Shown in pieces: positions 1 to 64,000 of a stretch of DNA of 64,000 nt (its first letter is position 1; every line of letters begins with the position of its first letter). Made by a program: the position numbers and the translations under genes. Source of the stretch: Gavia stellata (Eukaryota > Chordata > Aves > Gaviiformes > Gaviidae). Where the stretch lies: the NCBI RefSeq assembly GCF_030936135.1, contig NC_082634.1:322501-386500 (forward strand), given 5' to 3'. The notes beneath the pieces are model-generated. The model had not been told where the DNA came from and searched no databases. It saw nothing but the letters and a program-made list of their open reading frames with translations.

Positions 1-183
1 CCCCGGGGACCCTTGGGGACGCTCCCGGCACCGTGCATCACCCATCCCCGGGGACCCCCGGGGACCCCCCCTGCACCGCCCATCGCCCGTCCCCGGGGAC
101 CCTCCCAACCCGGGGACTCCCGTCGCCACGACGCCGGTGGGACCACCCCACCCCGGCCCCCCCGTGCTCCCCCATGCCCTGAC

Positions 184-3100
184 CTCCAGCTGGGGGTGGT
201 CGGGGGGCACGGGGACGAACTGGGGGAGGCTCTTGCTGAACCAGAGGGTGATGGGGCGCTTCATGTTGATGGCGAAGGGCTCGTAGCCCTCCTGCAGCCC
301 GCAGATGCTGAAGAACCGCAGGCTGCCCACCTCCTGCCCCAGGTTCAGCCGCCCCTCCTGCTCCAGCCCCAGGCTGCACACCGCACGAAGCCTGCGGCGG
401 GTCACGGGGGTCAGCGTCCGGCCCCCCGCCGCTTTACGGGGCCCCCCGACCCGCCGCGCCTCACCCTCGCCCACGTCGAAGTCCTTGAAGGCCAGCTCGG
501 AGCCGGCGTCGCTGATGAGGACCTCGCCGTTGAGGGTGAAGGTGATGTGGCTCTCGGTCAGGTCGATCATGCAGCCCACCACGTCCCCCGCCTGCCAGGT
601 CCGGCCGAAGGGCTCGCTGCCCACGTGCCAGCGCTGCGCCTGGGGGGGACACGGGGGGCGGGGGTCAGGGGGGGTCTGGGGGCAACGGGGGACCCGGGGG
701 ACCTGCGGTGATGGGACATATGGGGACCAAGGGGGACCAGGGGCATGGCAGGCAACGGGGGACCCAGGGCACTTGGGGCGCTGGTGGCATTTGGGGCACC
801 TGGGGGGATTGGAGGGGACTTGGGGTGATGGGGGACCCGGGGACATATGGGGACCTGGGGGCAACGGGGGACCCGGGGGACCTGTGGCAATGGGGACATA
901 TGGGGACCAAGGGGGACCAGGGGCATGGCAGGCGACGGGGGACCCAGGGGACTTGGGGTGCTGGTGGCATTTGGGGCACCTGAGGGGATCGGGGGGGACT
1001 TGGGGTGATGGGGGACCCGGGGACAATGGGGACCTGGGGGACCCGTGGGGTGGGTGGCATTTGGGGACCAGAGGGGACCAGGGACAATGGGGGACCCGGG
1101 GCATCAGGGGCTATGGGGGGTTCTGGGGGGGGCAATGGGGGTCCCAGTGGGCTATGGGGGTCCCGGGGGGGCTGTGGGGGTCCCGGGGGGGTTCTGGGGG
1201 TCCCGGGAGGGCTCTGGGGGTCCCGGGGGGGCTGTGGGGGTCCCGGGGGGGTTCTGGGGGTCCCGGGAGGGCTCTGGGGGTCCCGGGGGGGCTGTGGTGG
1301 TCCCGGGGGGGTTCTGAGGGTCCCAGGAGGGCTCTGGGGGTCCCAGGGGGGCTGTGGGGGTCCCAGGGGGGTTCTGGGGGGTCCCGGGGGGGCTGTGGGG
1401 GTCCCGGGGGGGCTGTGGGTCTCTCACCCGGTGCCCGTTGAAGACGTAGGCGAGGTCGTCGGCGCCCAGCTCGGTGTCGGGGCGCAGGTGGGGGCGCGCC
1501 CACCCCACCCGCATCTCCCCGGTGGTGACGGCCTCGAACTCGAAGTACCACTTCCCGGTGCGCACCGCGTAGCTCCGCTCCGCACGGAAGATGCGCGACC
1601 GGTCCCCCCGGCCCCGCGGCACCCCCCTGGGCAGCTGGGGGGGGCACGGGCCGTCGGCACCCCCAAAGGGCACCCTGCACCCTCCCGGTACCCCAAACAG
1701 CACCCTGCACCCCAAAGGGCACCCTGAACCCTCCCTGGACCCCCAAACAGCACCCTGTACCCCAAAGGGCACCCTGCACCCTCCCTGGACCCCCAAACAG
1801 CACCCTGCACCCCAAAGGGCACCCTGCACCCTCCCTGTGCCCCCCCAAACAGCACCCTGTACCCCCAAAGGGCACCCTGCACCCTCCCTGCACCCCCAAA
1901 CAGCACCCTGCACCCCAAAGGGCACCCTACACCCTCCTCATGCCCTGAAGGGCTCCTTGCACCCTCCCTGTACCCCAAAAGGCCCCTGCACCCCCTCTGC
2001 ACACCCCAATAGCACCCTACACCCTCCCTGCACCCCCCAAACAGCCCCACTGCGCCCTCATTGCACCCCCCCAATAGCACCCTGCACCCCCAAAGAGCCC
2101 CCTGCGCCCTCATTGCATCCCCCAAAAGCCCCCTGTGCCCTCCTTGCACCCCCAAAATCCCCACTGCGCCCTCCCTGCACCCCCAAAAGCCCCCTGCGCC
2201 CTCCTTGCACCCCCAAAATCCCCACTGCACCCTCCCTGCACCCCCAAACAGCCCCCTGCGCCCTCCCTGCACCCCCAAAGAGCCCCCTGCGCCCTCCCTG
2301 CACCCCCAAAATCCCCACTTGCGCCCTCCCTGCACCCCCAAAGAGCCCCCCTGCGCCCTCCCTGCACCCCCAAAGAGCCCCCCCGCGCCCCCCCTGCCCC
2401 CCAAAGGGCCCCCCGCGCCCCGCAGCCGCGGGCACTGACGGCTCTCCTGGTCGGGGGGCTCGATGTTGTAGCCGTAGCCGAGGAGGGTGCGCACGGCCTG
2501 GCACAGGCTCTCCCGGTTGGTCCTCTTGGTGCGCTCGTCCAGGAGGTGGTACGGCACCAGCCGCGGGTTCCGCTTGTTCTTGATGTCCTGCGGGCGCGGG
2601 ACGGTGGCACGGGGACACGGGGACACCGCCGTGGGCATGGGGACACGGAGACATCGCCGTGGGCATGGGGACACCACCACCGTGGGCATGGGAACGTTGG
2701 GGCATAGGGATGTGGGGACATCACTGGGGGCATGGGGACACCACCACCATGGGCACGGGGACATGGGGACACCGCCGTGGGCATGGGGGCATGGGGACAC
2801 GGGGGCGTGGGGACACCCACCACCGTGGGCATAGGGACACGGGGACACGGAGACATCGCCGTGGGCATGGGGACACCACCACCATGGGCACGGGGGTGTA
2901 GGGGCACGGGGACACGGGGACACTGCCGTGGGCATGGGGACATAGGGACACGGGGGCGTGGGGACACCACCACCGTGGGCATGGGGACACAGGGACACCA
3001 CCACCATGGGCATAGGGACATGGGGGCAGGGGTACACAGGGACACTGCCATGGGCATGGGGACACCACCAGCACGGGCATGGGGACATTGGGGCATGGGG

Positions 3101-6100
3101 ACGTCACCAGGGGCATGGGGACACCACCACCATGGGCATGGGGACACGGGGAACACCGCCATGGGCATGGGGGCATGGGTCACCACCGTGGGCATGGCAA
3201 CATCAGTGCCGTGGGGACACCACCACCATGGGCATAGGGACATGGGGACACAGGAACACTGCTGTGGGTATAGGGACACCACCACCATGGGCATGGGGGA
3301 CATGGGGACACGGGGGCACGGGGACATCGCCTTGGGCATGGGGACACCACCACCATGAGCATGGGATGTAGGGGCATGGGGACACTGCTGTGGGCACGGG
3401 GACGCCACCACCATGGGCATGGGGACATGGGGGCATGGGGACACCACCGTGGGTACAGGGATGCCACCACCATGGGCATGGGGATGCCACCACCATGGGC
3501 ATGGGGACATGGGGACATTGCCGCCATGGGCACAGGGACATGGGGACACCACCGCTGAGGGCACGGGGATATCACCATGAGCATGGGGACACGGGGACAT
3601 GGCCATGGGCACAGGGACGGTGCCACCATAGGCACGGGGGGCACAGGGACATCACTGTGGGCACGGAGACACGGAGACACCACCTTTGGCATGGGGACAA
3701 GGGGACACCCACAGCCCTGGACACGGGGACAAGGGGGCTCAGAGCACCCACAGCCACGGGCACAGGGCCATGGGGACGTGGGGGGCCACGGGGGACGGTG
3801 GACATGGGGATGTGGGGGGCCACAGGGACGTGGGGGGCCATGGGGTGGGGGGCCATGGGGTGGGGGGCCATGGGGATGTGGGGGGCCACGGGGCGGCCAT
3901 GGAGGACCCTCAACCCTAAGGAGGGGCAGACGCGGAGATGGGGATGGGGGGCCGGAGCCGGTCGGGGGGGCCGGGGGTTGGGGGTCCCGGGGGGTCCCGG
4001 GGGTCCGGGGGTCGGGGGGTGCCCCCCACCTGGAGGGTGCTGTAGGTCCAGCCCTGCTGGACGCGGTCGCGGGCCCAGACGTTGTGCCCGTTCTCGGCGA
4101 GGCGGTCGACCAGCGTCAGCTGCGCCGGCGTCAGCTTCACGTGCGCCAGGTCCAGCGGCGCCGGTTTGTACCCGTTGGACATGGTGTACCTGGGGGGGGC
4201 ACCGCCTGAGACCCCCGCCGGCCCCCCCGCCCTCCGCTGGGGCCCCCGAGCCGGGACCCCACAGAGACCCCCAACCGGGACCCCCCCAGAGACCCCCAAC
4301 CGGGACCCCAACAGAGACCCCCAAACTGGGACCCCAACAGAGAGCCCCAACCGGGATCCCCTTCCCAGAGACCCCCCAAACTGGGACCCCCTTTCCAGAG
4401 ACCCCCCCAAACTGGGCCCCCCCTCCAGAGACCCCCAAACTGGGACCCCAACAGAGAGCCCCAACCGGGGACCCCCCCAGAGAGTCCCCAAACTGGGACC
4501 CCCCAGAGACCCCCAAGCGGGATCCCCTTCCCAGAGACCCCCCCAAACTGGGACCCCCCTCCAGAGAGCCCCAACTGGGACCCCCCCCGAGAGTCCCCAA
4601 AATGGGACCCCGACAGAGACCCCCAACTGGGACTCCCCCCCAGAGACCCCCAACCGGGACCCCAACAGAGACCCCCAAATGGGATCCCCTTCCAGAGACC
4701 CCCCCAAACTGGGACCCCCCTCCAGAGAGTCCCCAAAATGGGACCCCCCTCCAGAGAGACCCAAACTGGGACCCCCTTTCCAGAGACCCCCACCGGGACC
4801 CCCCCGAGAGAGCCCCCAAAATGGGACCCCCCAACTCAGACCCCCTTCCCAGAGACCCCCCCAACTGGGACCCCCCCCCCAGAGACCCCCCCAAACTGGG
4901 ACCCCTCTCCAGAGAGCCCCAAACTGGGACACTGCCCCCAAACTGGGACCCCCTTTCCAGAGACCCCCCCAAATTGGGATCCCCCCCCTCCAGAGAGCCC
5001 CGAACTGGGACCCCCTTTCCAGAGACCCCCCAAACTGGGACCCCCCCCTCCAGGAAGCCCCAAACTGGGACACCCCCAAGCTCAGACCCCCCCCTCCAGA
5101 GACCCCCCAAACTGGTACCCCCTCCAGACATCCCCAAACTGGGACCCCCCAAACTGGGACCCCCCAGTTGAGCCCCAAACTGCAGACCCCCAACCAGACA
5201 CCCCCCAACCCCCCCCCAGACTAGTAATCCCTCCAGACCAGTACCCCCCCCCCCCAAACTGGGACCCCCCCAAACCCGGTGGCTCGGGGGGGGGGGGGGG
5301 GGCCGCCCCCCAACTCACGTTTTGGGGAGTTTGATCTTTTTGAGGTTCTCCTCGGCTTTCTCGTCGGCCATACCCACGTGGCAGCCCAGCGCCAGCAGGG
5401 TCCTGGGGGGCACGGGGTGAGGGGGGACCCCAAAACCCAGCCCACCTGGTCTGGGGGGGCACAGCGTGGGGGGGACCCCAAAACCCAGCCCCAAACCCCA
5501 GCCTGGGGGGGCACAGCATGGGGGGGACCCCGAAACCCAGCCCCAAACCCAGCTTGGGGGGGGCACAGCGTGAGGGGGACCCCAAAACCCAGCCCTCAGC
5601 CCAGTCTGGGGGGGCACAGCGTGGGGGGACCCCAAAACCCAGCCCCAAACCCAGCCTGGGGGCGCGGGGTGAGGGGGGACCCCAAAACCCAGCCCGCCTG
5701 GTCTGGGGGGGCACAGCGTGGGGGGACCCCAAAACCCAGCCGTTAGCCCATTCCTGGGGGGGGACACCCCAAAACCCAGCCCTCAGCCCATTCCAGGGGG
5801 GGACACCCCAAAACCCAGCCCTCAGCCCGGTCTGGGGGGGGGCACAAGGTGAGGGGGGACCCCAAAACCCAGCCCACCTGGTCGGGGGGGGACAGCGTGG
5901 GGGGGGACCCCAAAACCCAGCCGTTAGCCCATTCCAGGGGGGGGACACCCCAAAACCCAGCCCTCAGCCCATTCCGGGGGGGGACACCCCAAAACCCAGC
6001 CCCCAGCCCAGTCCGGGGGCACATGCTAAGGGGGGGCACCCCAAAACCCAGCCCCAGCTCCTCTTCCCAGCCCCCCCCGACGCCCCCCCCGACGCCCCCC

Positions 6101-6209
6101 CTTACTTGAGGGTCTCCCCCGACATCTGGAGGTTGTACCCCCGCTCGGGCTCGGGCAGGCTGTGGAAGCTCAGCAGACAGGGGTGCAGCCGCCGGTTGTC
6201 GTCCCGGAT
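184..6209 (-). CDS. RYR1: RYR1, ryanodine receptor 1, downstream exon block (partial, continues off left edge)
   Basis: Seven exons in transcript order: 6209-6106, 5402-5319, 4189-4030, 2587-2436, 1626-1428, 639-465, 391-184. All have GT-AG borders and phases that join. They encode the region around human residue 890 to 1220: the second half of the first RyR repeat ([16 protein letters not shown]), the second RyR repeat ([55 protein letters not shown]), then the second SPRY domain ([37 protein letters not shown]). RYR1 is the homotetrameric Ca2+ release channel of the sarcoplasmic reticulum. RYR1 is preferred over RYR2/3 because of the very close match and the SPRED3-GGN-PSMD8 neighbours. The last exon (391-184) is one base short of the conserved frame near its 5' end, probably a consensus error. 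Each intron carries its own tandem array. Confidence 0.94.
700..1425. repeat. two adjoining G-rich minisatellites in a RYR1 intron
   Basis: From about 700 to 1110 a long unit (period near 180 bp, compare 713 with 893) carries motifs such as GGGGACATATGGGGACC. From 1140 to 1420 a 60-bp unit alternates GGGGGTCCCGGGGGGGCTGT with TTCTGGGGGTCCCGGGAGGG. No coding signal. Confidence 0.9.
1640..2430. repeat. C-rich minisatellite in a RYR1 intron
   Basis: Units of about 26 to 40 bp built from CCCTGCACCCTCCCTGCACC and CCCCAAACAG or CCCCAAAG. It fills almost the whole intron between the exons at 1428-1626 and 2436-2587. Confidence 0.92.
2595..3900. repeat. minisatellite of CACCACCACCATGGGCATGG type in a RYR1 intron
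   Basis: Degenerate units of about 35 to 60 bp combining GGGGACACCACCACC(A/G)TGGGCATGGGG with GGGGACACGG. A simpler GGGGCCATGGGG sub-array runs from about 3770 to 3900. It occupies the intron between the exons at 2436-2587 and 4030-4189. Confidence 0.9.
4255..5270. repeat. C-rich minisatellite of GAGACCCCCAAACTGGGACC type in a RYR1 intron
   Basis: Tandem units of about 20 to 35 bp made from CCAGAGACCCCCCCAAACTG and GGGACCCC. It fills the intron between the exons at 4030-4189 and 5319-5402. Confidence 0.92.
5410..6060. repeat. minisatellite of GGGGACCCCAAAACCCAGCC type in a RYR1 intron
   Basis: About a dozen units of 45 to 65 bp with the core GGGGGGCACAGCGTG followed by GGGGACCCCAAAACCCAGCC. 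It fills the intron between the exons at 5319-5402 and 6106-6209. Confidence 0.92.
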
Positions 6210-6340
6210 CTGGGGGGGCCGCGGGGTCAGCACCCCCCCGGGGGGCCCCCAAAACCCCCCTCCTGGCGGGGGGGCTCACTGCACCCCAGGAGGATGTGGG
6301 GGGGCTCAGGGGGGTCTCATTGCATCCCAGGAGGATTTGA

Positions 6341-6540
6341 NNNNNNNNNNNNNNNNNNNNNNNNNNNNNNNNNNNNNNNNNNNNNNNNNNNNNNNNNNNN
6401 NNNNNNNNNNNNNNNNNNNNNNNNNNNNNNNNNNNNNNNNNNNNNNNNNNNNNNNNNNNNNNNNNNNNNNNNNNNNNNNNNNNNNNNNNNNNNNNNNNNN
6501 NNNNNNNNNNNNNNNNNNNNNNNNNNNNNNNNNNNNNNNN
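6341..6540. other. assembly gap of 200 N inside RYR1
   Basis: Exactly 200 N, so a placeholder length. RYR1 residues about 91 to 889 (rest of the N-terminal domain, MIR, RIH and first SPRY regions) should lie here. A short tandem repeat with GTACCCCGTGC-like units (6541-6720) flanks the gap on the right. Confidence 0.98.
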
Positions 6541-7012
6541 TGGGGTTACCTGTGTGTCGCACAGCTCTCGTGTCGGGGTACCCCGTGCATTGCATGGCCC
6601 TCGTGTGAGAGCTGTGTTGGGGTGCCCCGTGCAACACATGGCCCTCGTGTCGGGGTACCCCCGTGCGTCGCACACCCCTCGTGCCGGGACAACCCCCTGC
6701 CCTCGTGCGTCGCACGCTCCGCGCTCACACCCGTGGGGCTGCAGCGGGATCCATGCGGAGATGGGGGCTGGGGGGGGCGGGGGGGGGCACCCCTGGGTCC
6801 ATGCGGGGGGGGGGAGGGGGGGCAGAGCCCCCCCGGACACTCCGGGGGTGCGGAGGAGGACGAAGATGAGATGAGGAGGGGGGGCACTGCACCACAGCGG
6901 CACCTACCCACTTGTCCAGGTCGAGCCCCTGGGGTGGGCGTGGGGGGGAGAGAGAAGAGGGGGGTCAAGGGGGGCGGGCCCCCCCCCGGCCCCCCGCGCC
7001 CCCCGCACCCAC

Positions 7013-10000
7013 CTCGGCACCGGCCTCGGGCCGTTGGCCAACATCTCCTGCAGCGCCCGCACCGAGAGCGACTGCTCCAGCACGAAGCAGCAAGACGGCC
7101 AAGTCGGGGGGCACGTTCTGGGGGGAGAGGGGGGTCGGGGGGGGCACGGGGGGGCGGCGCGGGTGTCCCTGCGGGGGGGGGAATCCAGGGACCCCCCGTG
7201 CCCCCCCATACCCCCCACCCACCCCACCTGGGCGTTGGAGGTGGGCTCCATACACCCCCATACCCCCCCCCATGGCCCCCCCGTGCCCCCCACCTGGGCG
7301 TTGGAGGTGGGCTCCATACACCCCCCCCCGTGGCCCCCCCCCATGCCCCCCCATGTCCCCCCCCCTCGGGCGTTGGAGGTGGGCTCCCATACCCCCCCCG
7401 TGCCCCCCCCATACCCGCCCCCCCCCGGGCGTTGGAGGTGGGCTCCATACACCCCCATATCCCCCCATACCACCCCCATGGCCCCCCCATACCCCCCCCA
7501 TGGCCCCCCCCATGGCCCCCCCCCACCTGGGCGTTGGAGGTGGGCTCCATACACCCCCATACCCCCCCCCATGCCCCCCCCATACCCCCCCCGTGCCCCC
7601 CCCATGGCCCCCCCCCACCTGGGCGTTGGAGGTGGGCTCCATACCCCCCCATGCCCCCCCCATGGCCCCCCCCATACCCCCCCCGTGCCCCCCATGGCCC
7701 CCCCCCATGGCCCCCCCCCCACCTGGGCGTTGGAGGTGGGCTCCATACACCACCCATGGCCCCCCCATGGCCCCCCCCATACCCCCCCATGCCCCCCCCC
7801 ATGGCCCCCCCCCACCTGGGCGTTGGAGGTGGGCTCCATACCCCCCCGATACCCCCCCCCATGGCCCCCCCATACCCCCCCCATGGCCCCCCCCATACCC
7901 CCCCCATGGCTCCCCCCCACCTGGGCGTTGGAGGTGGGCTCCATACACCCCCATACCCCCCCCATGCCCCCCCCGTGCCCCCCCCCACCTGGGCGTTGGA
8001 GGTGGGCTCCATACACCCCCATACCCCCCCCGTGCCCCCCCCATGGCCCCCCCCCACCTGGGCGTTGGAGGTGGGCTCCATACACCCCCATACCCCCCCC
8101 ATGCCCCCCCCGTGCCCCCCCGTGCCCCCCCATGGCCCCCCCCCGTGCCCCCCCCCGTGCCCCCCCACATGGCCCCCCCCGTGCCCCCCCCGTGCCCCCC
8201 CCCCACCTGGGCGTTGGAGGTGGGCTCCATACACCCCCCATGGCCCCCCCATGGCCCCCCCCATACACCCCCATACCCCCCCCGTGCCCCCCCCGTGCCC
8301 CCCCCGTGCCCCCCCCCACCTGGGCGTTGGAGGTGGGCTCCATACACCACCCATGGCCCCCCCATGGCCCCCCCATACCCCCCCCATGCCCCCCCCATGG
8401 GCCCCCCCCCACCTGGGCGTTGGAGGTGGGCTCCAGCGCGCAGAGGCGGTTCCCGAAGCCCTCCGCCGTCAGACAGAGCTTCAGCTGCTCCCGCAGCAGC
8501 GCCGCCGTACACTGCAGCACCACCTCGTCCTCCTGCGGGCACCGCGCTCAGGGGGGGCCGGGGGGGCTCCCCCCAATGGGGACCCGGGGGGGGCTCCCCA
8601 TGGGGGGGGGGGGCACCCCATGGGGACCCGGGGGGGGGCACCCCCCAATGGGGACCCGGGGGGCTCCCCATGGGGCGGGGGGGGCACCCATGGGGCGGGG
8701 GGGGCTCCCCATGGGGACCCGGGGGGGGGCACCCCCCAATGGGGACCCGGGGGGGGGGCACCCCCCCATGGGGACCCGGGGGGCTCCCCATGGGGCGGGG
8801 GGGCACCTATGGGGCGGGGGGGGGGCTCCCCATGGGCCGGGGGGGGCACCTATGGGGCGGGGGGGGCACCCCATGGGGACCCGGGGGGGGGCACCTATGG
8901 GGACCCGGGGGGGGGCACCCCCCAATGGGGACCCCACATAGGGCCGGGGGGGGCACCCCATGGGGCGGGGGGGGGCACCTATGGGGCGGGGGGGGCTCCC
9001 CATGGGGACCCGGGGGGGGGCACCCCCCAATGGGGACCCGGGGGGGCTCCCCATGGGGCCCGGGGGGACACCTATGGGGGACCCGGGGGACCCCACATAG
9101 GGGCCGGGGGGGACACCCCCCAATGGGGACCCCTGCAGGTGACAACCCCCCATGGGGGACAGGACCCCCGGGTGACCCCCCCATAGGGGCCGGGGGGGAC
9201 ACCCCCCCATGGGGGACAGGACCCCCGGGGTGACCCCCCCATGGGGACCCGCGGTGACCTCCCATAGGGGCCTGGGGTGACCCCCCCATGGGGACGGGAC
9301 CCCCCCCATGGGGACCCCTCAGTGACCCTCTGGGGACGGGACCCCCGGGAGGGACCCCTGGGTGACACCCCCGGGGACAGGACCCCTGGGTGCCCCCCAC
9401 CCCATAGATCTGTAGGGGGGGACAGGACCCCTGGTGCCCCCCACCCCATAGATCTATAGGGGGGGACGGGACCCCTGGGTGACCCCCCCCGGGAGGGGAC
9501 GGGACCCCTGGGTGCCCCCCACCCCATAGATCTATGGGGGGGTGACTGCAGCGTCCGCCCCCCCCGCCCCCCCCCCACCTGCTCCCGTCGCTCCGGGCCC
9601 GGGGGGGGGGGGGGGGGGGGGGCGGATTCCTCCCGCGCGCCGGGAATGGCACCGGCCCCGCCCGGGGGGGGAGGGGGGGGCGGGGGGGCCGCCTGGGGCC
9701 CGGGGGGGGGGGGTCGCTCCGTGCCTCAGTTTCCCCGGGGGGGCAAATCCCCCCCCCAGCCCAAATCTGCTGAGCTCAGCATTTCCCACGCCCCCCCCCC
9801 CCCCCCCCGCGGGGTCACACCCGGACACGGGGGTCCTTCCCCTCCCCCCAAGGACACCGCCTCGTCCTTGACCCCCCCCCCCCGCCCCCCCCATCCAGGC
9901 GGCCGCTCCCGGGGGGGGGGCGGTTATTAACGGCATCTCCCCCCCCCCCCCCCCCGGGGGGTCCCAGCCAGTTTTGAGGCCAAACTGGGAGGAATTGGGA

Positions 10001-11104
10001 CGAGGGACGAACTGGGCCACCCCCCCCCCCATCCCCCCCCCCCGGGGGGGCCCCAGCGGCGCCCTGCCCATCCCCCCCCGGGATCTGTTTTCGCCCCCCC
10101 CCCCCCCGCAGCTGCTCCCCGCCCCCCCCCGGCTTTGCCCGTTGCTTTTTTTGGGAGCGCACGCGGCCCCGCGGGACAGGTGGGGGGCCCCCCCCCCCCA
10201 TCCCAGTCCCTCCCAGTGCTCCCAGTTCGGGCTGGTGTGTCCCCCCCCAGACAGCCCCTCCCGGTCCTCGCTGCCCCCACCGGTGCCTGTCCCCCAGTTC
10301 CCCCAGTGCTCCCAGTTCCGAGCCCCCCCGTCTCCCCAGACCCCCCCGCCTCTCCCCCCAGTATCCCCCAGTTCCCCCATTCCCCAGTGCCCCCCCAGTT
10401 CCCCCAGTATCCCCAGCCCTGTCCCCCAGTCCCTCCAGACCCCCCCGCCTCTCCCCCAGTATCCCCCAGTTCCCCCATCCCAGTCCCCCGAGCCCCCCAG
10501 TATCTCCTCCCAGTCCCCCCTGTGCCTGTCCCCAGTGCTCCCAGTTCCCAGATCTGAGCCCCCCCATCTCCCCAGACCCCCCAGCCCCGTCCACCCAGTA
10601 TCTCCCAGTTCCCCAGTGCCCTCCCAGTATCCCCCCCCAGTATCCCCAGTCCCCCAATGCTCCCAGTTCCCAGACCCCCCCCAGTATCTCCCAGTTCCCC
10701 CATTCCAGCTCCCCAGTGCCCTCCCAGTATCCCCCCAGTACCCCCAGTCCCCCTGTGCCTGTCCCCCAGTTCCCCCACTGCTCCCAGTTCCCCCCGCCTC
10801 CCCCCCAGTATCTCCCAGTTCCCCCATTCCCCTCTCCCCAGTGCCCTCCCAGTATCCCCCCCCAGTATCCCCAGTCCCCCCAATGCTCCCAGTTCCCCAG
10901 ACCCCCCCCAGTATCTCCCAGTTCCCCCATTCCCCTCTCCCCAGTACCCCCCCACCAGTTCCCCCCAGTTCCCCCAGCCCCGTCCCCCCAGTATCTCCCA
11001 GTTCCCCCATTCCCCTCTCCCAGTACCCCCCCCAGTCCTCCCAGTATCCCCCCACTCACCGTCCGCAGGAACTGGACATCGTCCTCACCGTCGGCTTCGG
11101 CCAT
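7013..11104 (-). CDS. RYR1: RYR1, ryanodine receptor 1, exons 1-3 (N-terminus)
   Basis: Exon 1 is 11104-11060 (ATG at 11104, [15 protein letters not shown]), exon 2 8532-8413 (EDEVVLQC to LEPTSNAQ), exon 3 7117-7013 ([33 protein letters not shown]). Lengths 45, 120 and 105 bp are all multiples of three, as in the family. Together they give the first 90 residues of the N-terminal beta-trefoil of the channel. Exon 3 reads through only with one extra base near its start and one missing base near its end; the two cancel, so its length is normal, which argues for consensus errors. The next exon recognised downstream encodes about residue 890, so roughly exons 4 to 23 are absent from the assembly at the 6341-6540 gap. 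The start is fixed by the family N-terminus. Confidence 0.95.
7190..8412 (-). repeat. RYR1 intron 2 minisatellite carrying copies of the exon 2 end and its splice donor
   Basis: Thirteen units, spaced about 60 to 150 bp, each contain a near-perfect copy of the last 23 bases of exon 2 (coding EPTSNAQ); eleven keep the CAG|GTGGGG donor and two (near 7367 and 7427) have lost it. Copies lie near 7226, 7292, 7367, 7427, 7525, 7618, 7721, 7813, 7919, 7988, 8056, 8204 and 8319; the genuine exon end is at 8413. The rest of each unit is CCCCCCATGGCC or CCCCCCGTGCCC filler. The minus strand is open from exon 2 through the whole array. Confidence 0.93.
8560..9540. repeat. G-rich minisatellite in RYR1 intron 1
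   Basis: Units of about 30 to 60 bp with the core CCCCATGGGGACCCGGGGGG; from about 9060 it grades into a looser CCCCATGGGGGACAGGACCC type. It contains many G-runs of five or more. It lies in the intron between RYR1 exon 1 and exon 2. Confidence 0.92.
10195..11050. repeat. minisatellite of CCCAGTATCTCCCAGTTCCC type in RYR1 intron 1
   Basis: Short units of 10 to 35 bp (CCCAGTATCCCC, CCCAGTTCCCCC, CCCAGTGCTCCCAGTTCC) run up to 10 bp before the exon 1 donor. Between the two intron-1 arrays (9540-10195) I see only GC-rich sequence with long G and C runs. Confidence 0.9.
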
Positions 11105-11390
11105 GTCACCAGTGGGTGCCGGTCCCGAGTGGGCGCCGGGGACCCGTCACCAGTGGGTGCCCGTCCCGAGTGGGTGCCGGTCCGAGTGGGCGCCGGGGAC
11201 CCGTCACCAGTGGGTGCCGGTCCCGAGTGGGCGCCGGGGTCCCGTCACCAGTGGGTGCCCGTCCCGAGTGGGCGCCGGGGACCCGTCACCAGTGGGTGCC
11301 CGTCCCGAGTGGGCGCCGGGGACCCGTCACCAGTGGGTGCCGGTCCCGAGTGGGCGCCGGGGACCCGTCACCAGTGGGTGCCGGTGCCTA
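11105..11390 (-). repeat. 42-bp tandem repeat forming the RYR1 leader
   Basis: Seven copies of a 42-bp unit containing GTCACCAGTGGGTGCC and CGAGTGGGCGCCGGGGAC start at the base immediately upstream of the RYR1 ATG (minus strand). If transcription starts upstream of 11390 the array is the 5' untranslated region; otherwise it is core promoter. Confidence 0.9.
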
Positions 11391-11690
11391 CTGGTGGCGT
11401 GTCCCCCCCCGCCCCGCCCCGGCCGCGGGTGGGTGCTGGTCCCGGGTGGGTGCCGGTCGCGGGTGGGTGCTCCCGCGTGGGTGCCGCTGCCCGTGTCCCG
11501 CCGCCGCGGGGCTCCGCCGCCTCCCGGAGCGCTGGCCCGGCCCCGCGCCACGTAACGGGGAGGGGAAACTGAGGCACAGCCCCCCGCGGGGCCCCCCGCG
11601 AGGAGGGGGGGGAGTCCCAGTTCAGCCCAGTACGGCCCAGTTAGGGACGGGCGGAGCCCGGGAGCCACCCTCTCCCCCGCCCCTAATTAC
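11391..11690 (-). promoter_or_regulatory. probable RYR1 promoter / CpG-rich region
   Basis: GC- and CpG-rich single-copy sequence just upstream of the RYR1 leader repeats. No TATA box is recognised. It also lies upstream of the plus-strand gene ending at 15023, so a shared divergent promoter is possible; in human RYR1 and RASGRP4 are divergent neighbours. Confidence 0.4.
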
Positions 11691-12750
11691 CCCCCGCGCT
11701 AATGAGGGCAGCCGGGGGGTGGGGTGCCGTGGGGCCCAGGTGGCTGCGGGGGGGGGGGGGACACACACACCCCAGGTGCCCCCTGCGACCCCCAAGTGCT
11801 GAGAGAGGGGGTGACCCACAGCATGGGCACCCCCATAGCATGAGGGGACCCACAGCATTGGGGTGACCCACAGCATCGGGGTGACCCACAGCACGGGGAC
11901 CCCCATAGCACGAGGGACCCCACAGCACAGTGACCCCCAGCATGGGGGGGACCCCCAGCACGGGGACCCCCATAGCATGAGGGGACCCACGGCACAGGGA
12001 CCCACAGCACAGTGACCCACGGCATCAGGGGGACCCACAGCATTGGGGGGGACCCACAGCACGGGGACCCCATAGCACGAGGGACCCCACGGCCCAGGGA
12101 CCCACGGCGTCGGGGTGCCCCACAGCATCAGGGTGACCCACGCTGCGGGGTCCCAACGGCATGGGGTGCCCCACAGCGCGCTGAGCCCAGGTATCAGGGT
12201 GCCCCACAGCACAGCGTGCCCCATGCCACGGGGGTCCCCAGGGGGTCCCCAGAGGCGGCCTTGGGTGGGGGGGGAGATCCCCATGGGATCCCCATGGGGG
12301 ATCCCCTAAACTGGGACCAGTCTGTGCCGCAAACTGGGGCCAGGCTGTGCCCCCTCCCTGTCTCCTCCGCTGCCCCCCAACTGGGAGCAGCTCTGCCCCC
12401 AACTGGGACGGAGCTGTCTCCTCCAATACAGGCAGCTCTGCCCCCTCCCCAAACTGGGACCAGTCTTGCCCCCCAACTGGGACCGGGCTCTGCCCCCCAA
12501 CTGGGACCAGGCTCCCCCCCCAGTCCCCCAACTGGGACCAGTCCTTGTCCCCAACTGGGTCCCCGTGGGGCTCCCCCGGAAGAGCGTTGGGCAAGAGGGG
12601 ACGGGAGGGGAAGTGCCACAGTAGGGGGGGGCACTGAGGACGGGGACACCCGTGGGCCAGACCCACGGCGACGCTATGGGGCCAGACCCACGGTGACCCT
12701 ATGGGCCAGACCCACGGCGACGCTATGGGGCCAGACCCACGGTGGCACCC
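11690..12750. repeat. three successive minisatellites upstream of the unidentified plus-strand gene
   Basis: 11800-12240: units of about 25 bp of GACCCACAGCATGGGG(A/T) type. 12300-12560: CCCCCAACTGGGACCAG(G/T)CT type. 12655-12750: CCAGACCCACGGTGACCCTA type with a period near 34 bp. No exon is recognisable in this stretch. Confidence 0.85.
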
Positions 12751-12905
12751 TGGGCTGGCCGGGGGGGTCCGGCCGCCTGGGCCCCGGCTGAGCGGGGTTG
12801 GGGGGTGCCGCAGGGGGGTCCCAGCCAGGGGGCCGTGCCCCACACCGCGGGGGCTGGGGGGGCCGTGGCCGGTGTGGGGCTGGGGGAGCTGCCGTGGGCC
12901 TGCAG

Positions 12906-15023
12906 CCCCGACCCGCTGCTGGAGCGCTGCCTCGACGCCGTCGGTGAGGGCCCAGGGGCCCGGGCACCGCCACCCACGGGTGCCACGGCCACTGCGTGCC
13001 ACGTCTCCCGGGGCACAGCGTCCCCTTGGGCACCACGTCCCCCCAGTGCCACATCTCCTCTGGGTGCCACTGGGAGGAGCTGGGGGGGCACTGGGATGCA
13101 CTGGGAGAGGCTGGGAGGGCACTGGGATACTCTGGGAGGGACTGGGGGGGCACTGGGAGGAACTGGGAGGCACTGGGAGGCACTGGAATGCACTGGGAGA
13201 GGCTGGGAGGGCACTGGGATACTCTGGGAGGGACTGGGGGGGCACTGGGAGGGACTGGGAGGGACTGGGGCAGCACTGGGCTGTGCTGGAAAGGGCCTGG
13301 GGGGGCACTGGGAGGAGCTGGGGGGGCACTGGGATGCACTGGGAGAGGCTGGGAGGGCACTGGGATACTCTGGGAGGGACTGGGGGGGCACTGGGAGGCA
13401 CTGGGAGGCACTGGGAGGCACTGGAATGCACTGGGAGAGGCTGGGAGGGCACTGGGATACTCTGGGAGGGACTGGGGGGGCACTGGGAGGGACTGGGAGG
13501 GACTGGGGCAGCACTGGGCTGTGCTGGAAAGGGCCTGGGGGGGCACTGGGAGGAGCTGGGGGGGCACTGGGATGCACTGGGAGAGGCTGGGAGGGCACTG
13601 GGATACTCTGGGAGGGACTGAGAGGAACTGGGGGGCACTGGGATACACTGGGTGGCACTGGGAGCACTGGGTGGCACTGGGATATACTGGGTGGCACTGG
13701 GAGCACTGGGCAGCACTGGGTGGCACTGGGATACACCGGGTGGCACTGGGATAGAATGGGTGGCGCTGGGATATACTGGGCGGCACTGGGATACACTGGG
13801 TGGCACTGGGAGCACTGGGCAGCACTGGGATATACTGGGCGGCACTGGGATACACTGGGTGGCACTGGGAGCACTGGGTGGCACTGGGCAGCACCGGGCG
13901 GCACTGGGATACACTGGGAGGCACTGGGTGGCACTGGGTGGCACTGGGAGCACCGGGCGGCACTGGGAGCACTGGGAGCACTGGGAGCCCCGGGCTGGCG
14001 CCCGCAGGCCCCGGCAGCGCTGGACGCGGCGCAGCCCAACCGCCCGCCCGGCGGCCGCCTCGACCTGCCGACGCTGCGCCGCCTCTACCAGCACGCGCTC
14101 GAGCTGCGGGCGCTGCAGCGCCTCGCGCCCCCCTTCCGCGCCCGCCCGCAGCTGCTGCGCCCGCTGGCCGTGAGCGGGGCGACGGGGGGGCTGCGCGGCG
14201 CAGGGGCCGCGTGCCAGGGGGCCGGCGAGGGCGCATGCGCGGGTGCATGCGAGGGCGCGTGTGAGGGTGCGCACGAGGCACAGGGGCTGCGTTGGAGGGG
14301 GCATGTGAGGGCGTGCATGAGGTGCAGGGGCTGCATGCAAGGGTGCCTGCAAGGGCGCGTGTGAAGGTGCAGGCGAGGGTGCGTGTGAGGTGCAGCGGCT
14401 GCATGTGAGGGTGCAGGCAAGGGCGCAGGCAAGGGTGCATGCGAGGTGCAGGGGCCACATGCAAGGGTGCATGTGAGGCAGCGCAGGGGAGCGTGCAAGG
14501 GTGCCTGTGAGGGCGCATGTGAGGTGCAGGGGCTGCATGGGAGGGTGCATGTGAGGCAGTGCAGGGGGGGCATGCGAGGGTGCCTGCAAGGGTGCACGTG
14601 AGGGTGCGTGCAAGGCGCAGGGGCTGCATGCAAGGGGGCCTGTGAGGGTGCATGTATGAGGTGCAGGGGCTGCATGCGAGGGTGCACGTGAGGGAGTGCG
14701 AGGGGGCATGCAAGGGTGCATGTGAGGGTGCACACAAGGCGCAGGGGGGCATGTGAGGGTGCAGGGGAGGGTGCAAATGAGGCGCAGGGGCTGCACGCGA
14801 AGGTGCCTGCAAGGGAGCATGGGGCGCATGCCAGGGGGCACACAAGGGTGCCTGCGAGACCCTCGTGCAAACCCTCGTGCAAGGCCCTTGTGCAAAGCCC
14901 TCGTGCAAACCCTCGTGCCAAACCCTCGTGCCCTGACCCCCCCTGACCCCTGACCCCTGACCCTCGTCTCCGCAGGAGCGGCCCCGGCTGCTGAAGGAGA
15001 CCCGGGGGGGTCCCCCCAATTAA
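12906..15023 (+). CDS. unidentified gene, last three exons
   Basis: Exons 12906-12943, 14018-14169 and 14976-15023 (stop TAA) have good acceptors (CTGCAG, CGGCAG, CTCCGCAG) and donors (CG|GTGAGG, GCC|GTGAGC) and join in phase: PDPLLERCLDAV, then ALDAAQPN, LDLPTLRRLYQHALELRA, PQLLRPLA, then ERPRLLKETRGGPPN. The helical, Leu/Arg-rich product looks genuine. I do not recognise the family. A polyadenylation signal AATAAA at 15432-15437 fits a 0.4 kb 3' UTR. In human the genes between RYR1 and SPRED3 are RASGRP4 (which would be plus here) and FAM98C (minus); the residues do not clearly match either. Upstream exons were not found, perhaps because the region to RYR1 is repeat-filled. An alternative acceptor for the middle exon at 14007 breaks phase. 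Confidence 0.45.
13070..13995. repeat. CACTGGGAGG minisatellite inside the unidentified gene
   Basis: Short 10- to 14-bp units (CACTGGGAGG, CACTGGGATACACTGGGTGG). In the left half they are organised in a higher-order period of about 240 bp (compare about 13080, 13320 and 13560). It fills the intron up to the acceptor near 14017. Confidence 0.92.
14215..14870. repeat. GCATGTGAGGGTGC minisatellite inside the unidentified gene
   Basis: Units of about 12 to 14 bp (GGGTGCATGTGAGG, GGGTGCCTGCAAGG, GTGCAGGGGCTGCATG), followed to about 14930 by a CCCTCGTGCAAA repeat that ends 45 bp before the last exon. Confidence 0.9.
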
Positions 15024-15029
15024 CGTGCC

Positions 15030-15360
15030 CGCCCGGCCGCCTGGGGGCGCTCGCCTGGCTGGGCCCCTTACTCCCTGCCCGGCACCGCCCCCTCCCCGCC
15101 CCGATTGGCGCCGGGCGGCCGCCAATCAGAGTTTCGCTTTCGTTATCCCCCCTCCTCGCCGACCAATCGGCGTCGCCCTTTCGGTAGCACCGCCGGCCAA
15201 TGGGGGCGCGCCTGTTCCCGCCTTCACCCGCTGAGCACCGCCCCCCAGCCCGGCGGGAGGCGGTGCTCCGGCCGCCAATCAGAGCGTCCCTCCAATCGGG
15301 AAGGAGGGGCGGGCCCTGGCGACGGTTGCTATGGGCGCAGAGCCACGTGGAGGAGACCCG
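15030..15360. promoter_or_regulatory. CCAAT-box cluster with GC boxes (CpG promoter of unknown gene)
   Basis: Six CCAAT pentamers lie within 195 bp: ATTGG at 15104 and CCAAT at 15122, 15163, 15197, 15275 and 15292, several as CCAATCAGAG or CCAATCGG, amid GGGCGG boxes and a CACGTG at 15345. This is promoter-like, yet it lies within the 3' UTR of the plus-strand gene and next to the SPRED3 3' end. No start codon or exon could be assigned to it. Confidence 0.5.
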
Positions 15361-15431
15361 CGTTAAAACCCCCCTTTAATGGCAGCGGAGCGAGGGGCGG
15401 GGCACTGACCGGGCTGGCCCCGCCCCCGGCG

Positions 15432-15437
15432 AATAAA
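15432..15437 (+). terminator. AATAAA polyadenylation signal, plus strand
   Basis: AATAAA within an AT-rich island (GAATAAATTAACATAAATTA) 410 bp after the stop codon at 15023; it suits the unidentified plus-strand gene. On the other strand an ATTAAA variant near 15373 could serve SPRED3. Confidence 0.5.
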
Positions 15438-15619
15438 TTAACATAAATTATCACAGTCACTAAATTAAGGGGGCGCGGGGGGGGGGTCCCGGGGGGGCTT
15501 AGGGGGTCCCCGCGCCGGCACACGCCGGTGCCACGAGCCCCCCCTCGCGCCGCGACTCGGTGCGCCGCGGCGTCTCTGCGCCGGCACAGGCCACCGCCAC
15601 GAGTCCCGGTGCCACGGGC

Positions 15620-16310
15620 GTCCCCGCGGCGGTGAGCGCCGGTGCCGGGTCTCGTGCACCACCGGCGGCCCCGTGCCGGCACGTGCTGCTGCCGTGAGTC
15701 CTCCCACCGGCGGCATCCCCATGCTGCTGTGCGCCAGTGCCATGAGTCCTTGCGCTGTCGGCATCCCTGTGCCGGCATGCGTCACCGCCACGAGTCCTCG
15801 CACCGCCGGCCTCCCCATGCTGGCATGCATCGCTGCCGCAAATCCTTGCACCAGCGGTCTCCCCGTGCCGGCATGCGTCACCGCCATGAGTCCTCATGCT
15901 GCCGGCCTCCCCGTGCCGGCACGCATCACCGCCACGAGTCCTCGCACCGCCGGCCTCCCCGTGCCGGCATGCCTCACCGCCACGAGTCCTCGTGCCGCCG
16001 GCCTCCCCGTGCCGGCATGCATCGCTGCCGCGAATCCTTGCACCAGCGGTCTCCCCGTGCCGCCCTGCATTGCCGCGAGTCCTCACGCCACCGGCCTCCC
16101 TGTGCCGGCACGCATCGCTGCCACGAGTCCTCGCGCCGCCGGCCTCCCCGTGCCGCCATGCTCCGCTGCCGCAAGTCCTCGTGCCGCCAGCTTCCCCACG
16201 CCGGCACGCGTCACTGCCACGAGTCCTCCCAGCGCCGGCCTCCCCGCGTCGCCGCCACGAGTCCTCGCGCCACCGGCCTCCCCCCGCCGCCCCGCTCCGC
16301 CGCCGCCAGT
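15620..16310. repeat. 48-bp minisatellite in the SPRED3 3' flank / 3' UTR
   Basis: About 14 units of 48 bp containing CCGCCACGAGTCCTCG and CCGGCCTCCCCGTGCCGGCA. The array ends about 30 bp downstream of the SPRED3 stop codon, so it is probably transcribed as SPRED3 3' UTR. Confidence 0.9.
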
Positions 16311-16342
16311 CCCGGCGCCGTCCCCTCGCCGGCACCGCCCTC

Positions 16343-19300
16343 TCACCGGGCGGCCTTGTGTCGGCCGCCGCAGCAGCCGCAGTGGCCGCCGCACCAGTGG
16401 CAGGCGCGCAGGGGCGGGTAGCAGCAGAGGCAGGGCACCAGCAGCGCCAGGGCGGCGGGCGCCAGCCAGCGGGCGCAGCAGTGGGGGTCCCCCGCGCCGC
16501 AGGAGCAGGGCGCCGAGAAGTCGCCCTCGGCGTCGGCCAGGCAGTGGTAGAGGAGGCTCTCGGCGCACCACATGCAGCTCAGGCGGCGGACGCAGCGGCC
16601 GGCCGGATCCGGCGCCTCCCGGCACTGCCCGCGGCCGTTCTCCTCCCGGCTGAAGACCCCCCGGCAGTAGACGCAGCGGGAGGGGGCTCCGGGCGGGGGG
16701 TCCCCGTGGATGCGGCAGGAGGGGGACCCCTTCGGATCCTTCTGGAAGCGGACGTGGGCGGCGGTGGCCCCCCCGGGGTGGCGGTAGTCCTCGTAGCCGC
16801 GGGGGGTGCGGGGTTGCCGGGGCGGGGGGGGGGGTCTCCGGCTCCTCCGGGTCCCCCAGCGGCTGCGGGTGGGGGATGGGGTGTCGGGGGGGGCACCCCA
16901 AAATGGAGCCCCCCCCAAAAAAGGGGCATGAACTGGGACCTCAAACTGGGACCCCCCCCCCCAGCACCAGCACCCCAAACTGGGACCAGCACCCCAAACT
17001 GGGACCAGCACCCCAACCAGCACCCTGAACTGGGACCCCCCCAACCACCAGCACCCCAAACTGGGACCAGCACCCCAACCAGCACCCTGAACTGGGACCC
17101 CCCCAACCACCAGCACCCCAAACTGGGACCCAGCACCCCAACCAGCACCCTGAACTGGGACCAGCACCCCAACCAGCACCCCAAACTGGGACCCAGCACC
17201 CCAACCAGCACCCCAAACTGGGACACCCCCAACCACCCGCACCCCAAACTGGGACCAGCACCCCAACCAGCACCCCAAACTGGGACCAGCACCCTGAACT
17301 GGGACCAGCACCCCAACCAGCACCCTGAACTGGGACCCAGCACCCCAAACTGGGACCAGCACCCCAACCAGCACCCTGAACTGGGACCCCCCCAACCACC
17401 AGCACCCCAAACTGGGACCCAGCACCCCAACCAGCACCCTGAACTGGGACCAGCACCCCAACCAGCACCCCAAACTGGGACCCAGCACCCCAAACTGGGA
17501 CCCAGCACCCCAACCAGCACCCTGAACTGGGACCCCCCCAACCACCAGCACCCCAAACTGGGACCAGCACCCCAACCAGCACCCCAAACTGGGACCCAGC
17601 ACCCCAACCAGCACCCTGAACTGGGACCCCCCCAACCACCAGCACCCCAAACTGGGACCAGCACCCCAACCAGCACCCCAAACTGGGACCAGCACCCCAA
17701 ACTGGGACCTGACCCCCCCCACCACCACCAACCAGCTCCTTGACCCGTGACCCCCAACCCCAACTGGGAGCCCAAACTGGGCCCCAGCACCCAAACTGGG
17801 CCCCCCCGGCACCCACCTGCCCACCCAGGGGCTCCCCCGGGGGCCGGTAGCCGGTGGCCGAGGACTCGCGGGTGACGATGGTGAGGGGGGCGGGGGGCGG
17901 TTCGGGGCGCGGGGACGCCGGCGGGGAGGGGGGGGGCGGCTCTGGTGTGGGGCTGTGGCCCCCCACGTCCCCCCCGTCCCCCGCCGAGGAGGAGGAGGAG
18001 GAGGAAGATGGGGAGCCTGGGGGGAGACGGGGGGGTCGGGGGCCGCGGGGTGAAGGGGGTCCCCAGGCCCCTCTGCCCCACGGTGTCCCCATGCCCCAAA
18101 GTGTCCCCAATACCCCACGGTGTCCCCAACCACCCCAATGCCCCACAGTGTCCCCAATACCCCACGATGTCCCCAATACCCCACGGTGTCCCCAACCACC
18201 CCAATGCCCCACAGTGTCCCCAATACCCCACGATGTCCCCAATACCCCACGGTGTCCCCAACCACCCCAATGCCCCACAGTGTCCCCAATACCCCACGAT
18301 GTCCCCAATACCCCCCGGTGTCCCCAACCACCCCAATACCCCACGGTGTCCCCAATACCCCACGGTGTCCCCAATACCCCCCAGTGTCCCCAACCACACC
18401 AATACCCCACAGTGTCCCCAATACCCCATGATGTCCCCAATACCCCACGGTGTCCCCAACCACCCCAATACCCCATAGTGTCCCCAATACCCCACGGTGT
18501 CCCCAATACCCCACGGTGTCCCCAACCACCCCAATGCCCCATAGTGTCCCCAATACCCCACGGTGTCCCCAATACCCCCCAGTGTCCCCAACCACACCAA
18601 TACCCCACAGTGTCCCCAATACCCCATGATGTCCCCAATACCCCACGGTGTCCCCAACCACCCCAATACCCCATAGTGTCCCCAATACCCCACGGTGTCC
18701 CCAATACCCCACGGTGTCCCCAACCACCCCAATATCCCATAGTGTCCCCAATACCCCATGATGTCCCCAATACCCCCCGGTGTCCCCAACCACCCCAATA
18801 CCCCACGGTGTCCCCAATACCCCTCGGTGTCCCCAACCACCCCAATATCCCATAGTGTCCCCAATACCCCATGATGTCCCCAATACCCCACGGTGTCCCC
18901 AACCACCCCAATACCCCACGGTGTCCCCAATACCCCATAGTGTCCCCAATACCCCACGGTGTCCCCAACCACCCCAATACCCCATAGTGTCCCCAATACC
19001 CCACGGTGTCCCCATACCCCACGGTGTCCCCAACCACCCCAATACCCCATAGTGTCCCCAATACCCCCCGGTGTCCCCATACCCCACGGTGTCCCCAACC
19101 ACCCCAATACCCCATAGTGTCCCCAATACCCCATGATGTCCCCAGTACCCCACGGTGTCCCCAACCACCCCAATACCCCATAGTGTCCCCAGTACCCCCC
19201 GGTGTCCCCACGCCCCCCGGTGCCCCCCGGCCCCCCAGGGCGTCCCCCCGCCCGGGGGGTCCCATGGGTGCCCACCCGCGGCCAGGGCCTGCAGGGCGCC

Positions 19301-22300
19301 CCGCACGCCCCTGCGGAAGGCGCCGGCGTCGGCGGGGCTCTGGAAGGTGAGGCCGAACCGCCGCCCCCCGACGCGCCAGTGGTGGAAGGTGGGGGTCACC
19401 TCGTTGTACTCCAGGTCCCGCCGCAGCGCACACTCCAGCGTGGGCTGGGGGGCACCGTCAGCCCCGGCCCCATGTCACGGCCCTGTCCCCACGGCCCCTG
19501 TCCCCATGTCACAGCCCTGTCCCCAGCCCCTGTCCCCAGCCCCGTGTCACGGCCCTGTCCCCACGGCCCCTGTCCCCATGTCACAGCCCTGTCCCCATCC
19601 CCTTGTCCCCTGTCCCCAGCCCCATGTCCCCAGCCCAATGTCACAGCCCTGTCCCCATCCCTGTCCCCATGTCACAGCCCTGTCCCCATCCCCACGTCCC
19701 CTGTCCCCATGTCACGGCCCTGTCCCCAGCCCCTTGTCCCCTGTCCCCAGCCCCACGTCCCTGTCCCCACGGCCCTGGCCCCATGTCACAGCCCTGTCCC
19801 CATCCCCTGTCCCCAGCCCCATGTCACAGCCCTGTCCCCATCCCCTTGTCCCCTGTCCCCATCCCCATGTCCCCATCCCAATGTCACAGCCCTGTCCCCA
19901 TCCCTGTCCCCATGTCACAGCCCTGTCCCCACGTCCCCTGTCCCCAGCCCCTTGTCCCTGTCCCCACGGCCCTGGCCCCATGTCACAGCCCTGTCCCCAT
20001 CCCCTGTCCCCAGCCCCGTGTCACGGCCCTGTCCCCACGTCCCCTGTCCCCATCCCCTTGTCCCTGTCCCCATGGCCCCGGCCCCATGTCACATCGCTGT
20101 CCCCATCCCTGGCTCCATGTCACAGCCCTGTCCCCATCCCCTTGTCCCTGTCCCCCTGTCCCCAGCCCCACATCACATCCCTGTCCCCATGTCCCCTGTC
20201 CCCATCCCCATGTCACAACCCTGTCCCCATCCCCTGTCCCCAGCCCCATGTCACAGCCCTGTCCCCATCCCCTGTCCCCATCCCCATGTCACAACCCTGT
20301 CCCCACATCCCCTGTCCCCATCCCCATGTCACAGCCCTGTCCCCACATCCCCTGTCCCCAGCCCCATGTCACATCACTGTCCCCATCCCTGTCCCCATGT
20401 CACAGCCCTGTCCCCATCCCCTTGTCCCCTGTCCCCATCTCCCTGTCTCCAGCCCCACATCACATCCCTGTCACCATCCCCTTGTCCCTGTCCCCATGTC
20501 CCCTGTCCCCATCCCCATGTCACATCGCTGTCCCCTGTCCCCATCCTTGTGTCCCCTGTCCCCATGTCACAGCCAGCACCGTCCCTGTTCCCATGTCCCT
20601 CACCCCTGTGTCACCGCCCCAGTCCCCATCACCCCATCCCTTTGTCCCCAGCCCCATGTCACATCCCTGTCCCCCACCCCTGTCCCCATGTCACAGCCCC
20701 TGTCCCCCTGTCCCTGGGCCCATGTCACAGCCCTGTCCCCATCCCCTTGTCCCCTGCCCCACATTCCCTGTCTCTGTCCCCAGCCCCATGTCACATCCCT
20801 GTCCCCCGTCCCCGTCCTCCTGTCTCCAACCCAATGTCACACCCCTGTCCCCTGTACCCATTCCCCGTCCCCATCCCCATGTCACATCCATGACCCCTGT
20901 CCCTGTCCCCCTGTCCCCAACCCCATGTCACACCCCTGTCCCCCATCCCCGTCCCCATGTCCCCAACCCCATGTCACATCCCTGTCCCACATCCCTGTCC
21001 TCCTCTCCCCAACCCCGTGTCACATCCCTGTCCCCATGTCCCCAACACTGTGTCACACCCCTGTCCCCCATCCCCATGTCCCCAACCCCATGTCACATCC
21101 CTGTCCCACATCCTGTCCCCATGTCCCCATGTCCCCATGTCCCACCCCTGTCCCCCATCCCCGTCCCCATGTCACACCCCTGTCCCACATCCCTGTCCCC
21201 ATGTCCCCATGTCACATTCCTGTCCCACATCCCTGTCCCCATGTCCCCACGTCCCACCCCTGTCCCCCATCCCCGTCCCTGTTCCCTGTCCCCATGTCAC
21301 ACCCCTGTCCCACATCCCCATCCCCATGTCCCCATGACACATCCCTGTCCCCATCCCCGTCCCCATCCCCTGTCCCCATGTCCCCATGTCACACCCCTAT
21401 CCCCCATCCCCGTCCCCTGTCCCCATGTCCCCATGTCCCCCCGTCCCACATCCCCATCCCCATGTCCCCATGTCACATCCCTGTCCCCATCCCCGTCCCC
21501 GTCCCCTGTCCCCATGTCCCCCCCGTCCCCCATCCCCGTCCCCATGTCCCCATGTCCCCCCCGTCCCCCATCCCCATCCCCATGTCCCCATGTCCCACCC
21601 TGTCCCCTATCCCCTGTCCCCTGTCCCCATGTCCCCCCCCGTCCCCCATCCCCGTCCCCATGTCCCCATGTCCCCCCCGTCCCCCATCCCCGTCCCCGTC
21701 CCCATGTCCCCATGTCCCACCCTGTCCCCATCCCCGTCCCCATGTCCCCATGTCCCCCCCCTGTCCCCCATCCCCGTCCCCCGTCCCCATGTCCCCATGT
21801 CCCACCCTGTCCCCATCCCCGTCCCCATGTCCCCATGTCCCCCCCGTCCCCCATCCCCGTCCCCATGTCCCCATGTCCCCCCCGTCCCCCATCCCCATCC
21901 CCGTCCCCATGTCCCCATGTCCCCCCCGTCCCCCATCCCCGTCCCCATGTCCCCATGTCCCACCCCGTCCCCCATCCCCGTCCCCGTCCCCATGTCCCCA
22001 TGTCCCCATGTCCCCCCCTGTCCCCCATCCCCGTCCCCTGTCCCCATGTCCCCATGTCCCCCCCGTCCCCCATCCCCGTCCCCATGTCCCCCCCCTGTCC
22101 CCCATCCCCCATCCCTGTCCCCATGTCCCCATGTCCCCATGTCCCCCCCCTGTCCCCCGTCCCCCATCCCCGTCCCCGTCCCCATGTCCCCATGTCCCCC
22201 CCGTCCCCCATCCCCGTCCCCATGTCCCCATGTCCCCATGTCCCCCCCCTGTCCCCATCCCCGTCCCCATGTCCCCATGTCCCACCCTGTCCCCCATCCC

Positions 22301-22668
22301 CGTCCCCATGTCCCCATGTCCCCATGTCCCCCCCCTGTCCCCATCCCCGTCCCCATGTCCCCATGTCCCACCCTGTCCCCCATCCCCGTCCCCATGTCCC
22401 CATGTCCCCCCCCGTCCCCCATCCCCGTCCCCATGTCACAGCCGGGTCCCCCGTCCCCCGGTGGCACCCCGGGCTGTCCCCCCGGTCCCCGCCCTACGGC
22501 CTGGTCCCGCAGCCGCTCCCCGCGGATGAGGTACTGCCGCTGGCGGTGGCCGTCCTCGCGCCGCCGGGCGCTGGTGACCGTGACGTGGCTGAGGCCCCCC
22601 CCGCGCGTGGGCACCCACCCGCCGCTCGAGTCGTCGCGGGTCATCACCACGGCGCGCACCCGCAGCAT
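16343..22668 (-). CDS. SPRED3: SPRED3, sprouty-related EVH1 domain protein 3
   Basis: Exons 22668-22498, 19444-19276, 18016-17817 and 16862-16343 (stop at 16343). The EVH1 domain spans the first two (start [18 protein letters not shown]; then [20 protein letters not shown]). The third has a poly-Ser stretch and the KIT-binding region ([14 protein letters not shown]). The last has the [10 protein letters not shown] motif and the Cys-rich Sprouty domain ([38 protein letters not shown] at the end), which targets the protein to membranes. SPRED proteins inhibit Ras-Raf-ERK signalling by recruiting neurofibromin. SPRED3 rather than SPRED1/2 because of the short N-terminus and GGN neighbour. Total coding length is one base over a multiple of three; the shift lies at or near a run of 11 C near the start of the last exon, probably an assembly error. 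Confidence 0.93.
16955..17715. repeat. minisatellite of CCAGCACCCCAAACTGGGAC type in the last SPRED3 intron
   Basis: Units of 18 to 40 bp combining CCAGCACCC(C/T)(A/G)AACTGGGAC, CAGCACCCCAAC and CCCCCCAACCAC. It fills the intron between the exons at 16343-16862 and 17817-18016. Confidence 0.93.
18070..19200. repeat. minisatellite of CCCCAATACCCCACGGTGTC type in a SPRED3 intron
   Basis: An 18-bp basic unit (GTGTCCCCAATACCCCAC and variants) with a higher-order pattern every 60 to 80 bp marked by CCAACCACCCCAATACCCCA. It fills the intron between the exons at 17817-18016 and 19276-19444. Confidence 0.94.
19465..22440. repeat. 3-kb minisatellite of TGTCCCCATCCCC type in a SPRED3 intron
   Basis: The longest uninterrupted array in the window: units of about 6 to 35 bp (CTGTCCCCATCCCC, ATGTCACAGCC on the left; GTCCCCATGTCCCCATGTCC on the right). 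The left half has periodic ATGTCACAGCCCTGTCCCC, the right half loses it. It fills the intron that splits the EVH1 domain. Confidence 0.94.
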
Positions 22669-22689
22669 GTGCCTGGGGGGACACGGGCG

Positions 22690-23715
22690 GGGGGGTCAGC
22701 CCGCCCCACGCGGGACCCCCCACGCGTGGGACCCCCCGAGGGACCCCCCTATGCATAGGAACCCACCGAGAGGACCCCCCCCGAGGGACCCCCCACGCGT
22801 GGGACCCCCCCACACACATAGGACCCCGCCGAGGGGACCCCCCCGAGGGACCCCCCCACGCGTGGGACCCCCCCGAGGGATCCCCCCACACATAGGACCA
22901 CGCCGAGGGGACCCCACTGAGGGACCGCACCCCACGCGTGGGACCCCACCGAGGGACCCTCCCCCCCGAGGGACCCCCCCACGCGTGGGACCCCCCCGAG
23001 GGACCCCCCCACACACATAGGACCCCGCCGAGGGGACCCCCCCGAGGGACCCCACCCCACGTGTGGGACCCCCCCACACAAAGGACCCCCCCGAGGGACC
23101 CCACCCCACGCGTGGGACCCCCCCAAGGGACCCCCCTATGTATAGGAACCCACCGAGGGGACCCCCCCGAGGGACCCCCCCACACACATAGGACCCCGCC
23201 GAGGGGACCCCACCGAGGGACCCCACTTCACACGTGGGACCCCCCCACACAAAGGACCCCCCCGAGGGACCCCACCCCACGCGTGGGACCCCCCCAAGGG
23301 ACCCCCCCTATGTATAGGAACCCACCGAGGGGACCCCCCCGAGGGACCCCCCCACACGTGGGACCCCCCCCCCACATAGGACCCTGCCGAGGGGACCCCC
23401 CCGAGGGACCCCACCCCACGCGTGGGACCCCCCCGAGGGACCCCCCCCACGTATGGGACCCACCGAGGACCCCATTCCACACGTGGGACCCATCGAGGGA
23501 CCCCCCCTCACATGTGGGACCCACCGAGGACCCCACCCCACACCCCCCCGAGGGACCCCCCCACGCGTGGGACCCACCAAGAGACCCCACCGAGGGACCC
23601 CCCCCACACGTATGGGACCCACCGAGGACCCCACTCCACGCGTGGGACCCCACCGAGGGACCCCACTTCACACGTGGGACCCCCCCACGCATAGGACCCC
23701 CCCGAGGGACCCCGC
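22690..23715. repeat. minisatellite with ACGCGTGGGACC units in SPRED3 intron 1
   Basis: Units of 25 to 45 bp combining CCCACGCGTGGGACCCCCC (a palindromic CCCACGCGTGGG core), CGAGGGACCCCCC and CACACATAGGACCCCGCC. It lies between the first coding exon and the CpG-rich 5' region. Confidence 0.92.
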
Positions 23716-23739
23716 CCGTGGGGTGAGGACCCGGGTGGG

Positions 23740-24740
23740 CGCCCCCCCCCCCCCGCCTCGCGCGCGCACCCGTGACATCACCACGCGTTGCCATGGCAAA
23801 CGGCGGTGCGGCGGGGATGGGGGGGGGGAGCAGGGACCCCCCCCGGACCCCCCCGCCCCTCCCCCCCTGCAGGCCGGGGTGGGGGAGGGGGCCGGCCCGC
23901 GCCCCCCCCCCCGCCCTCAGTGGGGCCGGGATTGTTGGGGGGGGGGGGGGGCACGTGACTCGGGGGTCTGTCCCCCCCCTAAACACGGGGGGGGCGCGGC
24001 GGGGGGAGGGGGCACGGCCGGACCCCCCCCCTCCCCCCCCCCGCTCCCCCCTCCCCCCCCCCGATTCATGAATGGCTCCGGACGCCCATTCACAACGGCG
24101 GCGCGCGCCCCGGGGGGGGGACGGGACCGGGGGGGGGGGGGGCGTTCATTCAGCAAACCCCCCCCGGTCCCGCGTGGGGAGGGGGCGGCGGGGACCCCCC
24201 CCCCCTTAAAACGGGGGGCACAGCGCGGCCCCCCCCACCCCGTGAAGCGGCCCAGAGCGGGGGGGGGGGGTGTGTGTCCCCCCCCGAGGGAAACCGGTCC
24301 GCGCCCCCCCCGCGGAACAGCGCTTTTCCACGCGGGAAATGTGGGTGTACCCACGCGGGGGGGGGGGCGCTCATCCCGTCCCCCCCCGAACCCCACAGCC
24401 CCCCCCCCCCCCCCGCGGGACCCCCCCCCCCCCCCAAGGCGCTGTCCCCCCGTCCCTCCGCCGCGCGGGGGGGCCCCACGCGTGTCCCGCCCCCCCCGGA
24501 CCCACTGACCGCGGCGGCGCGTGCGGACGGGCTGAGCCGCGGAGCCGGAGCTGCGCTGCCGCCGGCGCCGCCGCCCGGTCCTAGTGCCCCTCTGCCGGGG
24601 GGGGACACACACGGGGACGGCCCCGGGAACGGCCCCCCCCGCCCCGCACCGGACGCGCGGGTCCGTGTGTGTGTGTCCCCCCCCCGCAGCGGCCGTTGCG
24701 GTCGTTGCCACCCGCCGCGGAGGGAGCGGGGGTGAGTGGG
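23740..24740. promoter_or_regulatory. CpG-rich divergent promoter region of SPRED3 (minus) and GGN (plus)
   Basis: Single-copy, very CpG-rich sequence between the SPRED3 intron-1 array and the first GGN exons. A plausible non-coding SPRED3 exon ends at a GCG|GTCAGT donor near 24510 (minus). A plausible non-coding GGN exon ends at a G|GTGAGT donor at 24731/24732 (plus). In human these genes are likewise divergent and adjacent. Long C and G runs make this stretch assembly-fragile. Confidence 0.65.
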
Positions 24741-24994
24741 GGGGTTTGGGGTGCGGGGGGGGGGGGGGCAGGCGGCAGCCGCTGCCTCAGTTTCCCCAGG
24801 CGAGTCTCCCCCCCGGGGGGGGGAGCGGAGGGGATTGGGGGTGCGGCGCGCGCGGGGGGGCACCCCGTGCCTCAGTTCCCCCCCCCCATTCTCCCCACTC
24901 CGGGGGGGTGAAGCGGCGCAGCACAACCCCCATACGAGACATCAGAGCATCCCCCCCCCCCGCAGGTAGACCCGCCCGCAGCGCCCCCCCGCGA

Positions 24995-27867
24995 ATGGGC
25001 AACGTTCAGGCGGAGCCGACCCCCCCTGAGCCCCCCGAGCCCGGGGGGGGCCCCCCGCTGCCCCCCCCCGAGGCGGTTGGGGGGCCGTTGGCGCAGCCCC
25101 CCCCGGGCCGGTGGGGCAGTCTCCGCCCCACGGCCGCGGGGGGGACTGGGCCGCGAGGGGGCGCCCCACCCGGAGCCCCCCCGGGGGGCCCCGCCGCTGC
25201 CGGGGGGCTCAGGGGGAGCGCGGGGGCCCCCCCGGGGGGCAGCAGCCCCCAGGGTGAGGCGAGCGGGGGGGACAGTGGCCCCCCCCGGGAGCCCCACAGC
25301 CCCCACCCTGCTATGGCCACCGGCCAGCGCCCCGTGGCCACCATCCAGCGCCCTGTGGCCACCATCCAGCACCCCACAGGCAACGGCCAGCGCCCCGTGG
25401 CCACCATCCAGCGCCCCGTGGCCACCATCCAGCACCCCACAGGCAACGGCCAGCGCCCCGTGGCCACCATCCAGCGCCCCGTGGCTGATGTCCAGCGCCC
25501 CGTGGCCAATGTCCAGCACCCCACGGGTGACGGCCAGCGTCCTGTGGCCACCATCCAGCATCCCGTGGCCACCATCCAGCGTCCTGTGGCTGATGTCCAG
25601 CGCCCCGTGGCCACCATCCAGCGCCCCGTGGCTGATGTCCAGCGCCCCGTGGCCAATGTCCAGCGCCCCACGGGTGACGGCCAGCGTCCTGTGGCCACCA
25701 TCCAGCACCCCGTGGCCACCATCCAGTGCCCTGTGGCCACCATCCAGCACCCCGTGGCCACCATCCGGCACCCTGTGGCTGATGTCCAGCACCCCGTGGC
25801 CACCATCCAGCACCCCACGGGTGACGGCCAGCGTCCTGTGGCCACCATCCAGCATCCCGTGGCCACCATCCAGCGTCCTGTGGCTGATGTCCAGCGCCCC
25901 GTGGCCACCATCCAGCGCCCCACGGGTGACGGCCAGCGTCCTGTGGCCACCATCCAGCGCCCCGTGGCCACCATCCAGCGCTCCACAGTGGACCTCCAGT
26001 GCCCAGCGGCTGGTGGCCAGCACCCCACGGTCGGTGTCCAGCACCCCACGGTCGGTGTCCAGTGCCCCACGGAGGCCACCCAGCGCCCCATGGCCACCAA
26101 ACAGCGCCCCACGGCCACCAAACAGCACCCCACGGTTGACATCCATCGTCCCAAGGTTGATGCCCGATGCCCCACAGATGCCACCCAGCGCCCCACGGTT
26201 GCCACCCTGTGCCCCACAGCCAACGCCCCCCAGCTCTCCGTGGCCACCACCCCGTGCCCCATGGCCAATGCCACCCCGCGCCCCACGGCCACCACCCTGC
26301 GCCCCACGGCCAATGCCACCCCGCGCCCCACAGCCACTACCCTGCGCCCCACAGCCTCCACCCTGCGCCCCACGGCCAATGCCCCCCAGCTCTCCGTGGC
26401 CACCACCCCACGCGCCATGACCAATGCCACCCTGTGCCCCACAGCCACCACCCCACACCCCACATCCAATGCCATCCTGTGCCCCACGGCCACCACCCCG
26501 CGCCCCACGGCCAATGCCACCCCACAACCCACAGCCAATGCCACCCTGCGCCCCACAGCCAATGCCACCCCGCGCCCCACGGCCAATGCCACCCCGTGCC
26601 CCATGGCCAATGCCACCCCGCGCCCCACGGCCACCACCCTGCGCCCCACAGCCAATGCCACCCCACGCCCCACGGCCACCACCCCACGCCCCACGGCCAA
26701 TGCCACCCCGCGCCCCACAGCCATCACCCCACGCCCCACAGCCACCACCCCACGCCCCACAGCCAATGCCACCCCGCGCCCCACGGCCACCACCCCGCGC
26801 CCCACGGCCAATGCCACCCCGTGCCCCACAGCCACCACCCTGCGCCCCACGGCCAATGCCACCCCGCGCCCCACAGCCACCACCCTGCGCCCCACGGCCA
26901 ATGCCACCCCACGCCCCACGGCCACCACCCCGCGCCCCACGGCAAATGCCACCCCACGCCCCACGGCCACCACCCCGCGCCCCACAGCCACCACCCCACG
27001 CCCCACAGCCAATGCCACCCCGCGCCCCACGGCCACCACCCCTCCGCCGCCGGCGGAGATGGCGCGGATCGTGGAGCTCCTGCGCTCCGTCCACCTCCAG
27101 CCGCGCCCCCCCGGGTCCCCCCCGTGGCCCCTCGTCACCTTCCCCTTCCAGGGGGACAGCCCGGTGCCCCCGGGGATCTTCTGCCCCACACTGACCCCCC
27201 CGGAGGGGGCCGCCACAGGGCCCCCCCCGCCCCCCCCCACTTTTGGGGGGCCCCCCCAGCGCCGCTCCCCCCCCCGGGGGAAGGCCAAGGGGGTGGGGGG
27301 CCGCGTGAAACCCCCTCTGGGGGTGACCACGGCCCCCCCCGGCCCCGGGGCTGAGCCCCCCGAGGGGCAGAAAGAGGGGGGGCCCCCCAAGGCCCCGGCG
27401 CAGCCCCCCCCGCCCCGCTGGCCCCCCTTCCAGGTGGGGAGCTCCTGCCCGCGCCGCTGCCGCTGCCAGCACCGGGACCCCCCCCGGCTGCCCAGGAACG
27501 TCGCTGCCTGGTGAGTGGGGACCCCCAAAAAACTGGGGGGGGGGCGGAGGTGTTTCAAAGGGACCCCCCCACTTCTCACCCACCCCCAAAACAGGGGGGG
27601 GGGCAAAACCACGCAGGGCGCTGGGGGAGGGCAAGAGTGGCAGCCCGGGGGGGGAAATGGGGGGCGGGGGGAGGTTTTGGGGGGCTGGGGAGGTTTTGGG
27701 GGGCTGACCCCCCCCCCCGTGCCCCCCCCAGGCTGTCCCCCTCCGCCAACCACCTGGCCGAGCCCCCCTGGGTGGCCACCCTCATCCTGGCCGGGTCCCT
27801 GGTTGCCGTCAGCGAGCGCCTGCTGGCCCCCCCCGAGGAGGAGGAGGAGGAGGAAGGAGACGCCTGA
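24995..27867 (+). CDS. GGN: GGN, gametogenetin
   Basis: Coding exons 24995-27510 and 27732-27867 (stop TGA), joined by a GT-AG intron of 221 bp at W (TG|G), give 883 residues. The start is fixed by the family N-terminus MGNVQ and by the acceptor CCCGCAG ending at 24965. Residues 1-105 are Pro/Gly-rich. Residues about 107-685 are repeats: first a PVATIQ(R/H) and PVADVQ(R/H) heptad zone, then an RPTANATP / RPTATTP zone. The C-terminus is single-copy (ARIVELLRSVHLQP, a Cys cluster CPRRCRCQ, then EPPWVATLILAGSLVAVSER, a hydrophobic segment, and an acidic end). In mammals GGN is a testis germ-cell protein that binds FANCL and OAZ3. Placement next to SPRED3 and convergent with PSMD8 matches human. 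Human GGN is shorter (about 650 residues), the excess being repeats. Confidence 0.85.
25310..27045 (+). repeat. 21-bp minisatellite inside the GGN coding exon
   Basis: About 80 tandem units with a period of 21 bp (seven codons), so length changes keep the frame. Zone 1 (about 25325-26020) has the core CCCGTGGCCACCATCCAGCG; after a degenerate bridge, zone 2 (about 26215-27045) has the core CGCCCCACGGCCAATGCCAC. No stop codon interrupts the array. Confidence 0.93.
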
Positions 27868-27960
27868 GCGCCCCCCCCCCAAAACCGTCTGTGCCCCCCA
27901 CTCTGCCCCACAGCACCGACCCCCCCCGCGGCAGCACCCACAGCTCGAAGAAGCCATCGC

Positions 27961-27966
27961 TTTATT
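27961..27966 (-). terminator. PSMD8 polyadenylation signal (AATAAA on minus)
   Basis: TTTATT on plus, 241 bp downstream of the PSMD8 stop and 94 bp beyond the convergent GGN stop. Confidence 0.75.
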
Positions 27967-28124
27967 GAAGGGGGCACAGAGCCGCCCCCCTCCTCCCGAA
28001 AAAGGGGGGGCGGGGGGCTCCCCACGAGCCCCCCCCTCCCTCCCGCGGCGACGCAGCCGCCTCCAACCCTTTAAATACCTTAAAAAACCCACCCCGGACC
28101 GCGGAGAAGTGCTGGCGACGGGGA

Positions 28125-28130
28125 AATAAA
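28125..28130 (+). terminator. GGN polyadenylation signal candidate
   Basis: AATAAA 258 bp after the GGN stop, followed by a G-rich run. It lies inside the PSMD8 3' UTR, so the convergent transcripts would overlap. Confidence 0.6.
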
Positions 28131-28206
28131 GGGGGGGGACACCCCCATAAGCGGAGGGGGGGGATGTGGGGGGAGCTGGGGGGGGGTAAAGGGGTTCCCC
28201 CCCCCC

Positions 28207-30879
<2,673 letters not shown>

Positions 30880-30899
30880 CCCCGCCGCCGCCTTCAGCC

Positions 30900-31410
30900 C
30901 CCCGCGCCCTCCGCCCCGTTCAGCACCACTCCGCCGCCGCCATCGCCGTGAATCGGCACCCGCCCGCGCGACGCCCCGCGGCCGCCGCGCCACACGGCCG
31001 CCGCCGCGCTTGACGGCCGCCGCCGCGTCGCCCTGGCAACGCCGCCCGCGGCAATCGCGCCGCGGGGGCGGGGCTTCGCGGGGAGCCCCACCCACCACCC
31101 ACCCGCCACACACACACACACACACACACCCACACACCCACACCCACCCGCCCGCCCGCCCGGGGCGGCGCATGCGCAGAGGGCGCGCTGCGCCCGCGGG
31201 GCGGCGGTGGGGCGTGACGTCACGGCAGCGTGACGTCACGGCGTCAGCGGGGCGGGGCTGCCGAGGCGGGGGGCGACGTCACGGGCGGGACGCCCAAAAG
31301 GGGCGGGCGGGTGACGTCACGAGTGGCGGGGTGATGTCACAGGCGGGGCCGAAGAGGCGGTGGCGGGGGGGGGCGGGGGGGGAGGTGGCGGTATGACGTC
31401 ATTGTGAGCT
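30900..31410 (-). promoter_or_regulatory. PSMD8 CpG promoter with a CRE cluster
   Basis: Perfect TGACGTCA palindromes lie at 31215, 31231, 31312 and 31394, with near matches at 31274 (CGACGTCA) and 31332 (TGATGTCA), amid GGGCGG boxes. The position just upstream of PSMD8 exon 1 fits ATF/CREB-type control. A (CA)n microsatellite at about 31106-31150 lies between them and the exon. Confidence 0.7.
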
Positions 31411-31449
31411 CATCACTGGCGGGGGGCGGGGCCCAAGGCGGGGGGGGAC

Positions 31450-31750
31450 GCGGTGGGGGGACGGGTGACATCACGGGGGGGGGGTGACATCACGGGTGGA
31501 GGGTGACGCCGGGGGGGGGACGGGTGACATCACGGGGGGGACGGGTGACATCACGGGGGGACAGGTGACATCACGGGGGGGACACGGGTGACATCACGGG
31601 GGGGGTGACGCCGGGGGGGGGGTGATTGCCACGGGGGGGGGGGGGGGGGTGTGTGACACCGCAGGGCACGGATGACATCACGGGGCCAGGGGGTGGTGCC
31701 GCGGGTGTGACGTCACGCAGGGGCACCGTGTCATCGGGTGATGTCACTCC
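31450..31750. repeat. GTGACATCACGG tandem array (CRE-like)
   Basis: About ten degenerate units of 22 to 40 bp centred on GGGTGACATCACGGG, with one intact GTGACGTCAC near 31708. TGACATCA is TGACGTCA with the CpG changed to CA. The array directly abuts the PSMD8 CRE cluster. Confidence 0.88.
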
Positions 31751-31839
31751 TGCGGGTGTCGTGTGTGTGTGTGTCCCCCCCCCACTGTCCCCCCCCGCCA
31801 GACCCCCGGGAGAGCCCCCGGCACGTGTGGCCTGGGGGG

Positions 31840-32805
31840 GCCGTGGGTGCTATGGGTGCTATGGGTGCTATGGGTGCTATGGGGGCCGTGGGTGCTATGG
31901 GTGCTATGGGTGCTATGGGTGCTATGGGGCCGTGGGGCTGTGGTGTGCTGTGGGTGCTGTGGGTGCTATGGGTGCTATGGGTGCTATGGGCTGTGGGTGC
32001 TTGTGGGGGCCGTGGGGCTGTGGGCCTGTGGGTGCTGTGGGTGCCATAGGGCCATGGATCTGTGGGTACTGTGGGTGCTATGGGTGCTGTGAGGCCGTGG
32101 GGCTGTGGGTGCCATGGAGCTGTGCGTACTGTGGGGCTGTGGTTGCCGTGGGTGCTATGGGGCTGTGGGTGCTATGGGTGCTATGGGGCCATGGGGCGGT
32201 GGGTGCTATGGGCCTGTGGATGCTGTAGGTGCTATGGGTGCTATGGGGCCGTGGGGCTGTGGGTGCTATGGGTGCTATGGGTGCTATGGGGCCGTGGGGC
32301 TGTGGGTGCTGTGGGTGCTATGGGGCTGTGGGTGCTATGGGTGCTATGGGGCCATGGGGCGGTGGGTGCTGTGGGTGCTATGGGTGCTATGGGTGCTATG
32401 GGGCTGTGGGGCCGTGGGGCTGTGGGGCTGTAGGTGCTATGGGGCCGTGGGGCTGTGGGTGCTATGGGTGCTATGGGGCTGTGGGTGCTATGGGTGCTAT
32501 GGGTGCTATGGGGCCGTGGGGCTGTGGGTGCTGTGGGGCTGTGGGTGCTGTGGGTGCTATGGGTGCTATGGGTGCTATGGGGCTGTGGGGCCGTGGGGCT
32601 GTGGGGCTGTGGGGCTGTAGGTGCTATGGGGCCGTGGGGCTGTGGGTGCTATGGGTGCTATGGGTGCTTATGGGTGCTATGGGGCCGTGGGGCTGTGGGT
32701 GCTATGGGTGCTATGGGTGCTATGGGGCCGTGGGGCTGTGGGGGCTGTGGGGCTGTAGGTGCTATGGGGCCGTGGGGCTGTGGGTGCTATGGGTGCTATG
32801 GGGCC
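31840..32805. repeat. GGTGCTATGGGTGCTATGGG array between PSMD8 and SLC8A2
   Basis: A nearly pure array of 10-bp (GGTGCTATGG) and 8-10 bp (GGCCGTGGGGCTGTGG) units. It is followed at about 32900-33080 by a short CCCCCCCGCGTGTCC array. The region contains no recognisable gene. Confidence 0.93.
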
Positions 32806-33239
32806 GGCGCTGGGGACAGAGAGAGGCGGAGACGTGGCCGTTTCCCGGGGGGTTTCTTTGGGGCCGGTGCCCACGGGGGCTGCTGGCAGCGACAGCCCCC
32901 CCGCGTGTCCCCCCCCCGTGTCCCCCCACGCGTGTCCCCCCCCGCGTGTCCCCCCCCCGTGTCCCCCCACGCGTGTCCCCCCCCGCGTGTCCCCCCCCCG
33001 TGCCCCCCCCCGCGTGTCCCCCCCCGCGTGTCCCCCCCCCGTGTCCCCCCCCGTGTCCCCCCCGTGTCCCCCCGCGTGTCCCCCCCCCGGGGGTTAAAAC
33101 CGGGGCCCCCCCCGGGGCGGCTTTACAAATCGCGGTAAGAAAAGGCCCCCCCGGCCCCGGTGGGGGGTCCCGGGGGTCCCTGAGGTGGCGGGGGGGGGGC
33201 GGGGGTCCCCCCGAGGGAGGGCGGGGGGGGACCCTGGGG

Positions 33240-34575
33240 GGCTCCCTCGGGGACACGGGGGCCCTCTGGGGACGTGGGGGTGGCGGGAGGTCCCCGAGGG
33301 GACACGGGGACCCTCTGGGGGACACGGGGGACTCTGAGGGGACGTGGGGACTCTGGGAGGACCCTGCGGGGGTCCCTGGGAGGGTCCGAGGGGACGTGGG
33401 GACCCCGAGGGGACACGGGGACCCTCAGGGGACACGGGGATGGCAGGAGGACCCTGCAGGGACACGGGACCCCTCAGGGACACGGGGATGCCAGGAGGAC
33501 CCCGAGGAGACATGGGGACCCTCTGGGGACACGGGGATGGCAGGAGGACCCCTTGGGGACACAGGGACCCTCTGGGGACACGGGGACCCTCGGGGGACAC
33601 GGAGATGCCTGGAGGACCATTGGGGACATGGGGACCCTCGGGACATGGGGATGCCAGGAGGACCCTGCAGGGACACGGGGTCCCCTCGGGGACACGGGGA
33701 TGGCAGAAGGACACCTCGGGGACACAGGGACCCTCGGGGACATGGGGATGCCACGAGGACCCCTCGGGGACATGGAGATGCCTGGAGGACCCTTGGGGAC
33801 ACCAGGACCCTCGGGACACGGGGATGCCAGGAGGACCCTGCAGGGACATGGGGACCCCTCGGGGACACAGGGATGGCAGAAGGACGCCTCGGGGACACAG
33901 GGACCCTCGGGGACATGGGGATGCCCAGAGGACCCCTCAGGGACACAGGGACCCTCGGGGACACGGAGACGCCTGGAGGACTCCTTGGGGACACGGGGAC
34001 CCCTTGGGGACACGATGACACCTGGAGGACCCCTTGGGGACACGGGGACCCCCTCGGGGACACGGGGATGCCCAGAGGACCCCTCAGGGACACAGGGACC
34101 CTTGGGGGACACGGAGACGCCTGGAGGACTCCTTGGGGACACGGGGACCCCTTGGGGACACGATGACACCTGAAGGACCCCTTGGGGACACGGGGACCCC
34201 TCGGGGACACGGGGATGCCAGGAGGACCCTGCAGGGACATGGGGACCCCTCGGGGACACGGGGATGCCCAGAGGACTCCTGGGGACACGGAGACGCCCGG
34301 AGGACCCCTCGGGGACACGGGGACCCTTGGGGGCACACGGAGACGCCCGGAGGACCCCTTGGGGACACGGGGACCCTTGGGGGACACGGAGACGCCTGGA
34401 GGACTCCTTGGGGACACGGGGACCCCCCTCGGGGACACGGTGACACCTGGAGGACCCCTTGGGGACACGGGGACCCCTCGGGGACATGGGGATGCCAGGA
34501 GGACCCTGCAGGGACACGGGGGACCCTCGGGGGACACGGAGACGCCCGGAGGACCCCTCGGGGACACGGGGGACG
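33240..34575. repeat. minisatellite of GGGGACACGGGGATGCC type in the SLC8A2 3' flank
   Basis: Units of 25 to 50 bp combining GGGGACACGGGGACCCTCGG and GATGCC(A/T)GGAGGACCC. It lies from about 130 to 1460 bp downstream of the SLC8A2 stop, so it is probably partly 3' UTR. No AATAAA was found on minus here. Confidence 0.92.
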
Positions 34576-34703
34576 TGTGGCCGCCGCGGGCAGGCGGTGG
34601 CTCCGGAGGGACCCTGCGGGGATGCAGCCCCCCCCGAACAGCGCCCCCGTCCCCCTCGGCCGGGGGGTGACGCCGGGCGGTCCCCGTCCCCGCCGTGTCC
34701 CCC

Positions 34704-37700
34704 TCAGAAGCCCTTGATGTGGCAGTAGGCTTCCAGGCTGGCGAAGAGGATGTAGAGCAGCCAGAGGCCGAGGAAGAGGCCGGCGGTGAGGAGTTTGGGG
34801 GTGCGGGGCCCCCCCAGCTCGCCCCCGATGTGGGGCCGGCGGCGGTACATGAGGACGCTGATGCAGACGAAGGCGAAGATGGTGAAGAGGGTGACGGAGA
34901 AGGCCAAGGTGCCCGTCTGCACCTCGAAGTCCCGGCCCTGCGCCGCCCAGTAAATGGCGGCCACCGACCACGCCACGCCGAGCCCCAGGAAGACGTTGAC
35001 GGCGTTGGAGCCCGTCACGTTGCCGATGGAGGCGTCCGCGCACTGGTCCTGCAGCGCGGCCACCTTGCTGGCGAAGGTGTCTGCGGGGACGCGGGGTGGA
35101 GGGCGGGGGACAGGGGGACACGGCGGGGGACACGGGGGACGTGGGTGTGGGCGCGGGGACATGGGGACACGGCGGGGACACGGGACGTGGGGTGGGCACG
35201 GGGACATGGGGACATGGGGTGGGCACGGGGACAGGGGGACACGGCGGGGACGTGGGGACATGGGGTGGGCACGGGGACATGGGGACATGGGGTGGGCACG
35301 GGGACATGGGGACACGGCGGGGACACGGGGACGTGGGGTGGGCACGGGGACATGGGACATGGGGTGGGCACGGGGACAGGGGGACACGGCGGGGACGTGG
35401 GGACATGGGGTGGGCATGCGGGACACAGGGGAATGGGGTGGGCACGGGGACATGGGGACACGGCGGGGACACGGGGACGTGGGGTGGGCAACGGGGACAG
35501 GGGGACACGGCGGGGACGTGGGGACATGGGGTGGGCACGGGGACATGGGGACACAACGGGGACGTGGGGACATGGGGTGGGCATGGGGACACGGGGACAC
35601 AACGGGGACATGGGGACATGGGGTGGGCATGGGGACACGGGGACATGGGGTGGGCACGGGGACATGGGGACACGGCTGGGGACGTGGGGACATGGGGTGG
35701 GCACGGGGACATGGGGACATGGGGTGGGCACGGGGACAGGGGGACACGGCGGGGACGTGGGGACGTGGGGGTGGGCATGGGGACATGGGGGACATGGGGT
35801 GGGCACGGGACAGGGGGACACGGCGGGGACGTGGGGACATGGGAGTGGGCACGGGGACATGGGGACACGGCGGGGACATGGGACGTGGGGTGGGCATGGG
35901 GACATGGGGACACGGTGGGGACATGGGGACATGGGGTGGGCATGGGGACACGGGACGGCAAGGGGACATGGGGACACAATGGGGACGTGGGGACATAGGG
36001 TGGGCATGGGGACAGGGGGACACGGCGGGGACGTGGGGACATGGGGTGGGCATGGGGACATGGGGACACGTTGGGGACATGGGGACATGGGGACATGGGG
36101 TGGGCATGGGGACACGGGGACACGTTGGGGACATGGGGACATGGGGACGTGGGGTGGGCACGANNNNNNNNNNNNNNNNNNNNNNNNNNNNNNNNNNNNN
36201 NNNNNNNNNNNNNNNNNNNNNNNNNNNNNNNNNNNNNNNNNNNNNNNNNNNNNNNNNNNNNNNNNNNNNNNNNNNNNNNNNNNNNNNNNNNNNNNNNNNN
36301 NNNNNNNNNNNNNNNNNNNNNNNNNNNNNNNNNNNNNNNNNNNNNNNNNNNNNNNNNNNNNNNTGGACAGCGTCAGCCCGAGGGCCGCACGGCCACAGGG
36401 TGCCCGGTCCTGGGCGGGTGTCCCCAGGGTGGTGGCCCCGGGGTGATTGTCCCCAGGGGGATTGTCCCCAGGGTGGTGGCCCCGGGGTGATTGTCCCCAG
36501 GGGGATTGTCCCCAGGGTGGTGGCCTCGGGGTGGTGTCCCCAGGGTGGTGGCCCCAGGGTGGTGGCCCCAGGGTGATTGTCCCCAGGGTGGTGGCCTCAG
36601 GGTGGTGTCCCCAGGGTGGTGTCCCCAGGGTGGTGGCCCCAGGGTGATTGTCCCCAGGGTGCTTGTCCCCAGGGTGGTGGCCCCAGGGGGATTGTCCCCA
36701 GGGGGATTGTCCCCAGGGTGGTGGCCCCAGGGTGCTTGTCCCCAGGGGGATTGTCCCAGGGTGCCTGGTCCTGGGCTGGTGTCCCAAGGGTGCATGGTCC
36801 CAGGGTGGTGTCCCCAGGGGCGGTGTCCCCGGGGTGGTGTCCCTGGGGTACACAGCCCGAGAGTGCTTGTCCCCAGCGGGCAGGACCCCAGGGACGTGTG
36901 TCCCCAAGCGTGGGGCAACCCCTGAGCCGGCTGTCCCCGGGGCGCACGGCCACAGGCTTGCCTGTCCCCAGACCCACCTCCCCGTGGCTGAGCATCCCCG
37001 TGGGCCATCGTCCCCCGGGGCTGGCCGTCCCCAGGGCGGCGTGGCGGGGGCTGGCCGAGGGCCGGGGGGACACTGGGGGGACGGAGCGGGGGGGACCCAC
37101 CTGCGCTGACGGTGATGGCTTCCAGGAACTGCTCCCGCCAGGAGTGCGTCCCGATCACCATGGCCAGGTTGGTCTTCTTGATCAGCTTGTCCACCGTGTT
37201 CTGCGGGCAGCGGGGGGTGAGGACGCGCTGCGTCCCCTCCCCACGTCCCCCCCACCCCCCCCCCATGTCCCCCCCGGCCCCCCGTGTCCCCCCGGCCCCC
37301 GCTCGTCACCTTGAAGTCGTAGGACTCCTCGATGATGACCTCCAGCTTGCAGTTCTCCCCCAGGATGGGTTTGCCCATCTCGGCGATGCGCCGCGCCTCC
37401 TCCTCCTCCGCGGAGAGCTTCCGGTCACCGTCTGCTGCGGGGACACGGCGTGGGGACACGGCGTGGGGACACAGCGTGGGGGACACAGCGTGGGGCGTGG
37501 GGACACGGCACGGGGACATGGCGTGGGGACATGGCGTGGGGACATGGCATGGGGCATGGCATGGGCATGGGGCATGGCATGGGGACACGGTGTGGGGACA
37601 CGGCGTGGGGACATGGCGTGGGGACATGGCATGGGGCATGGCACGGGCATGGGGCATGGCATGGGGACACGGTGTGGGGACACGGCGTGGGGACACAGCG

Positions 37701-40700
37701 TGGGGCGTGGGGACACGGCACGGGGACATGGCGTGGGGACATGGCGTGGGGACATGGCATGGGGCATGGCACGGGCATGGGGGCATGGCATGGGGACACG
37801 GTGTGGGGACACGGCGTGGGGACATGGCGTGGGGCATGGCACGGGCATGGGGCATGGCATGGGGACACGGTGTGGGGACACGGCGTGGGGACATGGCGTG
37901 GGGCATGGCACGGGCATGGGGCATGGCATGGGGACACGGGTGTGGGGACACGGCGTGGGGACATGGCGTGGGGCATGGCACGGGCATGGCATGGGGACAC
38001 GGTGTGGGGACATGGCGTGGGGACATGGCGTGGGGCATGGCACGGGCATGGGGCATGGCATGGGGACATGGTGTGGGGACACGGCGTGGGGACATGGCGT
38101 GGGGCATGGCACGGGCATGGGGCATGGCATGGGGACACGGTGTGGGGACACGGCGTGGGGACATGGCATGGGGCATGGCACGGGCATGGGGCATGGCATG
38201 GGGACACGGTGTGGGGACACGGCGTGGGGACATGATGTGGGGCATGGCACAGGTATGGGGCATGGCATGGGGACACGGTGTGGGGTGTGGGGACACGGCG
38301 TGGGGACATGGCGTGGGGCATGGCACGGGCATGGGGCATGGCATGGGGACACGGTGTGGGGACACGGCGTGGGGACATGGCGTGGGGCATGGCACGGGCA
38401 TGGGGCATGGCATGGGGACACGGTGTGGGGACACGGCGTGGGGACATGGCGTGGGGCATGGCACGGGCATGGCATGGGGACACGGTGTGGGGACATGGCG
38501 TGGGGACATGGCGTGGGGCATGGCACGGGCATGGGGCATGGCATGGGGGACACGGCGTGGGGCATGGGGACACAGTGTGGGGACACGGCGTGGGGACATG
38601 GCGTGGGGCATGGCACGGGCATGGCATGGGGACACGGTGTGGGGACACGGCGTGGGGACATGACGTGGGGCATGGCATGGGTGTGGGGCATGGCATGGGG
38701 ACATGGTGTGGGGTGTGAGGACATGGCGTGGGGACACAGCGTGGGGCATGGCATGGGCATGGGGCATGGCATGGGGACACGGTGTGGGTGTGGGGGACAC
38801 GGTGTGGGGACACGGCATGGGGACACGGCACGGGGACACGACGTGGGGCATGGCACAGGTATGGGACATGGCATGGTGACACGGTGTGGGGTGTGGGGAC
38901 ACAGCATGGGGACACGGTGTGGGGACATGATGTGGGGCATGGCATGGGGACACGGTGTGGGGCATGGGGACACGGCATGGGGACATGAGCTGGGGACATG
39001 GCGTGGGGACATGGCACGGGGACACGGTGTGGGGCAGGGGGGACACGGCATGGGGACGTGACCTGGGGACAGTGTGGGGACATGACATGGGGCATGGCAC
39101 GGGCATGGGGCATGGCATGAGGTCACAGTATGTGGCACACGGCACAGGGACGTGGCACAGGACACGGGGACAGCGGGATCCGAGGAGGAGGAGAGGGGGG
39201 ATGAAGGCTCCTACCTTGGGTGAGCAGGAGGGCTGCGGAGAGGGGAGAGGAAGACGGTGAGATGGCGCCGGGGCTCAGCCCCCAGAACCCAGCGTCCGCC
39301 TGCCCCGCCCTGCCCCGCCCGGCCCCGCCCTGCCCCCACCGGCCCCGCCCGGCCCCGCCCGGCCCCGCCCGTACCCCGAGATGCCCCGTTTGAGCCAGCG
39401 CGGCTGCCCCAGCTCGATGAAGAAGTTGTCCTTCTTCTCGTACTCCTCATCGTCCACGATCTTCACCTGCAGCGTCTTCCTGGGGACGGGGGGACATGGG
39501 GGGACATGGCACCGTCACCGTCACTGGCACCGGCACCGCCACGCCCCGGGGGGGACCCACCATGCCCCGGCGGGATGAGGGGGTGCAGGAGTCGGCCACG
39601 TGGGCCACGTCCATCCCCTTTCTGCCCCATGGCACCCATGGGGCGGGGCTGGTCCCCGTGGGTGCAGGTCCCCCAGGGGCAAGGGGTGGGCGACCATGCC
39701 GGGGGCTCGTGCACCGGGCTGCCCGCCCCGGCGTCCCCCGCCCCCCCCCCGCCGCCACGTGTCCCCTCCCGTGCCGCCGCCCTCCCCGGGGTGCCGGCGT
39801 CTCACGCGGTCTCGTCGTTCCTGAACTCCAGCTCCCCGCAGGCGTCCTCGTAGTGGACGCCGCCGCCGCGGGCCGTGCCCTCCACCGTGCGGTAGGGCAG
39901 GAGGACGGTGCCGCGGGCACCCGAGCTGCGGACCACCTTCACCTCCACCGTCCCCTGGCACTCGCTGACGTGCAGCAACCGATCCTGGAAGGTGAAGATG
40001 CCGGCGTGGTCGTCGTCCAAGATGGTGACGGTGGCCACCAACGGAGCCACCAACCGCCCCTTGGGGTGCTCGGCCGAATCGGTCTCAAACATCCCCTCGG
40101 CGTCGCCCACCCGGAGGTTGAGGAGGCGGACGAAGAAGTGCTCGTCCTCCTCGAAGATGTCGTCGTCGATGATGCCGATCTTCAGCTCCTTCTGGGTCTC
40201 CCCCGGCTTGAAGATCAGCGTCCCCTCGCTGTACTCGTAGTCGGAGCCCGCCTTGGCCGAGCCGTCCTCCGTCTTGTAGTCCACGTAGAAGGTGTGGTTG
40301 GCTTCGGCGCCCTGTTGGCAAGCTACCGAGAGCGTCACCGAGCCGCAGTTCTCCAGGCAGTGGTACAGGCAAGGCTCGAAGAAGATACGGCTGCAGGTCT
40401 CCTCCTCGGCGTCCGAGGGCACCTCCAGGAGGGTGGAGGACCTCTTGGAGAACTCGGCCACGTGTTTCTTGAGGATGTTGCCGGCGCCGGTCATCATACG
40501 GGTGGCCTGGATGCGGTAGAAAGCGCGGCTCTTCTGCTGGTGGAGCAGGGCGTAGTAGTTGGCCATCTCCACCAGCTGCTCCAGCTCCTTCTCGGGGTGC
40601 TTCTGCTTGAGGTCCTTCAAGATCTGGATGACTTCCCGGCGGCTCTCATCCAGCTCCTTCTCCTCCGGCGTGGGGGCGGGCAGGGCGGGCGAGGCGGTGA

Positions 40701-41556
40701 CGCCGGCGCCTTCGGCCTCGCGGCGTTCGGGGACGGGGAAGCCACCGTCCATCTCGATGCCCTTGGGGAGCTCGCCCTCCGTGCCGATGATGATGCCGCT
40801 GCGGGGGTCGGCGCGGTAGCGCTTGTAGACGTACTTGTAGAAGAGGAGCCGCTTGTCGGCGGCCCAGGCGAAGACCACGCAGACGGGGAAGAAGATGAGG
40901 GTGAGGAGGGCTTCCCAGACCTGCACCACCCCGGGGGAGATGACGGCCAGGATCAGGTAGAGCCAGATGTAGGCGAAGATGCTCCAGGAGGCCGTGACGA
41001 AGAAGACCCTCAGGTGCTTGATCTTGCGGCTCTCGCCGCTGGGGATGACGTAGACGCAGACGGCGATGACCACGAACATGTTGAAGGCCGCGCTACCCAC
41101 GATGGTGCCGGGCCCCAGCTCGCCCGCTTGGAAGTTGTGACCGCAGACCTCGATGACGGAGAGGAGGATCTCGGGGGCCGAGGAGCCCAACGCCATCAGG
41201 GTGAGGTTGGAGACCGTCTCGTTCCAGATGCGGACGGTGCCGATGCTGGTCTCCCCGTTGGCCTTGGTGATGGTGATCTCCTTCTCCTTGGAGGTGATGA
41301 CCTCGATGGAGGCCATGAAGCGGTCGGCGATGATGGAGACGCCCAGGAACATGTACATCATGGCCACGAAGTAGACGATGGCGCGGGCCGCCTTGTCGCC
41401 GAAGGAGGGGTTGTCGGGCTGCCAGACGGGCAGCAGGACGCCGGGCTGGCAGCGGTTGGAGCCCTGGCACGTCCCGTTGGCCTCGGCCGCCGGCTCGGGG
41501 GCGCAGGGCTCGGCCAGCAGCAGCGCGGCCACCAGCGCCGCCCGCCGCGCCGCCAT
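34704..41556 (-). CDS. SLC8A2: SLC8A2 (NCX2), sodium/calcium exchanger 2
   Basis: Coding exons: 41556-39806, 39479-39375, microexon 39232-39215, 37434-37310, 37200-37101, (gap), 35080-34704. ATG at 41556 opens a signal peptide (MAARRAALVAALLLAEP) and an N-glycosylation site (NGT, residue 27). Then come TM1-5 with the alpha-1 repeat (LMALGSSAPEILLSVIEVCG), the XIP helix (RLLFYKYVYKRYR), Calx-beta domains 1 and 2 (DYKTEDGSAKAGSDYEYSEG; ILDDDHAGIF), and in the last exon alpha-2 (DTFASKVAALQDQCADASIG) to the end EAYCHIKGF. NCX2 is the brain-type plasma-membrane 3Na+/1Ca2+ exchanger. The exon(s) with TM6-7 and the GTSIP motif are missing at the 36164-36363 gap. One extra G at 39374-39377 is inferred from the phase of the microexon. 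Confidence 0.96.
35100..36900. repeat. minisatellites flanking the gap in an SLC8A2 intron
   Basis: Left of the gap (35100-36163): GGGGACATGGGGTGGGCACG and GGGGACACGGCGGGGACGTG units of 20 to 60 bp. Right of it (36364-36900): GTGGTGGCCCCAGGG and GATTGTCCCCAGGG units of 15 to 30 bp. The two families differ, so at least one single-copy stretch (the missing exon) must lie between them. Confidence 0.92.
36164..36363. other. assembly gap of 200 N inside SLC8A2
   Basis: Exactly 200 N, a placeholder. The exon(s) coding for the cytoplasmic-loop end, TM6, TM7 and the start of the alpha-2 repeat are expected here. Confidence 0.98.
37440..39130. repeat. 70-bp minisatellite in an SLC8A2 intron
   Basis: About 24 units, typically 70 bp, built from GGCATGGCATGGGGACACGG, TGTGGGGACACGGCGTGGGG and ACATGGCGTGGGGCATGGCA. 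It lies between the exon at 37310-37434 and the 18-bp microexon at 39215. Confidence 0.94.
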
Positions 41557-41699
41557 CCCGCCGGCTCCCACCTGCGGGCGAGAGCGGGCTCAGCGCCGGG
41601 CCGGGGAACCCTCGTTAGGGGCGGGGGGGGCTCGTTAGCGCCGGCTGGACGGGGAGAAGACGCGAACCCCGTTTGCCGCCCCAGCGCCGGCTCTGCACC

Positions 41700-42065
41700 A
41701 GAGCGCCTCTGGGCACGGTGGCCGTGGGGCTGGGGACCACGGCTGTGGGGCGATGCTCAGCCGTGGGGCTGGGGACCACGGCCATGGGGTGACGCTCCAC
41801 CATGGGGCTGGGATGGAGCCATGGGGCGATGCTCAGGTGTGGGGCTGGGGACCGTGGCAGTGGCGTGATGCCCAGCCGTGGGGCTGGGACACGGCAATGG
41901 GGCGATGCTCAGCCATGGGGCTGGGGACCATGGCCATGGGGTGATGCTCAACCGTGGGGCTGGGATGGAGCCGTGGGGCTGGAGACCACAGCTATGAGGT
42001 GATGCTCAGCCGTGGGGCTGGGGACCACAGCCGTGGGGCGATGCTCAGCCGTGGGGCTGGGGACC
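41700..42065. repeat. minisatellite of GCCGTGGGGCTGGGGACCAC type upstream of the SLC8A2 coding start
   Basis: About nine units of 38 to 42 bp with the core GATGCTCAGCCGTGGGGCTG. A second, shorter C-rich array (CACCAGCCCCACTGCACCAG type) lies at 42350-42570. Confidence 0.9.
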
Positions 42066-42769
42066 ACGGCAAAGCGGGCGAGGGCCGGCGGCCGCCCGCG
42101 GCACCGGGGGGTTGTGGGGTGCGTGGGCGCTCCCAGGCTCCGCCCTGGCAACCGCGTTGTTCCCATGGCAACGAGGATGGGAACGGCTATAAAAAGGGTG
42201 ACGGAGGGGGGACGGGGACCCCGAAACCGCCCGGGAAGGGCTCGGGGCTCTTCCGGCCGCCCCCTCGTGCCTCCCGCCAGCCCCACGGCACCTCCGCCCC
42301 ACAGGGAACGGCAGCCGTGGGGCTGGGGAGGTGAGGCCGGCCGGGGCAGCACCACTGCGCTGCCCCACGGCACCAGCCCATTGCCCCAGCCCCAGTGCGC
42401 TGCCCACCGCACCAGCCCCATTGCACCAGCCCCACTGCATCGCCCCGCTGCACCACTCCCGTTGCGCTGCCCCATTGCGCCAGCCCCGTTGCACCATCCT
42501 ATTGCGTCGTCCAACTGCACCAGCCCCACAGCACCAGCCCCACGGCACCAGCCCCACTGCACCTTCCCCTGCCCCACGCCCACCCCACTGGTCCCCGCGC
42601 AGCACCGCGACACCGGAGCGAGACGCAGCCCCAGGATGGGTCCCGGCCCGTTGGCGTCGCCCGCTCTGCCGGGGCCGGATCCGGCCCCACGGGGGGCAGA
42701 GCACGAGGCCGCCCCAGCCCGCGCCCTCCCGGGCAGGAGAGCCGGCGTCTCCCTTCCCAAGGCAAACGC

Positions 42770-42850
42770 CGCTGTAATTAATTTAATAGCCTCATTACCG
42801 GCGTCTGGGGGAAACAGCAATTAAACTGTCCGGGAGGTTTATTCCGTGGG
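42770..42850. promoter_or_regulatory. AT-rich island with TAATTA motifs, possible conserved non-coding element
   Basis: In an otherwise very GC-rich region this 80-bp stretch contains GTAATTAATTTAATAG, CAATTAAACTG and GGTTTATTCC. It resembles homeodomain-bound elements, but nothing here proves function. The surrounding 42850-44100 is single-copy with no convincing exon. Confidence 0.3.
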
Positions 42851-44466
42851 CAAAGCGACAACGCGACTCTCGGAGCGACGGGATCCGGGCGGATGAGAAC
42901 TATCCCGGCGAGGGCTTCGTGCCGCGGGGTCGCCGGGACCCGGTTGGCGTCCGTCCCCCGTCCCAGCCCGGATCTCCCGGGACTCCGGCTGGGCAGCACT
43001 TGCCATTCCCAAGGGATTTGCACCCGGAATGGGGATCCTCCGGCACCCCGAGCACCCCTCGTTTCATGGGGTGACCCCTCAGCCCCGTCCTGCGGCCGCC
43101 CCCCTCCCGGCAAAGCCTTTGCTGGCGCCGGGCGGCCGCGCAGGTTGGATTTGGGTTCAAAACGGCGCTTTTGGGAGCACGATGGAAAACTTCCCCGAGT
43201 ATTTGCAACCCCCCGGCGCCGCGACCCCGCCGCCGCAGCGGGAACCCCGATGGGCCGGAGACCACGGAGCCGGGGAATTAAAGCGGGATCCGGGGAGGAA
43301 AATCCCTACCCAGAATCAGGGGAGCCGCTTTGCCGTCACCGGCGAGGGGATGCAAAGATGAAGGCGTCGAGGAAGAGGAGGATGAAGAGCGCGAGGGGAA
43401 GGAAGCGCTACGGAAGCGGCTGGTTTTGGAGGGAGCAGCCTCACCGGGATGGACGGCCCCAGATTGGGGATCCCCCCCCATCCCTGGGAATCCCCCCGGT
43501 TGGGATGGAGCCGCCGCTTCCCTTCCAGAATAATCCAAGCGCATCCCCCAAAGGGGACCCCCTTTTCCGGCAGGACCCCAATTCCCGGGATATCAGGGAT
43601 GCAAAGGGACGTTGCGAAGAGCCGCTCGCATCCACCTGCTCCCAAAATTCCCATTTTCTTCCCCACGCTCCGGCCACGCTCCCGCCGAGCCCCCCGGCCC
43701 CGCTGAAGCGGGGCCGGGGGGCTCGGGCGGGAGCGCAGCCGGGGGGTGGTGGGATGCATCCGTATCCCGCCCGGCTTTTCCCAATGCATCCATCTCCGGG
43801 ATTTTTTTTTCGGCTTTAATCATCATCTTTTCTATCCCGAGCTCTCAAACATCCTCAGGATTTGGGGGGGGGGGTGGTGGTGGTGGTGGAAAAAAAAAAA
43901 AAGAAAAGCCTTTACGATACGGTAAATCCTTTTCCGAGTCGGATTCTCCGCCGGATAAATCGACCGCGGGGAGCGGAGGCGGATGGTGGAACCGGTGGTC
44001 CCAGGAAGGGGAGATCTGGGGAGATTTGGGGGAGATTTGGGGAGATTTGGGGGGTTCCCCCCCCCCCGAACACCTGTTTCTGCGGATGAGAACTCGGCGG
44101 GGATTTTTCCCGCTCGTTGGCCGGGATTAGGGAATACGAAGGGAGCAGCTCCCCCCCCATTACCAAAACCTTCATTTTTCCCCCCAAAAATGGTGGGGAA
44201 TTATCTACGGGGGGGGGGGGTGTCCCCGCGCTCCCGCAGTTCGGGGGGGTCCTGGAGGGGGGGGATGAGCCCGGGGGGGGGGGACACCCCGGCGGGGGAA
44301 TGGGGGGGGGATCCCCGCTGATGGGGGGGGGCTCTTGGGGGGTCCCGGAGCTCCCCCCCCCCCCGGGCTGGGCGGAATCCTCAGGTGGAGGGGGATGGGC
44401 AGGGGGGGGAACCCCGAGAAGGGGGTGTGGGGATGTGGGGGCCCCCCCCGGACCCCCCGCTCTTAC

Positions 44467-44900
44467 CTGGGCTGCGGCTCCGCTCCGTGCCCCCCCCGGG
44501 GCCGCCGCCAGCTCCGCTCCGCCGCCGCCGCGAGTTACTTCTCCATGGCGATGCGGGGCGGGGGGGGCGGAGGCGGAGCGCGGGGGGGGGGCGGGGGCCC
44601 GGTCCCGCTGCCACCGCCCCCTCCCCGCCCCACCGGGACCCCCCCGACCGGGGCGGGGAGGGGGGGGGGAGCCCCGCTACGGGGCAGCAGCAGTGGGGGC
44701 GCAGGGAGGGGGACCCCCGCAGACCCCCGACGCCCCCCCGGGACCGCTGAGACCCCCCCGGGATCCCCCCGGACCCCCCCCGGACCCCCCGGGATCCCCC
44801 GGGCCCCCCCCGGGGCCGCCGCCGCGTTTCAGCACCGGGGAGTGGACAGCTCCGCCGACCGCTGGACAGCGCCGCGCCCGGCGCGGGGTCCCCCCGGACC
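44467..44900 (-). promoter_or_regulatory. probable SLC8A2 non-coding first exon and CpG promoter
   Basis: On minus a strong donor CCCAG|GTAAGAGC sits at 44467/44466, preceded by CpG-rich Sp1-like sequence. The coding exon that begins at the acceptor ending at 41572 has 15 non-coding bases before its ATG, so an upstream leader exon is required; this is the best candidate. Confidence 0.5.
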
Positions 44901-45054
44901 CCCCCCGGGCCCCCCCAGTCCCGGACCCCCCCCGGGCCCCCCCGGACCGGCCCCCGAACCCCCAAACCTCGGCCCTGCCTCAGTTTCCCCTCCCGGCCGC
45001 GCAGGCGGGTCCCGCGGCTTGGGACGACGTTCCCTGCGGCGGAGAGACGGCGCC

Positions 45055-45605
45055 AAGGAGTTGGGGGGTCCCCCCCCGGCACCCACACCCGTGGGGGGGT
45101 CCCCAAGGAGTTGGGGGGTTTCGGTCACCCACACCCATGAGGGGGTCGCCTCGGTCACCCACACCCATTGGGGGGGTCCCCTTGGTCACCCACAGCCGTT
45201 GGGGGGGTCCCCAAGGAGTTGGGGGGTCCCCTCGGTCACCCACACCCATTGGGGGGGTCCCCCCAGTCACCCACAGCCGTTGGGGGGTCCCCAAGGAGTT
45301 GGGGGGTCCCCCCAGTCACCCACACCCATTGGGGGGGTCCCCCCGGTCACCCACAGCCGTTGGGGGGTCCCCAAGGAGTTGGGGGGTCCCCTCGGTCACC
45401 CACACCCATGAGGGGGGTCGCCTCGGTCACCCACACCCATTGGGGGGGGGTCCCCTTGGTCACCCACAGCCGTTGGGGGGGGTCCCCAAGGAGTTGGGGG
45501 GTCCCCTCGGTCACCCACACCCATTGGGGGGGTCCCCCCAGTCACCCACAGCCGTTGGGGGGTCCCCCAGTCATGCGAACCCACTGGGGGGGCCCCCAAG
45601 GAGCA
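45055..45605. repeat. minisatellite of GGTCACCCACACCCATTGGG type between KPTN and SLC8A2
   Basis: About fourteen units of about 30 to 45 bp: CACCCACACCCATTGGGGGG, CACCCACAGCCGTTGGGGGG and TCCCCAAGGAGTTGGGGGGT alternate in a higher-order order. Confidence 0.9.
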
Positions 45606-46164
45606 AAGGTGGGGGGGTCCTCTGGTCACACACCCCCGTCAGGCTGGAGATCCCCCCGGCCACGCCTGCCCAAGGAACAGGGGGTCCCCGAAAAGCTGGG
45701 GGGTCCCCAGCCCCACACCCCCCCTCCCCAGGAGCCCGGGACCCCCCGGGGGTGGGGGTCCCCCCCGGCCGCCGCCCCTGTCACCTGCTGGGACGAGTCA
45801 CCCCCGATTCTCCCCTCCCGGGGGGCTCTTCGGCATCGCCCGGAGCCGGATCCCGGCCTCTCCGGCGGCAGCAGCTCCGCGTCGGCACCTCCCCGCGCTC
45901 GGCCCTTCCCCGGCTCTGGCACGATTAGCGCAGGAACCAGATGCGATCGCGCCGCAGCGAGGAGGGGAGGCACCCGGCACGGGGGCTGCCGGCACGGGGG
46001 CTGCGAGCTGCCGGCACGCCGCCAGCCGCGGGCGGGGGGTCCCGGAGGCGCACGAAGGGTCTCGCCCCAAAAACGGGGCTCTCCCCCTCCACCGTCCCCA
46101 CCCCGGAGCTTTCCCGGCCCCGGCGGCATTCACCAGAGAAGCCAGGGCTGGCGCCGGGGACGTA

Positions 46165-46170
46165 TTTATT
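46165..46170 (-). terminator. KPTN polyadenylation signal (AATAAA on minus)
   Basis: TTTATT on plus, 102 bp downstream of the KPTN stop codon at 46272. Confidence 0.75.
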
Positions 46171-46271
46171 GGCGGGGGGCGCGACCGGTTGGGGTACATC
46201 CAAGTCGGCGGCGGTCTCGCCGAGGCTGGTGACCGCCGGTGGCGTCTTTGGCATCCTCCACCGCCGCTGGG

Positions 46272-49200
46272 TCACTCCGCCACCGCCCGGCGCCGGCCTC
46301 TGCGCTCTGCTTCCCGCCGGAGCCGCTCCAGGAGGCGGCGTGCCGTGGGTTCCAGGCTGTGCTGCCGGTGGGGAGGCGTGGGGGTGAAGCCGGCGGGGAC
46401 AGGCGGCCGCGGAACCCCCCCAACTCCGTGGGGTGACGCTCACCTGCAGGACGTGGAGCCCCTTCAGGCAGACGACGGCGAGTTCGCAGAGCCCGTCGGC
46501 GGTCAGGTCGGCGTAGAGCATGGAGAGCAGCGGGCTGGGGAAGCGCCGTGTCCAGAGGAGCCGGAATTCGCCGGGCGGATTCCCCGCGGCGCCGGTGTAT
46601 TTGTAACAGAGCAGCTCCTGCGGCGGAAAGAGGACGCGGGGAAGTCAGGGGGCTACGCCGGCGGGGGTGTCGCGCGGCCCGGCACGGCTCGGAGAGCCGT
46701 GCCGGGCCGTGCGACCGCCCCGCCGGCGCGTGGCATCACCCACCTGCCCGTAGGTGCCGAGGAGGATCTCGCGGGCGCCGTCGAAGTCGACGTCGGTCAC
46801 CAGCGCGCAGAGGACGCTGTCGTACTGGTCGCTGGCCGGTAAGATCAACTGGTCGCCCAGTCCGTTGGTTAACACGTCCCTGGAGAGGGCGGGGGAAAGC
46901 CGGGCGGTGAAGAGGAGCGAGGCGAAGGTTCCCATGCCGCGGCCCCGGCGCTTACCGGTACACCACGGAGAGCTCGATGGTGCTGGTGACGAGGACGCTG
47001 TATCCCTGCGCGGTGACGGCGTCACCTGGGAGAAGGAGAAGGCGGTGGGACGGGCGCCGTGCCGGCAGAGAGATGTGCCGGGCGGGAAAACCGGAGCTCC
47101 GGAGAGCCCACGCTGCAGCGGCAGGCAGGGATGGGTGCCGAGGTGCTGCGTGCGACCGTCCCCTTACCGTCCCGGGTTGTGCCGGCTCCCAGCTCCGACG
47201 GCAGCGGGAACACCAGGACCTTGGAGATGGGACCATCCTGCTGGATACTCCAGCTCTGGAGCACGGCTGCGAGACAGAGAGTGGCTGCCGCCGGGATCCG
47301 CTGGCTGGGACGGGGCTCCCGCTCCCACCGATGCCATCCTGCCTTCTCCCAGAGCCGGGAAGGATCCAGCATCGGATCCAGGGGCCGAAACCGCGCCCAA
47401 CCCATTTTCCAACGATCGCCCCGAGCCCGTTATTGCCCCCCGGCGCTGCCGTGGGGCTGAGGACATAAACCGTGCCGGAGCGGCCGATGTAACGGTGCCG
47501 GGATGGTTAATTCCGGGTGGGATAGGGAGAACCGCGGCCGCCGGGTCTCACCTGGGCTGGCCTGGTCCACCCGGGCGACGCGGACGTAGCCGCTCTGGCA
47601 ACCGAAGGCGGGTGACGCGCTGGCCGGCGCCGGGGATGTTGCAGACGTCGAGCCAGAGGACGCTGCGGGCGGGGGGACGGGGGGTCAGCCGGCGCCGGCG
47701 CCGCGGACGGCCGCGGACCCCCCCTCGTACTTGCTGGCAGCTCCTGGAGCTCGGGAAAGAGGTGCTGGACCGGCTGCTCCTCGAACTGGTGCGAGCCTTC
47801 GTTCTGCCGGAGCGGGGAGAGCGAGTGGGGCCGCGGCGGGGCGGGCGGCAGGGAAAAAGCGGGAAAAGTGGGGAAAAATGTGGGAAAAGCGGGAAGGAGG
47901 GAGGCGGGAAAAGCCGCGCTCACCTCCTTGTAGAGGTGGATGGAGGGGTCGTTCCCGCTCAGCAGGAAAACCGTCTCGGGTTTGTCGCCCACGCAGACCC
48001 TGCGAGGGCGGAGGAGGGCGGGTGACGGGGGGCCGGCGGATTCGGGGGGCCCGGGGGGGGCCGGGGGGGTACGCACTCGGCGTGGCAGAGCTGGAACGGG
48101 GTGAACTGCAGCTCCAGGTTGAGGCAGCTCTCTGCGGGGAGAGGGGAGAGGGAGCCCCGGGCGAGGGGCTGCGCCGCCCCGGCCGGATCGCTCCGAGACC
48201 CCCGGGGAGCCCACCGCGACCCCCGGGGGACACACGGGGGGGGCCGGGGGGGGGACACGGAGCACGGGGGGGGACACATGGAGCACAGGAGGGGACACAC
48301 AGAGCCTGGGGACACACGGACGGGGCCTGGGGGGGGACACACGGAGCATGACAGGGGACACACGGAGCCTGGGGACACATAGATGGAGCCGGGGGGGGAC
48401 ACGGAGCATGAGCGGGGGGGACACACAGAGCCTGGGGACACACGGGGGGGGGCGGGGGGGGGACACGGAGCACGGGGGGGGACACATGGAGCCTGGGACA
48501 CACGGACGGGGCCCGGGGGGGACACACGGAGCATGACAGGGGACACACGGAGCCCGGGGACACACAGATGGAGCCGGGGGGGACACGGAGCATGAGGGGG
48601 GGGGACACACAGAGCCTGGGGACACACGGGGGGGGGGCGGGGGGGGGACACGGAGCACGGGGGGGGACACATGGAGCCTGGGGACACACGGACGGGGCCC
48701 GGGGGGGACACACGGAGCATGACAGGGGACACACGGAGCCCGGGGACACACAGATGGAGCCGGGGGGGACACGGAGCATGAGGGGGGGGACACACACAGA
48801 GCCTGGGGACACACGGACGGGGCCCGGGGGGGACACAGAGCACAGGAGGGGGGGACACAGAGGCAGGGGACACACAGATGGAGCCGGGGGGGACACACAG
48901 AGCTGGGGGGGGACACGGAGCAGGGACACACACACAGAGCCTGGGGACACACGGACAGAGCCGGGGGGGGACACAGAGCCCCGGGGGGGACACACAGAGC
49001 CGGGGGGGGGACAGATGGAGCACCGGGGGGACACACATGGAGCATGAGGGGGGACACACAGAGCCCCGGGGGGGACACACAGAGCCGGGGGGGGCACAGA
49101 TGGAGCCCGGGGGGGGGACATGGAGCACCGGGGGGACACAGATGGAGCCCAGGGGGGACACATGGAGCCCGGGGGGGGTACACAGAGCCCGGGGGGGGCA

Positions 49201-51054
49201 CACGTTGCCCTGGGGGGGGGGGACATGGAGCACGGGGGGGGACACGGAGCCCGGGGGGGGCACACGTTGCCCCGGGGGGGGGACATGGAGCCCGGGGGGG
49301 GGACACACGTTGCCCCGGGGGGGCCACTTACGCGCCACGGAGTCGAGGTCGTACTCGGAGCCGGGCTCGTAGTCGCAGTAGATGTTGAGGAAGGGGCTGG
49401 CTTTGTCCCCGGAGTCCTGGGGGGGCAGAGGGGGTGGGAGGGGGCGCCCCCCCCCCGAGCGGCCCGACCCCCCCGGGCGGGGCCGTACCTTGATGAAGGT
49501 GATGCCGACCACGAGGCCGCGCTGGGGGGGGCGACTTCGGGAAGGAGTCGATGGAGACAATCTCGGCGTCGACTGCGGCGTCGGACCCTCAGAGAGGGGG
49601 GACAGACCCCCCCCGGGGGCCCCCCACACCCCCCCAGGACCCCCCCGCACCCCCCGCACCCCCCCGGGGCCCCCCACACCCCCCCGGGCCCCCCAACACC
49701 CCCCCAGGACCCCCCCGCACCCCCCCGGGGCCCCCCACACCCCCTCGGGGCCCCCCCCCCCCCCAGGAGCCCCCGTATGGGCCTGTCCCCCCCCCGAACC
49801 CCCCCAAGCCTCTGACCCCTGAGCCCCTGTGACCCCTGACCCTGAAAATGGGCACACTGCCCCCCCATGCCCCTTCACCCCGACCCCCATAAGCCCTCCT
49901 CGTGACCCCTGACCCCATGACCCTTCCCCATGACCCCCGTAACCCGTCCCCATGACCCCTAATCCCCATAACCCCTCACCCCTGACCCCCATAGCCCCTC
50001 CCCATGACCCCATAACCCCTCCCCATGACCCCAATCCCTGTAACCCCTCACCCCTGACCCCCATGACCTCTCCCCATGACCCCTGACCCCCATAGCCCCT
50101 CCCCATGACCCCCATAACCCCTCCCCAGGACCCCAATCCCTGTAACCCCTCACCCCTGACCCCCATGACCCCCATAGCCCCTCCCCATGACCCCATAACC
50201 CCTCCCCATGACCCCAATCCCTGTAACCCCTCACCCCTGACCTCATAGCCCCTCCCCATGACCCCCATAACCCCTCCCCATGACCCCTAATCCCCATAAC
50301 CCCTCACCCCTGACCCCCATAGCCCCTCCCCATGACCCCATAACCCCTCCCCATGACCCCAATCCCTGTAACCCCTCACCCCTGACCCCCATGACCTCTC
50401 CCCATGACCTCTGACCCCCATAGCCCCTCCCCATGACCCCCATAACCCCTCCCCATGACCCCTAATCCCCATAACCCCTCACCCCTGACCCCCATAGCCC
50501 CTCCCCATGACCCCATAACCCCTCCCCATGACCCCAATCCCTGTAACCCCTCACCCCTGACCCCCATGACCTCTCCCCATGACCTCTGACCCCCATAGCC
50601 CCTCCCCATGACCCCCATAACCCCTCCCCAGGACCCCAATCCCTGTAACCCCTCACCCCTGACCCCCATAGCCCCTCCCCATGACCCCCATAGCCCCTCC
50701 CCATGACCCCTCACCCTCATACATCCTCCCCCGACCCCTGACCCCCACAGCCCCGCCCCCGTGACCCCTGACCCCCATAACCCCGCCCCCCACGCCCCCT
50801 GACCCCCCCCGCAACCCCCGCCCCGCGCCCCCGGAGCCCCGACCGGGGATGTAGGTGAACTGCAGCTCCCGGGCGACGGGCCGCAGCCGCTGCCGCAGGT
50901 CGTGGTACCGGAAGTAAATCACCTTCCCCTTCAGCGCGGCCGCCAGCAGCCCGCCGGGGCCCTCCCCGCCCGCCAGCGCCGCCAGCCCGTAGACGTTGCT
51001 CTGCGAGGCCAACCGGCTGAAGCTGTCCTCCACCAGCGGGCACCGACCCGCCAT
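46272..51054 (-). CDS. KPTN: KPTN, kaptin (KICSTOR subunit)
   Basis: All twelve exons are present: 51054-50844, 49572-49489, 49416-49332, 48131-48077, 47999-47924, 47803-47731, 47662-47552, 47266-47168, 47025-46956, 46879-46744, 46617-46444, 46361-46272. The product, about 420 residues (human 436), begins [20 protein letters not shown] and carries [97 protein letters not shown]. Kaptin is a beta-propeller/integrin-alpha-FG-GAP type protein; within KICSTOR it tethers GATOR1 to lysosomes and restrains mTORC1. Three single-base frame discrepancies are inferred: an extra C in a run of eight at 49523-49530, a lost G at the exon 6 donor (47731) and an extra C near 47607. Their net sum restores a multiple of three. 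Confidence 0.95.
48215..49320. repeat. minisatellite of GGGGACACACGGAGCCTGGG type in KPTN intron 3
   Basis: Units of 18 to 35 bp combining GGGGACACGGAGCA(C/T), GGGGACACACAGAGCC and ACACACGGACGGGGCC; larger blocks recur about every 180 bp (48410, 48590, 48780). Confidence 0.93.
49800..50720. repeat. minisatellite of CCCCATGACCCCCATAACCC type in KPTN intron 1
   Basis: A basic unit of about 18 to 20 bp (CCCCTCCCCATGACCCC, CATAACCCCTCA). Higher-order copies recur at about 180 bp (50325 and 50505 share a long near-identical block). Confidence 0.93.
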
Positions 51055-51410
51055 GGCGGCACCGGGCACCGGATACCGGCACCGCCGCGGACCGCCCCCG
51101 CGCCCGGGGGCCTTCCGCGGCCCGGCGGCGCCGCCGCAGTGACGTCACCGCTGCGACGCGGAGGGCGTGGCTCGCCGCCTGAAGGGCGGGGCGGCTGCTG
51201 CGTGGCTCCGCCTCGGGGACGCGGCGTGCGGCGTTGCTCCGCCCCCGAGGGCGGGGCTTGAGTTGCGGCTCCGCCCCCGGGGGCGGGGTTTGAGTTGCGG
51301 CTCCGCCCTCGAGGGCGGGGTGTGAGGTGCGAATCCACCTGCGGGGCGGGGCCTCAGGTGCGACCCCGCCTTCGGGGCGGGGCCTCAGGAAAGGGGCGGG
51401 GCCTAGGGAG
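51055..51410 (-). promoter_or_regulatory. KPTN promoter with tandem palindromic GC boxes
   Basis: Upstream of the KPTN ATG lies a TGACGTCA element (51140). Next comes a series of near-palindromic GC boxes spaced about 38 bp apart: CCGCCCCCGAGGGCGGGG (51239), CCGCCCCCGGGGGCGGGG (51275), CCGCCCTCGAGGGCGGGG (51303), then CCCGCCTTCGGGGCGGGG (51365). They are separated by CTTGAGTTGCGG or variants. Each can bind Sp/KLF factors on both strands. Confidence 0.65.
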
Positions 51411-51704
51411 ACTATGGGGCACAACAGTGACCCCGGGGAGGACACGGCGGGGGGGGGGGGGGGGGGGGGGGGGTGTGCCCAACAGGGACCCCCGGGGAGG
51501 GGTGGGGGGGTCCAGCACGGGCTCATTAATTAGCACACCCCAGGAGGCCTTAACGAGGCGGGGGGCAGCGTTAGCCTGGGGGGGGGGGGCAAAGGCAGCC
51601 CCAGAAGGGGTTTTTTTGGGGGGTGAGGGGGGTTTTTTGGGGGGTGGGGGGGTCCGCAGCCCCCCCGGGACGCAGCGCCCGTCCCTTCTCCGCTCATGCA
51701 ACGT

Positions 51705-51710
51705 TTTATT
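51705..51710 (-). terminator. NAPA polyadenylation signal (AATAAA on minus)
   Basis: TTTATT on plus, about 345 bp downstream of the NAPA stop; no nearer AATAAA exists on minus. Confidence 0.7.
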
Positions 51711-52052
51711 TGCCTTTGCGAGGACGCGCTACAGCCCCGCGGTCGACGCCAACGCATGCAGCAGCGCCTGCCTTCCTCCTCCTCCTCCTCCTCCTCCTCA
51801 CCGCTCCCCCCCGGGGAGGTGGGGGGGGACACAAACCCCCGCAGCCCCCCCCAGAGAAGGGGGGGGACCCCCGGAGCGAAGGCAGGAGTCAAAACCCGGG
51901 CTCCCGGGGAATATATTACACCATTAAATATCTGAAGAGGGGTCCATGTACAAGAGGGAGGGCCCAGAGCCGGGCGGGAGCGGCTCCGGAAAACGGGAAT
52001 GGCTCCGGAGAAGGGTGGGGGGGTGTCGGTAAAAGGGGGGGTGCGCAGCCGC

Positions 52053-55000
52053 TTAGCGCAAGTCCTCCTCCTCGCCCTGGATGGTTTTCTTGATGCGGAG
52101 CAGCATGGTGGTGAGCCACTGGTCCAGGCGGGAGATGGAGTCGTATTCCTTCACCTGAGGAGGAGGAGGAGGAGGAGGAGGGAGGAGGGGTTATTTGGGA
52201 GGAAGGTGGGGGGGTCCGGGGCAGCAGAGCCGGGGGGAGGAGGGGGCTCCTTCCCCCCGCGCGTTTGGGGTGGATTCGGGCGTTTTACTCGCACCAGCGT
52301 CAAACCTACCGCGTCGGTGTAGCCGTCGATGTTCTGTTCCTCGTGAGCATCCAGCAATTTCTGGAAGGGCAGGAAGGGGGGGATGAGGGAAGGGAGACCC
52401 CCCCTCCCTCCTCAGGGGGAGGCCCCGAGCGCCTCCCAAAAACCCTCCGCTCCCTTTGGCTTCGCTCCCGGCCCATTCCTCAAGAACAGACCCGGCACGC
52501 GGCGGGGGGACCGGAGCCGGCTGCGCTGGCCGGAGCCGAGCCCACGGCGGCCGGGAGCCTCCTGGGGAGCGGGCAGGCTGCAGCCGATCCCGGCCCTTTT
52601 AGCGCTCCCCGGGACTGGGACGCGATCCCGGCCCTGACGGCGTTTCTGTCCGAGTGATGCAATGGAGAGGAAGGAGGGAATTCTGCTCCTCACCTTGACC
52701 AGCTTGCACTCCCGGGAGTCCGTGAACGCCGGAAACATCTCTTCGTACTTCTGCACGGCCAGCTGGAGGGGAGGATGAGGATGAGGAGGAGGCGGGGAGC
52801 AGGGAAGCAGGGAGCACCCCGTGCGGGTGTGCTGCTTTCGGGAGCTTATCCAGAGCGGCGGCAAGCGTCCCAGCACTGCCGCTAGCCCGGCGGGCAGGAG
52901 AGCCCCCCCGGCCCCTTCCCGAGCGCCGGCCGGCGGGTGCCGAGGGGCTGCGTGCCCCGTTGTCCCCCCGACCCCGGGCCCACCTTTGCGTTGAGCATGT
53001 CGATGCAGAAGTGGCAGAGGGCCGCCTTGAAGAAGTACTCCTTGGCGCTGTACTTCAGCAGGGGACTGTCCATGGCGCTGGTGCCCACCTGGAGAAGACA
53101 ATCGGAGAGTTGGAGGGGGGAGCTCGGAGCTTTCCCGGGTTATTTAGGGAGCGAGTCCTCTGCCGCGGGAGGGGCTGCAGCGAGGAAGCTCTCCTGAGAA
53201 GCGGGAGGAGGGAGGACGCATCGAGGAAGCCCGGACCTGCTCGTAGATCTCCACGGCTTTCTGGTACTGCTCCAGCTGGGCCGCGTACGTGGCCACTTTC
53301 AGCAAACACTTGTTAGCCGAGCTGCGGGGAAAGGAGAGCCGGGAAAGCTCGGAGCAGCGCTCTCCGCGCCGCCCGGGGAGACACAACCCCACCGCTGACA
53401 CCCCAGCTCCCGCCTCGAGCGCCGGGAATTGGGGTCCCCCCAAGGCGGGGGGGAAGTTGCTGCGCACAGGAGAGCCCGGCAGCGCCGGGAGCCCCGCCGG
53501 CACGGCACGCAGGGAAGCGCCGCCGGCCCTTGCCCGGGTCAGAAGCCGGTGGCGAGGACCAGGCGGGGAAGCGGGCAGCAGTGAAAACCCCCAACGCCGC
53601 TCGCTTCGGGGCGGGGAGTCGCTTCGGGGACAGAAACTCGGCCACCATCTGTTTCCTGAGCCACCCCGGGCCGTGCCGGAGCGCCGATCCCGCACGGATC
53701 CCCGCCTGCAGCAGAGCTTTTACCTGTTGGACTCTTCCCCTTTGTAGTAATCCGCAGCCTGCTCGTAGTGGGCTATGGCCTAGGAAGAAGGCAAACGCAG
53801 TCAGGGCGCAGCACGCCGTAAAAAAAATTACATAGATATGTATAAAAATACCAAGATACGGGAGCTGCGGCGCTGCCGGCCTCGGGAGAATCCTCCCCAG
53901 CCCGGCCTCGCAGGGCACAGGCCTGCGCCGAGCCGCCCACGCCGCTTCCGCTGCCATCTGCGCTCCGCTGCGGCCAGCTCCCGTCCCAAGGTGGCAACCG
54001 GCCGGCAGCTCCCCGCCGAGACAAGGTCAGTGCGGCAAGAGGGCCTGGACCTTCAGGGCAGGGGCGAGATGCCAGCCCGGCGAGCGTCCCGGCGTGCCGC
54101 AGCTTTATCGGGATGAGCAAAGATACGCTCCCTCCCCGGGGGAAAGTTATTTTTCCTCTTTTCAGCCCATTCTGTAAGGGGGCGGCTCATCTCCCGGCTG
54201 CCCGTGGGCGCGTTTCACACCCGTCTCCTGCCAACAGGCTGGGGACCTACTGGGCAGCTAAATTTGAAGACGAATCCTATCACTGCCACAGAACGGATGG
54301 GATCGGTGCCGAGGAAAGGGGAGGCTTTCCTGATGGGAGCTCACGAATCCGGCTGAGCAAGCTCGGCCCTTCCCCGGAGCGCCGAAGCCCGGCCTGAGGG
54401 CAAATCCCTAGGTTATTCTCCGAGCAGCTGCGGGTTATCCCCGGGAGCTGACAAGCAGGGTGTCGGAGAGGCTCGCTGGGAGGAGCGTCGAGACCAGCCC
54501 TAAATTAACTCGGGAAGCGAGCGGAAGCCCGAATTAGATCCGCGCAGGATGTGGAAACTTGCTTCCCTGTAAAATGAACCTGGTTTATTCCCCAGGAGAA
54601 AGAAAAAAAAAAAAAAACCAACCAAAAAACCCAACACCCGACTGAGTCAGAATCCGGAGCCTCGGGGGCTGGAACAGCATCCGCGGAGGCGGCCCTGAGG
54701 GACCCCGCAGGCCCCTGAGCCTCCGGGAAGGCGGAGGGCTTCGCTACCTCCATCGGCAGCGGCGATTTCTTCTCGGATGGCTCCAATCAAACTGTTCTCG
54801 CGCTTCCCAGACGCCCACGCGAGCCCAAAGCTTTTTTTTTTTGGGTTTTTTTTTCCCCCTTCGTTAGCTGCGGCGTCAAAGCCGTTCCAAGCGTCTTCCC
54901 GGGTTTGCGCAGGGCTGACACACACCGGGAAGCATCGCTGGTATTTGGGGCTTAAAGCCACTTCGGCGACGGCGGCAGCCGGCACGTTCCGCGGAAGAAG

Positions 55001-58000
55001 TGAGAACAGCCCGAGGGAAAAGCATGACCTGCTGAGGCTGAGTACGCCACCCTCAGCGGGCGTGACAGCTCTGAGCTCATCTGCCAGGCTTGCGGTGAAT
55101 CAGCGAAGCCCTCCGGAGCCACGAAGCCTCCGGGTTTTGACCGCTTCCAAACCCCCGCTTGAATTGAAGGCGGCATTTACGGAAGCCGGAGGAGGCGCGG
55201 CCCGACAGCCGGGCACCTGCTCTGCGGCATTCCCCTCTCTCCCCCGCGGTTACCTTTTCGATGTCCACCAGCTCCGTCTCGTAGATCTCCGCTATCGATA
55301 TGTGGTGCTTCGCAGCGATGGTGAACCGACCCTGGAAGCAGAAAGGAGTTTGCGCACCCGGGCTGGCGCTCGGCGGGGTGCCGGGAAGAGCGTTCCGACC
55401 CCAACGGAGAGCTGCTCCGAGGGCTGACAGCGCTGCCGAACTCGCCATTCCCAGCGCTCAGGGAAGGTTTCGGCCCCTGCCCACCGGGTGTTTGCCTCCA
55501 GGCCTCACCGGGCGCCGGTTCCAGCCCTGTGCGATGCCGGCAGGCTGGACAAAAACACCCCAGACCCCCGTTTCCACCGAGCTGAGGGCGCAGAGAGGTG
55601 GGTCAGGCCCTTCGGCCTCACCACCCTCCCTCCCGGTGAGAAGAGGCCGGCCGGGCTTACCATGTCTGTGTAGATCTCGATAGCTCTGATCAAACAGTTA
55701 ATGGCCTCTGAGAAGAGAAAGAAAGAAATCGGTGAGCACAGGCGTTTTGGAAGAGCGGCGCTGCTTGCCACCCCTCCCTCCCGCTCCCAGCCTCCCCGAA
55801 GCGATGGAGCTGTATTTATAGCACGCTCAAAGATCAATAGCTGCTCCAGAAAAGCTGCTGAGGCTACAGGCTTCCAGGGAAATTTAGAGCACGCCAGAGC
55901 AGGCGGGTAGCGAAAAGCAGAAGCCAGAGAGCGGCTCCATCCAGTGCCCCGTGCCGCCCGGGAGCTGGGACGCACGAGTAAGCTGTTTGTTCCCCGGAAC
56001 AAAAGGCCTTTGTTCGGGGCGTAGGGCATTTGAGAGGCAGGAACCGCAACGCCAGGGACGCAGAAAGGGCCAAGCCCCTGCGGTAACTCCACAGCCCCCC
56101 TCCTGCCCCACGGGACCAAGGCAGGAGCCCCCCACCGCCTCTCCCCAGACCGCGGGGTGGGATTTAACCCGGCATCGACTCAGATCCGGCCCCCTCTGTG
56201 GTGTTCCATCCCAGAGACGCGCTCGCTGCCCAGCTCCGCCACAGTCGGCGGCACACGGCGCAGGACAGGGGGGCCGAAGCCGCAGCGTTTTGCTGTATCT
56301 CAGGAGGCGCCTTCCCCTCGGTGTCTCCGAAGAGGCGTGGGAGGAACTCTGCTGCAGCTAAATGCCAGGCTCCGGGAGACGGATCTTTTTCTGACTGCTC
56401 CCAGCTGTCGGGCTCGCGGCGCTCTCTACCAGGGAGCCGAGCAGCCGAGGAGCTGCCATCTGACTGACAGCTGTCACAGCCGCGTCTTCACCGCACCCAG
56501 CCCCGCCAAACACCTCACCTGCCCCAAGGCTCCGTCCAGCACAGACCCATCCCCACCACAGTGAATTCCCCTGTATTTTAGAAGGATTTTGCCCCGTTAG
56601 GAAGAGGCGGGCTCAGCCTCCGCCTTCCCCCTCCGGTTTACCAAAAGCCACAACACGCCGGGGAACGGGCGCGTTTCGGCACACCGGCTCGCGCAGCCAG
56701 CCGGGAGAGGAAAACACAGGTCGAGAGCAGCGCGAGCGGGTAACGGGAACATAAATCTCTGGGAGATTAAGCAAATCCTCCAGGAGATTAAATTTGTTTT
56801 CTCCTCAGGTTACTCCATTATCTTCTCTGAAAATCACCCAAACCGATCCGGCCCCGGCGCAGATAACCCCGGGGGCAGCGGTAACTAGCGAGACGGCGCG
56901 CCAGGAACAGCAAAGCGTTCCCCCGCGGCATGGGGGACCGGCTCTCGCACTCCTCCTTCGTATCCTAAACCCAACGATCCACGTTTGTCAGCTTCCGCCC
57001 CTATATTCCCCTCTCGCGCTCCGGATCACGCAGAAGAGAGCTAGGATCCAAGTGACCCGGGGGAAAGGCGCAGGACACCCCAACTCGTCGCCCGTCCCCC
57101 CCGAAGCCGGCTGAAGCGCCAGGAGGAGGAGCGCGTACTCTCAGCTGATCCATCAACCCCAGAACGTTCCCCCCGTGCCGGCTCGGCTCCCAGCAGCAGC
57201 TCCAACGCCGGAGCGAAGGGAGCCAAACGAAGCGCGAGATCCACGCACGGCGCGTGAATCACGACCAAACCCCTTCGTTGGCTTCAGCCGAAGCCATATG
57301 CTCAGAGCCGGGCTCGGCGGGGGGCACAGGGATTCCCGCAGACGGAGGGAGGGGGGAACAGACGTCATCCGGCAGGCACGCTGGCTGCGGAGGGGAACTT
57401 TGCTACCGGAGCGACTTGCAGCTCGGGGATGCACGTCAAATCCAGCCCACGGCATCTCGGCTCGCTCCCAAAGGCGTCGAGAGGATGGGATAACACACAC
57501 CCAGGAGAAACCCTTGCGTAACGGGCAAAAACCCGGCCGACGCGCAGCCTCCGGTAACTGAAATCGGGGCGTTTTACGTCTGCTCGCGTCTCCCGCTCTG
57601 GAAGGCCGGAGGGAAAGCGAGCCCTCACCTTGCGGGTCAGCTTTCTTGAAGGCGTTGCCCGCGTCCACGAAGTTGGTGGCTGCGTCGTGCTTGCTCTGCA
57701 GCTGCAGGTGAAGCTGCGCCGCCTGGCAAAAGGCGTTCCCTGCGGCTGGAGGGGGAGAGAGGAAGCTCAGGAGCGTTGTCTGAACCGTTTCAGAAAGGCT
57801 GGGGTGCGGGCAGGTTACCCTCCTCAAAATCCAGCTAAAATAAGCCAGCAGCATCGAGCCTGCGCCGGCTTTCGGACCCAGAGGGGTTCGCTCCTCCCCG
57901 GGAGGAGGCGAGGAGACTGTGCCCCCGGCCCAGGGAACCGGCTCGCGGCCGCGTGTGTACGTACCGCTCCAGTTTTTGGCCATTTTGAACATGTTTGCTG

Positions 58001-61000
58001 CTCGGGCGTAGATGTCGCATGCTTCCTCTATCCTGGAGGAGCCCCTGGAAGCAAAGAGAAGCCGGGCGTTGCATAAATCCCTGCTGGGAAACTCAAACCC
58101 TGCGCCCGAGCGGAAAAAATAAATGACATTGCTCCGCTGCAGCTGCCACCAAGAGCACGAGAGGCTCCCTGGGGCGAGCTGCTGCCGCAGAGGAGTCTCT
58201 CCCGGCTCGAGGGGCAGAGGGACCCGGCCCCCGCAGGGCTCTCTGGGGAAGCTGCCGGTTAAAACGGAGGCCAACGGGGAGAGAAAAGCGGGTTTGCTGC
58301 CTGCTTCCTCCGAGCCGCAGCTTGCAGGCGGCTCGCACGGCCGGAGGAATCGTGCTCGCGGCCGTGGGGAAGCAACCCCAACCTTTCCCCGCCGCTCTAG
58401 AACGCCCCACAGACAGCGGGAGCTGGGCCAGTCCTTCACAGAAACACTTTTTTAATTAATAATTAACGAGCAGAGGAATCCTCCCGCGGGCGCTTCGCCC
58501 CTTTGCTGCCCCAAACGAGCCCACGCTGCTCCCGTCGGCGAAGCCCCGGCTCACAGCCTCCCTCTGCCGCCGGGGACACAGCCAGCACCCGCTGCAGCAC
58601 CCTCCTGGCCCCCAAAAACACTCTCCCGGCCCCCAAAGCAGCCTGAGGGGAGCAGGGAGGGAGCCAGCTCGTCCGACGACGACCCGTTTTAAAACGCAGG
58701 GGCTGCGGCACACGAGCACCACCTCCCAGCTCTCCGGCTCTGCTAGCGAGCGCGTTCCTCTGCTGACCTTGCTGATTCTGACGAGAAATCCCGGCTGGGG
58801 ACTCGAGGGAGGTTATTATGGCTGCGTTTGTGTTTTGGGGGCTTTTTTAAGCACCAGCTTAAGCAGTTTTGCTCACGTTTCCTCTCTCCCACTAGAAACC
58901 GGCAGTTAGAAACGTGGCAGAGGCTGGCAGGAGCGACTCGCCGGAGTCAGCGGCTCCACCAGTTCGGATCGGTTTGAGCAGCAAAGTTCTCCCGCTCCCC
59001 AAAAAAGAGGAGAATCATCAAGGCAGCCGCTCCGCCCGATGAACAAACCGGCAATGCCGTCCCTGCCAAACCCCGGGCGATAACCGGGCTAAAAGGGCAA
59101 CAAGCATCCAGCGGACTTCGGCAGCCGGGCTTCGCTGACGGTGAGTCAAGGCCGCCGGAGACAAGCGGGGAGACCTCAGCGCTTTACGAAACGGCCCTTT
59201 AGCTCAGAGAATCTCAACCGCCATTAGAAATTACCGTTTAACACCCAAGCGCCCGAGTTTTGTGTCTCACGTTAATTTGGAGCTGTTAAATAACATTAAG
59301 GAGGGCGAGCTGAAGGAAACGCCATGGCACGGCGAAGCGAAGGGCAGCAGAAACCACGGCTCCGGTCGCCCCACCACGCACAAAACCTGGCCACAGCGTC
59401 TCCCTCCCTACCGCAGCCCGAGGAAAACAAACCTCCCCCTTATCGGGCAAGCGCCGGACGCGCTCTTGTTTATGAAACCGCCCGGTGAAAGCTGAATTTT
59501 GCAACGTTAAGTGCGGGGCACCTCTCGTTTCTCCCCTAGCACGGCCGTTGCGTAAAGCCAGAGTTAAAGCCGGCATGAAACCGGCCCGGTCTTTGCACGG
59601 AGATGAGTCTGAGCGGCACCGGGGGGCAAAGCGAACCCCCGGAGTTTGCCCTTTTCCGGTACGACACGGGGCAGGGGGGAGCGGAACTCCCTCGGCCCCG
59701 ACGAGTCCCCGCAGAGGCGCAGCGCCAGCCAGGACTGCGCACGGCCGAGTTTAAAGTTTAAAAAAAAAAAACAACCAACCATTTGAACCGGTTTTAAAGC
59801 CCACGCCGAAAGCGAGGGATGAGTTTACGACGCATTGAGAGGCGGTAAGAGCGCCCGATGGTTTTTCACAGCCTTCCCCGCCCTCATCCGTAGCCCTCAC
59901 ACCCCGTTTCGCACCCTAACACCCTCTGCCGCCCCCCCGGCACCCCCATAGCGCCCGCCCTCACCCCAACCCCCCAGGGGCCAACACTCTCACCCCAAAG
60001 CTCCCCAGACGCCCCTAACACCCCTTCTCTGCCCCACAGCACCCCCCCTCACCGCAAACCCCCCCAGGGCCCAGCACCCTCACCCCAAAACCCCCCAGGA
60101 GCCCCTAACACCCCTTCTCTGCCCCACAGCACCCCCACAGTGTCTCCCCTCACCCCAACCCCCCAGGGGCAACACTCTCACCCCAAAACCCCTCAGGAGC
60201 CCCTAACACCCCTTCTCTGCCCCACAGCACCTCCACAGTGCCTCCCCACACCCCAATACCCCCAGAGCCCAGCACCCTCATCCCAAAGCGCCCCCAGAAG
60301 CCCCTAACACCCCTTCTCTGCCCCACGGCACCCCCACAGTGCCCCCCCTCACCCCAATACCCCCCAGCGCCCAGCACCCTCATCCCAAAACCCCCCAGAA
60401 GCCCCTAACACCCCTTCTCTGCCCCACGGCACCCCCACAGTGCCTCCCCACACCCCAATACCCCCCAGGGCCCAGCACCCTCATCCCAAAACCCCCCAGG
60501 AGCCCCTAACACCCCTTCTCTGCCCCACAGCACCCCCACAGTGCCCCCCCTCACCCCAATACCCCCAGGGCCCAGCACCCTCATCCCAAAACCCCCCAGA
60601 AGCCCCTAACACCCCTTCTCTGCCCCACGGCACCCCCACAGTGCCTCCCCACACCCCAATACCCCCCAGAGCCCAGCACCCTCATCCCAAAACCCCCCAG
60701 GAGCCCCTAACACCCCTCCTCTGCCCCCCAGCACCCCCACAGTGCCCCCCCTCACCCCAACCCCCCCAGGGCCCAGCACCCTCATCCCAAAGCGCCCCCA
60801 GAAGCCCCTAACACCCCTTCTCTGCCCCACGGCACCCCCACAGTGTCTCCCCACACCCCAATACCCCCCAGGGCCCAGCACCCTCATCCCAAAGCCCCCC
60901 AGGAGCCCCTAACACCCCTTCTCTGCCCCACAGCACCCCCACAGTGCCCCCCCTCACCCCAAAACCCCCCAGGGCCCAGCACCCTCATCCCAAAGCCCCC

Positions 61001-61998
61001 CAGGAGCCCCTAACACCCCTCCTCTGCCCCACAGCACCCCCACAGTGCCCCCCCTCACCCCAATACCCCCAGGGCCCAGCACCCTCATCCCAAAACCCCC
61101 CAGAAGCCCCTAACACCCCTTCTCTGCCCCACGGCACCCCCACAGTGCCTCCCCACACCCCAATACCCCCCAGAGCCCAGCACCCTCATCCCAAAACCCC
61201 CCAGGAGCCCCTAACACCCCTCCTCTGCCCCCCAGCACCCCCACAGTGCCCCCCCTCACCCCAACCCCCCCAGGGCCCAGCACCCTCATCCCAAAGCGCC
61301 CCCAGAAGCCCCTAACACCCCTTCTCTGCCCCACGGCACCCCCACAGTGTCTCCCCACACCCCAATACCCCCCAGGGCCCAGCACCCTCATCCCAAAGCC
61401 CCCCAGGAGCCCCTAACACCCCTTCTCTGCCCCACAGCACCCCCACAGTGCCCCCCCTCACCCCAAACCCCCCCAGGGCCCAGCACCCTCATCCCAAAGC
61501 CCCCCAGTAGCCCCTAACACCCCTCCTCTGCCCCCCAGCACCCCCACAGTGCCCCCCCTCACCCCAACCCCCCCAGGGCCCAGCACCCTCACCTCGGAGC
61601 CCCCCAGGAGCCCCTAACACCCCTTCTCTGCCCCACGGCACCCCCACAGTGCCCCCCCTCACCCCAACCCCCCCAGGGCCCAGCACCCTCATCCCAAAAC
61701 CCCCCAGGAGCCCCTAACACCCCTTCTCTGCCCCACGGCACCCCCACAGTGCCCCCCCTCACCCCAAACCCCCCAGGGCCCAGCACCCTCACCTCGGAGC
61801 CCCCCCCACCCCCTGACACCCCCTCCCCGCCCCCCACCGCTGTCAGGCCCCCGGGGGGGGCCAAGCCCGGGGCGGAGCGGGCCGGGCGGCGCGCACTCAC
61901 CCGAAGAGGCCGGCGAAGAAGGACTGGGAGCCGCGGACCTTCTTGTCGGCCTCGGCCAGGAGCTGCAGCGCCTCCTTCTCCTTCCCGGCCTGGTCCAT
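52053..61998 (-). CDS. NAPA: NAPA, alpha-SNAP (NSF attachment protein alpha)
   Basis: Eleven exons: 61998-61901, 58044-57965, 57745-57629, 55707-55661, 55331-55254, 53779-53724, 53321-53237, 53088-52984, 52762-52694, 52360-52310, 52154-52053. All are GT-AG and in phase; total 888 bp = 295 residues, the exact length of human alpha-SNAP. Start [20 protein letters not shown]; the N-terminal membrane-touching loop [13 protein letters not shown]-like helical repeats ([52 protein letters not shown]); C-terminal helix ending [13 protein letters not shown], which activates NSF. It binds assembled SNARE bundles and recruits NSF for their disassembly on cytosolic membrane faces. No frame problem was found, unlike the genes to the left. 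Confidence 0.98.
53800..55250. other. NAPA intron, single-copy sequence
   Basis: Ordinary mixed-composition sequence with short poly-A/T tracts (54604-54617, 54832-54855). No tandem array, no recognisable transposon and no exon was seen. The same holds for 55710-57625 and 58050-59880. Confidence 0.7.
59885..61800. repeat. 100-bp minisatellite in NAPA intron 1
   Basis: About nineteen units of 100 to 102 bp containing AGCACCCTCATCCCAAA, CCCCCCAGGAGCCCCTAACA, CCCCTTCTCTGCCCCAC and GGCACCCCCACAGTGCC. Blocks 60440-60887 and 60944-61391 are almost identical at an offset of 504 bp, that is five units, showing a higher-order repeat. The array ends about 100 bp before the exon 1 donor. Confidence 0.95.
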
Positions 61999-62230
61999 GG
62001 CGGCCGCCTGCAGCCGCGGCGCTCCGCCTCACCCGACGCCGCCGTGCGCCCCTCTCACGTGAGGCCGGCGGCGCGCCGTATTGGCGGTCGGCGCCCACGT
62101 GAGGCGGGCGGAGGGGCGGGGCAGCGCTTCCGCCGCTTCCCCCCCGCAGCGGGGGGGAGCGGCGCCCCCTGGCGGCCGGGGGGAGCGGCCGAGGGGCGGG
62201 GTGCGACGGAGGGGAACGCGCGGCCCCGAA
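61999..62230 (-). promoter_or_regulatory. NAPA CpG promoter with E-boxes
   Basis: CpG-rich sequence immediately upstream of the NAPA ATG. It contains TCACGTGA at 62056 and CCACGTGAGG near 62096, both CACGTG E-boxes; the first matches the core of the lysosomal CLEAR element. GC boxes follow. Confidence 0.6.
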
Positions 62231-62396
62231 ATGGGCCATTTTCGCCCCTTTTCGGGCGTTTTGACGCGTTCCAGTGCCGTAGGGCTGATGCGGTGGGCCG
62301 GAACCCGCAGCCAGCATTAGCGAGGGCGGGGAGAGGGTCCTGAAGGAGGCCGGGGTCAGCCAAGCGCCCCACTCACCGAGGGTCATCGCGCTGACA

Positions 62397-62669
62397 TCAC
62401 GGCCCCGGCGATGACATCACGGCCCTGGCGATGACATCACCGAACCACTCGACGGCGTAGCAGGGCTGGCGCTGCTTCTCCCCGAGCTGAAAGAGTAGGG
62501 AGAAGGGGGGAGCGGCGGGCGGGCGCGGGTCAGCAAGGCGGGGGGCTCCTCGCCAGAGGCATTTAACGAAGCCCCGGCTAATTAGCGAGGGGCGAGCGTA
62601 ACGATGGCCGATCCAGCCCCCGCCGCCAACGCCCACCTCCAGCCCCAGCAGGAACTTTTGAGAGGAGCC
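62397..62669 (-). CDS. candidate 3' end of an unidentified minus-strand gene
   Basis: Two stretches with plausible splice signals. 62669-62637 is preceded by CCTAG and followed by GAG|GTGGGC (SSQKFLLGLE). 62486-62397 is preceded by TTCTCTTTCAG (LGEKQRQPCYAVEWFGDVI, stop at 62397). They join in phase 0. I recognise no family, and the second stretch overlaps a small GATGACATCACGGCC repeat (62389-62445), so this may be chance. In human the gene upstream of NAPA on the same strand is ZNF541; the residues do not obviously match it. Confidence 0.2.
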   Translation of the reverse strand, partial: GSSQKFLLGLEVGVGGGGWIGHRYARPSLISRGFVKCLWRGAPRLADPRPPAAPPFSLLFQLGEKQRQPCYAVEWFGDVIARAVMSSPGP

Positions 62670-63860
62670 CTAGGTTAATTACTTCCCGGTGAGAGGGGAG
62701 CGCTGGGGCTCCCGCACCCGCTAACGAAGGCGTGAGTACTTAACGAGCCGCCGGTCATCGAGGACCCCCTCCTTTCCCAGTGGCGGGTGTGCGGTACGCG
62801 CCGGCCGTAACGCCGGCAGCGTCTGGGAGCAGGGGAGGCGAAACGCCGAGGGGCAGAGCGCGTCGGCCGCGGGAAAAGGGTTTTGGGGTGGGAAGCCCCC
62901 GAATACGGCACCTGCCAGCGGCTGGAAAGGTGACATCACCGGCGCGGCGAGCTCCGGCACCGCGACGGCGCCTTCGCCGGATGCGTCGCCGAGTTCACGC
63001 AATGGCAGGAGAGGGATGAGGGGGCGGCTGGGGGAGAGGGTCTCCCCCCAAAAGCCGCCACCCCGGCCGCCCCGAAACCCCTCGGCTTGCTGCCGCCGCA
63101 GCCGGTGTTTGCCACGCTGCCGGACGCGGTAAAACCCCGGTGCCCGCCGCCAGCCGGCCAGCACGCCCGCCTGCAAGAAACACACGTCGATTTTTATAGA
63201 GGTGAAACAACCGGGGCCGCCTTCACCGCGAGCTTCGCGGCGCCTCGGAGGGCTCTTCGGTGAGCGCCCGGCCCGGCAGCACCCACGCCACGGCCTGCCG
63301 CGTCTACGCCACCCTCACGCCGGCGGAGAGGAGGTAAGGGAACAACGGCGCAGAAACCCTTCTCTCTCGGCGCACAAAGCAGAGCCGCGGTGGTTTTTTG
63401 GGGAGAAATTGGCCCGAAGGAGGCGGTTTCCTCCTTGCCGAACTATTTAACGCCGCGGGTTTACAGCCGGTGGGTAACGCCGTCCGGTTTTCTCCGGCAA
63501 TATCTCACCGAAACACCTAGACGGCAGGGAATACCTCACACCGCTAAGAAAAATTGCCATTACCACCGGCTAAACGAGGAGGGCGGTTTTTCCCATTTTG
63601 TGCCGGTTTAAGCCCAGACTCCCGCCCAAGGGCCGGTGAAAGTTTTAGGACCAAAAAGGCTCCGGAACGGCGGCGGGCAGCGACGGCGGCGGGCCCCTGC
63701 GAAGCAGAAGAGGGGCTCCGATGACGTTACCACCACCAGCGTGGCCTCACTAAGAACCGCCCGACCTCGCCTTTAACCCCGGAATTCTCATCCGGAGCCA
63801 CCGGCCTCATTTTAACGGCCCTGGGCTCCCCGCCGCGGCGCCAGACGCGGGCGAAGGACG
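62670..63860. other. region right of NAPA without a recognised gene
   Basis: Moderately GC-rich single-copy sequence. A minus-strand open stretch from 63172 (after a TTTCTTGCAG acceptor) reads AGVLAGWRRAPGFYRVRQRG but shows no convincing donor or homology. Nothing else is supportable. Confidence 0.4.
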
Positions 63861-63862
63861 CG

Positions 63863-64000
63863 ATGGCGGATGCGAACACCACAAGAGCGTCTCAGTTCTT
63901 GCAGAAATGCGTTAAGCCGGAGGAGGAGGAGGAGGAGGGCGGCGGCGAGGCGCGGCCGAAGGAGGAGGCGACGGAGGAGCCAGCTCTCCCGCTCGCCCCG
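63863..64000 (+). CDS. candidate first coding exon of an unidentified gene, cut by the right edge
   Basis: ATG at 63863 in good context (GCGATGG) opens MADANTTRASQFLQKCVKPE, then a Glu run, a short Gly run and a Glu/Ala/Pro-rich stretch, still open at the window end. The (GAG)n codon run and CpG-rich surroundings are typical of a vertebrate first exon. I do not recognise the protein. Confidence 0.3.
   Translation, partial: MADANTTRASQFLQKCVKPEEEEEEGGGEARPKEEATEEPALPLAP

Follow-up and report, generated by a model that had tools for sequence, protein, structure and literature searches.

Exon stuttering, in which an exon edge is copied through the adjacent intron together with its donor or acceptor, is described by Hron et al. 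2026 (PMC12954441), mostly from avian dot chromosomes. The main text of that paper counts 236 such introns, from 115 genes, in chicken; 190 of the introns are on dot chromosomes and 46 are off them. The copied exon parts measure 20-187 bp (median 36) and occur in 1-44 copies (median 4), and more than 90% of sources lie no more than one base from the exon border. The same text reports that stuttering introns vary in length among individuals, and that ohnologs on other chromosomes are without the repeats. In the literature from 2020 on, the terms 'exon stuttering' and 'sequence stuttering' were found in Hron et al. 2026 alone. A search for ryanodine receptor with tandem repeat, intron 2 and splice donor returned nothing on topic, judged by title. 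The human gene IFI6 (6-16, or G1P3) reportedly has a minisatellite giving multiple splice donors (so the title of Turri et al. 1995). Two downstream repeat units of IFI6 are used as donors, giving three mRNA species, in the account found in PMC4526556. Finally, the Rogers model, as outlined in PMC4974935, has introns gained by tandem duplication of exon segments bearing AGGT; the same account mentions fission-yeast genes in which a 24-bp piece of exon is present in several tandem copies.

We analysed a window of 64,000 nucleotides from Gavia stellata, numbered from its first letter. A sequence-only reading had identified the gene at issue as RYR1. This identification stands: the 40-residue translation of exon 2, compared with PDB chains, scores best against RyR1 (63.9 bits, versus 55.2 bits for RyR2). 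The acceptor GCCCGCAG|GAG lies immediately 5' of the exon. By tblastn, with an approximate and incomplete query, RYR1 is placed on contig C41 from about 265.3 to 333.6 kb. A gap of 200 Ns is found at window positions 6341-6540. Exon 3 lies to the right of the gap, the exon for approximately residues 895-929 is just to the left, and the exons missing across it are presumably numbers 4 to about 22. Note that exon 3 keeps a total length of 105 nt, which we take to be that of human RYR1 exon 3. Its middle 21 or so codons are read in another frame, between +1 and -1 shifts that are about 21 codons apart. Since a real compensating pair is unlikely in so conserved a stretch, these shifts are probably base errors in the assembly. 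Coordinates are collected in Table 1.

Table 1. RYR1 exons, intron 2 and the intronic copies of the exon 2 end, in window coordinates.
Feature	Position	Strand	Description
RYR1 exon 1, coding part	11060..11104	-	15 residues, read by eye; donor ACG|GTGAGT
RYR1 exon 2, source of the copies	8413..8532	-	120 nt; EDEVVLQC...LEPTSNAQ; donor CAG|GTGGGG at 8413/8412
RYR1 intron 2, filled by the array	7118..8412	-	1295 nt
RYR1 exon 3, acceptor side of intron 2	7013..7117	-	105 nt; +1/-1 frameshift pair in assembly
Copy 1	8320..8342	-	exact 23 nt, donor kept
Copy 2	8207..8229	-	exact, donor kept
Copy 3	8058..8080	-	exact, donor kept
Copy 4	7989..8011	-	exact, donor kept
Copy 5	7921..7943	-	exact, donor kept
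Copy 6	7816..7838	-	exact, donor kept; unit starting here nearly identical to exon-adjacent unit
Copy 7	7723..7745	-	exact, donor kept
Copy 8	7619..7641	-	exact, donor kept
Copy 9	7527..7549	-	exact, donor kept
Copy 10	7425..7447	-	1 mismatch, donor lost (CCCGG|GG)
Copy 11	7366..7388	-	3 mismatches, donor lost (CCCGA|GG)
Copy 12	7294..7316	-	exact, donor kept
Copy 13, farthest from exon 2	7228..7250	-	exact, donor kept (GTGGGGTGGG)

Two observations concern the surroundings of the gene. A 41-bp tandem array at 11105-11385 abuts the RYR1 start codon, with 5.5 copies at 11160-11385 and about seven, by eye, if the left part is included. Hence, the 5' leader is expanded up to the coding border, and the ATG is not copied. 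Neighbouring genes on the minus strand were recognized by Pfam at 28463-29038, 39805-41589, 53147-53719, and 57156-58451. They are of the CSN8/PSMD8/EIF3K family (PF10075), the sodium/calcium exchanger type (PF01699, PF03160, PF16494), and the SNAP family (PF14938, in two pieces). The segment at 45928-47163 resembles KPTN by eye and has no Pfam match. We take this set of neighbours to resemble human 19q13.

The last 23 nt of exon 2, TGGAGCCCACCTCCAACGCCCAG on the sense strand, occur 14 times in the window when up to five substitutions are allowed. One occurrence is the exon itself (8413-8435) and 13 are in intron 2, spanning 7228 to 8342, all as direct tandem repeats. No copy was found on the opposite strand of the window at the same tolerance. 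Eleven of the intronic copies are exact, one has a single mismatch, and one has three; the same 11 keep a CAG|GTGGGG donor, making 12 donors with the true one. The two degenerate copies, 10 and 11, are neighbours. This substitution-tolerant search bears out what had been read from the sequence: thirteen intronic copies, eleven with the donor, a repeat unit that crosses the exon-intron border and does contain the exon 2 end, and twelve near-identical donors in one pre-mRNA. The interval first given, 7190 to 8413, was nearly right, except that 8413 is the last base of the exon. Starts of the 23-nt core are 59-149 bp apart. The spacers consist, on the sense strand, of G-runs, mostly parted by CCAT, CAC, TAT or CAT. 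In total, intron 2 has 85 runs of at least three Gs on this strand, and 14 G4-motif tracts make up 853 of the 1294 nt counted. The array is local. When a 161-nt stretch of it (7960-8120) was compared with the 1.32 Gb genome, all seven matches fell at C41 329,704-330,935; simple repeats are passed over in this search and scoring is limited to the top candidates, so that it does not by itself prove uniqueness.

We next consider whether such matches arise by chance. Ends of RYR1 exons were set by splice-site scoring, so that the gene was divided into 80 exon pieces and 79 intron segments, the latter totalling 56 kb. The screen was modelled on the published one: exons were compared with introns using blastn-short, taking matches of at least 20 nt and a threshold of 42.1 bits. 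It covered RYR1 itself, leaving out neighbouring genes, exons 4 to about 22 at the N gap, and some exons missed by the query. Intron 2 gave 11 matches at 46.1 bits and one at 42.1 bits. For 11 of these 12, the source is exon 2 positions 98-120 of 120; for the other it is 98-118. The highest scores from shuffled sequence were 40.1 bits (20 two-base-block shuffles of all introns) and 32.2 bits (five single-base shuffles). Once four over-extended exon ends had been corrected and exon 3 had been placed, the 79 segments held 12 proximal matches of at least 42 bits, all of them in intron 2. Three distal matches in the corrected screen also reach 42.1 bits. Hence, this score is at the edge of noise here and is unconvincing alone.

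The first pass, before correction, had flagged four introns with 49 matches. Apparent stuttering after residues 1055-1149, before about residue 2345, and before about residue 3609 was rejected, because tblastn matches had overrun into intron repeats; the signals disappeared with corrected ends. A fourth over-extended exon end explained the flag at residues 2216-2272 in a screen of short edges, and was likewise removed by correction. The short-edge screen gave a chance match in one of ten shuffles. Two or more exact copies of eight exon bases joined to four intron bases occur, among the RYR1 introns screened, in intron 2 only. Chicken dot chromosomes, according to the main text of PMC12954441, have 190 stuttering introns among 5,572 (3.4%); the figure for RYR1, one of 79 segments (1.3%), has a similar order of magnitude.

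A separate repeat is seen in the RYR1 intron after residues 2407-2483 (C41 303,449-304,375). It has a spacing of 133-186 bp and contains CTG|GTGAGA five times, each a site of donor strength. Unlike the array of intron 2, no exon sequence was found in its unit, so donors are also copied without exon sequence.

The genome has two further homologues of exon 2, on contigs C2 (74%) and C7 (69%), which we read as RYR2-like and RYR3-like respectively. In both, exon 2 ends at the matching place with GT, and exon 3 is a separate match. We tested 20,584 nt of intron 2 for the RYR2-like gene (GC 0.361, tandem-repeat cover 0.00) and 8,503 nt for the RYR3-like gene (GC 0.349, cover 0.01), each of which ends a little way beyond exon 3. 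Neither contains an exon-2 match of at least 20 nt. C2 and C7 are 113.7 Mb and 50.6 Mb long; C41, with RYR1, is 455,725 bp. The GC content of C41 is 65% over 254 kb and that of RYR1 introns is 70%. Tandem repeats cover a median of 0.67 of each RYR1 intron (above 0.5 in 47 of 79), compared with 0.026 for exons. On the basis of size, GC content and repeats, C41 is probably part of a dot-type chromosome. Since the array is present in RYR1 on C41, and in neither ohnolog (one intron each), the instability appears to track chromosome environment rather than gene family. As a separate observation, the assembly has large clusters of avian keratin genes on contigs C28, C33, C3, C544, and C785. Some of these runs alternate in strand at regular spacing, approximately 5 kb on C33 and 10 kb on C28. 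All 150 of the candidates scored, out of 422, match PF02422, as suits a bird.

Very probably, the array is an instance of exon stuttering: a local, imperfect tandem expansion, arising as a mutational by-product, with splicing kept at the exon-proximal donor. The setting would be a gene rich in GC and repeats, carried by a small avian chromosome that is probably of the dot type. A founding segment that takes in the last 23 nt of exon 2, the donor, and part of the G-rich intron would have been duplicated in tandem. The array may then have been enlarged through further rounds of duplication, through slippage, or through unequal exchange, involving one unit or several at a time, and the donor would have come along as a passenger in each copy. 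Because LEPTSNAQ is presumably under purifying selection, the exon-side copy would be held and expansion would go into the intron only.

Traces of this history are visible in the units. The 6 nt on the 5' side of the core are GGTGTA in ten of the 13 intronic copies, GGGGTA in two, and GGGTAT in one. In the exon they are GCGCGC. Because of this difference, we place the start of the copied segment at the TGG of TGGAGCCC. The intron sub-repeats include TATGGGG, so TGG is a possible microhomology at the founding junction; note that three bases in G-rich sequence prove little. After collapse of G-runs, one letter separates the spacer of the exon-adjacent unit from that of the copy-6 unit, and the same holds for units 4 and 12 (both short). 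The difference is 12 letters between neighbours 0 and 1, and three between neighbours 3 and 4. That non-adjacent units are near twins hints at whole blocks of units having been duplicated or converted. It also follows, from the twin at copy 6, that the downstream context of the true donor belongs to the array. The 14 G4-motif tracts are compatible with the replication-stress idea, which the main text of PMC12954441 offers as speculation. Two points tell against a neutral view. First, the 11 intact donors among 13 copies could also reflect selection, and the low-complexity spacers provide no fair neutral yardstick. Second, the array has fewer stops than shuffled sequence, for which a neutral reading must credit the repeated unit.

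The proximal donor adjoins the 120-nt exon body and yields the conserved Q|N junction. Hence, it is most likely still the one spliced, and the other 11 would be cryptic donors, used rarely or never. With those donors, the exon would be 213-1305 nt long, rather than 120 nt. The proximal donor alone gives both the conserved junction and a normal exon size, and so we infer that it dominates.

The main competing explanation is a splicing-active array. Here, downstream copies would be appreciable alternative donors, as in human IFI6/6-16, or U1 decoys through which removal of intron 2 is delayed or modulated. In its alternative-donor form, it would yield RyR1 in which exon 2, ending in LEPTSNAQ, is followed by a glycine-rich insertion. 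We consider this explanation unlikely, although several results are in its favour. Over 9 nt, none of the 11 decoys differs from the true donor. According to a simple weight matrix, CAG|GTGGGG outscores 68% of the 69 annotated GT donors of RYR1. The copies are therefore credible, predicted donors. Among the 66 RYR1 introns of at least 100 nt, 25 sites are at least as strong as CAG|GTGGGG, and intron 2 has 11 of them; this corresponds to 8.49 per kb, versus 0.26 per kb in the rest. Note that four of the other 14 lie in one segment, where at least two are, by eye, true donors of exons missed by the query, and five are in one intronic repeat. In addition, the array has no stop in any of its three frames, whereas 500 single-base shuffles average 20.3 stops. 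Hence, slippage to another donor would not be caught within the array. Finally, the use of two downstream repeat units as donors is what PMC4526556 recounts for IFI6.

Against this, the smallest insertion would add 31 residues inside the N-terminal domain. Furthermore, at face value, only six of the 11 decoys are in frame (retaining 93, 492, 597, 690, 1119, and 1185 nt) and five are shifted, a count that depends on homopolymer lengths we do not trust. Changes in the N-terminal domain of RyR1 are probably poorly tolerated. Every donor is also overlapped by G-runs, and by possible G4s, that could block its use. Separately, we folded the exon 2 end together with the first unit as RNA, by a method that we believe does not model G4s; its stability did not exceed that of shuffles (z = 1.29), 183 of 200 of which folded equally well or better. 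More specifically, some muscle RYR1 transcripts might be spliced from the copies, adding at least 31 stop-free, mostly glycine-rich residues to the N-terminal domain, with an individually variable array length setting the level or make-up of RyR1 isoforms. Such a live ladder of donors we regard as highly improbable.

Could the array be an artefact of assembly, with a copy number inflated or invented by noisy long reads over the C-homopolymer region? Homopolymers of 7-10 Cs are error-prone. The frameshift pair that scrambles about 21 codons of exon 3, and the nearby N gap with its missing exons, are also in favour of an artefact. The units, though, vary in length and in the order of sub-repeats, while a false tandem join should give identical blocks. 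Moreover, 11 of 13 copies reproduce the exon part without a mismatch. A structure of the same kind, in chicken PHF8, was checked against raw nanopore reads, according to the main text of PMC12954441. We conclude that an artefact is very unlikely. Homopolymer lengths, and the exact copy number, nonetheless cannot be trusted from the assembly alone. The structure of the array is independent of single bases, but copy number and frame depend on them.

It is scarcely credible that exon 2 truly continues into the array as a retained, variable-number coding repeat: the exon-2 frame is open through the whole of intron 2 into exon 3 (547 codons) and stops are rarer than in shuffles, but all three frames are open, so that none is preferred, the units are part coding sequence and part short sub-repeats, with fewer independent positions than a shuffle assumes, and both ohnologs terminate exon 2 at the matching GT, with exon 3 separate. 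When a shuffled 93-nt unit is written twice, it is stop-free in 1.45% of 2,000 trials. We rejected the missing stops as a sign of coding, given that every frame is open and the units are built from sub-repeats and a piece of coding exon; they still count against the plainest neutral reading.

The locus is a natural experiment in how the spliceosome chooses among twelve donors that are identical over nine bases and have nearly the same G-rich sequence downstream. With donors and context so alike, the choice must rest on distance, the exon body, and G-run or G4 structure. RYR1 is an essential muscle gene, in which splicing mistakes should be costly. If the length of the array varies between birds, as in published stuttering introns, the fidelity of splicing could be compared directly against copy number.

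Logically, the nearest comparisons are those with which we began. As in IFI6, each of the tandem units at the end of an exon brings its own splice donor. The difference is that the downstream donors of IFI6 are, in PMC4526556, reported to be used, whereas the RYR1 copies are predicted donors; the RYR1 units are also 59-149 bp long and mostly G-rich spacer. Tandem duplication in RYR1 likewise carries CAG|GT signals, as in the Rogers model set out in PMC4974935. Unlike in that model, no new intron results; the copies sit inside an existing intron, which both ohnologs have at the matching place.

The sequence-only reading implied that a donor array crossing an exon border was new, and this does not hold, since such arrays are already described as exon stuttering (PMC12954441). 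Its narrower statement, that no example is described from a ryanodine receptor, could nevertheless be correct: the main text of that paper makes no mention of RYR1, and the gene list is in the supplement. Set beside the main text of PMC12954441, our locus differs in some respects. Its 13 copies exceed the median of 4, its 23-nt exon part is below the median of 36, and per-intron donor strength and open frames through the array, which we examined for RYR1, seem not to be analysed there. The likenesses are closer. In RYR1, too, an exon border with its splice site has been repeated in direct tandem, imperfectly, across the neighbouring intron. The gene is GC-rich and repeat-rich, on a small contig, and its ohnologs elsewhere are unaffected (intron 2 only). 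Both the size of the exon part and the number of copies fall within the published ranges. Matches reach at least the 42.1-bit threshold and exceed the shuffles, and the source is within the published distance of the border in 11 of 12 cases. Thus, the RYR1 array looks like a known phenomenon, exon stuttering, rather than a new kind of thing, and adds RYR1, with ohnolog controls from the same genome, to that phenomenon.
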